Assembly (NCBI GenBank): GCA_030710605.1 | Contig: CP092863.1 | Coordinates: forward strand, 114,572,014-114,636,013 | Length of the DNA: 64,000 bases | Source of the DNA: Cordylochernes scorpioides | Taxonomy: Eukaryota > Arthropoda > Arachnida > Pseudoscorpiones > Chernetidae | Direction of reading: 5' to 3' | Shown here: piece after piece, positions 1 to 64,000 of the stretch | Layout: each line of letters begins with the position of its first letter | How positions within the stretch are numbered: the first letter of the stretch is position 1 | Translations under genes and position numbers: made by a program | The notes under the pieces: generated by a model | Databases searched by the model: none | What the model saw: only the letters and a program-made list of their open reading frames with translations | Told to the model about the DNA's origin: nothing

Positions 1-135
1 ACCAAAGACACACTATATCCGATCTGGATAATTGCGCGTGAAACTATTTACAATAATTCATATTGTAGTAGAGTTGGTAACAGAATTTTCAAAATTGTTT
101 TTATGTGTTTGTGTTTTAAACAAACAAAAAAAAAG
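1..135 (+). repeat. Dispersed repeat R1, 3' part
   Basis: This segment, starting near GACACACTATATCCGATC, recurs at about 36480-36660 (minus) and 53865-54050 (plus). No coding capacity is seen. The three copies differ by small indels. The family is not recognised. Confidence 0.55.
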
Positions 136-317
136 CATTCCTGGACACTTTTATTTTTCCGTTCATCATTACTCTTCACAATTCATCCTTTCATACTTCA
201 TCCCTAAGGTTAGAAATAATCGTTATTTCACTTTAAAATAAATCACGATTTCTCGTTTAAAATAAAACACATTCGGGATAATTTTCATATGTCGTTCTAC
301 AATCATAAGCCGCATTA
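136..317 (+). repeat. Right arm of tRNA-centred palindromic MITE
   Basis: It matches the right arm of the MITE that is complete at 54185-54485, running from the CCTGGACAC acceptor end through ATTACTCTTCACAATTCATC to CATAAGCCGCATTATA. The left arm and most of the tRNA-like centre are missing. A mariner has inserted at the TA at its right edge. Confidence 0.6.
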
Positions 318-319
318 TA

Positions 320-1637
320 CGAGGTGTGTTCATAAGGTATCGCGACATTTGTATTTTTTCAAAAATTATTTATTTATTCATGAATACCTATTTTGTCCCC
401 TTCAAAGTAATCCCCATGAGATATTATACACTTGTGCCAACGGTTTTTCCAATCTTCGAAGCACTTCAAAAAATCATTTTTAAAAATCTTTTTCAGCTCC
501 TCCTTCGATGCCGTCTTTATCTCGTCAAGCGTAGCGTAACGTCGTCCTTTCATGGGCCTCTTCAGTTTAGGGAACAAGAAAAAGTCACAGGGGGCCAGAT
601 CTGGGGAATACGGTGGCTGCGGCATCATTAGTGTGTTGTTTTTGGCCAAAAAGTCGCGCACAAGCAACGATGTGTGAGCAGGGGCGTTATCGTGGTGCAA
701 AAGCCAATTTTTGTTCTTCCACAAATCCGGGCGTTTCTGACGGATTGCTTCGCGCAAATTGCGCATAACTTGCAGGTAATATTCCTTATTGACCGTTCTA
801 CCCTGTGGCAAGAACTCATGATGCACCACGCCCCTGCAATCGAAGAAAACTGTCAGCAAAAACTTTCACATTCGACCGAACTTGGCGCGCTTTTTTCGGT
901 CTCGGTTCGTGCGGCAGCTTCCATTGAGATGATTGAGCTTTGGTTTCCACGTCATAACCATAAAACCACGCTTCGTCACCAGTTATGACTCTCTGAGCAA
1001 ATTTGGGTCGTCGCGGACAGAGTCCAACATCTCATTAGCAATGTTCATGTCGATGCTGTTTTGGTCGCAATTGAGCAATTTTGGTACGATTTCGCGCGAC
1101 CCGTCTCATGCCCAAATCATTGATAAAAATCGAATGGCACGAGCCAATGGATATGTTCAGGTCCTCAGCCACTTCTCTAACGGTGATTCGACGATTGGCC
1201 AATATCATTTCTCCACTTCATTAATTTTTTCGTCTGTTGTTGAAGTACTCGGGCGTCCGGCACGCTCTTCGTCGTTCACATCTTCTCGGCCTTCTGAGAA
1301 CATTTTGTACCACCGATAAACGTTGCTTCGGTCCAAGGTAGCTTCTCCATTTGCCACAGTCAACATTCGTAGTGCATCCGCGCACTTATTTCGTTTTTTC
1401 ACACAAAATTTGATACAGGTTATTTGATCCATTTTTTAATAGGTTAAAAATCGAAGACGATCCAAAACACCTGCAAGCAAAGCAGCCTGTCAACAATTAA
1501 GTGAACATTCAAATGGCCGAGCTTGTCGGCATAAGTGAGAGACATGAGTACCAACATAAAGCCACAAAAAGATCGAAATTCGAATATACGAAACCCGCGA
1601 AAATTCAAAAGTCGCGATACTTTTTGAACACACCTCG
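320..1637 (-). mobile_element. Mariner-like DNA transposon, decayed
   Basis: A 1318-bp element with matching terminal inverted repeats: CGAGGTGTGTTCATAAGGTA at the left, and the complement of a nearly identical sequence at the right. It is flanked by TA at 318-319 and 1638-1639. Length, TIRs and TA target are typical of mariner. The transposase lies on the minus strand and is frameshifted, so the copy can at best be mobilised in trans. Confidence 0.92.
374..1432 (-). pseudogene. Mariner transposase pseudogene (DD34D)
   Basis: On the minus strand the N-terminal helix-turn-helix region is read from 1432 to about 1205 (motif YRWYKMFSEGRE, then AGRPSTST). The first catalytic region TGDEAWFYGYD is near 960-1000. 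The C-terminal half (859-374) has HHDNAPAH and YSPDLAPCDFFLFPKLK. Between the second and third aspartates there are 34 residues, so this is DD34D mariner. The frame breaks at least twice: in the middle near 1050-1090, and in a T-run near 865 (an extra base before LLTVFFD). No single reading frame spans it, so it is a pseudogene. Confidence 0.9.
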
Positions 1638-1639
1638 TA

Positions 1640-1775
1640 TATATATATAAAGAGACAAGAGTCGCCTCTCCCGTCAAAACAGACGTCTAAAACCAGACGC
1701 CATCTATTTTGAAGGGAGAAGCGACTCTTGTCCCTTTAGATTAATTTCCTCCCGGCAAAATTTCCACCTATATAC
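1640..1775 (-). repeat. Fold-back copy of retrozyme-like family RZ-B
   Basis: The sequence reads CCTCTCCCGTCAAAACAGAC, then CAGACGCCATCTATTTTGA, then an inverted return to TTTCCTCCCGGCAAAATTTC. It is an inverted, internally deleted copy of the 317-bp repeat that carries a hammerhead at 47521-47564. No ribozyme core is left here. Confidence 0.6.
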
Positions 1776-1779
1776 ATAT

Positions 1780-2190
1780 ATATGAAAAAATAATAGAAAA
1801 ATAAAAAATAAAAAGGTCAGGTGTTGATGTTAAAAATAAAAATTCGTGGGTGTTTTTTTCTTGATTTATAAAGAAATTGGGTTGGCCAAATATCAGGGAA
1901 CAGGCTAAATCAATGTTTAGTTGAATTCTGTTCCACTAGATGGTGCTCTGTCATCTGTAAAGCCCATGTGCTCCTAGTCAGGATATGCTTTTTTTTATTT
2001 TTAATATATATATATGTGGTATGTCAATAAATATACGCTATATTTTCATATTCACCATAAATATAAATAGTGTAACAGACCTAAATTGTAGATACAATTC
2101 AACCACGCCAGCTTGACCATCATGTAATCACAGATAAAATAATAAAGTTTTATTGAGAGTCCGCCGCACCCAAGACAGGACGAGGGTCCG
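1780..2190. other. AT-rich spacer, nothing recognised
   Basis: Low-complexity AT-rich DNA with short TA runs. No ORF, RNA gene or inverted repeat that I can support. Confidence 0.5.
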
Positions 2191-2194
2191 AGGT

Positions 2195-2415
2195 CCAATT
2201 TCGTCAAAGATTATTCATTTCCTCCCAGGAAACTTCCAATAAGTTTTACGATCGCCATTGAATACCGACAAACGAGCCGGACAAGAAACAGATTATCTCT
2301 CCCTCACATGTAGATCAGACACTCTCCTGACCTTGTATCTTCGGCGATGACCTCTCTCTGAGGTGACATCCAACCTGCCTCGTCCTTTGTATTAACCTAT
2401 TGACTTGTACAGCCC
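2195..2415 (-). repeat. Moderately GC-rich dispersed repeat
   Basis: The stretch containing GACATCCAACCTGCCTCGTC matches, in reverse orientation and with divergence, 59770-59970 (GACGAGACAGGTTGGATG). That second copy lies directly upstream of an LTR at 59980, so this may be retroelement-derived. No coding capacity is seen. Confidence 0.4.
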
Positions 2416-2429
2416 TTGATGCAGAGAGG

Positions 2430-2710
2430 AAGGCCCTATATCAACAAATTAAATGTACCAACACTTCATCCCTGCGTATTGCTTTCAAAAATATCAGCAA
2501 ACAAATCTAAGGCAATAGCTTACTATAATTTTTTTTTAGATCATCATTATGTAAGGACCAGTCAACAAGTGAATGACTTGAGACGAAGAGTAAGCCAGTT
2601 CAATTTCTATGTAAATAACACAAGATGATTATTACCTTACCCAATTGGGAGAATCTGTATGGGGAAAGTCCCTAATAAAGGCTTTTGTGTGCGTGTGTGT
2701 GTGTGTGTAT
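2430..2710 (+). mobile_element. LINE 3' end with (TG)n tail
   Basis: The segment ends CCCTAATAAAGGCTTTTGTG followed by a GT repeat. The same ending (GTCTTAATAAAGGC then a simple repeat) occurs at 5960, 9190 and, on the minus strand, 44903-44945 at the end of a LINE relic. This is a typical non-LTR retrotransposon 3' tail. The short ORF inside shows no domain. Confidence 0.45.
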
Positions 2711-3204
2711 TACCTATTGACGCTTGACACCGCTTTTGCCCCATGACTGCATACTGTCTGCCTATCATATATATAAACAATAAATTATTATCTTTTAGAC
2801 TACCTATTTTATTGGTATATCTGTCAATACTTCAACTATGCTAATCTCTATCAATTATATGAAAAAAAGAAGGATTTTAGAGGCATACTCCTTTCTCATA
2901 TCTATGAATAGAGAAACAGAACTAGCACACAAAACTCTATGAATATTATAACAAAATATTTATTATTCTATTAACAGATTATTAATTTTTGATATTCATA
3001 TTTTAAAATTACAAATATATTCTCACAATGAGTATCTTTTTATTAAAAAACGCTAGCTTTCAAGTGTTAATCGCTCTTCAACGGGCTTACTAAAATATCG
3101 ACTTTATCCCAACAGAAATATTTACAAAAACATACAGCGTGGATATTTATAGCTGAAAATTTTGTTTTTGTAAATATTTCTGGTGGTATAAAGTCGATAT
3201 TATA

Positions 3205-4493
3205 TTGGGAGTACAAATAAGTTTTGAGGGATTTGCAAAAGAAGCCACAACAAATATTATATAAATAGCATCGGACCTTGTAAAGGTTTCATGTTAAGGC
3301 TTCATCATTTCCCCAAAAAAATCAGAAGTCTTTCCACTCAAGTGTAAAGAACTTTTTTTTTTTTTTGGTGCTCTAACCATGTCAACCTTTTTGCCAACAA
3401 AACACAATTTGCGGGAAGCGCTGCTTTTTTGTTTTAATTCGAAGAAAAGTGCAACTGATGGACATCGATTGCTGTGTGAGGCATATGGTAAACATGCTCT
3501 ATCAATAAAATCATGTGAGTACTGGTTTCGGCGTTTCAAAAGTGGCGATTTTGACACCAGAGACAAAGAACGCGGAGGGAGGCCAATAAAGTTCGAAGAC
3601 GCTGAGTTGGAGGCTTTATTGGACGAAGATTCAAGCCAAACTCAAGAGGAGCTCGCTGAAAGCTTGGGAGTGACTCAACATGCGATTTCGAACCGTCTCA
3701 AGGTCATGTGTATGGGGCAAAAACAAGGAAATTGGGTTCCATATGAACTCAAGCCAGGAAACATCGAGCGCCGTATTTGCACGTGCGAACTACTGCTCAA
3801 AAGACAAAATAGCAAGGGTTTTTTGCATCGAATCGTGACGGGGGACGAAAAGTGGATTCACTACGACAACCCAAAGCGCAGAAAATCGTGGGTTAAGCCC
3901 GGTCATGCATCAACTTCAACGGCCAAACCGAATATTCATGGCAAGAAGCTAATGCTGTGCATCTGGTGGGATCAGCTCGGAGTGATCTACTATGAGCTAC
4001 TTCAGCCTAACGAAACCATCACTGGAGAACGTTACCAACAACAATTGATGCGATTAAGCCGAGCATTGAAGATTAAACGCCCACTATATGCCAAAAGACA
4101 CGACATGGTGATCTATCAGCACGACAACGCTCGGCCACATGTTGCAAAAGTTGTCAAGGAGACTTTGGAGGCGCTTCAATGGGATGTCCTACCCCACCCG
4201 CTGTATTCACCAGACATTGCTCCTTCAGACTACCACATGTTCCGTTCGATGACACATGGCCTGGCCGAGCAGCACTTCACTTCTTACGAAGAGGCGAAAA
4301 ATTGGGTCAATGTCTGGATCGCCTCAAAAGACGAGGAATTTTTTCGACACGGAATCCGTATGCTGCCTGAAAGATGGGAAAAAGTCGTAGCTAAAGATGG
4401 ACAATACTTTGAATGAAATATATTGTACTGATTTCTCTGAATAAAGCTTCGAATTTATAAAAAAAATCCCTCAAAACCTATTTGTACTCCTAA
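3205..4493 (+). mobile_element. Mariner transposon, apparently intact
   Basis: A 1289-bp element with TIRs of about 28 bp, starting TTGGGAGTACAAATAAG on the left and ending with the complement of TTAGGAGTACAAATAGG on the right. It is flanked by TA at 3203-3204 and 4494-4495. It carries an uninterrupted transposase and only minor TIR mismatches. All parts needed for a mobile mariner are visible; activity is inferred, not shown. Confidence 0.93.
3379..4416 (+). CDS. Mariner transposase (DD34D), intact
   Basis: A 345-residue protein, the usual mariner length. It binds element ends and cuts and pastes DNA at TA sites. Residues 1-60 form the first helix-turn-helix (CEYWFRRFKSGDFD), followed by GGRP at 66-69. 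A second helix-turn-helix lies at about 85-110 (ELAESLGVTQHAISNRL). WVPYEL at 119-124 corresponds to the mariner WVPHEL dimer/cleavage motif. Catalytic aspartates are D156 (VTGDEKWIHYD), D249 (YQHDNARPH) and D284 (YSPDIAPSD), the last two separated by 34 residues. The start ATG at 3379 gives the canonical N terminus. It sits inside matching TIRs with TA duplication. No stop or frameshift is seen, unlike the copy at 320-1637, which is a different mariner lineage. Subfamily not assigned. Confidence 0.95.
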   Translation: MSTFLPTKHNLREALLFCFNSKKSATDGHRLLCEAYGKHALSIKSCEYWFRRFKSGDFDTRDKERGGRPIKFEDAELEALLDEDSSQTQEELAESLGVTQHAISNRLKVMCMGQKQGNWVPYELKPGNIERRICTCELLLKRQNSKGFLHRIVTGDEKWIHYDNPKRRKSWVKPGHASTSTAKPNIHGKKLMLCIWWDQLGVIYYELLQPNETITGERYQQQLMRLSRALKIKRPLYAKRHDMVIYQHDNARPHVAKVVKETLEALQWDVLPHPLYSPDIAPSDYHMFRSMTHGLAEQHFTSYEEAKNWVNVWIASKDEEFFRHGIRMLPERWEKVVAKDGQYFE

Positions 4494-4904
4494 TAGTAAG
4501 CCCGTTGAAGAGCGATTAACGCTTGAAAGCTAGCATTTTTTTAAATAAAAAAGATACTCATTGTGAGAATATATTTGTAATTTTAATACCTTTTTCACAT
4601 TTTTATCATAAATAGAGATTTATATTCATATTTGACTACTCTGTATACTTTCCTTATTGCTTCTTTTGTATTTTTTTATAAATTTTTGTTTATTCTTGAC
4701 TTAAATAAATTGCTGTGTCATCCTGAAGTTTTATCTTTACTAATTTTTCTATGTTACTATATTTAGAATTTATTATATTTTGTTCTTAAAAATATAAAAT
4801 TTTATAAAAAATATTGTTGTAAATATTTATAATGTTTGCCTGTTTTCATTTGTAATGACATTTTTCTTCTATGAATACGAAAATAACTACTATATTTTTA
4901 TATT

Positions 4905-5200
4905 TAAGCTTCTTAAAAAACATAAAATAATGAATTCTAAATATTTATAATGTAACTTTGGTGTGTTTGTTAATAGTTTCTTCTGTGAATACAGAATTAT
5001 ATAACATATTTGCATATTTTTTTGGGTGTTCTCTTAAAAACATAAAATAATGAATTCTAAATATTTATAATGTAACTTTGGTGTGTATTAATGGTTTCTT
5101 CTGTGAATACAGAATTATATAACATATTTTTTTGGGTGGTCTCTTAAAAACATAAAATAATGAATTCTAAATATTTATAATGTGGCTCTTTGTTAATAGT
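4905..5200 (+). repeat. Tandem repeat, about 110-120 bp units
   Basis: The block AACATAAAATAATGAATTCT followed by AAATATTTATAATGTAACTT begins near 4920, 5040 and 5150. A partial unit recurs at about 5730. Units differ by small deletions (loss of GTTT and of TTGCATAT). Confidence 0.75.
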
Positions 5201-5233
5201 TTTGTAAATTATTAACATAAAATGATAAAATAA

Positions 5234-5695
5234 GAATATAAACAATATCAATACGTTTCTTTATTCGTGAAAAATACAAGCTTTCGGATCTTTACAATCC
5301 TTGTTAGCACGTTTTCTTTGAACTTTTTTCTAGAAAGAACGAGCTGACTCACTTCGATTCAATTCGATTTATTTCAAACAACAAAAAAGAATTACACTAA
5401 AATTTAATGCGATTTAGTTGTATTCATAACATAAAAAAGACACTTTATTAACACAAAGAAAAAAGAAAAACAACAATAAGGAATGATGATAAGTAACAAT
5501 AAAATTCTATGAATATGAATTATAATTAATTAATAAAATACAATAATAATAATAATAATAAACCTAACAATCTTTCTACAGGCATTGCTATGAGTTGAGA
5601 AAATCTGTGGACGAATTACCTATAGAAAGATTATAAAGATACGAAAGCTTGCAATTTACACAAATAAAGAAACGCATTTCTATTGTTTATATTCC
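5234..5695. repeat. Inverted-repeat element with CGAAAGCTT arms
   Basis: About 55-bp terminal inverted repeats run from GAATATAAACAATATCAATA at 5234 to the complement ending near 5692. Each arm contains the AAGCTTTCGG / CGAAAGCTT motif also found at 13320, 17790, 43790 and 57520. The interior has a short AAT repeat and no ORF. Confidence 0.6.
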
Positions 5696-5924
5696 TTTTT
5701 TATACTTTATAGAAATTTTCTATTTCAAATAAAATGATGAATTCTAAATATTTATTCTTATGTTTTTTTCTTCACAAGATGCAACCATTTACTCAATAAT
5801 CTACTTCTTCACTGTGTTCTATGCACGATGTATATAGTCTTTTGTACATAGATATTATTTTCTTGTTTTTCTCTTTTCTGAGCGAGGATTTTTTTCTTCC
5901 CCTACTTCTCATTTCTTTTTAGAT

Positions 5925-5990
5925 CCATTTCTAACAGGTGTCTGTATAAGACGGAGTGTCTTAATAAAGGCTTGTGTATGTATTTATTCT
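5925..5990 (+). repeat. LINE 3' tail fragment
   Basis: CTGTATAAGACGGAGTGTCTTAATAAAGGC is present in outline, followed by a simple T/G/A repeat. It is the same 3' signature as at 2660-2710 and 9170-9220. Confidence 0.4.
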
Positions 5991-6170
5991 TATGGATATT
6001 AGGATTATCGTTCACATAGGGCAATGCTATAATTTAACAATTTTTGCGGAAGAGCGATTGCTCGAAGCATATTATTAAAATATACAAGTATCAGAGTCAT
6101 CAACAATCAATTCTGTCATCGTTTGCTTTTGTGAATGGAATAAATACCCTAATATGGCCATTTCTTATAA

Positions 6171-6241
6171 GCATCGGTGGTTCTGTGGTAGAATGCTCGC
6201 CTGCTACGCGGGCGGCCTGGGTTCGATTCCCGGCCGATTCA
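6171..6241 (+). tRNA. tRNA-Gly-like gene with GCT anticodon (probable pseudogene)
   Basis: The body is that of metazoan tRNA-Gly-GCC: acceptor GCATCGG pairs with CCGATTC apart from one mismatch at the second pair, the anticodon stem is CTCGC/GCGGG, and box B is GGTTCGATTCC. The anticodon loop reads CTGCTAC, so the anticodon is GCT (serine codon AGC) instead of GCC. The usually invariant A14 is replaced (GGTTCTGTGG). A run of 17 or more T follows at once, a strong Pol III terminator. The fold is kept, but the acceptor mismatch and changed D-loop argue for a pseudogene or a recent copy. A charged, recoding tRNA is unlikely but not excluded. Confidence 0.75.
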
Positions 6242-6287
6242 TTTTTTTTTTTTTTTTTACAATTTTTAAAACTCATTTATATCATTA

Positions 6288-6656
6288 TCCCTATATATAT
6301 ATATAAAAGTCAGCGTATGTATGTATGTTTGTCAACTATACACGTCCACAAAACGTAACTAATCTGACTGAAATTTTAACAGTATATAAAGTAGAATCTG
6401 GAAAAACTCTCGGTGAAAATTTCAGGTCTCTATCCCGAATATCCGTCGTGTTATTTGCAAATTTGCTCTTTCGCTCGCGCCTCTAGCGATGAAAATGGGG
6501 GGTAATACCAGCAGACCTAATGTACATGTAAAGTTTGGAGCGGGACGTTTCACAAGAGTGACATCCACGGCTCCAATTTATAATTGTAACGAATAGTATT
6601 TGAATAAAAACATTTAATCGGGTAAAACCCGGGCGTTGCCCGGGTCATTCGGCTAG
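6288..6656 (+). mobile_element. Non-autonomous Helitron
   Basis: It starts with TC after an A (TCCCTATATATATATATA, then AAAAGTCAGCG). It ends with a GC-rich hairpin (ACCCGGGCGTTGCCCGGGT) and CTAG followed by T. These are Helitron ends (5'-TC, subterminal 3' hairpin, CTRR, A/T target). No Rep/helicase ORF. The same ends occur at 7087 (minus), 8017, 20366 (minus) and 42957. Confidence 0.8.
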
Positions 6657-6779
6657 TATTATATAATTGTGTGTAATTCTGCGGTCCTCAAAGCTTATGT
6701 CCATAGTTCATATAAAATACCCATTCCAAGAGTCTATCAACAGTATCACCATAAAAGGAAGTTCCAAAAATGCAATATA

Positions 6780-6960
6780 ACAGCGGTATGGTAGATTAAA
6801 CAGGCGAAACCGCTGGGAGGGTTCACCACTGATGAGCCAGGCCCTCCCATTAATTTTTCCATTGCAGTAAGGGTAGTAGAAATTGTTTTATTTCTGAAAG
6901 AATCATACGCATCTAAAATAGTTTCGTATTTTGATAACAGATGGCGCGCTAATGCATCAT
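6780..6960 (+). repeat. MITE-A copy
   Basis: It contains GGCGAAACCGCTGGGAGGGT, then CACTGATGAGCCAGGCCCTC, and ends ACAGATGGCGCGCTAATGCA. This dispersed family has more than a dozen copies in the window, many as inverted pairs. No ORF. Confidence 0.7.
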
Positions 6961-7086
6961 AAAATAAATGATATAGTCATGGAATTTCCTCCAGGAGTTA
7001 GGATAGAGTCAAAGGATGGATTAGTAAGCCTAATCTCTGTATTTTGATCCGAAAGAACAATTCTGGAATGTCTAATATATATATAC

Positions 7087-7400
7087 TAGCCGAATGACCC
7101 GGGCAACGCCCGTGTTTTACCCGATTGAATGTTTTTATTCAAATACTATTTGTTACAATTATAAATTGGCGCCTTAAATAAATGCATATATTAGTTAATA
7201 ACTATAGCCTATGTGCTTTATCTGTCTATGTACTGTTGGCTTCCGTAGGCGTCTCTTACTGGGAAAAAGAAAGAGAGGATTCCATTTAGTTATTAACTAA
7301 TATATGCATTTATTTAAGGAGCGACCCGCTCCAACACAATAGTTACAAAATCCAAAAAGCGAGTGGGGGGGCAAAGTCCAAAACAAAGTGTCTCGTGTAG
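7087..7400 (-). mobile_element. Helitron 3' end interrupted by a small MITE
   Basis: The reverse complement begins at CTAG and the same hairpin (GGGCGTTGCCC) as the Helitron at 6288-6656, with about 80 bp of close identity. At 7172-7320 a 149-bp insertion with about 30-bp inverted repeats (CCTTAAATAAATGCATATAT and its complement) splits it. Helitron-like sequence (CGCTCC) resumes after it. The 5' end was not located. Confidence 0.6.
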
Positions 7401-7699
7401 TGGTGTGGTGGCATGATCGTAGCCAACCAATAGGAGAGCGCCATTCCAAAAAAAAAAAAAAGCAAACGGTGACAGAGATGACGCATGACGCTCGTAACTG
7501 TATATAGAATGATAAATGGGGGGGGGGGGGGGGCAGGCGCCAAAATGAGCATTCCTGTGTGGGGAGGACTGTATGAGGTATCAAAACTGCCTTTTTGTTC
7601 AAACACAGCAACGTGTGGTACAGCTAGGTGGAGCAGAGTATCAAACATCTTGACAAGTATAGATTCAATAGGGATTGTTGGATGTTTTCTAGAATCGTT

Positions 7700-8017
7700 T
7701 TAACAAATGTTGGTTAGGCAAACTTTTACTCGGATAAAAACCGGGCGAAGCCGTGTACATTCGCTAAATACAGTTATTTACAAATGTTCGTTTGTGGCAA
7801 GATACTATTCCTTCAACTTCAAATTACCGAGTGGGCCAATTAATATTGGATTTATTCAACTTATCAAGTGTTTTTCAAGGGACCGGGAAAAAATGTCAAA
7901 TTATCGAGAGTATAGATTCAGTAGGGATTGGATGTTTGCTAGAATTGTTTTAACAAATGTTTCTTAGGCAAACTTTCAAAAGGTAAAAAACCGGGCGAAG
8001 CCGGGTACATTTGCTAG
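7700..8017 (+). mobile_element. Helitron 3' end, tandemly duplicated
   Basis: Two direct copies of a Helitron 3' segment, about 235 bp apart. Each runs from TAGGGATTG through TTTTAACAAATGTT to CCGGGCGAAGCCG; the second ends TTTGCTAG at 8017 followed by T. The same segment, inverted, forms the 3' end of the Helitron at 20366-21466. The 5' end was not found. Confidence 0.65.
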
Positions 8018-8111
8018 TAGTTCATAATATTTTGCTTCCAATTAAACAAATCAAAGATCAATCCGTATAGATTTCTTTAAACTAATTCGATTTATAATAA
8101 ATGAAAAATTA

Positions 8112-8300
8112 AAGACGCGAATGTTTCTTTCACAAAATTAATTACTGCGATTAAAAAATATTGGGATGGCTTGGCTCATCAGTGGTAAACCCTCCCCAAC
8201 GGTTTCACCATATGAATGATCCAATACAGTATTAGAGCTCTAAAGAAGTAGTCTGATAGATTAAATTGGTGAAACCGCTGGGAAAGGTTCGCCACTTGTG
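8112..8300 (+). repeat. MITE-A copy, inverted pair
   Basis: Left arm: GACGCGAATGTTTCTTT, GGCTTGGCTCATCAGTGG, CGGTTTCACC. An inverted partial arm (GGTGAAACCGCTGGGAAAGG) follows. A further short fragment of the same family lies at 8835-8900. Confidence 0.65.
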
Positions 8301-9069
8301 GTCTTTCAGATTAAAATTGTCAACCACTTTTTTTATTCGTTCAAACTTAAAAAAAAAAAAAAAAAGTTGCATATATTTTGGAGAAAATAGGCAACAATTC
8401 CGGTGTAGATATCCTCAAATTTATCCTTCCCACACATGACGTATCTATATGGTAATTTGAACATCTCCAAGTAACATCGAGGTAAAACACAAACAAAAAA
8501 AAAAGGATTTTTCCAAACGTGTTTTTCTAGGAATGAATAATGTAGAAATATAAGATAATAATACCTTTGAGAAAAACTTTTGTTTTTCTTTGTTATTATT
8601 CACAAATAATATTTTCTCACACCCAGAATTTTCTTGTTGACGCTTTTTCCTTTCTTTAATAACAACCAGGTATTCCTATCTACCTATGTTAGATGTAAAT
8701 ATGCAAAATGTTTACTTTAATTCTGAATAAATTAATAAAGCGAAACACAAACCACATTTTGCTCAAATGTTTTGTTTCTATTTTTTAAATATGTATTATA
8801 ATATAAATTACATGTATATAAAATTTTTGTTTGGGCCTGGCTCGTCAGTGGTGAACCCTCCCCGCAGTTTCGCCAGTTCAATATACCATACCGCATCAAT
8901 TCCATTGCCCGTTCCTACAGGAAAAGAGACTGGAAATTCACAAAATTTCGGGGCTAACTCACTATAATGAACAACATGTATATAAAATTTTTACTACTAT
9001 CCTGCTTGATAAAACATTTATTTATAAATATTTTAAATTTTTCAAGGCGATAGATAAAATGAGGGAAGA

Positions 9070-9217
9070 AGGCTGAACTCCACAGACAACGGCTGATTGC
9101 TCCCCCTCCCCTCTAAATTGCTTTTCCTCCTCACTCATGTACATATATAACCTTTTAGGGGAATCCCCTTGTAAGACAATAGTGTCTTAATAAAGGTTTT
9201 TGTTGTTGTTGTTGTTG
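9070..9217 (+). repeat. LINE 3' tail with (GTT)n
   Basis: It ends GTGTCTTAATAAAGG followed by a GTT repeat, the same 3' signature as the LINE relic ending at 44903 on the minus strand. No coding sequence is present. Confidence 0.45.
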
Positions 9218-9511
9218 TATACACCCATACCTCGCTTTGCTTCGGGGTTACGTTCCAAAAAAAAAAAAAACACGACGCAAATTGAAACGACGCAAAGTGA
9301 AAATAAAATTTTGATGGCATGGCGCAATCAAAAACAAAGCTGTTGCCATATTTTAGGAAAAAAAAACAAAAAAAAATTAAAGTCTTGAATCCAAAACAAC
9401 GCAACTTCGAAAATCTAACGACGCACAGTGAATATCAGTAAAAAATAAGCATAGACGCAACTTCGAAAAAAACGCAAAACGAAACGACGCAAAGCGAGGT
9501 ATTGGTGTATA
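9218..9511. mobile_element. Pogo/Tigger-like MITE
   Basis: About 294 bp with TIRs TATACACCCATACCTCGCTT and the complement of TATACACCAATACCTCGCTT. TACCTCG in the TIR and the TA flank resemble Tigger/pogo-type elements. The interior is A-rich with repeated ACGACGCAAA blocks and no transposase. Confidence 0.7.
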
Positions 9512-9839
9512 TAAATTAGTTTTTAGATTTTAAATAGACAATTCAATATATTTTATTGACACTTTTAGTCAATTGTTACAAAATTCAAAGATAAATTAAA
9601 CAAAGATAAATGTGATTATTTACAATTTGATGATAAAATATAAAAATCTGTTCTCAGTAAAGGAGGCTCCTACATCTTGTCCTCCTCCAGACAAGAACAG
9701 GATCAATTTGAACCGTTCTCAGTTCGAAATTTTAAATAGAGATAGTATGCAAATATTACTATTAATAATATTATGTTAAAAAAGGTCTATATATATATCG
9801 TAATTTAAAACAATGTGATATGTAAGTAATAAAGTATGA

Positions 9840-10245
9840 AGTCTTTTCTAGTCGTCTCAAAGTGACACCAGCTTGCCACCGGACACCCGGGGGATCCAGG
9901 GAGGGACAAAAAAGGGGCGTTGGTCCGGATGTTGACAGTTAGTTAGGTTACAGTGGATATTTTCGGACAGGTCGCTCGGTTCTAAGCCATTATCATCTCA
10001 CGGCGGCCTTCGTGGCCGCCGTTTTGGCTCCTCTCTGCCTCCGCGGCTTCATGCAGGACGCCGAGCTTTCCTCAGTTAATCCTCAACTTTCCTCTGGTCC
10101 TGGTGCCACGTGAGACGTACTAGGAGAGCGTCTTTTGATCCCAAACTTTGTCCTTACTGTCCCGTGCGGACTTCCCACTCTGCACGCCTTGCCACTCAAC
10201 CCCGACTGCTTCCAACTCACTTGTTGTCTTACCCGGGTTTACGAC
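9840..10245. other. GC-rich island with a strong hairpin
   Basis: The base composition is sharply more GC-rich than the surroundings. A perfect stem, CGGCGGCC-TTCGT-GGCCGCCG, lies near 9999-10020 and is followed by TTTT. No ORF of convincing length and no known RNA family recognised. It could be a SINE-like or captured sequence. Confidence 0.4.
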
Positions 10246-10269
10246 ATATATATATCTCGTATATGAAAA

Positions 10270-10410
10270 TTTTTCCAGAGAGGAGGATATCCATCAATAA
10301 AAATAAAGATCACCTCTCCCGTTAAAATAGACCTCAAAACTAGACACCATCTATTGACCGTCGCAGCAAACAAACGGCCTCGGGTCGGTGACAATGCCAC
10401 AACACCAGCT
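10270..10410 (+). repeat. RZ-B retrozyme-like fragment
   Basis: It matches the 5' part of the 47356 unit: CCTCTCCCGTTAAAATAGAC, CCATCTATTGACCGTCGC, CGGCCTCGGGTCGGTGACA. It is truncated before the hammerhead. Confidence 0.6.
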
Positions 10411-10471
10411 TTATATATATAATATTTATAAAGAATAACGCGTAATCTATATACAGTAAATACAAATATTA

Positions 10472-10780
10472 ATCACGAATGTTTCTTTTACAAATTTCTA
10501 CTGTCACTGCAATGATAAATATTGGGAAGGCTTGGCTCATCAGTTGATGAGCCCTTTCAACGGTTTCACCAATTTAATCTACCAGAACGCTTTATTATTA
10601 TCATTGTTGGATATCATTCAGCTTTTATATTCTACACTGAAGGGTGGAATTCTAATTATGGTGTTTAGCAAACTATGGACATAAGTTTCATTGCCACATA
10701 CATAAGCAGAATTGTCTAATACAGTATTAGAGCTCTTTAAAACGGTCTGGTAGATTAAATTGGCGAAATTTTGGTTCTAA
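10472..10780 (+). repeat. MITE-A copy with inverted partner
   Basis: Left arm: CGAATGTTTCTTTTACAAAT, GGCTTGGCTCATCAGTTG, CGGTTTCACCAATTTAATC. The right part returns inverted from ATACAGTATTAGAGCTC to GGTAGATTAAATTGGCG. Confidence 0.65.
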
Positions 10781-10794
10781 ACGATTAGACGCAA

Positions 10795-10960
10795 AGTCTG
10801 TGTGCCATCTATTGACCGTCTCTGCATTCTAGAAGACTCGAATCGGTGACACAACACCAGTTTTAGGAAATCCAGAACGTCCACCTGGAGATCAGAGTTT
10901 CGGATTATATGACTCTCGTCAGATCAGGATGGACTTTTCCAATCATGTAAATTAAACAAG
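10795..10960 (-). repeat. RZ-B copy with decayed hammerhead
   Basis: It contains GCCATCTATTGACCGTC and AATCGGTGACA as in the 47356 unit, followed on the minus strand by a hammerhead-like core. See the ribozyme relic entry. Confidence 0.6.
10884..10928 (-). ncRNA. Hammerhead ribozyme relic
   Basis: The minus strand reads CTGACGA, then a degraded stem II, then CCGAAACTCTG and ATC (allowed NUH triplet). The outer stem I pairs (CCTG/CAGG) remain, but the two base pairs next to the core and most of stem II are lost. It aligns with the canonical ribozyme at 47521-47564. Probably inactive. Confidence 0.5.
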
Positions 10961-11024
10961 GGATTCAGGAAGTTGTCCCATTTCGGAATAAAATGTGCTT
11001 AGTTGGCAAATAACGATTCTCCCT

Positions 11025-11560
11025 TTGGGCGTTCTAGATTTTCTATGGTCCCTGATTCTTACAAAAGTCCAACCCCACCAGTGAGTGCAAGTAAACAAAC
11101 GGGGATCTGGAAAAATTCTAAGTGCAAAATTCTAACTGCTTTCTATATATATAGAAATGGGGTTTACATAAGTAAAAGCAGTCGCCAACTACCCACCATG
11201 ATTATCATGGCCTGTACCACGTGTGTGTACTAGAGATAATAATAACAATAAGTGTAACATAATATAATTAAAAATGAACATACCATGACCGTTTGAATAT
11301 ACGCAGATTATGCAAATTTTACCGAGAATGATCTATAATGCCCACCATGATTATCATGGCCTGTACCACGTGTGTGTACTAGAGATGATAATAATAATAA
11401 CAGTAAGTGTAACATAATATAATTATAAATAAACATACCATAACCGTTTGAATATATGCAGATTATTCAAATTGTTATGCAAATTCTACCGAGATTAATC
11501 TATAATACCCACTATCCATCATGATTATCATGGCCTGTACAACGAGTACTTGGAATAAAT
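11025..11560 (+). repeat. 5'-truncated SINE with amplified tail
   Basis: A copy of the tRNA-derived SINE lacking its tRNA head (CAAAAGTCCAACCCCACCAG to ATGATTATCATGGCCTGTAC). Its 3' part, CCACCATGATTATCATGGCC plus flank, is then repeated three times from about 11196, 11341 and 11510 (units about 145-165 bp). Confidence 0.6.
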
Positions 11561-12400
11561 AAATAAAGAAAAATCACTTACCAGTTTGAAGATTTCCAAG
11601 ATATGCAAATCTTAGAAGAATAAGCTGTGGATAACGGACAGTTGAATCCTCGAAGGAGTTGAATGTTGCAGTTGACGGGTATCCACAAACTTGACCCTGT
11701 CAGCAAACAAGGATTTCAGAAATCGGTCTCAAATAGTCACAGCATTCAAATCAACTACAATCAGACTTAACAACCATTGTTGTATTGTTAAAGAAGATTG
11801 TGTCCAACACTTGAATTAATTATTTTTATCAATTCATCTCAGGTTTTATCGAAATTCACTTTGATTGTAATCAAAGATAAAAAACAATCCGTAAGCCCCC
11901 AATTCTGTTTATATAAACGAAAACAATGCATTTGCTAGGCTTTCGGAGGTGTCTCCTTTATCTGAAGCTTAGAAAAATTGCATAACACATGATAGCTATT
12001 ATAAAGGTTGAAAAAATATAGATCACAACTCATGTTCTATGTAAGAAATATAGATGGCCTCTAGTTTTGACGTTTATTTTGACGGGAGAGGCACCCTATG
12101 CTTTTATATAAATGTGAAGGAATAACACAAAATTTGCATAATTACTGATATTATATATATAGTAGTAATATTATTCAGCTAATATGTAAATATACCGATT
12201 GATAAAACTTGACGATTTAGGCCACTCCATCGAACCTCTACATTTTAAATAAAAGAAAGAAATCATTGTCTTTCATTATCTTAATATATTTTGCAAATTA
12301 TAGCTCAATTCATTAATATAAAATATCTCAACGTATGAATATGATATAAATTGAATTTCATATATATTATATATTATTGTATAATGCAATACTACGACGT
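11560..12400. other. Unassigned stretch
   Basis: No ORF of note. A short fragment at about 12050-12105 (TTTTGACGGGAGAGGCACCC) is from the RZ-B family. The rest is AT-rich with no feature I can support. Confidence 0.4.
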
Positions 12401-12439
12401 TTAACAGTTTTACCACAAGTAACAAGGTAAACAAGTACA

Positions 12440-12600
12440 CACAGGTAACAAGTTTTACCGCAAATGTTTCTTTGAACGAAAATTCGAAATTTATTTTAAG
12501 GAGAAATAACGACTATTTCTAACCTTAGGGATGAAGTATGAAAGGATGAATTGTGAAGAGTAATGATAAACGGAAAATAAAGTGTCCAGGGATGGGAATC
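12440..12600 (-). repeat. Left arm of tRNA-centred MITE
   Basis: It matches the left arm of the complete copy at 54185-54485: AAATGTTTCTTTGAACG, GGAGAAATAACGACTATTTC, GTGTCCAGGGATGGGAATC. It stops inside the T-arm of the tRNA-like centre. The right arm is absent. Confidence 0.6.
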
Positions 12601-12725
12601 ATATTGTATTATAATGCAATAATACCAGAATCCTCCATAGAAATGCAACAATTAAAACCCATAAGACTCATCCTTAAAACAATAGAAACCATCTTAAAAA
12701 AAACCTTTAATATATATTCTGAAAA

Positions 12726-13110
12726 AGGCATCTCCTTATCGTGCAACTGAAAGTTGCTGATGGCTTCCGCCATCTATCGGAATAAATATCAACTATTCTC
12801 GTTGATTTTTAATTATTCAAGATCGGCCAAATACCCATTCTTGATTAATCAAGAAAAGCTAACCACGGACGCGTTTCGGGCTGTTGGCCCTCATCAGCTT
12901 AGTGCAAGCTGTACCTAACGACCAAAAAAACTGGACATTCAGGCATCCTGAAAAATCATGAAACGGGTAGTTAGCAATAGTTGATATTTATTCCGATAGA
13001 TGGCGCAAGCCATCAGCAACTTTCATGTTGCAAGATAAGGAGATGCCTTTTTCATAATCTATGCACCTTATCCCAGTACAATATCACATTTGTACTATTT
13101 TTTCTATATA
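12726..13110 (-). repeat. RZ-A retrozyme-like repeat with inverted end
   Basis: A unit starts GGCATCTCCTTATCGTGCAA and runs through GCCATCTATCGG and a hammerhead (minus). It is followed at about 12985-13055 by an inverted partial copy of its own start (GATAGATGGCGCAAGCCATC). It therefore has terminal inverted repeats of about 75 bp, in contrast to the direct tandem at 41318-41745. Confidence 0.7.
12862..12905 (-). ncRNA. Hammerhead ribozyme (type I), weakened stem I
   Basis: On the minus strand: CTGATGA, stem II GGGC-CAACA-GCCC, GAAA, minimal stem III (AC-GC-GT), cleavage triplet GTC. The core is canonical. Stem I has changed on one side (ACTAAG instead of ACCACG), leaving a mismatch and a wobble, so cleavage in this copy is doubtful. 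Confidence 0.7.
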
Positions 13111-13437
13111 TGTAAATATAATATAATAGTCATTCCATTTTTCTATTTACAGAATTAATTAACCTGTTCATAGTTAATTATTTCAAATTTACTCAATTAT
13201 GTAAAGTCTTATGTCCTATATTTACATATATTCCTCTTTATAAATATGCTATATAACCTCTTTCTCTATTGACTTGTTTATATGTTTTTAGTTAGGTGGA
13301 GAAGAACTTGTCCGAAAGCTTTCTTTAATTAATATGAAGGAAAAAGAAAGAGTTGTGGTGTCTTATAATATTTTGCAATTTGTCGAAATCTACAATTCTG
13401 GAATATTGATGTACATTGTAAATATACCAATTTTTTT

Positions 13438-13745
13438 TACCAATTATTTTATTTCCAAAGCGCTATATCCCGCAAGGGATACTTGCGCCAAACAAGGAGA
13501 AAAGTTTATTTACATAAGTTATTTACATTATTCAACGCATGAAAACATTAGAGATCCAGATTTTGTAGAAAGTTTAGAATGTATTTACAAAATGAATTGA
13601 ACTTTAAATATGATTTTTTATCGGAAATCAAATCGTTAAGTTCACAAACAACTAGTTCATTCTATAATCTTGAAATGCTGGGCAATCGATCAGTAGATGT
13701 CTTGAGATTTGTTCCTCAATACCACAAAATTGTAAATATACTCTG
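13438..13745 (-). pseudogene. LINE ORF2 C-terminus and 3' tail
   Basis: The minus strand encodes the tail of a non-LTR reverse-transcriptase protein with the usual cysteine/histidine end motif (SRHLLIDCPAFQDYR). A 3' UTR follows, ending GCGCAAGTATCCCTTGCGGG, ATATAGCGC and AAATAAAATAATTG. The same end is found on the plus strand at 51895-52260. 5'-truncated as usual for LINEs. Confidence 0.65.
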
Positions 13746-13749
13746 AAAG

Positions 13750-14300
13750 GATTTATATGCTATATATACATCAATAGAAATACAACAAAATGGCTTATTT
13801 TGCCCTAAAACAAAAGTTTCACTGTTATCGTCAATACTTTGTTGAAAAGGCTTAGCAGACGAAAATTTTAAACGCGGCAGCAGATATTTAAAGAAGCAGC
13901 AGACGACCTACCCTCCCCCAATTACCCGGTAGAGATTATTGAAATGGCTAATTGGAAGCCAGTTATTGGCTCTTCCCTCATATCGTCTGCTCAGTTTAAT
14001 AATATCCTTGTGAATTTATTAATTTCCCTATTGGTCGACAGGTAGAGTAGTGGCAGGGTTGCCGAGTCTGTTTCTGAGCTTTATCTGTGAGTTCTAATAT
14101 TATTTTAAAAACATTGATTATTTTTATTTTGTTTATTATTTTAAATTATTTTTATATAAAAAGTATTTATGAATAAATCAAATCTTATTTTTAGAAAATA
14201 TTATTAAAAAGATTTATGGAAGATTGAAGTTGCCTGGTGGACATTTATTGTTCTTGATAAGGCACAATTTGGATTATAGATTATAAACACAAGGATATAA
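13750..14300. other. No gene seen
   Basis: Mixed AT-rich sequence with a slightly GC-richer block at 13860-14060. No ORF, RNA or repeat relationship that I can support. Confidence 0.4.
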
Positions 14301-14448
14301 GACCAAATCCAAATAAATAAATAGTGTGTGACGTTTCGGTACCAGTGTTGTTACCATCTTCAGACAAAAGTACCTTATTTATATATTTATAGACAACGCT
14401 GTTACCGAAACGTCACACACTATTTATTTATTTGGATTTGGTCTTATT
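14301..14448. repeat. Fold-back repeat with hammerhead-like arms
   Basis: Inverted arms of about 45 bp (CCAAATAAATAAATAGTGTG, TGACGTTTCGGTA and their complement). On the minus strand the left arm reads CTGAAGA, a GGTA/TACC stem, CGAAACGTC and ACACAC, like a hammerhead but with one extra base between core and stem II. See findings. Confidence 0.6.
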
Positions 14449-14591
14449 ACCTTGATTTATTGTTCTTGAAATCAGAAACACTTCGGTTAGTAGAGTTTGT
14501 ATTATTTTTTTAAGCTCTACTACTCGGCCTGATTATCCTTTGAGAGTAAAAAAAAAACGCAATAACTAAAAAATATATCGAATGAAGACAT

Positions 14592-14706
14592 TAAGACGCG
14601 AATGTTTCTTTTCACAAATAAATCAAGCTTCTACTGTCCTTACTGCGATGAAAAAATTATTGAGAGGGCTTGGCCCATCAATGGTTAATCCTCCCAGCGG
14701 TTTTAA
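14592..14706 (+). repeat. MITE-A left arm
   Basis: GACGCGAATGTTTCTTTTCA through GGCTTGGCCCATCAATGG to CCCAGCGG. It is truncated where an RZ-A fragment begins. Confidence 0.6.
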
Positions 14707-14900
14707 TTATTCCATATTTGGCCAAATACCGTTTCTTGAAACGAAACGCGTACGTGGTTAGCTTTTCTTGATTAATCAATAAAGGGTATTTGGCCAATTC
14801 TGGAATAATTAAAAATCGACGATTAGTTTGTATTTATTCCAATAGATGGCGCAAGCCATCAGCAACTTTCAGTTTCACAATCAGGAAATGTCTTTTTTTC
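14707..14900 (+). repeat. RZ-A fragment, inverted join
   Basis: It contains CGAAACGCGTACGTGGTTAG (3' half of the RZ-A hammerhead, here on the plus strand), the palindrome CTTGATTAATCAA, then GATGGCGCAAGCCATCAGCA. The CTGATGA half of the ribozyme is missing and replaced by inverted sequence. No complete ribozyme. Confidence 0.6.
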
Positions 14901-15239
14901 TTGAAGCAAGACTCAGCAAGGTGCAACTGACTCTGTTTCCTTAAAAAAAAAACGGACGACGGGCGACATCAAACACTTTTCACTTCCCTAAGTTTTCTCT
15001 CCACGAGTATATATAAAACAAACAAAAAAGACATAGATGTCAGAAGGACAAACCGTGTAGTTGGTGACTTCTGTACGTGGCTTCAGAAAAATCTGGGTTT
15101 ACTAAATAAATTATAATAATTAATTAATAAAAACATAGATGATTGTTTTAATTCAAAAAGAGAACGCGTCAAAAATAACTTTAAATTTCTTATATCTATA
15201 TTTCAAATGTGAAAAAAAATAGTACAAATATGATATTGT

Positions 15240-15310
15240 ACTGGGATAAGGTGTATAAATTATGAAAAAGGCATCTCCTTATCGTACAACTGAAAGTTGC
15301 TGATTGATTT
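15240..15310 (+). repeat. RZ-A unit boundary fragment
   Basis: GTACTGGGATAAGGTG through GGCATCTCCTTATCGTACAA, which is the junction sequence seen between tandem RZ-A units at 41640-41700. It ends after GTTGCTGAT. Confidence 0.5.
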
Positions 15311-15479
15311 TTTCATAAATTATATTTTATATGTTTTATTTTCTTATCACATTGTCACGTATAAAATTAATACAAAACAATAACGCGCCATCTATATATA
15401 ACGAATTAAGACTTTAAACTCGAATGTTTTCATAATTCCCATTATGTCCATAGTTTGCTTGAATACCATTTCTAAGATT

Positions 15480-15637
15480 CCATCCTTCAGTGTAGCATAT
15501 ATAAGCAGTACTCCGCCCTTTGCCGGTCCCAAGCCCAGATGAAAAAGGAGGAGGGGGAGCAGTAACAATCTCACTAAACAACCTGGGCTCAGCTGGCCCG
15601 GCTGATAGTTCCCTGTAAGGGCTCCTAATCCAGGGAT
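15480..15637. repeat. GC-rich dispersed repeat next to the gap
   Basis: CCGCCCTTTGCCGGTCCCAA and CAGCTGGCCCGGCTG recur at 35870-35965. CCCTGTAAGGGCTCC recurs inverted near 20215. It is cut by the assembly gap. LINE-derived origin suspected, not shown. Confidence 0.5.
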
Positions 15638-15737
15638 NNNNNNNNNNNNNNNNNNNNNNNNNNNNNNNNNNNNNNNNNNNNNNNNNNNNNNNNNNNNNNN
15701 NNNNNNNNNNNNNNNNNNNNNNNNNNNNNNNNNNNNN
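15638..15737. other. Assembly gap (100 N)
   Basis: Exactly 100 unknown bases, a conventional placeholder for a gap of unknown size. Features on the two sides should not be joined. Confidence 0.99.
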
Positions 15738-16240
15738 TATGCAAAAAATATATATATTTAAAGATAATGAAACAGACAACCGGAAAAAAAAACTAAAAAC
15801 TCGTCAAATTTTAAAGTAATAACAGGATATTGTATTTAAATAAATTAACGACAGAGATTGGTATAGAAAACACAATGTGTATTGTTAAATATTTCACAAA
15901 TCAAATAATAATAAAAATTTTTGTTTTAAACACACACAGTGGGATTATACGGTTTACAAAATCTCCAATAAGTGTCCCAACTCTAAACAATGGATTTTCT
16001 GAAGAGGTACAATCTACTATTGTGAATTTAAATCGACCGGTCACCCTGCCGGATATCTCCCTTAATGCCGATTTTAAGCGGGTATAGCTCCTTTTCATCG
16101 GAGCGCTCGAGAGTTACAATCGTAGAATATACTTGGCGTTTTAAAATTGTCAGTTGGGTTCAAGACGCATCAAACTACCGGGATTTAATATGTCAGATAT
16201 AAGTAATAACTATTGTATTGTTTTTTTCTACTTATATATA

Positions 16241-16540
16241 TAGTGGGGACGTGGATGGTCTAAACCGTTGGTTTTTCGACCGCTACGGCCAAGGTTCGAG
16301 TCCTGCATTGGACACCTTTTTTTCTGATTAAAAAAAAATGTTCCAATAGCCCCCGATTCTTACAAAAGTCCAACCCCAACAGCGAGTGCAAGTAACTAAA
16401 CGGGGCTCTGGTATATTTTTAAGTGTAAAGTCGAACTGCTTTTCACATGTGTAGACATGTGGTACACTTACAGTAAAAGCAGTCGCCTACTTCTACCCAC
16501 CATGATTATCATGGCCTGTACCACGTGTACTAGGGATAAG
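16241..16540 (+). mobile_element. tRNA-derived SINE
   Basis: About 300 bp. The head resembles a tRNA, with box B-like GGTTCGAGTCCTGC after GATGGTCTAAACCG. The body is CAAAAGTCCAACCCCAACAG, AACGGGGCTCTGG and GTCGAACTGCTTTTCACA. The 3' part is CCACCATGATTATCATGGCC, TGTACCACGTGTACTAGGGA. Other copies: 36162-36457, 47880-48080, 55395-55637 (plus); 40430-40630, 41125-41275 (minus); tails at 11025, 19600, 39300, 43390. Confidence 0.8.
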
Positions 16541-16740
16541 AAAGAAAAAAAAACATATATATATAGACTACAGTACTTAAAGTCTTGTGATGGTTTTCAA
16601 AATAAACTATTGAAATTTGCTTCTATAATTATAGATATTTCACATATATTTCATTTTCAGTTTGTGATAATGGTAGAAATATTTACATTTTATTTCAACT
16701 CAATCCTTAAATTACAAAAATAAAGTAGTTTTAAAAGTGG

Positions 16741-17025
16741 TGTTGGTGTATTGTCCACTCCATAGAAAAGAGAGGTGCCATTGCTCTGTTAGTCAGCCAC
16801 ATTTCACAGTTCACGGTTACCGTAGCGGCTCACGACACCGTACTACAGGGCAGTCCCTTACTTGTGCTGCTTCTCCCCACGTAGAGGAGGACTTCTGGGC
16901 AGGGTCTATTCAGATGTTGGTGTCTTGTCCACTCCATAGAGGTGCCATTGCCCCGTTAGTCAGCCACAGTTCCCTGTTACCGTAGCGGCTCACGACACCG
17001 TACTACAAGGCAGTCCCTTACTCGA
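16741..17025 (+). repeat. Tandem duplication, about 110-bp unit
   Basis: TTGTCCACTCCATAGA, GGTGCCATTGC, GTTAGTCAGCCACA, CGTAGCGGCTCACGACACCG and GGCAGTCCCTTACT appear in the same order twice (from about 16741 and 16915). A GC-rich spacer (CTTCTCCCCACGTAGAGGAG) lies between. Function unknown. Confidence 0.65.
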
Positions 17026-17091
17026 TCAATTTTAAAGTAAATATCATTATAAACATTAAATACGCATTTGCTATAGCACATTATTAAAATT

Positions 17092-17276
17092 TGTAACAAA
17101 TAAATTTACTGGCAATGTGTTTCTTTTAAATAATATCATTAAATATTATCTCTACAGACCTTTCTGCAATGATATGAGTTATTGAATGAGAGGTCTGTAA
17201 GGTGTGTAGAGATAATATTTGATGATATTATTTAAAAAGAAACACATTGCCAGTAAATTTATATGTTACAAATTTC
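17092..17276. repeat. Palindromic MITE (MITE-A subfamily 2)
   Basis: Near-perfect inverted arms of about 75 bp: AAATTTACTGGCAATGTGTT through ATATTATCTCTACAGACC and its complement. A longer version with the CTCATCAG centre occurs at 51390-51560. Confidence 0.7.
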
Positions 17277-17394
17277 ACCGATAGATGGCAATTAAATTTA
17301 TAAATTTAGTTTACTAATATATATTTGTTATGAAACCATATTTGCGGAAGAGCTTTACTCGATGCAATACCTTGAAATTATATGTATGTACTTC

Positions 17395-17620
17395 TACAGA
17401 CCTATAAGCTTATGTCCATAGATTCCCTAAACATCCCTAAGCTGTCTTCCATAGTAAATACAAGGTATACAAGAAAACCAATCCAATACAATAGTAGAGC
17501 GGTCTGGAGATTAATTTGTCGAAACCGCTGAGAGGGTTCACTACTGATGAGCCAAGCCTTCTCATTCATAACCTATATCATTGCAGTAAGGTGTGTAGAG
17601 ATAATATTTGATGATATTAT
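17395..17620 (-). repeat. MITE-A subfamily 2 copy
   Basis: TACAATAGTAGAGCGGTC, CGAAACCGCTGAGAGGGTTC, ACTGATGAGCCAAGCC, then GTGTAGAGATAATATTTG. Inverted relative to 51390-51560. Confidence 0.6.
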
Positions 17621-17749
17621 TTAAAATAAACACATTACCATTAAATATATATATATATATATTACAAATTTCAATGATAGATATAGCAATTAAATTTAGA
17701 AATAACACATTATACTTATTAATTAAATAATACAACAGGTTTATGGAGT

Positions 17750-17910
17750 TTTCTTTTTTATTAACGTAATTTCGAGCTTTCGGTCATTACACACCGCCCT
17801 TCTACAGGAGAGTATATAAAACGTTTAGTTCATTTGTTTTTATATGTACTCCCTTGTAAAAGGATAGAGTTGTCCGAAAGCTCGAGATTACGTTAACAAA
17901 AATGAAAAGA
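17750..17910. repeat. Fold-back repeat with CGAAAGCTC arms
   Basis: Inverted ends TTAACGTAATTTCGAGCTTT and its complement (AAAGCTCGAGATTACGTTAA). Inside the left arm: ACCGCCCTTCTACAGGAG. The arrangement parallels 43718-43908. Confidence 0.6.
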
Positions 17911-18049
17911 AATTCACATCTCCTGAAACCTTTAGTATTATTTAATTAATATCCAGAAGATTAAAATCAATTGACATGTTTATGCAAATTTTTAAAAAAA
18001 GCAGACGAAATTTTCAACAAACAAAATTATAGAACGACATTTGAAAATT

Positions 18050-18330
18050 ATCCCGCATGTGTTTCTTTTGAACGAAAAATCGAAATTTATTTTTAAGGAG
18101 AAATAATGACTATTTCTAACCTTAGGGATGAAGTATGAAAGAATGAATTGTGAAGAGTAATTCCCATCCCTGGACACTTATTTTTCCGTTCATCATTACT
18201 CTTCACAATTCATCCTTTCATACTTCATCCCTAAGGTTAGAAATAATCATTATTTCTCCTTAAAATAAATTTCGCTTTTTCGTTCAAAAGAAACACATGC
18301 GGGATAATTTTCAAATGTCGTTCTACAATC
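18050..18330. mobile_element. tRNA-centred MITE, centre mostly deleted
   Basis: Both arms (about 110 bp) are present as an inverted repeat around ATTCCCATCCCTGGACAC. That remnant is the T-arm and acceptor 3' strand of the tRNA-like centre complete at 54324-54397. Confidence 0.7.
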
Positions 18331-18539
18331 ATAAGCCGCATTATATTGTATTATAAACAAAATTATCTAAAATTATTGGTAAAAATATCATAGAATCAAA
18401 AATGGCTGAAACAATAGCTAATACTAACGAAACTTTTCTGATATTTTAACCACTTGGAATTTCATTATTTTCGTCTCTATTTTTACAATACACAATTCAT
18501 AAGCTATGGAATTTTTTTATAATATCAAAAGAAAATCGG

Positions 18540-18875
18540 GGCAACATATGATCCTAGCTGCTTCTGTGAAAAAGAAAACCTAAACTCAATACATTTATTG
18601 ATACAATGTCCAATCTTTCACAGCTACAGAAGTAATCATTTTATCCCATCGAAGAAATGTGCGAATTTGTATATAACAAAGACACCTATGTAAAATTCAA
18701 TAATTTTTGTAAATTCATTTTAGATTTTATCTTCTGTTTGAGAAAACCAACCTTTCAGTTTTAATTATGTTTTTAGTCTTGTTTATTGAATTGTATATAA
18801 GTTGCTAAAATGTATTTAGGTGCAAGTATCACAAGCTGGGATATCGCATCCGATATGTCAAATAAAAAAAAAAGA
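18540..18875 (+). pseudogene. LINE ORF2 C-terminal end, diverged
   Basis: It encodes a tail motif (HLLIQCPIFHSYR) like the LINE ends at 13438 and 51895. The 3' UTR has GTGCAAGTATCACAAGCTGG and GATATCGCATCCG, then A-rich sequence. Stops interrupt it. Confidence 0.5.
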
Positions 18876-19261
18876 AAAACAAGCAAAATTTTCTTTAAAA
18901 TTAAGATTTTATATAAAATATTGCCCATCAATCTATTTCTATGAAACCTAATGAACGTTCAAATTATACTTATTTAGCTAACACGTTTATAAATTTTAAA
19001 AAGAGGAAGGTATTGTAAAAATTTACCTTTACGCTTCTGTTAAAACTTTAATCTTCCATATGAACCTTCAATATCACTAAAAACTCTATAGAGTAACTTT
19101 AAATCATCTTTTATATTCTTTGGAATAGAGAAAAATAAAAATTCTTGAGAAAATGGCTGAAAACCTTATTTGCATATTAGAAAGCATGTAGCTTATGCAA
19201 ATCACGTGACGTCATGAGTAATGCCATCTATGAACAGATTTAAGAACTATTCAACTAAAGT

Positions 19262-19600
19262 ACACTCATAGACAAAACTTAGGAAGTTGTACCTTTTAGC
19301 ATGTATAAGGGATTGAGACAATAACTCTGAAAGATACACTCATGGACAAAACCTAAGGAAGTTGTACCTTTTAGCATGTATATCGGGATTGAGACAATAA
19401 CTCTGAAAGATACACTCATGGACAAAACTTAAGGAAGTTGAACCTTTTAGCATGTATATCGGGATTCAGACAATAAATCTGAAAGATATTACAGTGACCT
19501 TTATTAAAGACACACGAGATAACGGTGTGAACAGCCTCTATCCTTAAAAAAAAATTAAAACAGACGACCGGCGATATCAAAAACTTTCAAACACTACCCA
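19262..19600 (+). repeat. MITE-3 with triplicated 5' end
   Basis: The 5' segment CACTCATGGACAAAACCTAA, GTTGTACCTTTTAGCATG, GAGACAATAACTCTGAAAGA occurs three times in tandem (starts about 19263, 19337, 19413). The MITE body (TGACCTTTATTAAAGACAC to CGACCGGCGATATCAAA) then follows once. A complete single copy is at 59440-59658. Confidence 0.7.
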
Positions 19601-19999
19601 CCATGAATTATCATGGCCTCTACCACGTGTACTAGGGACAATTATATAAGAAAAAAACCTAATTTTAACACCTCTCAATAACGATTACTCAAGAATAAAT
19701 ACCTTTTTCCAATTTTTTTTTTAAATAAATAATTTTAAAAAATTGAATAGAATTTCTGATTTTGGGAATAATTATTGATAAAGTTGGAATACATTTTTTA
19801 CATAGCAAAGTTACCAAATTCCTTCCATTTTCAAAAATTATTTGACAGCTCGTGTCAAAAGGAATTTGCATATATTTTAAATTTACATATTTACATATTC
19901 TAAATAAGGAAGGTATGTTATATATTGTTCGGTACGATATCAGTGATTCCCTTAGTCTTCCTTCTTCTTCTTTCTTATCTCCACTCAATCATATTAGGG

Positions 20000-20232
20000 T
20001 ATCAAGTTGTGACCCGTGATGGTGTCTGTTTGATAACCATCATGACCGGGTGAAGTAGAATGCGTCTGCCTTTGTCATTAAGACTGGGAGCACTACTCAG
20101 TGGCAGGCCGACTTAGCTCCAAAAGAAATGGCCGCCTCTGAAATGAGGAACAGATGCCATGTACAGCCGCTCCTAACATGGAGTACAAATGCTGCTCATC
20201 CTGTATCCCTGGAGCCCTTACAGGGTATTAGA
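20000..20232 (+). repeat. GC-rich repeat segment
   Basis: GC-rich relative to flanks. It ends ATCCCTGGAGCCCTTACAGG, shared inverted with 15580-15637. It holds part of a 101-residue ORF with no recognisable domain. Probably a retroelement 3' region. Confidence 0.4.
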
Positions 20233-20365
20233 TGCAAACTTAAGAATTACAAGTTAACAATCGAATTATATGATGATAAATTATATGTTATGATATATAC
20301 AATATATCGCAGAATCTGTGGATTTAATAATATTATTATATTAATATATTATATATTATATTATA

Positions 20366-21466
20366 CTAGCGGATGTACCCGGCTTCGCCCCGGTTTTATC
20401 CGAGTAAAGGTTTGTCTAACGAACATTTGTTAAAACAATTCTATATAAATTTATAAAAAAATAATAGATATATTTTGATAATTTGAAACTCGTAAATTTG
20501 AATCTCTCGATAAAGTGAACATTTTTCCCGGTCCCTTGAAAAATACTCGATAAGTTGAATAAAATCAATATTAATTGGTTCCCTCGGTAATTGGAAATTA
20601 AAGGAATAGTATTTTGCCTTGGAATTGAATCTTTATTCTTGTCTCAAATAAATTGCCATGTCATCCTGTATTTTGTCTTTCCTAATTTTCTACATTACAA
20701 AATCATCGTTTTATCTAGTGAACATTTTTTCCCGGTCCCTTGAAAAATACTCGATAAGGTTGAATAAATTCATGGTCGTTTATGGTAGATGGACGAAGTT
20801 CCCGGAGGTCATCTTGGGCAAGCTCCCGCGAGGCTTTTTTTCTTGTGTACTTGGCATAGCTGTGTCACCAACTCTGCCCTGATTGGTCGGTGGGTACTTT
20901 GAATGTCGGCCGGCGGCCGGGCGAATCCATTCTCGCACGGGGTCTGCCCCCCTCAAAACTTTTGGCAAAGCACTTTCTAATTAAAGATTATTGTCTTAAA
21001 TAATATTTAAGAACAAAAAGTATAATAATTGAACGATAGGAAATTAAAGTAAATAATTATACTAAACTAAATGATGTAAAAATAATTATACATGAAATTT
21101 GAAATAAGTTTTAGAAAAGTTATCGTTAAGTCCACGGGAAAAGATGTAGCCAAAACAAATAGGTTTTTAACAGTGACACGTGAGCACCCGCCTCGAGGCG
21201 CGCTCCTCTCTCCTAACATTACTCCCCCTCTTGAAAAAGCCTATCTCCGTCTCAATGGTGGCGCTGCTTGCGAGTTAAAGCTACAAATCTGCAAATAACT
21301 CTAAGGATATTCAAGATATTAAAGAAATTATTTTTCGTAAACCTTTCCGGGGATATACCTAATAATATCCAAAATTTCACGGCGATTGGATGTATGGTTT
21401 TTGAATCCATAGAGGACACACACACACACAGACAGACACACAGACATTCAATTTTATATATATAGA
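20366..21466 (-). mobile_element. Non-autonomous Helitron, 1.1 kb
   Basis: On the minus strand it begins TCTATATATATAAAATTG at 21466 and ends with the hairpin CCGGGGCGAAGCCGGG and GCTAG at 20366, next to T. An internal GC-rich block (about 20785-20960) sits between two copies of a segment containing TTTTTCCCGGTCCCTTGAAA (20517 and 20722). No Rep/helicase coding. The GC-rich block may be captured sequence. Confidence 0.8.
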
Positions 21467-21844
21467 TAATTAAAGTATAAATATACGACAAAGGTCAAAT
21501 CCAAATTTTGTTTAAGTTGAACTACGGAAGCATAATCTGCCCCTCGACCATCTTTGACTCTGATCTCAGAATTTTCTCAAGAAAAACTCTAACGCTCCAA
21601 AACACTAGACTTATCTAATGACCATGTCTAACAAAGACAGAAATTCTCTTAAACCTAAGTCAATATAAGTTATGTGAAAACATTTTGCTAACGTCTAAAA
21701 TGTATATAGACAAAGATGTGAGAAATCATTTAGATCAGGGAACAATCTCACTTCTGTAAAGTTTGGACAGTCGTAGATAAGTTTGTTCAGTTTCTCCACA
21801 GGTACAATTTGGCTGATAAACCTCTGTTATGTAAATATTGCTTA

Positions 21845-21862
21845 TATATATATATATATATA
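21845..21862. repeat. (TA)n at the left edge of the PLE cluster
   Basis: A short TA dinucleotide run directly abuts the end of PLE copy A. Similar runs lie at the right ends of copy C (33504-33532) and of the diverged copy E (35646-35684). Confidence 0.7.
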
Positions 21863-22493
21863 ATAATAAATAGTTATTTAATTTTATAGTCCAGTTTTGT
21901 ATTAAGATTATCTTCACTATTATGATCATTTAAATACAAATTATAAAATTTTGTAAAATGTTATTAATTTGTAGATAGAGAGAGAGAAAAAAAAAATCCT
22001 TTTCTTCTATTACATCCTCAAGTTAATTATATAATTATAATTAATAACAATAAAAAAAAATTAACAAAGTAACGTCTATTACATCGGCTTTTACACGTCA
22101 TTCAGACATACTCTAATCCTATATATAGAATAATCGAAGAGATAATATATATAATAGTTAGAAAAAAGATAGAAAGACAGAACCATGCACTTTTAATCAA
22201 ACTAATAATAAGGCAAAGAAAAAAAAAAAAAAACAAAAGAGAGTTTTATAAAGAAGGTAGATAAGATTGTTAGTATATATATATATATTTTTTTATGATT
22301 TTATATTTTATTCTTTTTTTTTTAAGATTTTTAAAGGTTTTTTTATTTTATAATATGATTATAAATAGTTGTATTTAGTAATATATCTATAGTATGAATT
22401 AACATTTGTTATAAGTTTGGATATTATGTTTTGAAACCCTAATGGTAGACCAGACATACACAAAAAACTTTAAATTGAAATAAATTGGAAAAA

Positions 22494-22570
22494 GAGATCT
22501 GCTGGAACGGGGATCATCAGATAAAATTCCAGCGACATTTCAACCCCTTCTTTATTATGTCATAGATCTC
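22494..22570 (-). ncRNA. PLE structured RNA (pseudoknot), copy A
   Basis: Identical to the structure described at 28379-28455, on the minus strand. Confidence 0.65.
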
Positions 22571-23098
22571 CTTTAAACCGGATTTTATGTGTTAATATTA
22601 AGTTGTTTCAGTGAAATATTTAAATGAACATATATAACAGATACAAACTTACCTCGGCCGCTGCGTCCTTCATTGTGAGTATCTATTTCTGGCTCACACA
22701 TGTCGCGTGAGGGGAATGTCCCCCCATATTTCAAATTTAGACCATTTTTTCAGAATTTTTTTGAACAACAAGAAAATTAAAGAAGAAAGGAAAAATAGTT
22801 AAAGGAAGAAAGCTAAATTTTATAATCTTTACAGCTAGTTATATCAAAATAACTGATTTAACACTTATTCATCTTTTAATATTCCTTTAAAAAGGCAAAT
22901 TATAAGAGTTTAATAAAGCTATTAATTGTGCAAATTCAACTTTATTTAACTTCCATTTTCCTCCCCAGAAATTGGAGATTAAACAAAAATGAACTATATA
23001 CTTTAAAACTTTAAATATCTTGTGAAAAAATCTTTTAATCAGTTATTTAATCAAAGTTTAATTAACTGTTAAAGGTTATAAATTTGTATTAGTTAATA

Positions 23099-25558
23099 TT
23101 AAGAGAAATTATAGAAAGTTGATTTCATAAATGGATATTTCCATTTATTTTTTTTTAAATATTTTATAATTGATATACTGTTGAAATATTTTACTTGTTT
23201 GATACTAAATTTGTTTTTAATAAATTCCATGTTTAAATTTTTAACATCTTCTATGAAATTATCTAATATATTATTTATTCTATAAAATCTTAGAAACTGA
23301 CCATAATATATACCTTTACAGCAATTTAATGATATATTAGAATTCATATTACAGTATTTTATAATATTGAAATTATAATTACTCTTTTTGTTATAAACTC
23401 TAACAGCACTATTTGTAAGGTCTATATTCAAGTCTAAAAAGTTAACTTTTTTGTTTCTATAAATTTTTTCATTGTTCTTAAGTTTCAAGTATTTAGGATA
23501 AATTTCAGGTATTAATTTTTTAAACAGTGGATTATTAAATATTATTATGTCATCTACATATCGGAATATTTGCCAATTAATATTATTTTGTAGAAAGTAT
23601 TCTCTTTCGTACCAGAACAAAATTAAATTTGCTAATAACGGACTAGAAGAAGTACCCATGGGAACGCCTTCTGATTGAATATATATTTTATTTTTAAATT
23701 CTATATAGTTAAAATTTAAAAATGTTTCCAGTAGAGTTTTTGCTGTTTTAAGATCTAATTTAAATGTTTTATATCTGTTATGAATAATTTTAATGTAGAA
23801 AGTTTTGTCATTAATGAATTCATTAAATAAATTGGTTATTTTATTATTTAGATCTCTTAAATTTATTTTAGAATATAGGTCCTCAAAGTCAAATGTGTGT
23901 ACTGTTTCAATGTTTGTCCAATTGTTCATTAAATAATTAATGATTTTTTTATTTGAGTCGATAAATTTATAATTATATTTATTAGTTAATTTATTTATAA
24001 TAAATTGTAGTGTTGAGGCTAATTGTATATCAATATTTTTTATGACTGAATTTATACCAGATGTGATTGTTCTGAAAGAAATAGGTTTTTTGTGTAGTTT
24101 AGGAATTATATAGAACTTTGGTATGTTTGGATTTTTGTGGTTATTATAAATTTTTAGTGAATTTTCAACATTTTTGATGTCTTTTTTGATTTTTGTGCCT
24201 GTAGTTCTAGCAAAAGTGTATTTATGATTATTATCAATTTCCTTTTTTAGTATATCGTGGTATAGATTTTTACAAATTAAAGATAAATTATTGGAACATT
24301 TATCTATAGGAGTGATAATATAGTCCTTCTGTAAATTAATTATATTTTCTTTAAAAGAAGGAATGTCTGAATTGGGTTTTGTGTATTTAAGTGTATTATT
24401 ATAATAATTTATAATTTCCTTTTTAATATTATGTTTCCATTCCAGAAAAGTAAATTCTGGAATACTGTATCTTATACTAGTTTTATTTATGAAAATATCT
24501 ATATCTTTTAATATAGATTTAATTGTATTATTATAATTGTGTTTAATTTGAGGTATATATTTATACCCTTTATTTAAAATTTCTTGATATTCTGGATTTA
24601 AAAAAGAAAAGTTGCTAGTTAATATATGACCTGAGAACTTATATTTATCAATATAGTTGTTGCAATTACATTTAATTTTTTTAAAATTTGCTAAATTATT
24701 AATAAATTGGTTATAATTGCAAACTAAATTACCTATATTTTTATTGTATCTCCAGATTGTTTTAAAATTTAAATTTTTTATAGGGAAAAGATTATTGATG
24801 ATTTGGTTATTAAAAATATCATTAAATTTAATATGATTAAATAAATTGTTATTAAATTTAATGATAATATTAATGTTATTAGTATTTTGTTTAATTTTTC
24901 TGTATTTAAAGATGTCGTGTGTAATATCTATTAATCTGTTAGTCAGATTATGAATTTTAATATATTCTATGAGTTTGATAAATTTATTATTATTTAGTTT
25001 AAATAATGTTTTAATAAATTTATCGACGAAGTTGTTAGTGTACATTTGTTTTGGGTCTAGTAATTCTTCAAATTCAATGTAACGTAATTTATTTGTAGTT
25101 TTACCTCTAGTTTTATTAGGTTTAGTTTTAAATTCATTTTTATATTTGCAACTGATTTCATAAGTTGAAATTTCTTCTGTTTGTGGTTTGTATGTGTAGT
25201 TTAATTCGTCGTTAAGTCCATAAGGGAATAATGTGTTGTGTTTATAAATGTAGTTGTTTTCTAATAATAGTCGTTGTTTTTTGTTTTGACATATGTCTAG
25301 TATTTCTATCTTAAAGTTGTTAAAAGTATGTAATTGATTGTGTTCTTTCATATATATATTACCAATTGATTTTTTAGCGTGGTTTCTATGTAGGTTTATT
25401 CGTATATTTAATGGATTACAGGTTTGTCCTATGTATGATAGTTGACAAATTTGGCATGTTAATTTATAAATAGTATTTACTAATTTACAACTAGTTGTTT
25501 GAAAAGTGTCATGGTTCTTAAGAGAGGGACAAGTTTGACAATTTTTTCTTAGGCAATT
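23099..25558 (-). CDS. PLE protein: N-terminal GIY-YIG endonuclease + reverse transcriptase, copy A
   Basis: An uninterrupted frame nearly identical to copy C (29672-32131); see that entry for domains. The first in-frame ATG is at 25351, but the open frame continues upstream to 25558 and there encodes the Cys-rich and GIY-YIG segments. ATG 25351 therefore lies inside the endonuclease and is unlikely to be the true start. One visible residue difference from copy C is near the end (KYLKKN versus KYFKKN). No stops or frameshifts, so it is young or recently duplicated. Confidence 0.88.
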   Translation of the reverse strand, partial: NCLRKNCQTCPSLKNHDTFQTTSCKLVNTIYKLTCQICQLSYIGQTCNPLNIRINLHRNHAKKSIGNIYMKEHNQLHTFNNFKIEILDICQNKKQRLLLENNYIYKHNTLFPYGLNDELNYTYKPQTEEISTYEISCKYKNEFKTKPNKTRGKTTNKLRYIEFEELLDPKQMYTNNFVDKFIKTLFKLNNNKFIKLIEYIKIHNLTNRLIDITHDIFKYRKIKQNTNNINIIIKFNNNLFNHIKFNDIFNNQIINNLFPIKNLNFKTIWRYNKNIGNLVCNYNQFINNLANFKKIKCNCNNYIDKYKFSGHILTSNFSFLNPEYQEILNKGYKYIPQIKHNYNNTIKSILKDIDIFINKTSIRYSIPEFTFLEWKHNIKKEIINYYNNTLKYTKPNSDIPSFKENIINLQKDYIITPIDKCSNNLSLICKNLYHDILKKEIDNNHKYTFARTTGTKIKKDIKNVENSLKIYNNHKNPNIPKFYIIPKLHKKPISFRTITSGINSVIKNIDIQLASTLQFIINKLTNKYNYKFIDSNKKIINYLMNNWTNIETVHTFDFEDLYSKINLRDLNNKITNLFNEFINDKTFYIKIIHNRYKTFKLDLKTAKTLLETFLNFNYIEFKNKIYIQSEGVPMGTSSSPLLANLILFWYEREYFLQNNINWQIFRYVDDIIIFNNPLFKKLIPEIYPKYLKLKNNEKIYRNKKVNFLDLNIDLTNSAVRVYNKKSNYNFNIIKYCNMNSNISLNCCKGIYYGQFLRFYRINNILDNFIEDVKNLNMEFIKNKFSIKQVKYFNSISIIKYLKKNKWKYPFMKSTFYNFS

Positions 25559-26569
25559 CTTAGCGAGTTTAAATTAACATAAAAGAGGTGCTAACACTAA
25601 TATGTTTGTAGTTTTTTTTAGTTTTTTTAGTTTGTTATTCTTATGAATTTTTTAAATATATTTTACTTAATTGTTTTTGTGTTGATAAAGTTTGTAATAA
25701 ATTGAATAATTAATCTATAAATATATAGATATTACTGTTTGTTATCTGTTATATTTTTAAGAATAACTAATAAAAAAAACATCTTTAAACTAACAAAAAC
25801 ACTGAAAAAAACAAAAGTTCTGAAATTATTTTTTTTCCTAGAATTACTTTTATAATTTAATTTTAAATAATCAAACAATGAAAGATAATTAAAATTTGTA
25901 TGAAGATTTATTTATATTAGAATATCTAATATAATTTAATTTGTATATTAAGTTATATATAAAAAAAAAATTATATCATAGAGCAAGCTCATATGAATTA
26001 ATATAGTGTAGAAACTATATAACAAAATTATAACAGTGATTCTAATTTTAAAAAACTTAAGGAGCAAACTGATAATAATGATAACTTATATCAGTTAGAT
26101 TTGATTAGATTAGCAAGCTAAATCTAAATTAATTATAATAATAAATAGTTATTTAATTTTATAGTCCAGTTTTGTATTAAGATTATCTTCACTATTATGA
26201 TCATTTAAATACAAATTATAAAATTTTGTAAAATGTTATTAATTTGTAGATAGAGAGAGAGAAAAAAAAAAATCCTTTTCTTCTATTACATCCTCAAGTT
26301 AATTATATAATTATAATTAATAACAATAAAAAAAAATTAATAAAGTAACGTCTATTACATCGGCTTTTACACGTCATTCAGACATACTCTAATCCTATAT
26401 ATAGAATAATCGAAGAGATAATATATATAATAGTTAGAAAAAAGATAGAAAGACAGAACCATGCACTTTTAATCAAACTAATAATAAGGCAAAGAAAAAA
26501 AAAAAAAACAAAAGAGAGTTTTATAAAGAAGGTAGATAAGATTGTTAGTATATATATATATATTTTTTT

Positions 26570-27850
26570 ATGACATTTTCAGACATTCCTTCTTTTAAAG
26601 AAAATATAATTAATTTACAGAAGGACTATATTATCACTCCTATAGATAAATGTTCCAATAATTTATCTTTAATTTGTAAAAATCTATACCACGATATGCT
26701 AAAAAAGGAAATTGATAATAATCATAAATACACTTTTGCTAGAACTACAGGCACAAAAATCAAAAAAGACATCAAAAATGTTGAAAATTCACTAAAAATT
26801 TATAATAACCACAAAAATCCAAACATACCAAAGTTCTATATAATTCCTAAACTACACAAAAAACCTATTTCTTTCAGAACAATCACATCTGGTATAAATT
26901 CAGTCATAAAAAATATTGATATACAATTAGCCTCAACACTACAATTTATTATAAATAAATTAACTAATAAATATAATTATAAATTTATCGACTCAAATAA
27001 AAAAATCATTAATTATTTAATGAACAATTGGACAAACATTGAAACAGTACACACATTTGACTTTGAGGACCTATATTCTAAAATAAATTTAAGAGATCTA
27101 AATAATAAAATAACCAATTTATTTAATGAATTCATTAATGACAAAACTTTCTACATTAAAATTATTCATAACAGATATAAAACATTTAAATTAGATCTTA
27201 AAACAGCAAAAACTCTACTGGAAACATTTTTAAATTTTAACTATATAGAATTTAAAAATAAAATATATATTCAATCAGAAGGCGTTCCCATGGGTACTTC
27301 TTCTAGTCCGTTATTAGCAAATTTAATTTTGTTCTGGTACGAAAGAGAATACTTTCTACAAAATAATATTAATTGGCAAATATTCCGATATGTAGATGAC
27401 ATAATAATATTTAATAATCCACTGTTTAAAAAATTAATACCTGAAATTTATCCTAAATACTTGAAACTTAAGAACAATGAAAAAATTTATAGAAACAAAA
27501 AAGTTAACTTTTTAGACTTGAATATAGACCTTACAAATAGTGCTGTTAGAGTTTATAACAAAAAGAGTAATTATAATTTCAATATTATAAAATACTGTAA
27601 TATGAATTCTAATATATCATTAAATTGCTGTAAAGGTATATATTATGGTCAGTTTCTAAGATTTTATAGAATAAATAATATATTAGATAATTTCATAGAA
27701 GATGTTAAAAATTTAAACATGGAATTTATTAAAAACAAATTTAGTATCAAACAAGTAAAATATTTCAACAGTATATCAATTATAAAATATTTAAAAAAAA
27801 ATAAATGGAAATATCCATTTATGAAATCAACTTTCTATAATTTCTCTTAA
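26570..27850 (+). pseudogene. PLE reverse transcriptase, 5'-truncated copy B
   Basis: The frame is open and matches the C-terminal 420 or so residues of copy C (from SDIPSFKENIIN to the end), including RT motifs PKLHKKP, TFDFEDLY, GVPMGTSSSPLLANL and YVDD. The endonuclease, the CxC region and about 330 residues of the ATG-frame are missing. The apparent ATG at 26570 comes from inverted copy-A sequence plus about 5 extra bases at the junction, so it is not a native start. One residue difference from copy C (HDMLKK versus HDILKK). Confidence 0.85.
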
Positions 27851-28275
27851 TATTAACTAATACAAATTTATAACCTTTAACAGTTAATTAAACTTTGATT
27901 AAATAACTGATTAAAAGATTTTTTCACAAGATATTTAAAGTTTTAAAGTATATAGTTCATTTTTGTTTAATCTCCAATTTCTGGGGAGGAAAATGGAAGT
28001 TAAATAAAGTTGAATTTGCACAATTAATAGCTTTATTAAACTCTTATAATTTGCCTTTTTAAAGGAATATTAAAAGATGAATAAGTGTTAAATCAGTTAT
28101 TTTGATATAACTAGCTGTAAAGATTATAAAATTTAGCTTTCTTCCTTTAACTATTTTTCCTTTCTTCTTTAATTTTCTTGTTGTTCAAAAAAATTCTGAA
28201 AAAATGGTCTAAATTTGAAATATGGGGGGACATTCCCCTCACGCGACATGTGTGAGCCAGAAATAGATACTCACA

Positions 28276-28296
28276 ATGAAGGACGCAGCGGCCGAG
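28276..28296 (+). other. Candidate 5' coding exon and splice donor of the PLE
   Basis: ATG-AAG-GAC-GCA-GCG-GCC-GAG is followed directly by GTAAGT, a consensus 5' splice site. It joins in phase 0 to the AG at 29670-29671 (CGCTAAG), after which the main frame reads N-C-L-R-K-N-C-Q-T-C. The intron would be 1375 bp. PLEs are known to carry introns. Against it: the diverged copy at about 34310 (minus) has TTG in place of ATG, though a donor-like GTAGGT remains. Confidence 0.4.
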
Positions 28297-28378
28297 GTAA
28301 GTTTGTATCTGTTATATATGTTCATTTAAATATTTCACTGAAACAACTTAATATTAACACATAAAATCCGGTTTAAAG

Positions 28379-28455
28379 GAGATCTATGACATAATAAAGA
28401 AGGGGTTGAAATGTCGCTGGAATTTTATCTGATGATCCCCGTTCCAGCAGATCTC
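28379..28455 (+). ncRNA. PLE structured RNA (pseudoknot), between copies B and C
   Basis: An outer helix GAGATCT (28379-28385) with AGATCTC (28449-28455) encloses an H-type pseudoknot: GGGG (28402-28405) pairs with CCCC (28437-28440), and GCTGGAA (28416-28422) with TTCCAGC (28442-28448). The last two 3' strands are directly adjacent, so helices could stack. In the diverged copy at 34827-34906 every helix has changed on both strands in a pairing-compatible way. Function unknown; ribozyme, translation or RT-recruitment roles are possible. Confidence 0.65.
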
Positions 28456-29671
28456 TTTTTCCAATTTATTTCAATTTAAAGTTTTTTGTGTATGTCTGGT
28501 CTACCATTAGGGTTTCAAAACATAATATCCAAACTTATAACAAATGTTAATTCATACTATAGATATATTACTAAATACAACTATTTATAATCATATTATA
28601 AAATAAAAAAAACCTTTAAAAATCTTTAAAAAAAAAGAATAAAATATAAAATCATAAAAAAATATATATATATATACTAACAATCTTATCTACCTTCTTT
28701 ATAAAACTCTCTTTTGTTTTTTTTTTTTTTTTCTTTGCCTTATTATTAGTTTGATTAAAAGTGCATGGTTCTGTCTTTCTATCTTTTTTCTAACTATTAT
28801 ATATATTATCTCTTCGATTATTCTATATATAGGATTAGAGTATGTCTGAATGACGTGTAAAAGCCGATGTAATAGACGTTACTTTGTTAATTTTTTTTTA
28901 TTGTTATTAATTATAATTATATAATTAACTTGAGGATGTAATAGAAGAAAAGGATTTTTTTTTTTCTCTCTCTCTATCTACAAATTAATAACATTTTACA
29001 AAATTTTATAATTTGTATTTAAATGATCATAATAGTGAAGATAATCTTAATACAAAACTGGACTATAAAATTAAATAACTATTTATTATTATAATTAATT
29101 TAGATTTAGCTTGCTAATCTAATCAAATCTAACTGATATAAGTTATCATTATTATCAGTTTGCTCCTTAAGTTTTTTAAAATTAGAATCACTGTTATAAT
29201 TTTGTTATATAGTTTCTACACTATATTAATTCATATGAGCTTGCTCTATGATATAATTTTTTTTTTTTTATATATAACTTAATATACAAATTAAATTATA
29301 TTAGATATTCTAATATAAATAAATCTTCATACAAATTTTAATTATCTTTCATTGTTTGATTATTTAAAATTAAATTATAAAAGTAATTCTAGGAAAAAAA
29401 ATAATTTCAGAACTTTTGTTTTTTTCAGTGTTTTTGTTAGTTTAAAGATGTTTTTTTTATTAGTTATTCTTAAAAATATAACAGATAACAAACAGTAATA
29501 TCTATATATTTATAGATTAATTATTCAATTTATTACAAACTTTATCAACACAAAAACAATTAAGTAAAATATATTTAAAAAATTCATAAGAATAACAAAC
29601 TAAAAAAACTAAAAAAAACTACAAACATATTAGTGTTAGCACCTCTTTTATGTTAATTTAAACTCGCTAAG

Positions 29672-32131
29672 AATTGCCTAAGAAAAAATTGTCAAACTTG
29701 TCCCTCTCTTAAGAACCATGACACTTTTCAAACAACTAGTTGTAAATTAGTAAATACTATTTATAAATTAACATGCCAAATTTGTCAACTATCATACATA
29801 GGACAAACCTGTAATCCATTAAATATACGAATAAACCTACATAGAAACCACGCTAAAAAATCAATTGGTAATATATATATGAAAGAACACAATCAATTAC
29901 ATACTTTTAACAACTTTAAGATAGAAATACTAGACATATGTCAAAACAAAAAACAACGACTATTATTAGAAAACAACTACATTTATAAACACAACACATT
30001 ATTCCCTTATGGACTTAACGACGAATTAAACTACACATACAAACCACAAACAGAAGAAATTTCAACTTATGAAATCAGTTGCAAATATAAAAATGAATTT
30101 AAAACTAAACCTAATAAAACTAGAGGTAAAACTACAAATAAATTACGTTACATTGAATTTGAAGAATTACTAGACCCAAAACAAATGTACACTAACAACT
30201 TCGTCGATAAATTTATTAAAACATTATTTAAACTAAATAATAATAAATTTATCAAACTCATAGAATATATTAAAATTCATAATCTGACTAACAGATTAAT
30301 AGATATTACACACGACATCTTTAAATACAGAAAAATTAAACAAAATACTAATAACATTAATATTATCATTAAATTTAATAACAATTTATTTAATCATATT
30401 AAATTTAATGATATTTTTAATAACCAAATCATCAATAATCTTTTCCCTATAAAAAATTTAAATTTTAAAACAATCTGGAGATACAATAAAAATATAGGTA
30501 ATTTAGTTTGCAATTATAACCAATTTATTAATAATTTAGCAAATTTTAAAAAAATTAAATGTAATTGCAACAACTATATTGATAAATATAAGTTCTCAGG
30601 TCATATATTAACTAGCAACTTTTCTTTTTTAAATCCAGAATATCAAGAAATTTTAAATAAAGGGTATAAATATATACCTCAAATTAAACACAATTATAAT
30701 AATACAATTAAATCTATATTAAAAGATATAGATATTTTCATAAATAAAACTAGTATAAGATACAGTATTCCAGAATTTACTTTTCTGGAATGGAAACATA
30801 ATATTAAAAAGGAAATTATAAATTATTATAATAATACACTTAAATACACAAAACCCAATTCAGACATTCCTTCTTTTAAAGAAAATATAATTAATTTACA
30901 GAAGGACTATATTATCACTCCTATAGATAAATGTTCCAATAATTTATCTTTAATTTGTAAAAATCTATACCACGATATACTAAAAAAGGAAATTGATAAT
31001 AATCATAAATACACTTTTGCTAGAACTACAGGCACAAAAATCAAAAAAGACATCAAAAATGTTGAAAATTCACTAAAAATTTATAATAACCACAAAAATC
31101 CAAACATACCAAAGTTCTATATAATTCCTAAACTACACAAAAAACCTATTTCTTTCAGAACAATCACATCTGGTATAAATTCAGTCATAAAAAATATTGA
31201 TATACAATTAGCCTCAACACTACAATTTATTATAAATAAATTAACTAATAAATATAATTATAAATTTATCGACTCAAATAAAAAAATCATTAATTATTTA
31301 ATGAACAATTGGACAAACATTGAAACAGTACACACATTTGACTTTGAGGACCTATATTCTAAAATAAATTTAAGAGATCTAAATAATAAAATAACCAATT
31401 TATTTAATGAATTCATTAATGACAAAACTTTCTACATTAAAATTATTCATAACAGATATAAAACATTTAAATTAGATCTTAAAACAGCAAAAACTCTACT
31501 GGAAACATTTTTAAATTTTAACTATATAGAATTTAAAAATAAAATATATATTCAATCAGAAGGCGTTCCCATGGGTACTTCTTCTAGTCCGTTATTAGCA
31601 AATTTAATTTTGTTCTGGTACGAAAGAGAATACTTTCTACAAAATAATATTAATTGGCAAATATTCCGATATGTAGATGACATAATAATATTTAATAATC
31701 CACTGTTTAAAAAATTAATACCTGAAATTTATCCTAAATACTTGAAACTTAAGAACAATGAAAAAATTTATAGAAACAAAAAAGTTAACTTTTTAGACTT
31801 GAATATAGACCTTACAAATAGTGCTGTTAGAGTTTATAACAAAAAGAGTAATTATAATTTCAATATTATAAAATACTGTAATATGAATTCTAATATATCA
31901 TTAAATTGCTGTAAAGGTATATATTATGGTCAGTTTCTAAGATTTTATAGAATAAATAATATATTAGATAATTTCATAGAAGATGTTAAAAATTTAAACA
32001 TGGAATTTATTAAAAACAAATTTAGTATCAAACAAGTAAAATATTTCAACAGTATATCAATTATAAAATATTTTAAAAAAAATAAATGGAAATATCCATT
32101 TATGAAATCAACTTTCTATAATTTCTCTTAA
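29672..32131 (+). CDS. PLE protein: N-terminal GIY-YIG endonuclease + reverse transcriptase, copy C
   Basis: It drives target-primed retrotransposition: the endonuclease nicks DNA and the RT copies element RNA. The frame is open from 29657; an ATG appears only at 29879. Upstream of that ATG lie Cys codons at 29675, 29690 and 29699 (C-x4-C-x2-C-P), IYKLTCQIC at 29759-29785 and YIGQT at 29795-29809. After the ATG come HNQLHTF, FKIEIL and LFPYGLN, completing a GIY-YIG domain. Numbering from ATG 29879: CNC at 228-230 with GHILTSN and GYKYIP after it (the CxC motif region); RT from about 340 (PIDKC), IIPKLHKKP near 416, TFDFEDLY near 487, EGVPMGTSSSPLLANL near 561, catalytic YVDD at 598-601, NFLDLNI near 637. 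No GIY-YIG follows the RT. The true start may be the exon at 28276 or a non-AUG codon. Frame is intact. Confidence 0.9.
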   Translation, partial: NCLRKNCQTCPSLKNHDTFQTTSCKLVNTIYKLTCQICQLSYIGQTCNPLNIRINLHRNHAKKSIGNIYMKEHNQLHTFNNFKIEILDICQNKKQRLLLENNYIYKHNTLFPYGLNDELNYTYKPQTEEISTYEISCKYKNEFKTKPNKTRGKTTNKLRYIEFEELLDPKQMYTNNFVDKFIKTLFKLNNNKFIKLIEYIKIHNLTNRLIDITHDIFKYRKIKQNTNNINIIIKFNNNLFNHIKFNDIFNNQIINNLFPIKNLNFKTIWRYNKNIGNLVCNYNQFINNLANFKKIKCNCNNYIDKYKFSGHILTSNFSFLNPEYQEILNKGYKYIPQIKHNYNNTIKSILKDIDIFINKTSIRYSIPEFTFLEWKHNIKKEIINYYNNTLKYTKPNSDIPSFKENIINLQKDYIITPIDKCSNNLSLICKNLYHDILKKEIDNNHKYTFARTTGTKIKKDIKNVENSLKIYNNHKNPNIPKFYIIPKLHKKPISFRTITSGINSVIKNIDIQLASTLQFIINKLTNKYNYKFIDSNKKIINYLMNNWTNIETVHTFDFEDLYSKINLRDLNNKITNLFNEFINDKTFYIKIIHNRYKTFKLDLKTAKTLLETFLNFNYIEFKNKIYIQSEGVPMGTSSSPLLANLILFWYEREYFLQNNINWQIFRYVDDIIIFNNPLFKKLIPEIYPKYLKLKNNEKIYRNKKVNFLDLNIDLTNSAVRVYNKKSNYNFNIIKYCNMNSNISLNCCKGIYYGQFLRFYRINNILDNFIEDVKNLNMEFIKNKFSIKQVKYFNSISIIKYFKKNKWKYPFMKSTFYNFS

Positions 32132-32659
32132 TATTAACTAATACAAATTTATAACCTTTAACAGTTAATTAAACTTTGATTAAATAACTGATTAAAAGAT
32201 TTTTTCACAAGATATTTAAAGTTTTAAAGTATATAGTTCATTTTTGTTTAATCTCCAATTTCTGGGGAGGAAAATGGAAGTTAAATAAAGTTGAATTTGC
32301 ACAATTAATAGCTTTATTAAACTCTTATAATTTGCCTTTTTAAAGGAATATTAAAAGATGAATAAGTGTTAAATCAGTTATTTTGATATAACTAGCTGTA
32401 AAGATTATAAAATTTAGCTTTCTTCCTTTAACTATTTTTCCTTTCTTCTTTAATTTTCTTGTTGTTCAAAAAAATTCTGAAAAAATGGTCTAAATTTGAA
32501 ATATGGGGGGACATTCCCCTCACGCGACATGTGTGAGCCAGAAATAGATACTCACAATGAAGGACGCAGCGGCCGAGGTAAGTTTGTATCTGTTATATAT
32601 GTTCATTTAAATATTTCACTGAAACAACTTAATATTAACACATAAAATCCGGTTTAAAG

Positions 32660-32736
32660 GAGATCTATGACATAATAAAGAAGGGGTTGAAATGTCGCTG
32701 GAATTTTATCTGATGATCCCCGTTCCAGCAGATCTC
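32660..32736 (+). ncRNA. PLE structured RNA (pseudoknot), copy C 3' region
   Basis: Identical to 28379-28455. The GAGGTAAGT donor-like site again lies about 80 bp upstream. Confidence 0.65.
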
Positions 32737-33501
32737 TTTTTCCAATTTATTTCAATTTAAAGTTTTTTGTGTATGTCTGGTCTACCATTAGGGTTTCAAA
32801 ACATAATATCCAAACTTATAACAAATGTTAATTCATACTATAGATATATTACTAAATACAACTATTTATAATCATATTATAAAATAAAAAAACCTTTAAA
32901 AATCTTTAAAAAAAAAGAATAAAATATAAAATCATAAAAAAATATATATATATATACTAACAATCTTATCTACCTTCTTTATAAAACTCTCTTTTGTTTT
33001 TTTTTTTTTTCTTTGCCTTATTATTAGTTTGATTAAAAGTGCATGGTTCTGTCTTTCTATCTTTTTTCTAACTATTATATATATTATCTCTTCGATTATT
33101 CTATATATAGGATTAGAGTATGTCTGAATGACGTGTAAAAGCCGATGTAATAGACGTTACTTTGTTAATTTTTTTTTATTGTTATTAATTATAATTATAT
33201 AATTAACTTGAGGATGTAATAGAAGAAAAGGATTTTTTTTTTTTTCTCTCTCTCTATCTACAAATTAATAACATTTTACAAAATTTTATAATTTGTATTT
33301 AAATGATCATAATAGTGAAGATAATCTTAATACAAAACTGGACTATAAAATTAAATAACTATTTATTATTATAATTAATTTAGATTTAGCTTGCTAATCT
33401 AATCAAATCTAACTGATATAAGTTATCATTATTATCAGTTTGCTCCTTAAGTTTTTTAAAATTAGAATCACTGTTATAATTTTGTTATATAGTTTCTACA
33501 C

Positions 33502-33532
<31 letters not shown>

Positions 33533-33533
<1 letters not shown>

Positions 33534-34825
33534 AAATAAATAGTTGTATAGTTTTATAGTTAAGTATTCTATTAAAATTATCTTCATTAGTTTGATTATT
33601 TAAATTCAAATTATAAATTTGTTAATTGTTATTATTTAGTATAGATAGAGAAAAAAAAAAAAATTCTTTACTTCTAAAACATCCTCTAGTTAATTATATA
33701 ATTATAATTAATAACAATAAAAAATTAACAAAGTAACGTCTATTACATCGGCTTTTACACGTCATTCAGACATACTCTAATCCTATATATAGAATAATCG
33801 AAGAGATAATATATATAATAGTTAGAAAAAAGATAGAAAGACAGAACCATGTACTTTTAATCAAACTAATAGAAAGAAAACAAAAAGTTTTGTAAATAAG
33901 GTAGATAAGATTGTTAGTATATATATATATATTTTTATAATTTTATATTTTATTCGTTTTTTTTTTTTTTAAAAGATTTTTTAAATTTTTTTATTTTAAA
34001 ATATGAATATAAAAAGTTGTATTTAGTAAAATATCTATAATATGAATTAACTTTTATTATAAGTTTGGTTATTATGTTTTGAAACCCTAATGGTAGACCA
34101 GACATATACAAAAAACTTAAATTGGAGTAATTATTGAAAAAAGAGGTCTGCTGAACCGGGACTTCTCAAATAGAAATTCAGCTTTTCAACATTTCATCCC
34201 TTCTCTATTATGTCTAGACCTCCTTTCAACCGTATTTTATGTGTTAATATAAAGTTACTACAGTGAAACATTTATATGAACAGATATAATGTGTACCTAC
34301 CTTGTCCGCGAACGCCTTCAACTGTAAACAACTATTTCTGGATAACACATGTTGTGGGGGGGGTGGGGACAAATTTAGACCGAATTGTGGGAGAACAAGA
34401 CATTCAAAGAATAAAGATAAGATAGTTAAGGGAAGAAATCCAAATTTTATAATCTTTACAGTCAGCTAAAAATTAAAATAATTGATTCAAAACTTATTCA
34501 TTTTTCAATATTCCTTTAAAAAGGCAAATTATTAGAGTTTAATAAAGCTATTAATTGTGAAAATTCAACTTTTATTTACTTTTATTTAATTTCCATTTTC
34601 CTCCCCAGAAATTGGAGATTAAACAAAATGAATTATATACAATATTACTTTAAAAATCTTGTGAAAAAATCTTCAAATCAGCTATTTAATTTAAGTTTAA
34701 CTAACTGTTGAAGATTATAAATTTGTAGTATTGATTATTGAAAGAAATTATAGAAAGTTGATTTAATAAATGGATACTTCCATTTATTTTTTTTTAAGTA
34801 TTTTATAATTGATATACTGTTGAAA
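33533..34825 (-). mobile_element. Diverged PLE fragment D (3' region), inverted
   Basis: A second, diverged PLE subfamily on the minus strand. It comprises the last codons of the RT ORF (34740-34825, matching ACTTTCTATAATTTC) plus the 3' region, including a pseudoknot at 34143-34222 and a splice-donor-like GTAGGT near 34300. Its left end abuts the TA repeat after copy C. Confidence 0.75.
34143..34222 (-). ncRNA. PLE structured RNA, diverged subfamily (minus)
   Basis: Inverted copy of the 34827-34906 structure, with all pairings kept. Confidence 0.6.
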
Positions 34826-35643
34826 GGAGGTCTAGACATAATAGAGAAGGGATGAAATGTTGAAAAGCTGAATTTCTATTTGAGAAGTCCCGGTTCAGCA
34901 GACCTCTTTTTTCAATAATTACTCCAATTTAAGTTTTTTGTATATGTCTGGTCTACCATTAGGGTTTCAAAACATAATAACCAAACTTATAATAAAAGTT
35001 AATTCATATTATAGATATTTTACTAAATACAACTTTTTATATTCATATTTTAAAATAAAAAAATTTAAAAAATCTTTTAAAAAAAAAAAAAACGAATAAA
35101 ATATAAAATTATAAAAATATATATATATATACTAACAATCTTATCTACCTTATTTACAAAACTTTTTGTTTTCTTTCTATTAGTTTGATTAAAAGTACAT
35201 GGTTCTGTCTTTCTATCTTTTTTCTAACTATTATATATATTATCTCTTCGATTATTCTATATATAGGATTAGAGTATGTCTGAATGACGTGTAAAAGCCG
35301 ATGTAATAGACGTTACTTTGTTAATTTTTTATTGTTATTAATTATAATTATATAATTAACTAGAGGATGTTTTAGAAGTAAAGAATTTTTTTTTTTTTCT
35401 CTATCTATACTAAATAATAACAATTAACAAATTTATAATTTGAATTTAAATAATCAAACTAATGAAGATAATTTTAATAGAATACTTAACTATAAAACTA
35501 TACAACTATTTATTTTTATAATTAATTTAGATTTAGCTTGCTAATCTAACCAAATCTACTTGATATGATTTATCATTCTGATCAGATTGCTCCTTAAGTT
35601 TTAAATGTAGTATCACTTTTATATTTTTATTATATAGTTTTTA

Positions 35644-35645
<2 letters not shown>
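34826..35645 (+). mobile_element. Diverged PLE fragment E (3' region), plus strand
   Basis: Nearly identical to fragment D but inverted, making a 700-bp-arm inverted repeat. It joins D at a GTTGAAA microhomology (34819-34825) that both parental sequences share, which points to template switching. It ends TTTTTACACTATA followed by a TA repeat (35646-35684). Confidence 0.75.
34827..34906 (+). ncRNA. PLE structured RNA, diverged subfamily (plus)
   Basis: Outer helix GAGGTCT (34827-34833) / AGACCTC (34900-34906). Pseudoknot helices GGGA (34849-34852) / TCCC (34888-34891) and GCTGAA (34867-34872) / TTCAGC (34894-34899). Compared with 28379-28455 these show A-U to G-C, G-C to A-U, and loss of one pair on both strands, so the structure is under constraint. 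Confidence 0.65.

Positions 35646-35684
<39 letters not shown>
35646..35684. repeat. (TA)n microsatellite
   Basis: A TA dinucleotide run at the outer end of the PLE cluster; see the other runs at 21845 and 33504. Confidence 0.9.
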
Positions 35685-35687
<3 letters not shown>

Positions 35688-35778
35688 AAAATTTGCCGGG
35701 AGGAAATTAATCCATAGAAGCAATGTTGTTGACGTTTATTTTGACGGGAGAGGCGCCCATTGCTTCTATGGATATATA
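35688..35778. repeat. RZ-B fold-back copy
   Basis: GGAAAATTTGCCGGGAGGAA, ATCCATAGAAGCAAT, a deleted centre, TTTTGACGGGAGAGGCGCCC and an inverted return to the CATTGCTTCTATGGAT end. No ribozyme left. Confidence 0.6.
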
Positions 35779-35869
35779 TATATATATATATGACGTGTTA
35801 TTGATTTATAATTAATTGTACAAAATGTATTTTACTTTAAAATGACTCGAAAGCTTTACTAAGGGAATA

Positions 35870-35965
35870 AATTCCGCCTTTGCCGGTCCCAAACCCGGAT
35901 GAAAAAAGAGGAGGGGGAGCAGTAACAACCTCACTAAAAAACCTGGCTCAGCTGGCCCGGCTGTG
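35870..35965. repeat. GC-rich dispersed repeat
   Basis: CCGCCTTTGCCGGTCCCAAA to CAGCTGGCCCGGCTG, a diverged copy of 15500-15602 in the same orientation. Confidence 0.55.
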
Positions 35966-36161
35966 AATAACTTTCAAATATTATTCATTGTTTCAATTAT
36001 CATGAACTAGGTTGATCTTGCTGAGCGGTACCTATTAAGGTGATTTGAACCAGGTATAACGCCTGGTTGATTAATAAAAATTTAAAAAATATATTTTTAA
36101 AAATCGATATTTTGAAGAAAGAGATAGATTGACATTTTTATAGTTCTTAAAAATTAATAAA

Positions 36162-36457
36162 GGGGGTTGGTAGAAAGATGGTCTAAACTTTTTGTTTTCG
36201 ACCTCTACTACCCGGGTTCGATTCTCGCATTGGGCAACTTTTTTCTGATAAAAAATGCTCCAATGGTCCCCGATTCTTGCAAAAGTTCAACCCCACCAGC
36301 GAGTGTAAGTAATCAAACGGGGCTCTGGCACATTTGTAAGTGTAAAGTCGAACTGCTTTTCACATATGTAGACATGTGGTGCACTTACAGTAAAAGCAAT
36401 CGCCAACTTCTACGCACCATGATTATCATGGCCTGTACTAAGTGTATTAGGGAAAAG
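36162..36457 (+). mobile_element. tRNA-derived SINE
   Basis: A full-length copy of the SINE described at 16241. Box B GGTTCGATTCTCGC, body CCAACCCCACCAGCGAG, 3' part ATGATTATCATGGCCTGTAC. Confidence 0.8.
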
Positions 36458-36479
36458 CAAAAAAAAAAAGAATAACAAT

Positions 36480-36660
36480 AAGAAACACTTTCTTCTATCT
36501 GCTTATGTTGTTGCTTATTTGTTTAATGTATATGTTTATTTAATTGCTCTTTTTTTCTTAATTGTTCATTTTCTTTTTGATAATTCTGTTACCTACTCTA
36601 CTACAATTATTGTAAATAGTTCCACGCGCAATTATCCAGATCGGATATAGCGTGTCTTGT
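36480..36660 (-). repeat. Dispersed repeat R1
   Basis: Inverted copy of 53865-54050 and of 1-135 (GCGCAATTATCCAGATCGGA). Confidence 0.6.
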
Positions 36661-37280
36661 TTGTAACTGCTAATAAATAAGAGACACTTTGGCCAGAAAA
36701 AAATTCATTTTCTCAACGTTTCGACAAAAAAAAAATTGTCTTCAACAAGAAAAAAATAAAAATGAAAGCATATGACAAGGCGTTATAAATGATTCTAAGG
36801 TTAAAAATACATTCTCATGCAATTAAATTAACACGAAAAAAAGACTAAATGATCGATTTAACGTAAATATTATCATCATTTCTTCAATTTAGCGAAAGAT
36901 TTTGATATTTAAGAGTCGAACTGACGCGTTTTTAACCATGAAGGCAAAGAATCAAGTAGACACAATTAATGAACATTGGAAAAATAAAGATGGTCGAAGA
37001 ATTAATCAATCCATTGTTCCCTTTGAACGGGCCCATCCCTTTTCATTCAGGAGCTCTCTCCTTAATAAATATTTTCACAGAATCTTTTTAAACTTTTTTT
37101 TTTTTTTTCTCTTTTCCTCTCTTCCATTTTTCTCCCTTTGACAAACTGGAGAACGATTTTTTTTATCCTTAAAGTAAAATAGGTTCAGTTTAATAGAGTC
37201 TGTGTGATTTAAATATATATATTTTTTTAAAAGTCTTTAAAATGTTTTTGATAAGAGGATATTAAAATTCGAAATTATTA
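36660..37280. other. AT-rich stretch with one hammerhead-like motif
   Basis: At about 36690-36755 the minus strand reads TTGAAGACAA, a T-run, TTGTCGAAACGTTGAG. This is stem/GAAA geometry like a hammerhead but with C3 replaced by T. Otherwise no gene seen. Confidence 0.4.
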
Positions 37281-37284
37281 TGGA

Positions 37285-37665
37285 CGCGTATGATTCTTTT
37301 TATAAATTAAACTATTTCTACTGATCTTACTACAATAGAAAAATTAATGGAAGGGCCTGGCTCATCAGTTGCAAACCCCTCCCAGCGGTTTCGCCAGTTT
37401 AATCTACCGCTGGGATGGTTCACCACTGATGAGTCAGGCCCTCCCTTTAATTTTTCTATTGCAGTAAGGGCAGTAGAAATAGTTTCATTTATAAAAGAAT
37501 CATACGCGTCTATAAATGGGAGGGTTCACCACTGATGAGCCAGGCCCTACCATTAATTTTTCTATTGCAGTAAGGGCAGTAGAAATAGTTTAATTTTTAA
37601 AAGAATCATACACGTCTATAATAGTTTCGTATTTTCATAACAGATGGCGCGCTAATGTATCATAA
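37285..37665. repeat. MITE-A inverted pair plus extra arm
   Basis: Left arm: GCGTATGATTCTTTTTATAA, AGGGCCTGGCTCATCAGTTG, CCCAGCGGTTTCGCC. An inverted arm runs to CATACGCGTC at 37510. A second right arm (37512-37665) then ends ACAGATGGCGCGCTAATGTA. A head-to-head palindrome with a tandem end. Confidence 0.7.
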
Positions 37666-37789
37666 TAAGAGGATATTGTTTATGTGTGATATTGCTATAT
37701 ATTTTGAGTGTATTTTGGTATACGAAATGTTTCATAATGATGATCATGGCTATATGTATTCAAGTTATACTCAAAATAAATAAGACCAA

Positions 37790-38455
37790 TTATGCATGAA
37801 TGTGTCTTTATCAAATAAAGCAAACTTTGTATTTTCCTTAATGCGATGAAAAATAGTAAAGGGCTTGGCTCATCAATGGTAAACCCTCCTAGCGGTTTCG
37901 CCAGTTTATTCTACCATGCCGCGCTTTTTAAATTTCTAATACTGTAATGAACGATTCTGCTTATATATGTTACACTGAAGAGTGGTATCTTAGAAATGGT
38001 ATTAAAGAAAACTATGGACATAAGCTTTTATAAAGAGCATTGCTCGATGCAAATATTTATATGTAATTCTACTGTCTTAAAACCTTATGTCCATAGTTTA
38101 CTTAAATACCATTTCTAAGATTCCACTCTTCAGTGTAACATATATAAGCAGAATTGTCCAATACAGTATTAGAGCTCTAAGAAGTGGTCTGGTAGATTAA
38201 TTTGGCGAAACCGTTGAAAGGGTTCATCACTGATGAGCCAAGCACTCCCGATTTATTTTCATCGCAGTAAGGATACAAATCATTAAGTAAGAATTATTCT
38301 TTTCAAAATACTGCAATAAAAAAAATATTTATATATTAGAAGGGCTTGGCTCATCAGTAGTGAACCCTCCCAGCGGTTTCACCAATTTAATCTACCAGAC
38401 CGCTTCTCTTAGAGCTCTAATACTGTATTGGATCATTCTACTTATATATGCAAAG
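37790..38455. repeat. Cluster of MITE-A copies
   Basis: Three arms in alternating orientation: 37790-37985 (plus), 38075-38275 (inverted, CGAAACCGTTGAAAGGGTTC), and 38330-38455 (plus, AGGGCTTGGCTCATCAGTAG). They share TTAGAGCTCTAATACTGTAT and ATATGTTACACTGAAGAGTG. Confidence 0.7.
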
Positions 38456-38960
38456 CCGAGAAGTTTGTTTTATTTAAAATAAACTTTCGTGATTTAATTA
38501 TTTTACTGCCATATCACCCTGTTCTATGTTATTCACATATCCGAAGCTTTCATGCTAAGCTCTTTGTCAAAGTGATTGTATGAAAAAGTGAAAGTTATAT
38601 AAGCTTATGATTTTGCTTTGTTTTAAAAATGAATCAATGTTGGTTCCATATGCTTGAATTGAATATTACACCTTTGTTCTACATATATTTTATTGCTTAA
38701 AAAGGAACACAACAACAAAAAAACTACAATTACAAAATGCTTTAATAACTAAGAAAAAAAAAACAATAATAATAAATCTGATGATGATAAAAAATTGAAT
38801 ATGTCTGCCAGAAAAATGCTTCTTATGAATTAAAAAAATAAGTATAATTACAAAATTAACATATTAACTTCAAACAGTGATAATATCACCAAGATTTGGC
38901 TAAAGATAAATAAACTGTCGTTATGGTGCATTCGGGTAAATAACCTTTATATATATATAT
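38455..38960. other. AT-rich, no gene seen
   Basis: It contains one GAAGCTTTCATG motif near 38545 related to the CGAAAGCTT fold-back family. No ORF of note. Confidence 0.4.
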
Positions 38961-38967
38961 ATTGAGA

Positions 38968-39290
38968 AAAGGCATCTCCTTATCGTGCAACTGAAAGTTG
39001 CTGATGGCAAGCGCCATCTATCGGAATAAATATCAACTATTCGTTGATTTAAAAAATTATTCCAAGAATTGGCCAAATACCCATTCTTGATTAATCAAGA
39101 AAAACTAACCACGGACGCGTTTCGGGCTGTTGGCCCTCATCAGCGTGGTGCAAGCTGTACCTCAACGACCAAAGAAATTGGTCATTAAGGCATCCTGAAA
39201 AATCATGAAACGGGTAGTTAAGGCAAGAATTGCGTGAGAACGCTACACAATGTGAAGAAATAGTACAAATGTGACATTGTACTGGGATCT
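38968..39290 (-). repeat. RZ-A retrozyme-like repeat
   Basis: One nearly complete unit from GGCATCTCCTTATCGTGCAA to ATTGTACTGGGAT. It carries the best preserved RZ-A hammerhead (39108-39149, minus). A SINE tail follows at about 39295. No ORF with a domain; about 325 bp. Confidence 0.75.
39108..39149 (-). ncRNA. Hammerhead ribozyme, type I, canonical (RZ-A)
   Basis: Minus strand, 5' to 3': stem I strand ACCACG (complement of 39144-39149), CTGATGA (39143-39137), stem II GGGC-CAACA-GCCC (39136-39124), GAAA, two-pair stem III AC-GC-GT, cleavage triplet GTC (39116-39114), stem I strand CGTGGT (39113-39108). Six stem I pairs are perfect. Every catalytic core position is present. The tiny stem III matches retrozyme/PLE-type hammerheads that are thought to act as dimers. 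Predicted cleavage is between 39114 and 39113. Confidence 0.88.
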
Positions 39291-39354
39291 TATCCCTAGT
39301 ATACATGTGGTACAGGCCAAGATAATCATGGTGGGTAGAATTTGGGAATATAAG

Positions 39355-39520
39355 CACGAATGTTTCTTTTATACATAATATAAATTTCTACTGTCCTTAC
39401 TGCGATGAAAAATATATATTAGGAAGGCTTAGCTCATCAATGGTGAACCCTCCCAGCGGTTTCGCCAATTTAATGTACCAGACCGCTTCTCAGAGCTATA
39501 ATACTGTATTTCAGAGATAC
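39355..39520 (+). repeat. MITE-A copy
   Basis: CACGAATGTTTCTTTTATAC, AGGCTTAGCTCATCAATGG, CCCAGCGGTTTCGCCAATTT, ATACTGTATT. Confidence 0.65.
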
Positions 39521-39644
39521 TGTAATACTGTAATAGTGAGATTACTGTAAGTACACCATATGTCTGCATATATGTAGATTTTAAAACTCTTTATTCAGAC
39601 ATTAACTACTTAGTAATATTTACATTAGAAAATAACAATAGCTA

Positions 39645-40165
39645 TATATATGTTATATAAAGGTATTATTTAAAATGTTATATTAAAATATAAATTTTAT
39701 ATTTGATCTTGGTATTCTGAGCAAATAAACAGGTCCTGTCGGCTATTCTTATATAATATAAAAATGAGATTCTCTGCTTGAATTTAGAATTGTTGTGATT
39801 ATCTTTGTTTTGGTTATCTTGAGAATTAAGCTATGGCGGTGCAGTCGTGGTTAAAATCTTGAAAGTATAATAACAAAAATGGTCTTGATAAGAAATTGTT
39901 TTATTTGAGCTAAAGTAATATATAAGAACATAATTTGATTAAAGTACTGCCTGGCTTAAGGCGTAAGAATAAAAAAATGAAAAGCGTATTTACATAATGT
40001 ACAAATGTTTTGAGCCGACCAACGGGGAAGAACAACAACGAGCTTATATAGGGGAAGCATGACCTCTGGCGGTCGATTTAGCAGTATTTGTATCTATGAA
40101 ATATATTTTTAAATAAAATAATATTTTAATATAACATTTTAAATAATACCTTTATATAACATATA
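39645..40165. mobile_element. Element with 48-bp terminal inverted repeats
   Basis: The left end TATATATGTTATATAAAGG followed by TATTATTTAAAATGTTATAT is repeated inverted at 40110-40165. The interior (about 420 bp) has AACAACAACGAGCTTATATA and GACCTCTGGCGGTCGATTTA, and no ORF. Non-autonomous DNA transposon; superfamily not assigned. Confidence 0.6.
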
Positions 40166-40429
40166 CATAATAAAGTCAGTTTTACATGAGTCAAAGTTTA
40201 GCAAGTAAAGATGAAGACATTGAGATATTCCCACCACACATCAGACAAGAGCCTCTAAAAGTGAGTCCATGTTATAGTCATAGTTAAAATCTATACTTAT
40301 CCAGAATTTGTACATTACATATTTGGCGATGGTAAAAATGTGCCTCTTATCCGTTGCATCACGATCAAAAACGAACTTCCTTCGATCAAAAACAAAACGT
40401 TAATCACTGAATATGTAGAAAGAAGTTCA

Positions 40430-40630
40430 ATCTTTGTACTTACAAGTGTGCCAGAGCCCCGTTTGGTTACTCGCATTCACTGGTGGGGTTGTACTCGTAT
40501 GAGAATAAGAAGCCATTGACGATTTTTTTAACTTTGAAAAAGAAGTGCCTAATGTGTGTGTAGGATTCGAAACCGTAGCTCGTATTTGTAAAAAAATTGA
40601 TATTTCAACTAATTTTTTTATCCAACCCTA
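40430..40630 (-). mobile_element. SINE copy, diverged
   Basis: Inverted relative to 16241: GTGCCAGAGCCCCGTTTGGT, then the box B-like head GGTTTCGAATCCTACAC on the minus strand. Confidence 0.55.
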
Positions 40631-40985
40631 TTTGCATATGTGAGTGCAGAGTGTAGGCCGCCGCTATGTAATAGTGTGGATCACTAGGTCAGAAAGAACT
40701 GTGGGACAATTAGGTGACACCAACCGGAGAATGGGGAGAGGGGGGGGAGGTCGTTGATGAGAAATCAATTCAGACGACAATGACACCTCAAGATGGTCGT
40801 CTGGTCTTGACATTGTTGTTTGATCTTTACCGCCTTCCAGATGGAGACACTTGTTTCCCTTTTACAGTAATTGTTTCATATTTTCGACAAAACGATCATT
40901 GTTTTTTTCTGTTTGGTATTTCCTTTGAAAATTTGTTGTTTAGAGAAAGATTTTCTTCTTTTTTATTTTTTAATAAAAGGAAATA
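40630..40985. other. Unassigned sequence
   Basis: Slightly GC-richer around 40700-40870, with a 99-residue ORF (40714-41013) lacking any domain I recognise. No repeat match found in the window. Confidence 0.35.
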
Positions 40986-41110
40986 TTCTGATCGTGGAAC
41001 TAAAAGTTGCTGATGGCTTGCGCCATCTATCGGAGTAAATATTAACTAATCTTTGATTTTTTAATTATTCCATAATTGGCCGGATACCATTTCTTGATTA
41101 ATCAAGAATA
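40985..41110 (+). repeat. RZ-A fragment
   Basis: ACTAAAAGTTGCTGATGGCT, TTGCGCCATCTATCGGAGTA, ATTCTTGATTAATCAAG in outline. Truncated before the hammerhead. Confidence 0.6.
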
Positions 41111-41124
41111 AATTTACAACTTTT

Positions 41125-41275
41125 TATTATCCCTAGTACACGTGGTATAGACCATGATAATCATGGCGAAGTTGGCGACTGCTTTTACTGTAGGTGCACC
41201 ACATGTCTACACATGTGAAAAGCAGTTCGACTTTTGCACTTACAAATGTGCCAGAGCCCCGTTTGGTTACTTAAA
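41125..41275 (-). mobile_element. SINE 3' half
   Basis: Inverted SINE body and tail (GTACACGTGGTATAGACCAT, GTGAAAAGCAGTTCGACTTT, CCAGAGCCCCGTTTGGTTAC). The tRNA head is absent. Confidence 0.65.
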
Positions 41276-41317
41276 ATTTAAATATTTTATAAAAAATAAT
41301 ATGTGAAAAAAAGAAAA

Positions 41318-41745
41318 GGCAATCTCCTTATCGTACAACTGAAAGATTCTTATGGCTGGCGCCATCTATCGGAATAAATATCAACTATTCGTTGATTTTT
41401 AAAATTATTCCAAGAATTGGCCAAATACCCATTCTTGATTAATCAAGAAAAGCTAACCACGTACGCATTTTGGGCTGTTGGCCCTCATAAGCGTGGTACA
41501 AGCGTACCTAAAACGACCAAAAAATTGGTCATTCAGGCATCCTGAAAAATCATGAAACGGGTAGTTAAGGCCAGAATTGCGTGAGAACGCGAAAAAAAAA
41601 AAATGTGAAAAAAAATAGTACAAATGTGGCATTGTACTGGGATAAAGTGCTTAAATTAAGAAAACAGGGAGGCATCTCCTTATCGTGCAACTGAAAGTTG
41701 CTGATGGCTGGCGCCATCTATCGGAATAAATAATATGTGTAATAT
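41318..41745 (-). repeat. RZ-A retrozyme-like tandem (about 1.2 units)
   Basis: A full unit starts at 41318 (GGCAATCTCCTTATCGTACA). The start of a second unit follows head-to-tail at 41671 (GGCATCTCCTTATCGTGCAA to ATCTATCGGAATAAATA), a 353-bp period. Direct tandem organisation with an embedded hammerhead is what defines retrozymes. The ribozyme in this copy is mutated. Confidence 0.75.
41457..41499 (-). ncRNA. Hammerhead relic (RZ-A)
   Basis: Minus strand: stem I ACG/CGT kept and stem II intact, but the core reads CTTATGA instead of CTGATGA, GAAA has become AAAA, and the cleavage region GCGTAC lacks the usual GTC. Expected to be inactive. Confidence 0.65.
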
Positions 41746-42605
41746 AATAAATTCAAAAGTAAACCCTCAATTCTTTAAAACACAATCCTTAATTCGACAA
41801 TATTCCTAAGGACTCCTGTGATAATAGCTCTTGAAATAAATAAATGAATAAATAGAAACCGATACATGTTTACCATTGGTTAAGACAATCAACCAATAAG
41901 ATTTCACAACAGACGTCAACCAATCAATTTGAAATGTGATTTTTTTAAAGTAGGTAAATAATCCAATAGTGTTCGTTGAATACCGAGGTCACTAAAAGAA
42001 ATTAAACTATAAAAGGAAGGATCGTAAAAAAAAAAGAAGAAGAAAAAGAACAAGGTTTTATGGGAAAGCTTGCAGAAGATTGTAAAACTGGCTTCGTCTG
42101 CTGTTACCTTAACCCTAAAAGTCGTTAGGCCTAAAATAAATCCTATAATGAAGGTTCTCATTTTTTTGGTGTGGAGGAGGTTTATATGGCTGTTTAGATA
42201 TGTAATTAGTTGGTTAAATACGTGCTAATTTTGTGTTTTATATATTCCGTAAGAAAAATAGGTTATATATATTTTATACGAAAAATCTTTTTACACATAG
42301 TACAAATAATTTTAAATATAAAATAGGTGTTATTGTTAATTTGCAAAATATTCACACCTATATTTTACAAAATTTATTTTGTCCATAATATAAATATATA
42401 TATATCAATTTTTTTTCTTCCCATTGAATATAACAAAATAATTTTAAAACTTAATTCTGTTGACATTATGTGGCGCTGAGTTTGTTGTTGACACACTTTA
42501 AAATGTTTTAACACCTTGATAAAGGTTGGCGTTCAGCCAACTGAAATATTGGTAAAATAAATGATATTTTGATCCAATATATGCCCTTTTAATTAAATAT
42601 ATATA

Positions 42606-42957
42606 TCTATATATATAAAAATCAATGTTTGTTTGTTTGTATGTCCGGTATACAAATTCGTAGTAGTTCACTAATTCAAACCAAAATTTCCATACATAGG
42701 TAAAAGAAATACGGGGAAGACGATAGGCTATTTTAAAAAATATATAAATCAATTATTAAAACTATATATTCAAATTATTCTACTTAGCTCACGAACACAG
42801 CGCCCTCTATCAAAGATTAGATTAAATCATGCTAATGCAAACAAATAGATAATGCTAATAACAAACAATTATAAAAAAAATCTTATCTAAATATATATTA
42901 CTCGGGTAGATATGCACACGGGTCAATCCCGGGGCGAAGCCCGGGTCACCCGTCTAG
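42606..42957 (+). mobile_element. Non-autonomous Helitron
   Basis: It starts TCTATATATATAAAAATCAA after A. It ends with hairpin TCCCGGGGCGAAGCCCGGGT, then CCCGTCTAG, followed by T. About 352 bp, non-coding. Confidence 0.85.
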
Positions 42958-42959
42958 TA

Positions 42960-43385
42960 GTTATATTCGGAAGGAGAGAATAAAAAAAGTAATTAATTAT
43001 TATGTAATGTTTAGATTGTCGAATGCAAATTTTACTTACTAAAAAAAAGAAGAATGAAATATCAAATATTAGCAAATATGCTTATTTTATTTTAAACAAA
43101 TTTAACTATATAATATTATATTTTTGGGAAATGAGTTTACTAAAAAACACATTTAACCAACCCAAAAGAAAAAAAAACTATATACAACAGAACAAAATAA
43201 TAATTAAAAAAGCTTTTTGTTTTTTGGTCAAATTAGAAAAAAAAAATATTTTAATATTTAATTGTATTTAATAATAATTATTTAAATATTTTAATATTTT
43301 TTTCGTTTAAAAAAATTAAATTGAATATAACATATATATATAGATTTTTCAATATTTACCATAACTTTTATCATCAAATTGATAA
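42960..43385. other. AT-rich, no gene seen
   Basis: Very A-rich. An 82-residue ORF (43023-43271) is low-complexity (N, K, I) and unconvincing. A SINE tail fragment follows at 43390-43470. Confidence 0.4.
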
Positions 43386-43569
43386 ATATATGGTATACTT
43401 ACAGTAAAAGTAATCGTCAACAACTACCCACCATGATTATCATGGCTTGTATCCCACGTGTATACTAAGAATGATAAATATAAAAATATTTCTTATATAC
43501 AAAGTTATAAAAAAATTGAACTATTTTTAACCATATGATTATTTTTAAAAAGACGTTTGACAAGTTTTA

Positions 43570-44110
43570 CCACAAATGTTTCTTTTGAACTAAAAACCGT
43601 AATTTATTTTAAGGAGAAATAACGACTATTCCTATCCTTAGGGATGAGGTATGAAAGGATGAATTGTGAGAAGAGTAATGATGATTCCCATACCTGGACA
43701 CTTTATATTTCCGTGGCAAGGATAAAATACTCAGGAGATAAGTTTCTTCATTGATTTATTAAGACATCAAGCTTTCGGGCACAGCGTGGCCCTTCTACAG
43801 GATCAATCTGATTGATCCTGTAGAAGGGCCACGCTGTGCCCGAAAGCTTGATGTCTTAATAAATCAATGAAGAAACTTATCTCCTGAGTATTTTATCCTT
43901 GCCACGCATGTAATTGGGAAGATTTTACCGTTTAGAAAACTTTATATTTCCGTTTATCATTACTCTTCACAATGCATCCTTTCATACTTCATCCCTAAGG
44001 ATAGAAATAGTCGTTATTTCTCCTTAAAATAAATTACAATTTTTCATTCAAAAGAAACATTTGCAGTAAAATTTTCAAATGTTGTTCTACAATCATAAGC
44101 CACATTATAT
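43570..44110. mobile_element. tRNA-centred MITE split by a palindrome
   Basis: Left arm 43570-43690 and right arm 43938-44110 of the MITE described at 54185. The centre retains only ATTCCCATACCTGGACACTT. A palindromic insertion (43718-43908) plus about 30 bp separates the arms. TTTATATTTCCGT occurs on both sides of the insertion, like a target-site duplication. Confidence 0.65.
43718..43908. repeat. Near-perfect 191-bp palindrome
   Basis: Arms of about 94 bp (GTGGCAAGGATAAAATACTC through AAGCTTTCGGGCACAGCGTG to GGATCAAT) are separated by only CTG. The arm carries CTGTAGAAGGGC-CACGCTGT-GCCCGAAAGCTT on the outgoing strand, which resembles stem II and GAAA of a hammerhead but with a non-canonical core. 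Such palindromes are often lost on cloning, so long-read confirmation would matter. Confidence 0.85.
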
Positions 44111-44124
44111 TGTATTATAAATTA

Positions 44125-44350
44125 TTTTAAAAATAAATCAACTTACTACTGCCCTCTTACTGCAATGATAAAAATAATAAGAGGGCCTGGCTCATCAGTG
44201 GTGGAACCCTCCCAGCGGTTTTGCCAGTTTAAGCTACCATACCGCTATAATATTGCATTTTTCGGTTTTCATTTAGAAAATTGATTTTTTTGAAACAAGA
44301 ATAATACACGTCAAAAATAGTTCACATTTCTGATAACAGATGGCGCGCAT
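44125..44350 (+). repeat. MITE-A copy
   Basis: ACTACTGCCCTCTTACTGCA, AGGGCCTGGCTCATCAGTGG, CCCAGCGGTTTTGCCAG, ACAGATGGCGCGCATCATAC. Confidence 0.65.
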
Positions 44351-44399
44351 CATACAAAGTTATATAAAACAGTTTCTATACCTATTATAATTCAGTACT

Positions 44400-44610
44400 A
44401 GTGGACATGGCATCTGCCCGGTAAGCGGAACACTGTGGGTTCGATTCCCATCCCTGGACACTTTATTTTTCCGTTTATAATTACTCTCCACAATTCATCC
44501 TTCCATACTTCATCCTTAAGGTTGGAAATAATCGTTATTTATCCTTAAAATAAATTTCGATTTTTTTCGTTCAAAAGAAACATTTGTGGTATAATTGTCA
44601 AATTTCGTTC
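44400..44610 (+). mobile_element. tRNA-centred MITE: tRNA-like head and right arm
   Basis: TAGTGGACATGGCATCTGCC, GGTAAGCGGAACACTGTGGG, TTCGATTCCCATCCCTGGAC, then the right arm (ATTACTCTCCACAATTCATC to TTGTCAAATTTCG). The left arm and first bases of the tRNA are absent. Box B is intact. Confidence 0.65.
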
Positions 44611-45319
44611 TATAATATTCAGTAACTATTGTCGATTCAGTTTTTGTTGTTGTTGTTGTTGTTCTAATGAAGAAGAACCTTAAGACATGAAAGCTAGAAA
44701 GCATTATGTAAATATTGTTATGACGATGTCTGAAAGAAAGCTTCGGCATTGCCGTTATTAACGGGGGAGGTTACTCTTTCTTCCCAATATAGCTGTTGTC
44801 TTTCTTTACCTCGAGAGACGATCTAGTGTCCAGCTGCTTGACCAGCTCGGTAACTCCAAGGAAGATGCTCTGAGGATGACTATCAATTGTCCAAAACTTA
44901 TCCAAACAACAACAACAAAAGCTTTATTAAGACCCTTTAGTCTTATACAGATTCTCCAAGCAGAAATATAGGATACATGCAGGGCAAACAATGATAGAAC
45001 TTAATGGTAACATAATATTTATATACAGAGAAAATTATATAAAGACAATCAAGCTAATATCTGGGCAAATTGGAGGCAAAGAAAGTTGCTATACATGGAT
45101 TTACCACGTCGTGTTAGGTTTTGTGGAGGTATTTGGTAGCAGCTCTGAAACTTCTTAGCTATGTAGAACTCCTCCTAGTCATCTTCCCTGCCCTTGGCAT
45201 TGCCGGTTGGACTTCACTTGTAAGCATTTCGACCTGTGAGTCAATTGTGGGGTCTTCCACTAGTAAATTAGTTGAATCCCTCAAGCTGCTTTTGTAAGAT
45301 GTAGCCTTGTCAGCTGCTC

Positions 45320-45600
45320 AGGAATACTTGCCAACAGAACGAAACTTTGAATTATCTTTTGCCTTTATATTGTTTAGACCATTAAATTTTGGGACAAGTG
45401 GTTGATGGTCCAAATAAGGCATGCATTCAATAGTAAGATCAACAATCAGCTCAAGTACTGCAGGCGAAACAATAGAAAGATCTATAACTGAGGATCCTTG
45501 AGTTGAATAATAAAAGTTTCCATATTTATCACTGATAGATCTGCCATCTATTACCGTGAGTGAACTCTCATCAAGAAAATAATAATTCTACAGAGTATAT
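45320..45600 (-). pseudogene. LINE AP-endonuclease C-terminal remnant
   Basis: A minus-strand frame reads DESSLTVIDGRS, TQGSSVIDLSIVSPAVLELI and YLDHQPLVPKF. The S/G-SSVIDLxIVS...DHxPL pattern is the end of an APE-type endonuclease in LINE ORF2. Stops occur on both sides and no RT follows. Confidence 0.55.
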
Positions 45601-45831
45601 TTCAGGAGATTATTCTATGAGGATTGTTCCTTAGTGATGTAACATTTTATTTTGATAATTAGAATGTTAATGCTGAGCTACAAGTGCAGATTGGCGACTC
45701 TTATTCGTTTTTAGAAATAAGCAATCATGTGATAGTTCTTGTCTAGGTTGTCGCAAAAATTCTTCCTGAGAAAGATATTTTAACTGTGAAAAATTAGGTT
45801 GGACAGTGGTACGAATGCTATCCGAAGTTTG

Positions 45832-46535
45832 CTATAATGCATTCCCGTTGGAGCTGACAACGCGGCCATTTAAAACAGAGTAGCTTATGCCACGGACAAT
45901 TAGCCTGTTATCTCTTAGTTTGGAAACAGTTCCCTTACTCATGAGTTCTTTTCGCTTGCTAATTAGCAATATCCTTTGGTCTCTAATAGTTGGAGGGTAA
46001 TCTTTATTTACGAATATTTTTTTGTCCCTGAGTCTGAAAGCGTTACGAAAAAGCAGAAGTCTTTGCTTGAAATCAGGCACCTCAATAAGCAGCGGCGAAT
46101 TAGATTTTTTTGTCAATCTTCGGCACTGTTCTATCCTAAGATCTCAGAAATTTGCCTTGTGTTTGAAATCAGATCTTGGATCAAACCTCGAGATTATTCA
46201 GGGGTTTCGCCTTCTGCTCCTTCCATTCCGTAAATAATCAAGTTCTTTTCCCTCTTCCTCATCTCTCCAAGCTCCAACCGTCTCTCGAGATCGGATATTC
46301 TATTTTTATTTAGCGAGACAGCTTTAGAAGTGGTTTCCAATGATGACTCGAAGTGTTGTAGGCGCTGATTTATTTTGTCCAATCCTTGTTCTACCGAAAC
46401 AAGTCTAGTCTCCATTTTTTTACCAAAGTCATCTATCTTAGTTGAAAGTGCTAAAATTAGATCATGCAAATCTTTATCTTTGCCTGCATCTAATGTTGTT
46501 TGCCTTGTCTGTTTGGGGCCAGGATTTTGGTTCAA
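45832..46535 (-). pseudogene. LINE ORF1-like protein, frameshifted
   Basis: The first part (46535-46194) is a charged coiled-coil (STKIDDFGKKMETRLVSVEQ, then heptad-like LDKINQRLQHFE and ISDLERRLELGE), ending NLIIYGMEGAEGETPE. That resembles the start of the RNA-binding domain of LINE ORF1 proteins (NLIIYGxPE). The second part (46116-45832), in another frame, has KQRLLLFRNAFRLRDKKIFV and KELMSKGTVSKLRDNRLIVR, like the ORF1 C-terminal domain. A frameshift and stops between 46194 and 46116 break it. Confidence 0.6.
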
Positions 46536-46539
46536 TACC

Positions 46540-47340
46540 TAACATGAGCAGTAGCATTAAAATAACACATTAATAAAAGATATAACTTCGCAGTTATTTT
46601 CATAACAAAAGATTTAGCGCGAAAATTTACATATCTAGTGATCAAAGCAGCTTCTCTAGCAAAAATGAAGATATTAATTATAGAAATAAATAAAATCAGC
46701 TTCATAATTTTCGTAGAGAATATATAAACTATAGGCCAACGGCAGGATACTCACAAGAAGGCGTAACCTAAGTAGAAGCACAAAAAAGCAAATAATAAGT
46801 TTAAAATATTTACTTATCGGGAGCCGAAAAATTTCGCGACCGGTCAACTTGGCCATCTAGCGGAGAATCACTTATCCAAAACTCGTTTTTTTATTGAACA
46901 GCACGGTAAATTTATACATTCAAAGAAATTTACATACTAATTTATACATTCAAAGAAATTTACTTTTTTTTTTGTTTTTAAGTTACAAATATATTTAAAT
47001 AAAGTTGACTACTCTAAGTGGTTGTAACAGCCGTGGTGGTAAGCAGGGTCATAGCTGTCCACCACCTGTGGACCGGGGGGATGATCCACCAATCAGGAAG
47101 GAAGAATCCCAGCTGACGGCCAGCAGTGAAGTCCCTGTTGTTGGATGATGTATGTAACTTGTTCTCCATAATACAACAAGGTAAATAAAGAACAGACGAA
47201 CAGAGATCCTTACCTATCTTCTGCATGTTTATTTGGCCATCCTTGATACCGCAACGGTGTAAAACTATTTATAAAAAGAATCTTAAAACGCCGGAATTTT
47301 ACCTTAATTTTATACAATGGTTTAATTTATAGAAGATATG
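46540..47340. other. No gene seen
   Basis: AT-rich with a short direct repeat (TTTATACATTCAAAGAAATT at 46911 and 46943) and a modest GC-rich block at 47030-47110. Nothing assignable. Confidence 0.4.
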
Positions 47341-47355
47341 CATATATGTAAATAT

Positions 47356-47820
47356 AGATGGAAAATTTGCCGGGAGGAAATTGATCCATAGAAGCATAGG
47401 GCGCCTCTCCCGTCAAAATAGATGTCAAAAAACTGACGCCATCTATTGACTGTCGCCGCAACTAGCGGCCTCGGGTCGGTGACAAAGCCACACCAGCTTT
47501 GGCAAACTGAGAAGCGTCCACCTAGAGACCATGGTTTCGGGCTAATGGCCCTCGTCAGTCTAGGGCGGACTTTATTCCATGAGATCCACACGGGATCTAA
47601 TGGAATCTTCACAATCTACCAAAGAGGTGTTTTGCTGGCAAGGTGGCTGGGCTAAATCTATGGCTAGAATATAGATGGAAAATTTGCCGGGAGGAAACTG
47701 ATCCATAGAAGCATAGGGTGCCTCTCCTGTCAAAATAAACGTCAAAAAACTGACGTTTATAGATGGCGTCAGTTTTTTGACGTTTATTTTGACGGGAGAG
47801 GCATCCTATGCTTCTATATG
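47356..47820 (-). repeat. RZ-B retrozyme-like tandem with inverted end
   Basis: Unit 1 starts at 47356 (AGATGGAAAATTTGCCGGGA) and unit 2 at 47673 with the same start, a 317-bp period. Unit 2 is truncated at about 47761 and followed by an inverted partial copy (to 47820, TTTTGACGGGAGAGGCATCC). Unit 1 contains a canonical hammerhead on the minus strand. Relics: 1640, 10270, 10795, 12050, 35688, 55755. Confidence 0.8.
47521..47564 (-). ncRNA. Hammerhead ribozyme, type I, canonical (RZ-B)
   Basis: Minus strand: stem I CCTAGA (47564-47559), CTGACGA (47558-47552), stem II GGGC-CATTA-GCCC (47551-47539), GAAA (47538-47535), stem III ACC-AT-GGT, cleavage triplet GTC (47529-47527), stem I TCTAGG (47526-47521). 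All pairs are perfect and the core fits CUGANGA/GAAA/NUH. Predicted cleavage is between 47527 and 47526. Sequence outside the core is unrelated to RZ-A. Confidence 0.9.
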
Positions 47821-47879
47821 TAAATATGTAAAATGGTTGCCATTGTGTAAGAACATATGTATCGGGTAAATAAGCCATT

Positions 47880-48080
47880 GAATTGGAGGTTAGTGGAAGA
47901 AAATGGTAAAACACACCGTTAATATTCCACAACCATGACTTGGGATCGAATCCCGCATTGAACTTTTTTTTTGCTTCAATGACCCCCCATTCTTGTACAA
48001 GTCCAACCCCATCAGTGAGTGAAAGTAACCAAACGGGTCTCTGGCACACTTGTAAGTGTAAAAGTCAAACTGCTTTCTAT
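47880..48080 (+). mobile_element. SINE copy, diverged
   Basis: Head with GGGATCGAATCCCGCATTGA, body GTACAAGTCCAACCCCATCA, AAACGGGTCTCTGGCACAC. The 3' part is lost. Confidence 0.6.
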
Positions 48081-48099
48081 ATGTGGTGCATAGAACATT

Positions 48100-48310
48100 T
48101 ACACTCATGGAATAAACTTGAAAAAGTGGAAGTTCTTTGATATCACCGGTCGTCTGTTTTTTTTTTTTTTTTTAAGGAGACAGGGGTTGTTCCCACTTGG
48201 TTATCTCGTGTGTTTTCAATAAAGGTCACTGTAATATCTTTCAGAGTTATTGTCTCAATCCCGATATACATGCTGAAAGGTATAACTTCCTTAAGTTTTG
48301 TCTATGAATT
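48100..48310 (-). repeat. MITE-3 copy
   Basis: An inverted copy of 59440-59658. It runs from ACTCATGGAATAAACTTG through ATCACCGGTCGTCTG and AATAAAGGTCACTGTAATAT to AACTTCCTTAAGTTTTGTCT. Confidence 0.65.
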
Positions 48311-48930
48311 ACATTAAATTTACATATTTAATTGCATATCACAATAAACAAATGTATCGATATATATGTACATTTAGTAGAAATATTTTTATTATTATTT
48401 ATGGGAAAACATTATGTCCTCCATAATTGATACTCTACCGCCATCTATCAGTATATTGAAAAAAAACTCTCTTTCATCAAATATAAACAACAATTGCATA
48501 ACGAACACAATAATGTTAAGAGATAAAGGACAAGAGATAAGTGGAGAGAGAGAAATAAAACGGAGGTCGTTATGAAATGCCTACACCTTACCATTAAGGC
48601 CGAAATAAAATGAAGAGGAAATATGCAAATAGGTTGAATCTATATTCAAATTATGGAAGGGAGGATCAGCCAATAGAAAGTGCTGTCTTTGATGTGAGCT
48701 GAATGGACGTCACATTGTCGCCGGATTATATGCACATATTCTGGGAGGTATGTAATTTTGTCCCCTTTGTCTCCACGGATAAAGTCACGTCCTAATTTGG
48801 GATTTGATTAGGTAACCTGAGGACGCTGAGATTTCTCAACTTTGTTTGCTCCTTTCAAGTCTAATTTTAATGGAATTGTTTACTTCTATGCAAATTGTTT
48901 ACAGAAGATTGAGGATTAATTTAAAGATTT
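48310..48930. other. No gene seen
   Basis: AT-rich sequence without repeats that I can assign. No convincing ORF. Confidence 0.4.
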
Positions 48931-48933
48931 TGG

Positions 48934-49140
48934 TTTCGTTTTGTTGTTTTTTTTTTTTCGTACTTTTAAAGTTTTGTTTTCGTTTTGTTGTTTTTTTCGC
49001 ACTTTTGAAGTTTTGTTGTTGTTTCTGAACTTTTAAAGTTTTGTTTATGTTTTGTTGGGGTTTTTTCGTACTTTTATAGTTTTGTTTCCGTTTTGTTGTT
49101 TTTTTTTCGTACTTTTACAGTTTTATTTATGTTTTGTTAA
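48934..49140 (+). repeat. Minisatellite, about 45-50 bp units
   Basis: GTTTCGTTTTGTTGTTTTTT followed by TTCGTACTTTTAAA is repeated about four to five times with length changes in the T-runs. Confidence 0.75.
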
Positions 49141-50290
49141 TGTTTTTAAGGCTACATTCTTAAATTGTTTTGCCTTTTGAAGAATTTTTATTCTTTTTTT
49201 TTTAACTTTCTCTCTATAACGACTAAATCTAGATAAGAAACTTTCTAAAACACATCTTTTTTTCAATATAACCATACACACACACATATATATATACAAC
49301 CTATAAAGTTGCGAGAGGATTATATTCATGTAACAAAAGAGACACCTCTCCCTTTAAATATTCATTAGAGAAACATTATCACCATCTTTAAGTTTTGTTT
49401 CTGGGATGATAAGCATATTTCGTTTTTTAAATGCATAAAGGGAGAGGTTCCTCTTTTGGTATATATATACATGTGATGAGATCCGGTAGCCTCTTGTAGA
49501 ATTCTGTCGACTAACTATATGGGGAGGTATCCACAGTCGACTTAATCTATGGTGTGAGTCCCTGTCAACTCTCGCGATACTGTGTTGACCGAGAGTAACA
49601 GTCAGGATGGGGAGTTTTCCAGTACCTCTCTGCACCTTGTAAGACCTTTAAAAGTTCTCACAGAGTACAGGCAGTCGTGGTCGAGGCGGAGTGGAAGGCT
49701 TGGGAATGTCCACACAAAAAACGAAGACACAGTTGCACTAAGAAAGTTTCGTGAACAGATAAAAGTTGAGCTAGAAGCGAAAGATGGAGAGATAGAAGAG
49801 TTCTTACTGACTACATGGTAGATGAGGTGGACCTGGGGTACAACCGACGAGGGCTCACGCAGATGGTGAAGTGACTGTCAAGTAACTGTATTTTTGGCTA
49901 AGACGGGGGCTTTATATACCTTTTCCGAGAAAGGGAGTATTACATTTCAACAGATGCGACAGGGGCGTGGATCGTCTGGTGAAATTCTAAACTGGCGCCG
50001 TGGCAGTTTCCATTTTTAGACCTTGTTGTGGGAACTCTAAATCTATCTCGATTTTAGACGTTATGACTTCTATCTCTTGCTTCAGCTCAACTCTTAATCT
50101 ATTACAGAGTTTTATTTATTTATCCTCAGTTTGTACACAGTACATTACATATGATGATGTAATGACACATGTCAATCATGCGTATAATCATTTACAGATG
50201 TGTTTCTATTATACAACATGAAAATCTTGTTATAAGTTATATACAATATGGGGTTGTTGGTTTAAATTACCATATATATATATTAAAAAC
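49140..50290. other. Unassigned; GC-richer block at 49460-49990
   Basis: It contains a 79-residue ORF (49582-49821) whose C-terminal part (ALRKFREQIKVELEAKDGEI) is charged and helical. No family recognised. It could be a retroelement fragment. The remainder is AT-rich. Confidence 0.3.
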
Positions 50291-50299
50291 AAAAAAAAA

Positions 50300-50440
50300 T
50301 CATATCCTGACCGCTCACATGAAGATATTAGGCGACAGAGCGCCATCTAGTGTAACAAAAATCAACTAAACGTTGATTTAACTTGTCCCGTGATATTTAG
50401 CCAAACCATTTTCTTGATAAATCAACAAAAACCAAACCAT
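50300..50440 (+). repeat. Diverged RZ-A-like relic
   Basis: GCGCCATCTAGTGTAACAAA, ATCAACTAAACGTTGATTTA, TTCTTGATAAATCAACAAAA follow the same order as RZ-A but are diverged. No hammerhead core. Confidence 0.4.
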
Positions 50441-50589
50441 TAATATGTGATCAAAATGTGACTTTTTTCCTAAAAAATAAAGTGACGAAAAAAGTCTGAC
50501 TTTTAATTAACACTGAAATATATAAATTAGTTATAATATATTTTTTAAAAAATAAATTGAGTATAAATATAAAATAAACGCTTTAACTC

Positions 50590-50995
50590 AAAAAAATATT
50601 TTTTGAAACATTTAATAATTTAAAAAACTAACAATAATTGTTAGTGTGTGATTCAGGAATTCATCATATATTAAAATACAAACGGTATTTTAGTAAATCC
50701 AAGATGGCGACTGGGGAAATTAACATTAAAAAATATATATATTTTTAACATTTAATAATTTGAAAATTTAACAACAAGTTCTTGTGTGTGATGCAGGAAT
50801 TAATCATATATTAAAATACAAACGATATTTTAGTAAATCCAAGATGGCGACTGGGGAAATTAACATAAAAAAATATATATTTTTTAAAACATTTAATAAA
50901 TCAAAAAATTAACAAGTGTGTGTGTGATTCAGGAATTAATCATATATTAAAATACAAACGATATTTTAGTAAAATCCAAGATGGCGACTGGGGAA
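50590..50995 (+). repeat. Tandem repeat, three units of about 125-130 bp
   Basis: Each unit contains AACATTTAATAA, GTGTGATTCAGGAATT, CATATATTAAAATACAAACG, ATTTTAGTAAATCCAAGATG and GCGACTGGGGAA. Three copies in a row; the last is followed by unrelated sequence. CCAAGATGGCGACTG resembles a YY1-type site (CCATnTT on the other strand), which is only a sequence likeness. Confidence 0.75.
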
Positions 50996-51269
50996 TTCTT
51001 GTCAGACGAAAATCTGCAACTCTAATTAGCGCCTGCGGGCAGCCGAGAGTGGGGGTAAAACTCGCCAAAAGAACTCGCAGAAAATAGTTTTCTTCTTTCA
51101 TTCCCCCTTTTACTTCCTATAGGGGTAGAAATTTAGGCCTAAATCATACCTATATCTGATGTTTATCAGACTAGACTTTGATTTAAATTTTTTTTTACAT
51201 AATTAAATAACGTAAAAAAACCTTAGTATTATTCAAACCTTTAATTAAAACTATTGCTTATATAACGAA

Positions 51270-51390
51270 TTTTGACAATTATCCCGCAAATGTTTCTTTT
51301 AAACGAAAAATTGAAATTTTATTTTAAGAAGAAATAACGATTATTTCCAACTTTAAGGTAATCGTTAATTCTTCCTAAAATTTTACACAA
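51270..51390 (-). repeat. tRNA-centred MITE arm fragment
   Basis: CCCGCAAATGTTTCTTTTAA, GAAGAAATAACGATTATTTC, then truncation. Another arm fragment lies at about 51615-51705. Confidence 0.5.
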
Positions 51391-51590
51391 ATAAATTTAC
51401 TGGCAATGCGCTTCTTTTGAATATCATCAAATATTATCTCTACAGACCTTACTGCAATGATATAAGTTATTGAATGAGAGGGCTTGGCTCATCAGTAGTG
51501 AACCCTCTCAGCGGTTTCGCCAAATTAATCTCTAGGGCCGTTCTACTATTGTATTGGATTGGAATATACCCTGTATTTTCTATGGAAGGT
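51390..51590 (+). repeat. MITE-A subfamily 2
   Basis: AAATTTACTGGCAATGCGCT, TATTATCTCTACAGACCTTA, GGCTTGGCTCATCAGTAGTG, CTCAGCGGTTTCGCC. It matches the arms at 17092-17276 and 17395-17620. Confidence 0.65.
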
Positions 51591-51894
51591 AGCATAGGTT
51601 GTATTTCTTTATATAAATTTCGATTTTTCGTTTAAGATAAACATTTTCGGTATAATTGTCAAATTCGTTAAATAATCATAAGCCACATTATATTGTATTA
51701 TAAAACTATTGCTTAAACAATTTCTTCGACTTTTTAACAATTTATTCTAAATAAATAAACCGTATATCAAATAACCTTTATCAAATCAAGAATAAATGTT
51801 CTGAAAAACGAAGCAAATAATACTTTCTTAAGCTTTTTTCCCCAAGAAATCCCTAAATACTTTCGTCCAAATTTTTATAATACTCAATTTGTTA

Positions 51895-52260
51895 CAAACC
51901 ACGGAAATTTCAAAAGTTTTTTAAATAGAATAAAGGCAGTGGAGGATTCAAGTTGCTTTTGTGGTATGGAGGAACAAAAACCTCAAGACATCTACTGATC
52001 GATTGCCCAGCATTTCAAGATTATAGAATGAAGAATGAACTAGTTGTTTGTGAACTTAACGATTTGATTTCCGATAAAATATCATATTTAAAGTTCAATT
52101 CATTTTGTAAATACATTCTAAACTTTCTACAAAATCTGGATCTCTAATGTTTTCATGCGTTGAATAATGTAAATAACTTATGTAAATAAACTTTTCTCCT
52201 TGTTTGGCGCAAGTATCCCTTGAGGGATATAGCGCTTTGGAAATAAAATAATTGTAATAG
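51895..52260 (+). pseudogene. LINE ORF2 C-terminus and 3' tail
   Basis: It encodes NRIKAVEDSSCFCGMEEQ and then, one frame away, SRHLLIDCPAFQDYRM and a C-terminal tail ending FLQNLDL, with a frameshift near 51985. The cysteine pair with HLLIDCP is the zinc-binding end of LINE ORF2. The 3' UTR ends GCGCAAGTATCCCTTGAGGG, ATATAGCGC, AAATAAAATAATTG. Inverted twin at 13438-13745. Confidence 0.7.
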
Positions 52261-53520
52261 TATACATATATTATATAATCTAAAATGCAATTATTTTATT
52301 TTTTTAAAACATATATTTTATTTTCATTCATTGACTGTTCTACATTTTTGACCATAGATTTAGAAGATACCACTTTTTTTTTTGAATATTGTTGTAAATA
52401 TGTATAGTTAACCTACCTATTTTTTAAATTCGCGAATATAGGATTCATTTTATAAATTCTATAATACTGTGATAAATAATTTTATGTAATTCACTTCTAG
52501 TAATTCAAATAAAAACTACTTGAGAGGTAAATATCTTTCATTTTTACGACTGCGCCTTCAATTCTATCTTTTCCAACAACAAAACAAAATAATTCATAAC
52601 ATATATATTTATTATCTATGATATATATTTAAACATTTTTGACTACCTGTCTATTTTAATTTAGAAGTTTTATAGGCAGACGTGGAATTTTCTAATATCG
52701 CAAATTTGTTTCTGGAACACATTTTCCTATATACATACTCTAATAAAAATAAAAAATTCTAGAGAAAATATTCATAGAAAGTTGCATAATAATGCATATT
52801 TATATATTGTTACACCAGGCTGCGGTTTGCCATATCCTTCCATCTTGATTCTCTCCTCAGACACGTCTTACATCTTTCCAGAACGTGTCTCAACCATCCT
52901 ACAAGGTTAAACCAGTCAATAATAAGACAACTATATTTTTAGGTAGCACCTAGAATATCTCTTTATTTATCACATCAAAGTTTAAAGCAGGTGGTGTATT
53001 TAGTGTATCAAAATACAAATGATTTTATAGTACATAATATTTTCTAGTAATAATCTGTTTTATAAAAATATATATATATATATAATTTAAATTTTAAATA
53101 TATGAAAAATAATATTATAAATAATTTTTGAAATACGCGCATTAATCATGATGCAACAATATATGGTAGAAAGTTGTTTATATACATAATATTTACATAT
53201 AGGAAAAAGTTTTATATATAAACAATTAAAAGCAGAAAGTAAAGTTAATGGGGAAAATTTTAGAATAGGTTTATATTTAATGCTTCTTTTTATAAAGGTT
53301 TTAAATATTTTTAGTAAAAAAATTAGGGTTATAACAAGTTTACGCTGAAGCTTCGGCTAATACGCGTCATTGAAGCGGAACATAAGAATTTAAAATGAAG
53401 AAATCTTTATAGAGTATATATATATAATTGTTATATAAAGTATAGAAGAGGAATAAAAGACTGAAAAAAAAACATTTAATAAAACCAATTAATTGATGTT
53501 GACGGTCGTTTTTATTATTT
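52260..53520. other. AT-rich, no gene seen
   Basis: Long AT-rich stretch with short TA repeats. A slightly richer piece near 52810-52920 (CACCAGGCTGCGGTTTGCCA) is unassigned. Confidence 0.45.
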
Positions 53521-53640
53521 TTTTTCTAATTGAAGACACACGAGATAACCAAGTGTGAACAAAATTGTTTCTGTCTGCCTCAATAAAACATACGACCGGC
53601 GACATCAAAGACTTTCCATTTTCTTTAAGTTTGGTCCCAA
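53520..53640 (+). repeat. MITE-3 3' part
   Basis: GAAGACACACGAGATAACCA, ACGACCGGCGACATCAAAGA, as in 59530-59640. Confidence 0.55.
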
Positions 53641-53689
53641 TGAATGTATTTATATACCAAAAATTCGATAATTTTTTTAATAAATTGCG

Positions 53690-53815
53690 TGATTTTAAAA
53701 AAATTACTCTTTTTTTCTGCTTGTTTACTTGATTTATTTACCAGTTTTTTATTTTTTTTATTTCGACTTAGAGCGCTATGTCCCCCTAGGGACACTTGCA
53801 CTTTAAACATAAACA
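53690..53815 (-). repeat. LINE 3' tail fragment
   Basis: The minus strand reads AAGTGCAAGTGTCCCTAGGG, GGACATAGCGCTCTAAGTCG and an A-rich end. This is a diverged version of the tails at 13438 and 52260. Confidence 0.45.
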
Positions 53816-53864
53816 AAAATTTTGAAAGAAATATATTTAAATATGTACTACCAGTTGCAAATAA

Positions 53865-54050
53865 GACACACTATATTCGATCTGGATAATTGCGCGTGAA
53901 ACTACAGTATTTACAATAATTGAAGTAGAGTAGGTAAGAGAATTGTCAAAAAGAAAAAAAAAACAATTAAGAAAAAGAGCATTGAATAAACATATACATT
54001 AAACAAATAAGCAACAACATAAGCAGATAGAAGAAATCACAAGGTAGTTA
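53865..54050 (+). repeat. Dispersed repeat R1
   Basis: The longest copy: GACACACTATATTCGATCTG, GCGCGTGAAACTACAG, GTAGAGTAGGTAAGAGAATT, CAACATAAGCAGATAGAAG. Confidence 0.6.
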
Positions 54051-54184
54051 TTTACAGTATGTTAAGCAATGATGGAAGTTGATGAAGTTATCTGTAATAA
54101 TTAGTATCGTGGAGAGAGAAAGTTGATCAAGTTGAGTATACTTATAATATAATACACCGCGGCTCGTGATTGTAAACGACACCT

Positions 54185-54485
54185 GAAGTTACACCGCATG
54201 AGTTTCTTTTCAATGAAAAATCAAAATTTATTTCAAGGTGAAATATTGACTATTTCTAACCTTTTTGGATGAGGTATGAAAGGGTGAATTATGAAGAGTA
54301 ATGATGAACGGGAAAATAAAAGTGTCCAGGGATGGGAATCGAACCCACAATGTTCCGCTTACCGGACAGATGCCATGTCCACTAGGCTACCCTGGACGTA
54401 TTTTTTCCGTTCATAGTCAACATTTCATCTTGAAATAAATTTTGATTTTTCATTGAAAAGAAACTCATGCGATGTAACTTCAAGT
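54185..54485 (-). mobile_element. Palindromic MITE with a central tRNA-like gene (complete copy)
   Basis: Inverted arms of about 80-90 bp (GAAGTTACACCGCATGAGTT through TTCAATGAAAAATCAAAATT, and the complement ending AACTTCAAG) flank a 74-nt tRNA-like sequence on the minus strand. Copies at 136, 12440, 18050, 43570, 44400, 51270 and 51615 retain arms and variable parts of the centre, so arms and tRNA travel together. Confidence 0.75.
54324..54397 (-). tRNA. tRNA-like gene inside the MITE
   Basis: The seven acceptor pairs are perfect (GTCCAGG with CCTGGAC). D-stem GCC/GGC. T-arm GTGGG-TTCGATT-CCCAT. Box A TAGCCTAGTGG and box B GGTTCGATTCC fit Pol III consensus. The anticodon arm is imperfect: with a 7-nt loop (GGTAAGC) the anticodon position is TAA, but U33 is replaced by G and two stem pairs mismatch. 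A working tRNA is unlikely; Pol III transcription of the MITE is plausible. Confidence 0.6.
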
Positions 54486-54489
54486 GTTA

Positions 54490-55135
54490 TTATACCTATA
54501 ATGTTTACTTAGATAGTCTGCTTGTTTATATGAGCTATGTATAAAATTTCCTAAAAAAAAAAAATTATTTATTTTCACAGAGAGAGAGAGAGAGATAATT
54601 CAACTTATTTGTATTCTGTGAAATAGAGCGAACACACCGAAAATGGCGGGAAAAAAATAACTTTTTGCAACACTGCCCTCCACCTCATTTTTTTTCCAAC
54701 GGTTTCTTCCATTTGCAAGTTTATTTTTGTTTTTAATTCAAATTTAGTCTCCTTTTCATTCTCACATTTCCTATATATTTTTTTCTGGAGTTGAAATTTT
54801 TATTATTTTTTCTGTCTCCATCGTATTGAATAATCTGTGAAATAGATGTTTATTTTTAAATATATATGTAAATATAATATACAGATCTGTGATAAAAACA
54901 CATCCTTTTTTATATTTGTTTTGTTTGGAAAAAATATATTATTTTGAAATTTGTATTTTTTATATAAATGGGTAATTTTATTTATTTCTTTTTACAAGAA
55001 AGTTTTATAAAGATTTGATTATAATTGTGTGTTTATATTTTTCTTCTCTAAATTATTTATTTTGTGTAAATATGTAAAAAGAATATTTTTACTGTATCGA
55101 TTTTTAAAATAATTTATCATTATTGTTTTTTTTTA
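54490..55135. other. AT-rich, no gene seen
   Basis: A GA microsatellite at about 54580-54597, otherwise unassigned AT-rich sequence. Confidence 0.45.
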
Positions 55136-55138
55136 ATA

Positions 55139-55319
55139 CAGTAGAACAAACTCCCTGTGAAGAACAACACCTAGTTATAAAGCCAAAGTGTCCTTTAGGG
55201 AGAGGTGTCCTCTTACTGAAGAGTTACTAAATAGTAAAAATGATGATTTTGCAAATGAAAACTGTCCTTTGTAGAGAGGTGTCTGCTAGCGGGGTGTCCG
55301 TTAAAGGGAGGTTCTACTG
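55139..55319. mobile_element. Tc1/pogo-type MITE
   Basis: 181 bp with TIRs CAGTAGAACAAACTCCCT and the complement of CAGTAGAACCTCCCTTTAA, flanked by TA (55137-55138 and 55320-55321). The interior has several AGGGAGAGGTGTCC-like blocks. No ORF. Confidence 0.8.
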
Positions 55320-55394
55320 TATATGTAATGCGTGAAAAATAAACTTAATTTGAATAATTCTAAAAATAGACACATGTATATATTTATTCATACG

Positions 55395-55637
55395 GAGGGG
55401 GTTGGTAGGAAAGATGGTCTAAACCGTTGGTTTCCGACCACTACGACCCGGGTTCAATTCCCGCATTGGGCACTTTTTTTCTGATTAAAAAAATGCTCCA
55501 ATGACCCCCCCCCCCCCCCCCCCCCCCGATTCTTGCAAAATTCCAACCCCATCAGCGAGTGCAAGTAACCAAACGGGACTTTGGCACATTTGTAAGTGCA
55601 AAGTCGAACTGCTTTTCTCATATGTAAACATGTGGTT
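55395..55637 (+). mobile_element. tRNA-derived SINE, 3'-truncated
   Basis: Head GGGTTGGTAGGAAAGATGGT, CCGGGTTCAATTCCCGC, a long C-run (about 55506-55527), body CCAACCCCATCAGCGAG. It ends at CATGTGGTTCC, where a MITE-A fragment begins. Confidence 0.75.
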
Positions 55638-55754
55638 CCAGCGCTTTCGCCAGTACCATACCGCTGTAATAATGCATTTTCGGGTTTTCTTTTATACTAA
55701 TACTGAAGCTAGACTCTTGTAAAGGGTATTTAAAATCATATTATATATTTATCA

Positions 55755-55925
55755 TTATATAGATGGAAAATTTGCCGGAGGAAATTAATCCATAGAAGCA
55801 ATGGGGCGCTTTATCAGTTTGCCAAAGTTGGTGTTGTGGCTTTGTCACCGACCCGATGCCGCTAGTTGCGGCGACGGTCAAGATGGCGTCAGATTCTGAC
55901 GGAGAAGCGCCCATTGCTTCTATTT
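55755..55925. repeat. RZ-B fold-back copy
   Basis: It starts GATGGAAAATTTGCCGGAGG, contains CAGTTTGCCAAAGTTGGTGT and GTCACCGACCCGATGCCGCT inverted relative to 47356-47670, and returns to GCCCATTGCTTCTAT. It is truncated just outside the hammerhead. Confidence 0.65.
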
Positions 55926-56344
55926 ATCATTATATGTGTTTGTGTATTTCTACTTTCTCAAGCTTATTTCCATAGTCTATATAGATAATAGGCTAACAGA
56001 GTTTCCAGTTGTAAAGTTTGAAGCTATCTCCTCCAAAGATACTGAACTATAAATAGCCATCTATATACCAAAATTTTCGTTATGTTTTGCTTCACGTGAC
56101 CGTTTTATTTTCTAAATATTAATAGATTTATGTATTTTTAATTTATTCGATTTTACAATCGTAGATTTTTTTGGCCTTCAAATGTTGTTTATCTTTATTT
56201 GTTATTTATCATCATCGAATTTTTTTATTTTTTAAAACACGTTCTTTTTTTACAATTACTTTTAATTAATTTTTAATATATATTTCGTATTTCAGATTCA
56301 ATTGTTACTTTTATGTATATGTCATAATATATACTCTTCCAGGA

Positions 56345-56551
56345 ATAATAAAGCAAACCTAGAGCCAGCCCAGAGAGAGACGGGATGTAAAGTCCGGTCT
56401 CTTGAGACAGCAGCGACATTCCAAGGGGCGGCAAATGGGGCCCGTCCGTCAACACCTTGGGACTTTTAAGACAGTTGGAGGATTGTGTTCGACACGAACG
56501 GCCGTCCGGCTGTTGCCGGGCCCGTCTCCCTCCCTCTCTCTCTCTGGTTGT
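56345..56551. other. GC-rich segment flanking the U6 copy
   Basis: Markedly GC-rich (GGGGCGGCAAATGGGGCCCG, GGCCGTCCGGCTGTTGCCGG), ending in a CT repeat. Not recognised. It was in place before the U6 insertion, since the target duplication lies in its CT end. Confidence 0.4.
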
Positions 56552-56649
56552 ACACGCTTGTTCGGCGGTGCATGTACTGAAATTGGGGCGATGCAGGGAA
56601 GATTAGTGTGGTCCCTGCGCAAGGATGACACGCGGAATCGTAAAGCGTT
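56552..56649 (+). pseudogene. U6 snRNA retropseudogene
   Basis: It aligns over nearly its full length with U6 snRNA: TTCGGCGG in the 5' stem, CATGTACTGAAATTGG, GATGCAGGGAAGATTAG, then the strongly conserved CCCTGCGCAAGGATGACACG and AGCGTTC. Most differences from U6 are A-to-G or C-to-T transitions. It is flanked by a direct repeat CTCTCTCTGGTTGT (56538-56551 and 56650-56663), a target-site duplication, and lacks a T-run terminator. It is therefore an RNA-derived insertion made by a LINE-type machinery rather than a working gene. Confidence 0.85.
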
Positions 56650-56699
56650 CTCTCTCTGGTTGTCTGGGATTCCTCTTCAACTTGTGGTGTGATTATTTC

Positions 56700-57095
56700 T
56701 CTTTCCCCGCCTTATTATTATATTGCTGCCACATATATTTACTTAATTATAAATATAATTGTTATGTTTAGCTTTGTTATAGTTTTTAATATAAATTTAG
56801 CTCCATTTTTGTGTCTGGTTTTCTTATTTGCAGTATCTTACCTAATGTCTTTGGCTTTTTTTTCTCATAAAAAGCCTGATGCTGTATTTATATAATTAAT
56901 TTTTGATTAATCCATTAGAATTGTAAGCATTGTTATAGTTTTTCATTTAAACTTATCTCTATTTTTGTGTCTTGTTTTCTTTTTTTGCAGTATCTTTTTG
57001 GAATTTTTTTCTCAATCAATTGTTCAGGACATCAAAAACATGGTCGAATTATCGTGTGTCGAATTAACGAAGTTATACTCTATATATTCGAAACT
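56700..57095. other. AT-rich, no gene seen
   Basis: A repeated phrase (TTGTTATAGTTTTT, then TTTTGTGTCT) occurs twice, at 56779 and 56930. Otherwise nothing. Confidence 0.4.
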
Positions 57096-57280
57096 ATTTT
57101 AAAGGCGTAAGATTCTTTTTGAAATTAAACAATTTCAGCGGTTCACCACTGATGAGCCAGGCCCTCCCATTAATTTTTCCATTGCAGTAAGGGCAGTAGA
57201 AATTGTTTAATTTCAAAAAGAATCTTACGCCTTTAAAATAGTTTCGAATTTTGATAACAGATGGCGCGCTAGTGCATCGT
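57095..57280. repeat. MITE-A fold-back copy
   Basis: A short left arm (AGGCGTAAGATTCTTTTTGA) is inverted at 57212-57230. The right arm runs CACCACTGATGAGCCAGGCC to ACAGATGGCGCGCTAGTGCA. Confidence 0.65.
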
Positions 57281-58020
57281 ACTTTATATATATATAAAAC
57301 TAGAAATGTTGTCGTTATAAGATCCTTTAAATGAATTCATTCCTTTTATATGTCGTCTTATCTGAAATATAGTTGTGTTGTTTGCAATTTTATTTTCTGG
57401 TTTGTTAATTTTTTTCTTTTTTTTTTCACTCTAAATATATTTGACTAAAATAAACTCTTCGAGTCAAAATTGAAAAATAAAACGGAGATTGAAGAGAAGT
57501 ATCCTGTGCGAATTTTATTAGCAAGCTTTCGGACGTCCTTCTACAGGATTTTTTTTTTTACGATAACAAAACTTTGTTTAGTTTCTAAATATATTTATCT
57601 AAACTTTTCAACCAATGCCTATAGTTTTTTTTCCTGCAATTGCTTACCAAACATGAGTCAGTGTTTTCTCAGTGTTAACAGTGTGGAGTTTAAGAATGTG
57701 GAGGAGTAAATTAACTATTTTTTTTTTTACATTTTAAATATATTTATATAAATTTTTCACCAATTCCTATAGTTTCTCACCTGAAAGGAATTTTTGTATT
57801 ATTTGTTCAGTAATAAACTATTTAATATCAATTGTTGTTTTTTGATGATTGACAGACTTCTCCTTTAAATGTATTATTTATTATACATACATTACAATAA
57901 GAAAACACAATAAATACAAAAGATAATAGTGGCTATATATATTTTTAATCAAGTTTTTGTTCGTCACTTTTAACAACAACAACTTTTTTATATTAGGTTA
58001 TCATCATATCCAATCTCACA
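57280..58020. other. No gene seen
   Basis: One fragment at 57520-57550 (AAGCTTTCGGACGTCCTTCT, ACAGGATT) belongs to the CGAAAGCTT fold-back family. The rest is AT-rich. Confidence 0.4.

Positions 58021-58084
<64 letters not shown>
58021..58084. repeat. (TA)n microsatellite, about 60 bp
   Basis: An uninterrupted TA run bounded by CAGAA on the left and TTCTG on the right, so the whole is a perfect palindrome. Confidence 0.9.
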
Positions 58085-58086
<2 letters not shown>

Positions 58087-58175
58087 TGAATATAGAGCAA
58101 TCCATAATACATTTATATTTTTAAATAAGGCCTATTTTGGATTTCAATACGATTATTTATTAATCCGATATTTCG

Positions 58176-58526
58176 ATGGATCAATCTTCCATCTTTTACG
58201 AGGTGTTTTGCCGTGAAGCACGCAGCATTTTTATAAAATTAAATATTCCAACATCAATTATTTTTATTTCTGGTCCTGTCTTTATTTACCTATTTCCCCC
58301 ACTGCTCTATACATTAATTTTCTACATTTTTTGCACTGTGTTGTCTAATATGTTGTTAATGATAAGGTTTGTTATGGATGATTCCATTCTCATCTTGAAA
58401 TATAAATATATAAGATCAAACCGAATGTATTTACTTAGAAAGTATTTTTTACTCACCCTTATATTTCATATGTTACTTCTTGTAAGTCAGATTTTGCCAT
58501 TTTTAAGCCACTATCTATACTCTTAA
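58176..58526 (+). CDS. Hypothetical hydrophobic ORF, 116 residues
   Basis: ATG to stop, with two or three hydrophobic stretches (about residues 25-60 and 90-112). No signal motif or family recognised. The sequence over its first codons (ATCCGATATTTCGATGGATC upstream and into the ORF) looks like repeat DNA. A chance ORF in AT-rich sequence is the likelier explanation. Confidence 0.15.
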
Positions 58527-58529
58527 TGT

Positions 58530-59435
58530 CTCTGCGGGCCCTTCAGGTAAATCCGGGGCGTTGCCCCGGCAAATATTTATTTATTTATTTAAAATTATTC
58601 AATTTAAGTTTATTTCTTACACATTTTCTGTGCACTATTTGAAATATTAATTTTCAAGCTTTCATACAAATATAAAAATTGTAAACTCCAGAAGTAATTA
58701 TGCAAGTAAGTACGCACTTTTTAACGATATGCAAATTTTTTAAACGAATTTGCATAATTACTTCTGAAGTATGCAATTTTTATATTTGTATTTTATATTT
58801 GTGCCTCAAATTTAGCAACTTGATCACCTCTCATCGCTTCCTATCAAATCAATAACAATTCACCCCAAGACTTAATTCAATCAGTATAAAATATATATGT
58901 GTATGTACTAAAAGATATATATATTATAGAAAAAAATATATGGGTGAAGGGATATATGCAAACTTCTATTATACGGCAAATTTGAATATCGTACCCGGGA
59001 GATTAATAGAAGGGTGTGGAAAAAGAGTTAGAAAAGAAGAAAAATAAAAATGTTCACAAAAAGGAAGGAGGGGAAGTTGAATAAAGACTTGTGAAAAAGA
59101 CGTAAAAAAATATATTTTTTACTGAATTAATATTTTTGAAGTTTTGTGTTGGGTAATGGAATGTTGTCACACAACGATGTAATAGTGTTTTTTCGTCTGC
59201 TATATTTAAAATAATCTTCTGAATTAAAAAAATAAACAGAGCGAGAAAAATAATCGTTTGGTCAAAAAATGTATACAAAATAAAAGAGAATTCTTTCAAT
59301 GTAGAACTTATTCTTTGCTTTTATAACCGACACTCTAGAAAGGAATTCTTTAAGGTAAATACCTTATGTAACAAATCTATATATGGATATAAGTTTAGAG
59401 GACAGTAGATATGTATATATATATATATATATATA
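58530..59435. other. Mostly unassigned
   Basis: It contains a Helitron-end-like hairpin CCGGGGCGTTGCCCCGG at about 58551 without clear CTAG. An inverted pair AGAAGTAATTATGCA / TGCATAATTACTTCT lies at 58690-58770. No gene. Confidence 0.4.
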
Positions 59436-59439
59436 TAAC

Positions 59440-59658
59440 ATTCATAGACAAAACTTAAGGAAGTTGTACCTTTTAGCATGTATATTGGGATTCAGACAAT
59501 AACTCTGAAAAATATTACAGTGACCTTTATTGAAGACATACGAGATAACCAAGTGTAAACAGCCTTTGTCTCCTTCAAAAAAAAAATAAATATATATATA
59601 TATAGACGACCGTCGACATCAAAGACCATCCACTTCCATAAGTTTCATCTATGAGTGT
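59440..59658 (+). mobile_element. MITE-3, complete copy
   Basis: About 219 bp with TIRs of about 25 bp: ATTCATAGACAAAACTTAAG and the complement of the 3' end CTTCCATAAGTTTCATCTAT. The interior has TGACCTTTATTGAAGACATA. TA-rich target. Probably a Tc1/mariner-type MITE. Confidence 0.65.
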
Positions 59659-59759
59659 AATAATAATAGGAAAAATAAAACGTATTCGTGATATTAGATA
59701 TATTTCAATATATTCAAGCTTAAGTCAATAATACATACAGCGCCCTCTTTGGGTGAATA

Positions 59760-59975
59760 ATGAAACTATACGGTGCCTCTAGGGTAATTACATAAAGGAC
59801 GAGACAGGTTGGATGGCATCTAAGAGAGGCCAGACGACAAAGTCGAGGTCAGAACGTAAGAGAGAATAGATGTAGGTCGTCCAGCGACCGGTCGTTAACC
59901 GTCTCCACACTAGTGGAAGATCCCCAGGAAGGACAATACGTCACAATCTAGGAATTTTCTATCGTCTGATGAAAA
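59760..59975. repeat. GC-richer repeat upstream of the solo LTR
   Basis: Shares order with 2195-2415 in inverted orientation (GACGAGACAGGTTGGATGGC). Confidence 0.4.
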
Positions 59976-59979
59976 ATAT

Positions 59980-60485
59980 TGTTACGTAGAATAAAAGCGC
60001 ATTCCAGAATAGAATTTTTTAGAACGTCCAAGAATAATGTATAAAAATCGGAGAACAACTGATTGGCCAATCTAAAGCGATTGCGCAAGGCTTAGCACTG
60101 GCGGCTTTCTGATTGGCTGACCAACATTGACCGTTCTGGAAAGATCTACTCCGGGATATATAGGGATGAGGAACTCATGCAAAGGAGAAGAAGAACGAAG
60201 CTACGTGGTGGACTCCAAGCAAGCTGCTGTCTCAAGAGGTCGGACTGCTGCTTACCGCCGGTGTACTTCCTGGAAGATTCAAGATGGTTCTACGAACTTC
60301 TGTCTCCTGTTCTGCTCCTGCTTTCCCTCACCGTGCTGCAGTTGGTGAGCTTGTAACTGCTTTTTTCTTTATTGTTGTTTTATTTTTGCGCTCTTCTGTA
60401 ATTATTTTATCGATTAGGCTTAAATAAAGTCCTAAAGATCCTTTGTACCCACGGAAGTTATTCTTTATCAACCAACAACGTAACA
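59980..60485 (+). repeat. Solo LTR (Gypsy-like), about 506 bp
   Basis: It begins TGTTACGTAG and ends CAACAACGTAACA, so the termini form TGTTACGT...ACGTAACA. It contains a TATA-like GGATATATAGGGATG near 60155 and AATAAAGTCC near 60424 as polyA signal. No second LTR or internal region is adjacent. Flanking 4-5 bp do not match, so a target-site duplication is not visible. It contains a 73-residue ORF that is probably not coding. Confidence 0.65.
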
Positions 60486-60489
60486 ATTG

Positions 60490-61390
60490 CAATTAATTTA
60501 TCCGTAAAAATCAAACTTTATATTAGTGTTACTAAGTATTATATACTAATATATCAACATTATTATTTTATAAGATAAGCACAATAAAACTTATCGATGC
60601 AAAAAAAATTGAAAAAAAAAAACCCAGAAGATTAGAAAGAAATTGCATGACAATTACCTTGTACATATCACATCTATAATCTTAGCCATTTTAGAAGAAT
60701 TATTCCGACAGATGAAAACACAAACTTTCGATTTATAATATAGAATAATTTTTTATTTTGAAATTTAAAATATTTATAATAACACACGGGGGATGAACAA
60801 AATAAAATAATATTTTAATATATATTCAAACATATATAAAAAATAAAATCGACTGTTTAAGTTCGTTTTTTAAAAAAATATTTATTGTAAACAAAAGGGA
60901 ATAAAAATAAAATATATTAATATTTGACTATATATAAAAATAAATATACCTCGAAATTTGAAGCCTTAGAGATTAAAAAAAAAAGAAGAAAGAATTGAAT
61001 TTTCTAATCTTTTTAAGATAATAAAGATTTCGTTTTAAATTGCTTTGGAAAAAAAAATACAAAAGAAAAACAAAAGCTATTCTCAGTCGTCTGTCATTGT
61101 TTTCTAGAAGATCAATCCTATTGGTCAACGAAGTCAAATGACATTAGAAGCCGATGATGATAGATGAAATAGTTTCTTTTGCTAATTAGCTTCACTCCAT
61201 TAAATCAAAGCGGGAAAAAAAAAACTCTTTTTGAATAGGAAAAAAAATCTTTTGAATTTATTCATTTTAATTTTCTTTTAATTTATTCTATAAAATTATA
61301 TTGATTTGTTTTATTCTTTTACAATGAATATAATATACTAAATAATGAAATGAGGTCACACATAAAACGTACAAACACACTCATATAATT
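60490..61390. other. AT-rich, no gene seen
   Basis: No ORF, RNA or repeat recognised. Several A- and T-runs. Confidence 0.45.
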
Positions 61391-61397
61391 ATGAAAA

Positions 61398-61880
61398 GAA
61401 GGCATCTCCTTATCGTGCAACTGAAAAGTTGCTGATGGCTTGCGCCATCTATCGGAATAAATATCAACTATTCTCGTTGATTTTTAATTATTCCAAAATT
61501 GGCCAAATACCTATTCTTGATTAATCAAGAAAAGCTAACCACGGATGCGTTTCGGGCTGTTGGACCTCATCAGCGTGGTGCAAGCTGTACCTCAACGACC
61601 AAAGAATTGGTCATTCAAGGCATCCTGAAAAATCATGAAACGGGTAGTTAAGGCCAGAATTGCGCCAGAATTTTTTCACACTCATATAAGTAAAAATATT
61701 AAATAAAAAGATATACATTATTTTAAAGTATAAAAACACTTTTCATTATATATTCAAAATATAAAGTTAGGAGCAAAAAAGTACTCGGATATAAAAAGTT
61801 AAGAAAAATGGCATCTCCTGATCGTGCAACTAAAATTACTGATGGCTTGCGCCATTTATCGGAATAAATATCAAATAATC
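61398..61880 (-). repeat. RZ-A retrozyme-like tandem
   Basis: Unit 1 at 61401 (GGCATCTCCTTATCGTGCAA) is complete to about 61680. The start of a second unit is at 61810 (GGCATCTCCTGATCGTGCAA to TATCGGAATAAATATCAA) after about 130 bp of AT-rich sequence. Same head-to-tail order as 41318-41745. Confidence 0.7.
61538..61579 (-). ncRNA. Hammerhead ribozyme (RZ-A), slightly mutated
   Basis: Minus strand: ACCACG, CTGATGA, GGTC-CAACA-GCCC (one stem II mismatch), GAAA, CGC, ATC (allowed cleavage triplet), CGTGGT. Stem I is perfect. The stem III second pair is lost. May retain weak activity. Confidence 0.75.
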
Positions 61881-62122
61881 GTGTTTCTTTTCTCACAAAT
61901 CTCATCAAATTTTTATCTCTAGAGACCTTTTACTGCGATGCTAAAATGTAAAATGTTGTTATTAAGGTGTAGAATATCATTAGATTGAAAAATGTTTTCT
62001 TAAAAGTTTAAAAAACCTGTATATAAATATAACAATAATTTAGAATTAATTAACTATCTTTTTGAATTAATTTAAAATTTTATTATTTTGAAACCTTCTT
62101 ATTTTTAATAACTCAATATATT

Positions 62123-62225
62123 TTATTTCACGAAGCTTTAAACGAAAGTTCGATTTATTTTGCAATGATATTATTTTAAAATATAAATATTTAAAATATT
62201 AAACGCGCTTCGTGAAATAAAATAA
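62123..62225. repeat. Short inverted-repeat element
   Basis: TTTATTTCACGAAGC at the left and GCTTCGTGAAATAAA at the right, about 100 bp apart. Non-coding MITE-like fold-back. Confidence 0.5.
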
Positions 62226-62489
62226 GTATAAAAGCTATTAAAAAGAGTTTTAAATAAGAAAAATGTAATTTATTTCGAAAAATCTCATTAATTAATTCAA
62301 TTTTTTAATTTCATAATGTTATTTAAAACTATAGAATGCTGGTATTTTTCACATCAAATGTAACAACATTAAAACGTTGATATCAAACTTTGAAAGTTCG
62401 TTTTTAAATTTCTTAATTTTGTTATTAAATCTTAAAATATTCGCTATATTATATTGATACGAAAAAAAAAATATATATATATATATGCT

Positions 62490-62700
62490 GTAAACATCTC
62501 AAAATTATTATTCTCATATTTAATTTTTCATAGAACTTTATTCCAATAATCATCATCACTTAGCATTGTTTACATGAGGACTTTGTAAAAAATGAGACGT
62601 TGGTAAAAAATAAAAACTAACGAGACATACATTCTTGATTTTTTATTTCCTTTACATTAAAAATAGCTATAAAAGAAAAACTTACATACATCCGCTACAT
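62490..62700 (+). repeat. Possible 5' LTR
   Basis: A TG start at about 62490 (TGTAAACATC) and CA ends near 62699, with TATAAAAG at about 62671 and AATAAAAAC upstream. It lies directly before a primer binding site. The boundaries are inferred, since the 3' LTR is outside the window. Confidence 0.35.
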
Positions 62701-62703
62701 ACT

Positions 62704-62721
62704 TGGCGCAGCCGACAGGAT
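62704..62721 (+). promoter_or_regulatory. Primer binding site (tRNA-Ser-like)
   Basis: TGGCGCAGCCGACAGGAT is complementary to the CCA-ended 3' part of a tRNA with a T-arm, most like tRNA-Ser. It lies about 90 bp before gag, as expected for minus-strand priming in a Ty3/Gypsy element. Confidence 0.6.
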
Positions 62722-62811
62722 ACGAAAGAAAATTAAAAAGGTAAATTTTTAATCAAAAGATTATATATTTAAAATTTAAATAACTCATTTAGAAACATCT
62801 TTATTTTTATA

Positions 62812-63303
62812 ATGGCAAATATACATAGATTTGAAAAATATTCTGGCAGTAAGAATAATATAAAAATTGAAAGTTGGATTAAGTTGTATGAAGTAGAAAA
62901 TTTAAAAGCAAACGATGAAGAAAAAATACACAATCTTATCTACTATTTAGCAGATGTAGCCTTAGAATTTTTTGCTGATGAAATTCTTACAAATGCACAT
63001 ATAAAAAAATGGGAAACTGTAAAAGATAAACTCAATGCCAGATTTAAGCCTTGCACATATAGTCTCATTGTATTAGCATCTAGCAGAAAGCTCCTTGCAA
63101 GTGAAACTGTGGAGATTTATTTTAAAGAAAAAATGGACTTACTGAATCAAACATCCTTGAAAAGGGAAGAGAAAATACAGCTACTAACAGATGGGCTACC
63201 TTTGAGTTGGAGGGATGTGTTTGCAGCAGCACAACCTGCAGATCCAACCAAATGGATACAAGTTGCACTTTCTGTTGAGCATAACAGGCAACAAGTAAGC
63301 TAA
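62812..63303 (+). CDS. Gypsy-type retrotransposon Gag (N-terminal part)
   Basis: 163 residues starting MANIHRFEKYSGSK. The pattern matches Ty3/Gypsy Gag capsid proteins: F...W...Y...N, then YYLADVALEFFADEI, WETVKDKLNARF, SSRKLLASETVEIYFKEKMD and KREEKIQLLTDGLP. It would form the capsid. It ends at TAA just after a helical segment, before the expected zinc knuckle. The knuckle-like sequence appears in a different frame downstream, so either a frameshift or a damaged copy. The ATG follows the PBS with a short leader. Confidence 0.75.
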   Translation: MANIHRFEKYSGSKNNIKIESWIKLYEVENLKANDEEKIHNLIYYLADVALEFFADEILTNAHIKKWETVKDKLNARFKPCTYSLIVLASSRKLLASETVEIYFKEKMDLLNQTSLKREEKIQLLTDGLPLSWRDVFAAAQPADPTKWIQVALSVEHNRQQVS

Positions 63304-63308
63304 GAAAT

Positions 63309-63551
63309 TTGTTTAAACCCAAAGTATGCACTCTATCTCAACAGGAAAGATCAGCTTCAAATTGCCCATTTTTCTGCCCAATTTGCATGAAGAAAAGAAT
63401 TAAAGTGAAACTTTGGTTGAATGAATGTCCTGATTATGACCCAAATTATAAAACAGAGAGATCATCTAAAAATACACAACCAAACAATTCATTACAACAG
63501 TCACCGAATCAACCACAAGTAATGAAACAAAGTAGCTTGCTTATCAACTAA
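63309..63551 (+). pseudogene. Zinc-knuckle region of Gag, out of frame and degraded
   Basis: It encodes FCPICMKKRIKVKLWLNECP, which resembles a CCHC knuckle (C-x2-C-x4-H-x4-C) with the histidine and last cysteine displaced. It lies in a different frame from the Gag at 62812 and from the protease at 63587, so at least two frame changes separate them. Confidence 0.5.
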
Positions 63552-63586
63552 CAATCCTCCTTATAAATTGATAGACTTTAAAATTT

Positions 63587-64000
63587 GTGTCAACAAACAT
63601 CCTTTACAAGCCTTCATGGGACACAGGTGCTACCATATCTTTAATAAGTCAAAATTTAATAAAAAGTTTGAATTTACATCCTTTAATAGATTCTATCATG
63701 CAAATTCAACAAGCTAACTCATTAACCAAAACTTTGGGATATGTTCATGTAAATTTGCAAATTCATAATAAAACTAGAAAGGTCAAACTTCATGTAATAC
63801 CTAATTTAAAATTCCAGCTACTCATTGGCTTGGATATTGCAGAAGACTTTGAACTTATTGTTGACACTAAAGATAAAACAGTGTACACTAAGCAATCAGC
63901 AGAAATGGCACTTGTTTGCACAACCTTTAATCATTTGCAAAAACCTAACCAGGATGAGTTGAATAAATTATTACAGGAAAATGAGCAAATTTTTCAGTCA
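63587..64000 (+). CDS. Gypsy-type Pol: aspartic protease and start of RT linker (partial)
   Basis: Open in one frame to the window end without an ATG start. The protease active site is SWDTGATISLIS (63614-63649), with a later hydrophobic flap/ILG-like segment FQLLIGLDIAEDFELIV typical of retropepsins. It then reads QDELNKLLQENEQIFQS, the linker normally just before the reverse transcriptase. It cleaves the Gag-Pol polyprotein. Gag, protease and RT order is Ty3/Gypsy. The rest of Pol lies beyond the window. Confidence 0.75.
   Translation, partial: MSTNILYKPSWDTGATISLISQNLIKSLNLHPLIDSIMQIQQANSLTKTLGYVHVNLQIHNKTRKVKLHVIPNLKFQLLIGLDIAEDFELIVDTKDKTVYTKQSAEMALVCTTFNHLQKPNQDELNKLLQENEQIFQS

Follow-up and report, generated by a model that had tools for sequence, protein, structure and literature searches.

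A conserved pseudoknotted RNA in the post-ORF part of a PLE retroelement of Cordylochernes scorpioides

The PLE locus and its surroundings

The window analysed here, a stretch of 64,000 nucleotides of the Cordylochernes scorpioides genome (contig CP092863.1), contains between 21.9 and 35.7 kb copies of one retroelement, arranged in tandem, with a repeat unit of 4281 nt, and also in inverted orientation. The open reading frame (ORF) of this Penelope-like element (PLE), located at 29657..32131 on the plus strand and 824 aa long from stop to stop, shows by eye a GIY-YIG-like motif, NTIYKLTCQICQLSYIGQTCNPLNIRINLHRNH, close to its start, followed by what we take to be the reverse transcriptase (RT) motifs FDFEDLY, GVPMGTSSSPLLANL, FRYVDD and FLDLNI, which include YVDD and FLD. 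This endonuclease-first order is presumably that of the permuted PLEs (Naiad, Hydra). The comparison of the ORF product with the Pfam and NCBIfam profiles gave no match, neither to RT nor to GIY-YIG, and the comparison with the PDB gave four weak matches (E 0.22–0.69), to an RT named GsI-IIC and to telomerases.

Each unit carries a single small structured RNA, which maps approximately 530 nt 3' of the ORF stop codon on the sense strand. Unit coordinates are counted from the start of this RNA (u1): the RNA occupies u1–77 and the ORF u1279–3753. Along the element, a small cluster of copy 5' ends is followed by the ORF, by the RNA (u1–77 of the next repeat) and by two places at which copies recurrently end on the 3' side. 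The RNA lies 640–780 nt upstream of these recurrent 3' ends, and thus not in the terminal region to which the preliminary description had assigned it.

The RNA of what we call subfamily A spans 28376..28458 (plus strand), from P1 to P1, and is defined by its sequence, its fold and covariation in eight subfamilies. A second, identical A copy is found one unit (4281 nt) downstream, at 32657..32739 (plus strand), and a third identical one at 22491..22573 (minus strand), in an inverted element; subfamily B is represented at 34824..34909 (plus strand) and, inverted, at 34140..34225 (minus strand). All comparative data come from the same genome (2.6 Gb, 24 contigs), in which the A and B queries each detected at least 40 identical or near-identical copies. 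Relatives were gathered by walking outwards with ever more different copies as queries, and by one pattern search. Subfamily C was obtained from L038, D from L059 and E from L057, while F, G and H derive from relatives of L058, with H taken from L105; the subfamily letters are coined here. Subfamily C is present at 100% identity in at least 40 places, one copy of which was read. Two genome pattern searches for further subfamilies, one with the candidate promoter block and one with a poorly designed loop pattern, gave no matches. In total, 136 RNAs, 34 of them distinct, met the extraction rule, which skipped two RNAs. Since several subfamilies have many copies at 95–100% identity (at least 40 candidates per search among the matches listed), the carriers were active not long ago.

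Several other features were observed along the window. A second structured post-ORF block, at 27940–28029 and 32220–32309 (plus strand; z-scores of -5.4 and -3.7), consists of a long hairpin around TCTCCAATTTCTGGGGAGG, and A and B are 90–97% identical over this part. At 28771–28890 (plus strand), approximately 120 nt containing TATATATAGG are 100% identical between A and B, which is seen nowhere else in the 1.8 kb compared; this segment is a candidate promoter or protein-binding site. A G+C-rich stretch of the otherwise A+T-rich element, poorly conserved in B, extends over 28224–28300 (plus strand) and ends in GCGGCCGAGGTAAGT, which resembles a 5' splice site. Just past the PLE, at 35865–35916 (plus strand), there is a weak match to the Rfam type-P1 twister model (28.7 bits versus a curated score of 67.2, E 0.011), with a twister-like core, CCGGTCCCAAACCCGG, one change away from that of the model. 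In addition, a perfect inverted repeat with 97-nt arms separated by 1 nt maps to 43712–43906, and a U6 snRNA-like sequence (62 bits) to 56554–56659 (plus strand), the changes in which suggest a retrocopy or a variant.

Fold of the RNA and covariation of its helices

The preliminary description had proposed three helices for this RNA, and their strands were located as given, namely GAGATCT/AGATCTC, GGGG/CCCC and GCTGGAA/TTCCAGC within 28379–28455, and GAGGTCT/AGACCTC, GGGA/TCCC and GCTGAA/TTCAGC within 34827–34906. The fold that we obtain retains all three, but its outer helix is longer and two further helices had been missed, one probable (P2) and one likely (inside the P3 loop). Specifically, in subfamily A the outer helix P1 has 10 pairs, between 28376..28385 and 28449..28458 (AGATCTCTTT). 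It encloses the probable hairpin P2, with GACAT at 28388..28392 and ATGTC at 28411..28415, and the hairpin P3, with GCTGGAAT at 28416..28423 and GTTCCAGC at 28441..28448, all on the plus strand. Because the GGGG strand (28402..28405) lies in the P2 loop and the CCCC strand (28437..28440) in the P3 loop, the pseudoknot is a loop–loop contact, and the whole is probably a three-way junction of P1 and two hairpins, the loops of which pair with each other. There is no spacer between P3 and P1, P1 and P2 are 1–3 nt apart, and the RNA is followed by a run of T.

Energy folding without pseudoknots returned P1, P2 and P3 in A and B, and in six of the eight subfamilies, while the minimum free energy fold of E differs and that of H lacks P2. 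RNAalifold on 19 RNAs gave the same three helices together with a short helix within the loop of P3 (the inner helix), likely formed by ATC-TGAT-GAT at 28427..28436; this helix has two competing registers, in which 97 and 95 of 99 cells, respectively, are paired among 33 distinct RNAs. P2 shows no two-sided change and a single G-C to G-U change (in B and E), and every H copy that was read has an A-C mismatch in it. A pattern for a changed second letter of P2 found four single genome copies, one of which keeps a G-U pair and three of which are broken, so that they lend P2 no support. P2 is a probable part of the model, based on folding and on unchanged letters. The P2 loop is nearly invariant (CATAATARAGAAGGG..TGAAATG). 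As for the loop motifs CTGATGA, GAAA and GTC, said earlier to vary, this holds for the first and the last, but GAAA is present in all eight subfamilies.

The z-scores calculated without the pseudoknot were -2.8 for A and -0.9 for B (-2.4 and -0.4 on the opposite strands), in a scan with a step of 20 nt in which no window held the whole RNA and several ORF windows scored below the RNA. Given these modest values, stability alone would not have revealed it. Between A and B, four 40-nt windows placed over the RNA are 72–85% identical, and 67 of the 85 flank windows exceed the mean of these four, the flank stretches 28151–28330 and 28691–28770 being even less identical than the RNA windows. The RNA is thus less identical than most of its flanks, which indicates that its shape, and not its sequence, has been kept.

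In the representatives of the eight subfamilies, 215 of the 216 proposed base pairs are kept (195 Watson–Crick, 20 G-U and one A-C), in agreement with the earlier claim of a conserved pseudoknotted RNA. Two-sided changes occur in P1, P3 and the pseudoknot, and A and B differ by such a change in each of the three helices, as the claim of compensatory changes required. Pair 7 of P1 is A-U in A, C and H, G-U in D, F and G, and G-C in B and E; in P3, pair 5 is G-C or A-U and pair 7 is A-U, C-G or U-G; pair 4 of the pseudoknot is G-C in A, C, D and F, and A-U in B, E, G and H. The presence of 20 G-U pairs against one A-C argues that selection acts on the coding-strand RNA; on these sequence data it is likely the functional strand, which is also the strand originally assigned.

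Pair 4 of the pseudoknot ranks first among 3741 column pairs, and the wider alignment, drawn from the same genome, shows covariation. The clearest single case is offered by L093 and L095, whose 84-nt RNAs differ solely at both letters of this pair, with one extra difference, the last letter, over 117 nt. Typing of pair 4 in 84 RNAs gave 36 G-C, 32 A-U and 16 others. The latter are exactly L057–L072, which came from a pattern demanding a pyrimidine at the fourth pseudoknot base and which, being picked in this way, lean against the pair. The 68 copies not picked for a change there include no mixed state, and on their tree, built with the pair-4 letters omitted, the coupled state changes five times, or twice when well-supported branches alone are counted.

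Two further alignments were assayed. In A3, composed of 19 distinct RNAs that had not been chosen by their helices, 98.6% of the 513 cells are paired, and the helices are not broken in the majority of copies; when the 3' partners are shifted by 1–3 columns, the figure drops to 34–53%; none of 500 shuffles equalled the paired-cell figure or the covariation score, scores in A3 being inflated by relatedness according to the warning of the tool. In A1, with 25 RNAs and three pseudoknot pairs counted, 99.2% of 649 cells pair and the slid controls fail as well; three pairs change on both sides, a number reached in 88 of 500 shuffles. L057–L072 are included in A1, where 16 rows were pattern-picked or reached via that pattern, and are absent from A3; they account for 14 of the 33 distinct rows of the hand alignment, in which 14 of 132 pseudoknot cells are unpaired or gapped. 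One of the 34 distinct RNAs, L043, failed the rule of the hand alignment. Two A rows were omitted from A3, where MAFFT had misplaced their extra T; in the hand alignment subfamily A pairs fully. One of the two RNAs skipped in the extraction (L114) is part of A3. In three copies obtained when searching for H, a pseudoknot pair is disrupted, in L121 and L130 by a middle G to A change and in L127 by a C to A change; all three are in neither the hand alignment nor A3, and in the typing L121 and L127 counted as A-U at pair 4, while L130 was missed by the rule.

The loop–loop contact was also compared with random pairing. When 18- and 17-nt stretches were drawn at random from the unit (100,000 pairs), four consecutive G-C pairs, as in A, occurred at a frequency of 0.00014 and three, as in B, at 0.0026, while the shuffling of A's own loops gives a run of four at 0.002. 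The total pairing score, A-U and G-U included, is matched by 8.3% of the random loop pairs; the rarity of the contact therefore rests on its pure G-C run.

That these pairings reflect chance complementarity or shared ancestry, with no selection on structure, is a reading to which we give scarcely any weight. In its favour are the close relationship of the copies, the absence of covariation from P2, and the eleven top column pairs, which comprise, besides four from P1, P3 and the pseudoknot and one from the inner helix (rank ten), six correlated sites for which no pair is proposed. In addition, two of the five shuffle measures on A3 were not exceeded, namely the two-sided pairs (2; as high in 336 of 500 shuffles) and the further pair types (11; 500 of 500). 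Against this stand the lack of any mixed state at pair 4 in the 68 copies, a covariation score that no shuffle reached and the failure of the slid controls. All together, the evidence supports the conservation of P1, P3 and the pseudoknot in the coding-strand RNA in spite of sequence changes in all three.

Copy ends and candidate roles of the RNA

Copy ends were mapped on one unit, with which 42 merged blocks totalling 266,584 bases were compared by BLAST and the matches chained. On the 3' side, 38 of 43 ends fall in two places, 21 at u705–735 and 17 at u840–865, the remaining five being at u702, 910, 924, 1001 and 2801. A stricter run, on the window and 18 loci, set the two places mostly at u715 and u848; the stretch between them, 29093..29226 (plus strand), is bounded by u715–730 and u848–858, depending on the aligner setting. 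Of 41 copy 5' ends, four lie at u885–904, to which the stricter run adds one at u860, and the others are scattered. Four of the 41, each at a different position, are no more than 85 nt away from the RNA, where approximately 2.4 would be expected from an even distribution. One of these four was placed by hand, its reported position at u1 being an edge effect of the reference; the homology of this copy continues to at least u4243 and ends by about u4196, near the RNA and not at it. One B copy of the window begins 5–10 nt before P1 (34814–34819), and one D copy, in L073, which is outside the 41-end count, begins inside P1.

The insertions are head-to-head pairs of 5'-truncated copies with varied junction points (26573–26578 and 34819–34825), found also in L010, L015, L017, L019 and L073, a pattern suggestive of priming on both strands of a single target. 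For an Anolis PLE, reverse transcription is described as starting at two internal sites, leaving an optional 'tail', and both DNA strands as being cut and extended (PMC11167929). The two places of copy 3' ends resemble these start sites with their 'tail', and the head-to-head pairs fit the two-strand cutting and extension. Tandem and inverted partial copies with two such 3' ends are features that the element shares with PLEs of the permuted type. On this likeness, and if transcripts run as in the Anolis element, the RNA would follow the ORF and lie between it and the inferred RT start sites.

The retention of the shape despite the changes of letters suggests that the fold serves the element in some way. 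Considering the evidence on function, we place first, tentatively and at not quite an even chance, a cis-acting RNA domain acting as a putative recognition site by which the element's own protein would mark its template. The domain would sit in the post-ORF part of a permuted-type PLE transcript, closed by P1 and formed by the two hairpins P2 and P3, which the GGGR/YCCC loop–loop pseudoknot would lock side by side. The protein may bind this fold together with the RT start region and thereby select its own RNA as template, with the near-invariant P2 loop as the candidate specific contact and P1 and P3 as the scaffold. The distance of 640–780 nt from the inferred start sites speaks against such recognition, as does the Anolis element, for which the RNA needed in vitro is located within the first 172 nt of the ORF (PMC11167929). 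Moreover, the data are almost equally compatible with a 3' UTR element that serves a host factor. Such an element, comparable to a constitutive transport element and serving nuclear export, stability or translation, comes second and appears somewhat unlikely; the position approximately 530 nt past the stop codon on the sense strand and the second conserved hairpin block in the same UTR (27940–28029) point in its direction, whereas no Rfam family was found at the curated score, nor any weak match of that kind.

The preliminary description had hinted at a ribozyme, and this hint gained no positive evidence. A self-cleaving RNA of an undescribed kind, which would replace the PLE hammerhead and cut tandem transcripts into units, comes third and seems improbable from the sequence comparisons. 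The compact pseudoknotted fold, one per unit, would suit it, as would the starts of the B copy and of the D copy close to or inside P1, and other members of the element class carry hammerheads (PMC11167929). Self-cleavage is not supported, however, by the copy 5' ends, which share no common site at the RNA; a cut at this position would separate the ORF from the RT start sites, and no Rfam ribozyme family is found at the RNA even with E up to 10. Absence of activity alone would not be decisive, since the Anolis hammerhead cleaves only with protein present (PMC11167929); a protein-assisted self-cleaving RNA of a new class, replacing the hammerhead in permuted PLEs, would be more improbable still. 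A tRNA-like structure, or a substrate of RNase P or Z, in which P1 would correspond to the acceptor stem, P2 and P3 to the D and T arms and the pseudoknot to the elbow, is highly improbable. Although P3 directly abuts P1, only 1–3 nt separate P1 and P2, the arm loops pair and a T run follows, P1 and P3 have 10 and 8 pairs instead of 7 and 5, neither a T-loop motif nor an anticodon arm is visible by eye, and no tRNA model matches at the RNA. Recognition by the element's own protein hence keeps the first place. In this respect, a small covarying domain carried by many young copies offers a defined piece for studying template choice in PLEs, for which the first purified full-length protein has been reported (PMC11167929).

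Comparison with known RNAs

At curated scores, no Rfam family matches the RNA, in line with the earlier suggestion that it may be an undescribed element, and a permissive search over 28350–28490 gave two hits (best E 1.1), neither of them a ribozyme or a riboswitch. The Rfam models of the HDV-like, pistol and twister ribozymes gave none at the RNA with E up to 10, and none at five loci of subfamilies D, E, F and H. At these five loci, 21 Rfam hits were obtained, none at the curated score. Of the strongest, 16 are in L119 and L073, which contain RNA copies in inverted order that resemble long hairpins; the E locus L113 matches Arthropod 7SK with 18 bits (E 0.019, against a curated score of 44), which we regard as a chance match. 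Among the titles and abstracts listed from the open-licence literature, none concerned such an RNA, which is not proof of its being undescribed.

A hammerhead is defined by CUGANGA, GAAA and a cleavage-site core at a three-way junction. As previously stated, the RNA is not a standard hammerhead: the CTGATGA of A reads CTGAAGA, TTTGAGA or TTTGAAA in other subfamilies, and no Rfam hammerhead match was found in the repeated region (21500–36000) with E up to 10. Two further candidates were discarded. For a selenocysteine element, the ORF has no in-frame TGA and, by eye, the required letters are not conserved; for an SRP Alu domain, inspection by eye shows a suitable UGUYR stretch in most subfamilies, but the helix in front of it does not fit.

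Purine riboswitches and hammerheads both fold as three-way junctions with loops in contact. The RNA described here likewise consists of P1 and two hairpins with pairing loops, but its junction has no conserved unpaired core. In the pistol ribozyme, the loop of one hairpin pairs with a strand located within a subsequent hairpin, a pairing that our RNA shares; unlike pistol, it has no A-rich joining strand between the hairpins, and the outer P1 encloses all. The SRP Alu domain, in turn, combines a UGUYR stretch with two hairpins that pair through their G/C loops. Pairing G/C loops are present here as well, and UGUYR lies between the hairpins in most subfamilies (UGCCA in H), but the UGU is paired in P2 and no helix is possible just ahead by eye. 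All three differ from our RNA also by the Rfam searches, in which it matched none of them.

With respect to the hammerhead of the Anolis PLE, the RNA has neither the hammerhead core nor an Rfam match, which suggests that not all PLEs have a hammerhead, or at least none visible to Rfam here. The Anolis hammerhead overlaps the start of the ORF (PMC11167929), whereas our RNA follows the ORF; in both elements there is one folded RNA per tandem unit, located in or beside the repeated non-coding part.
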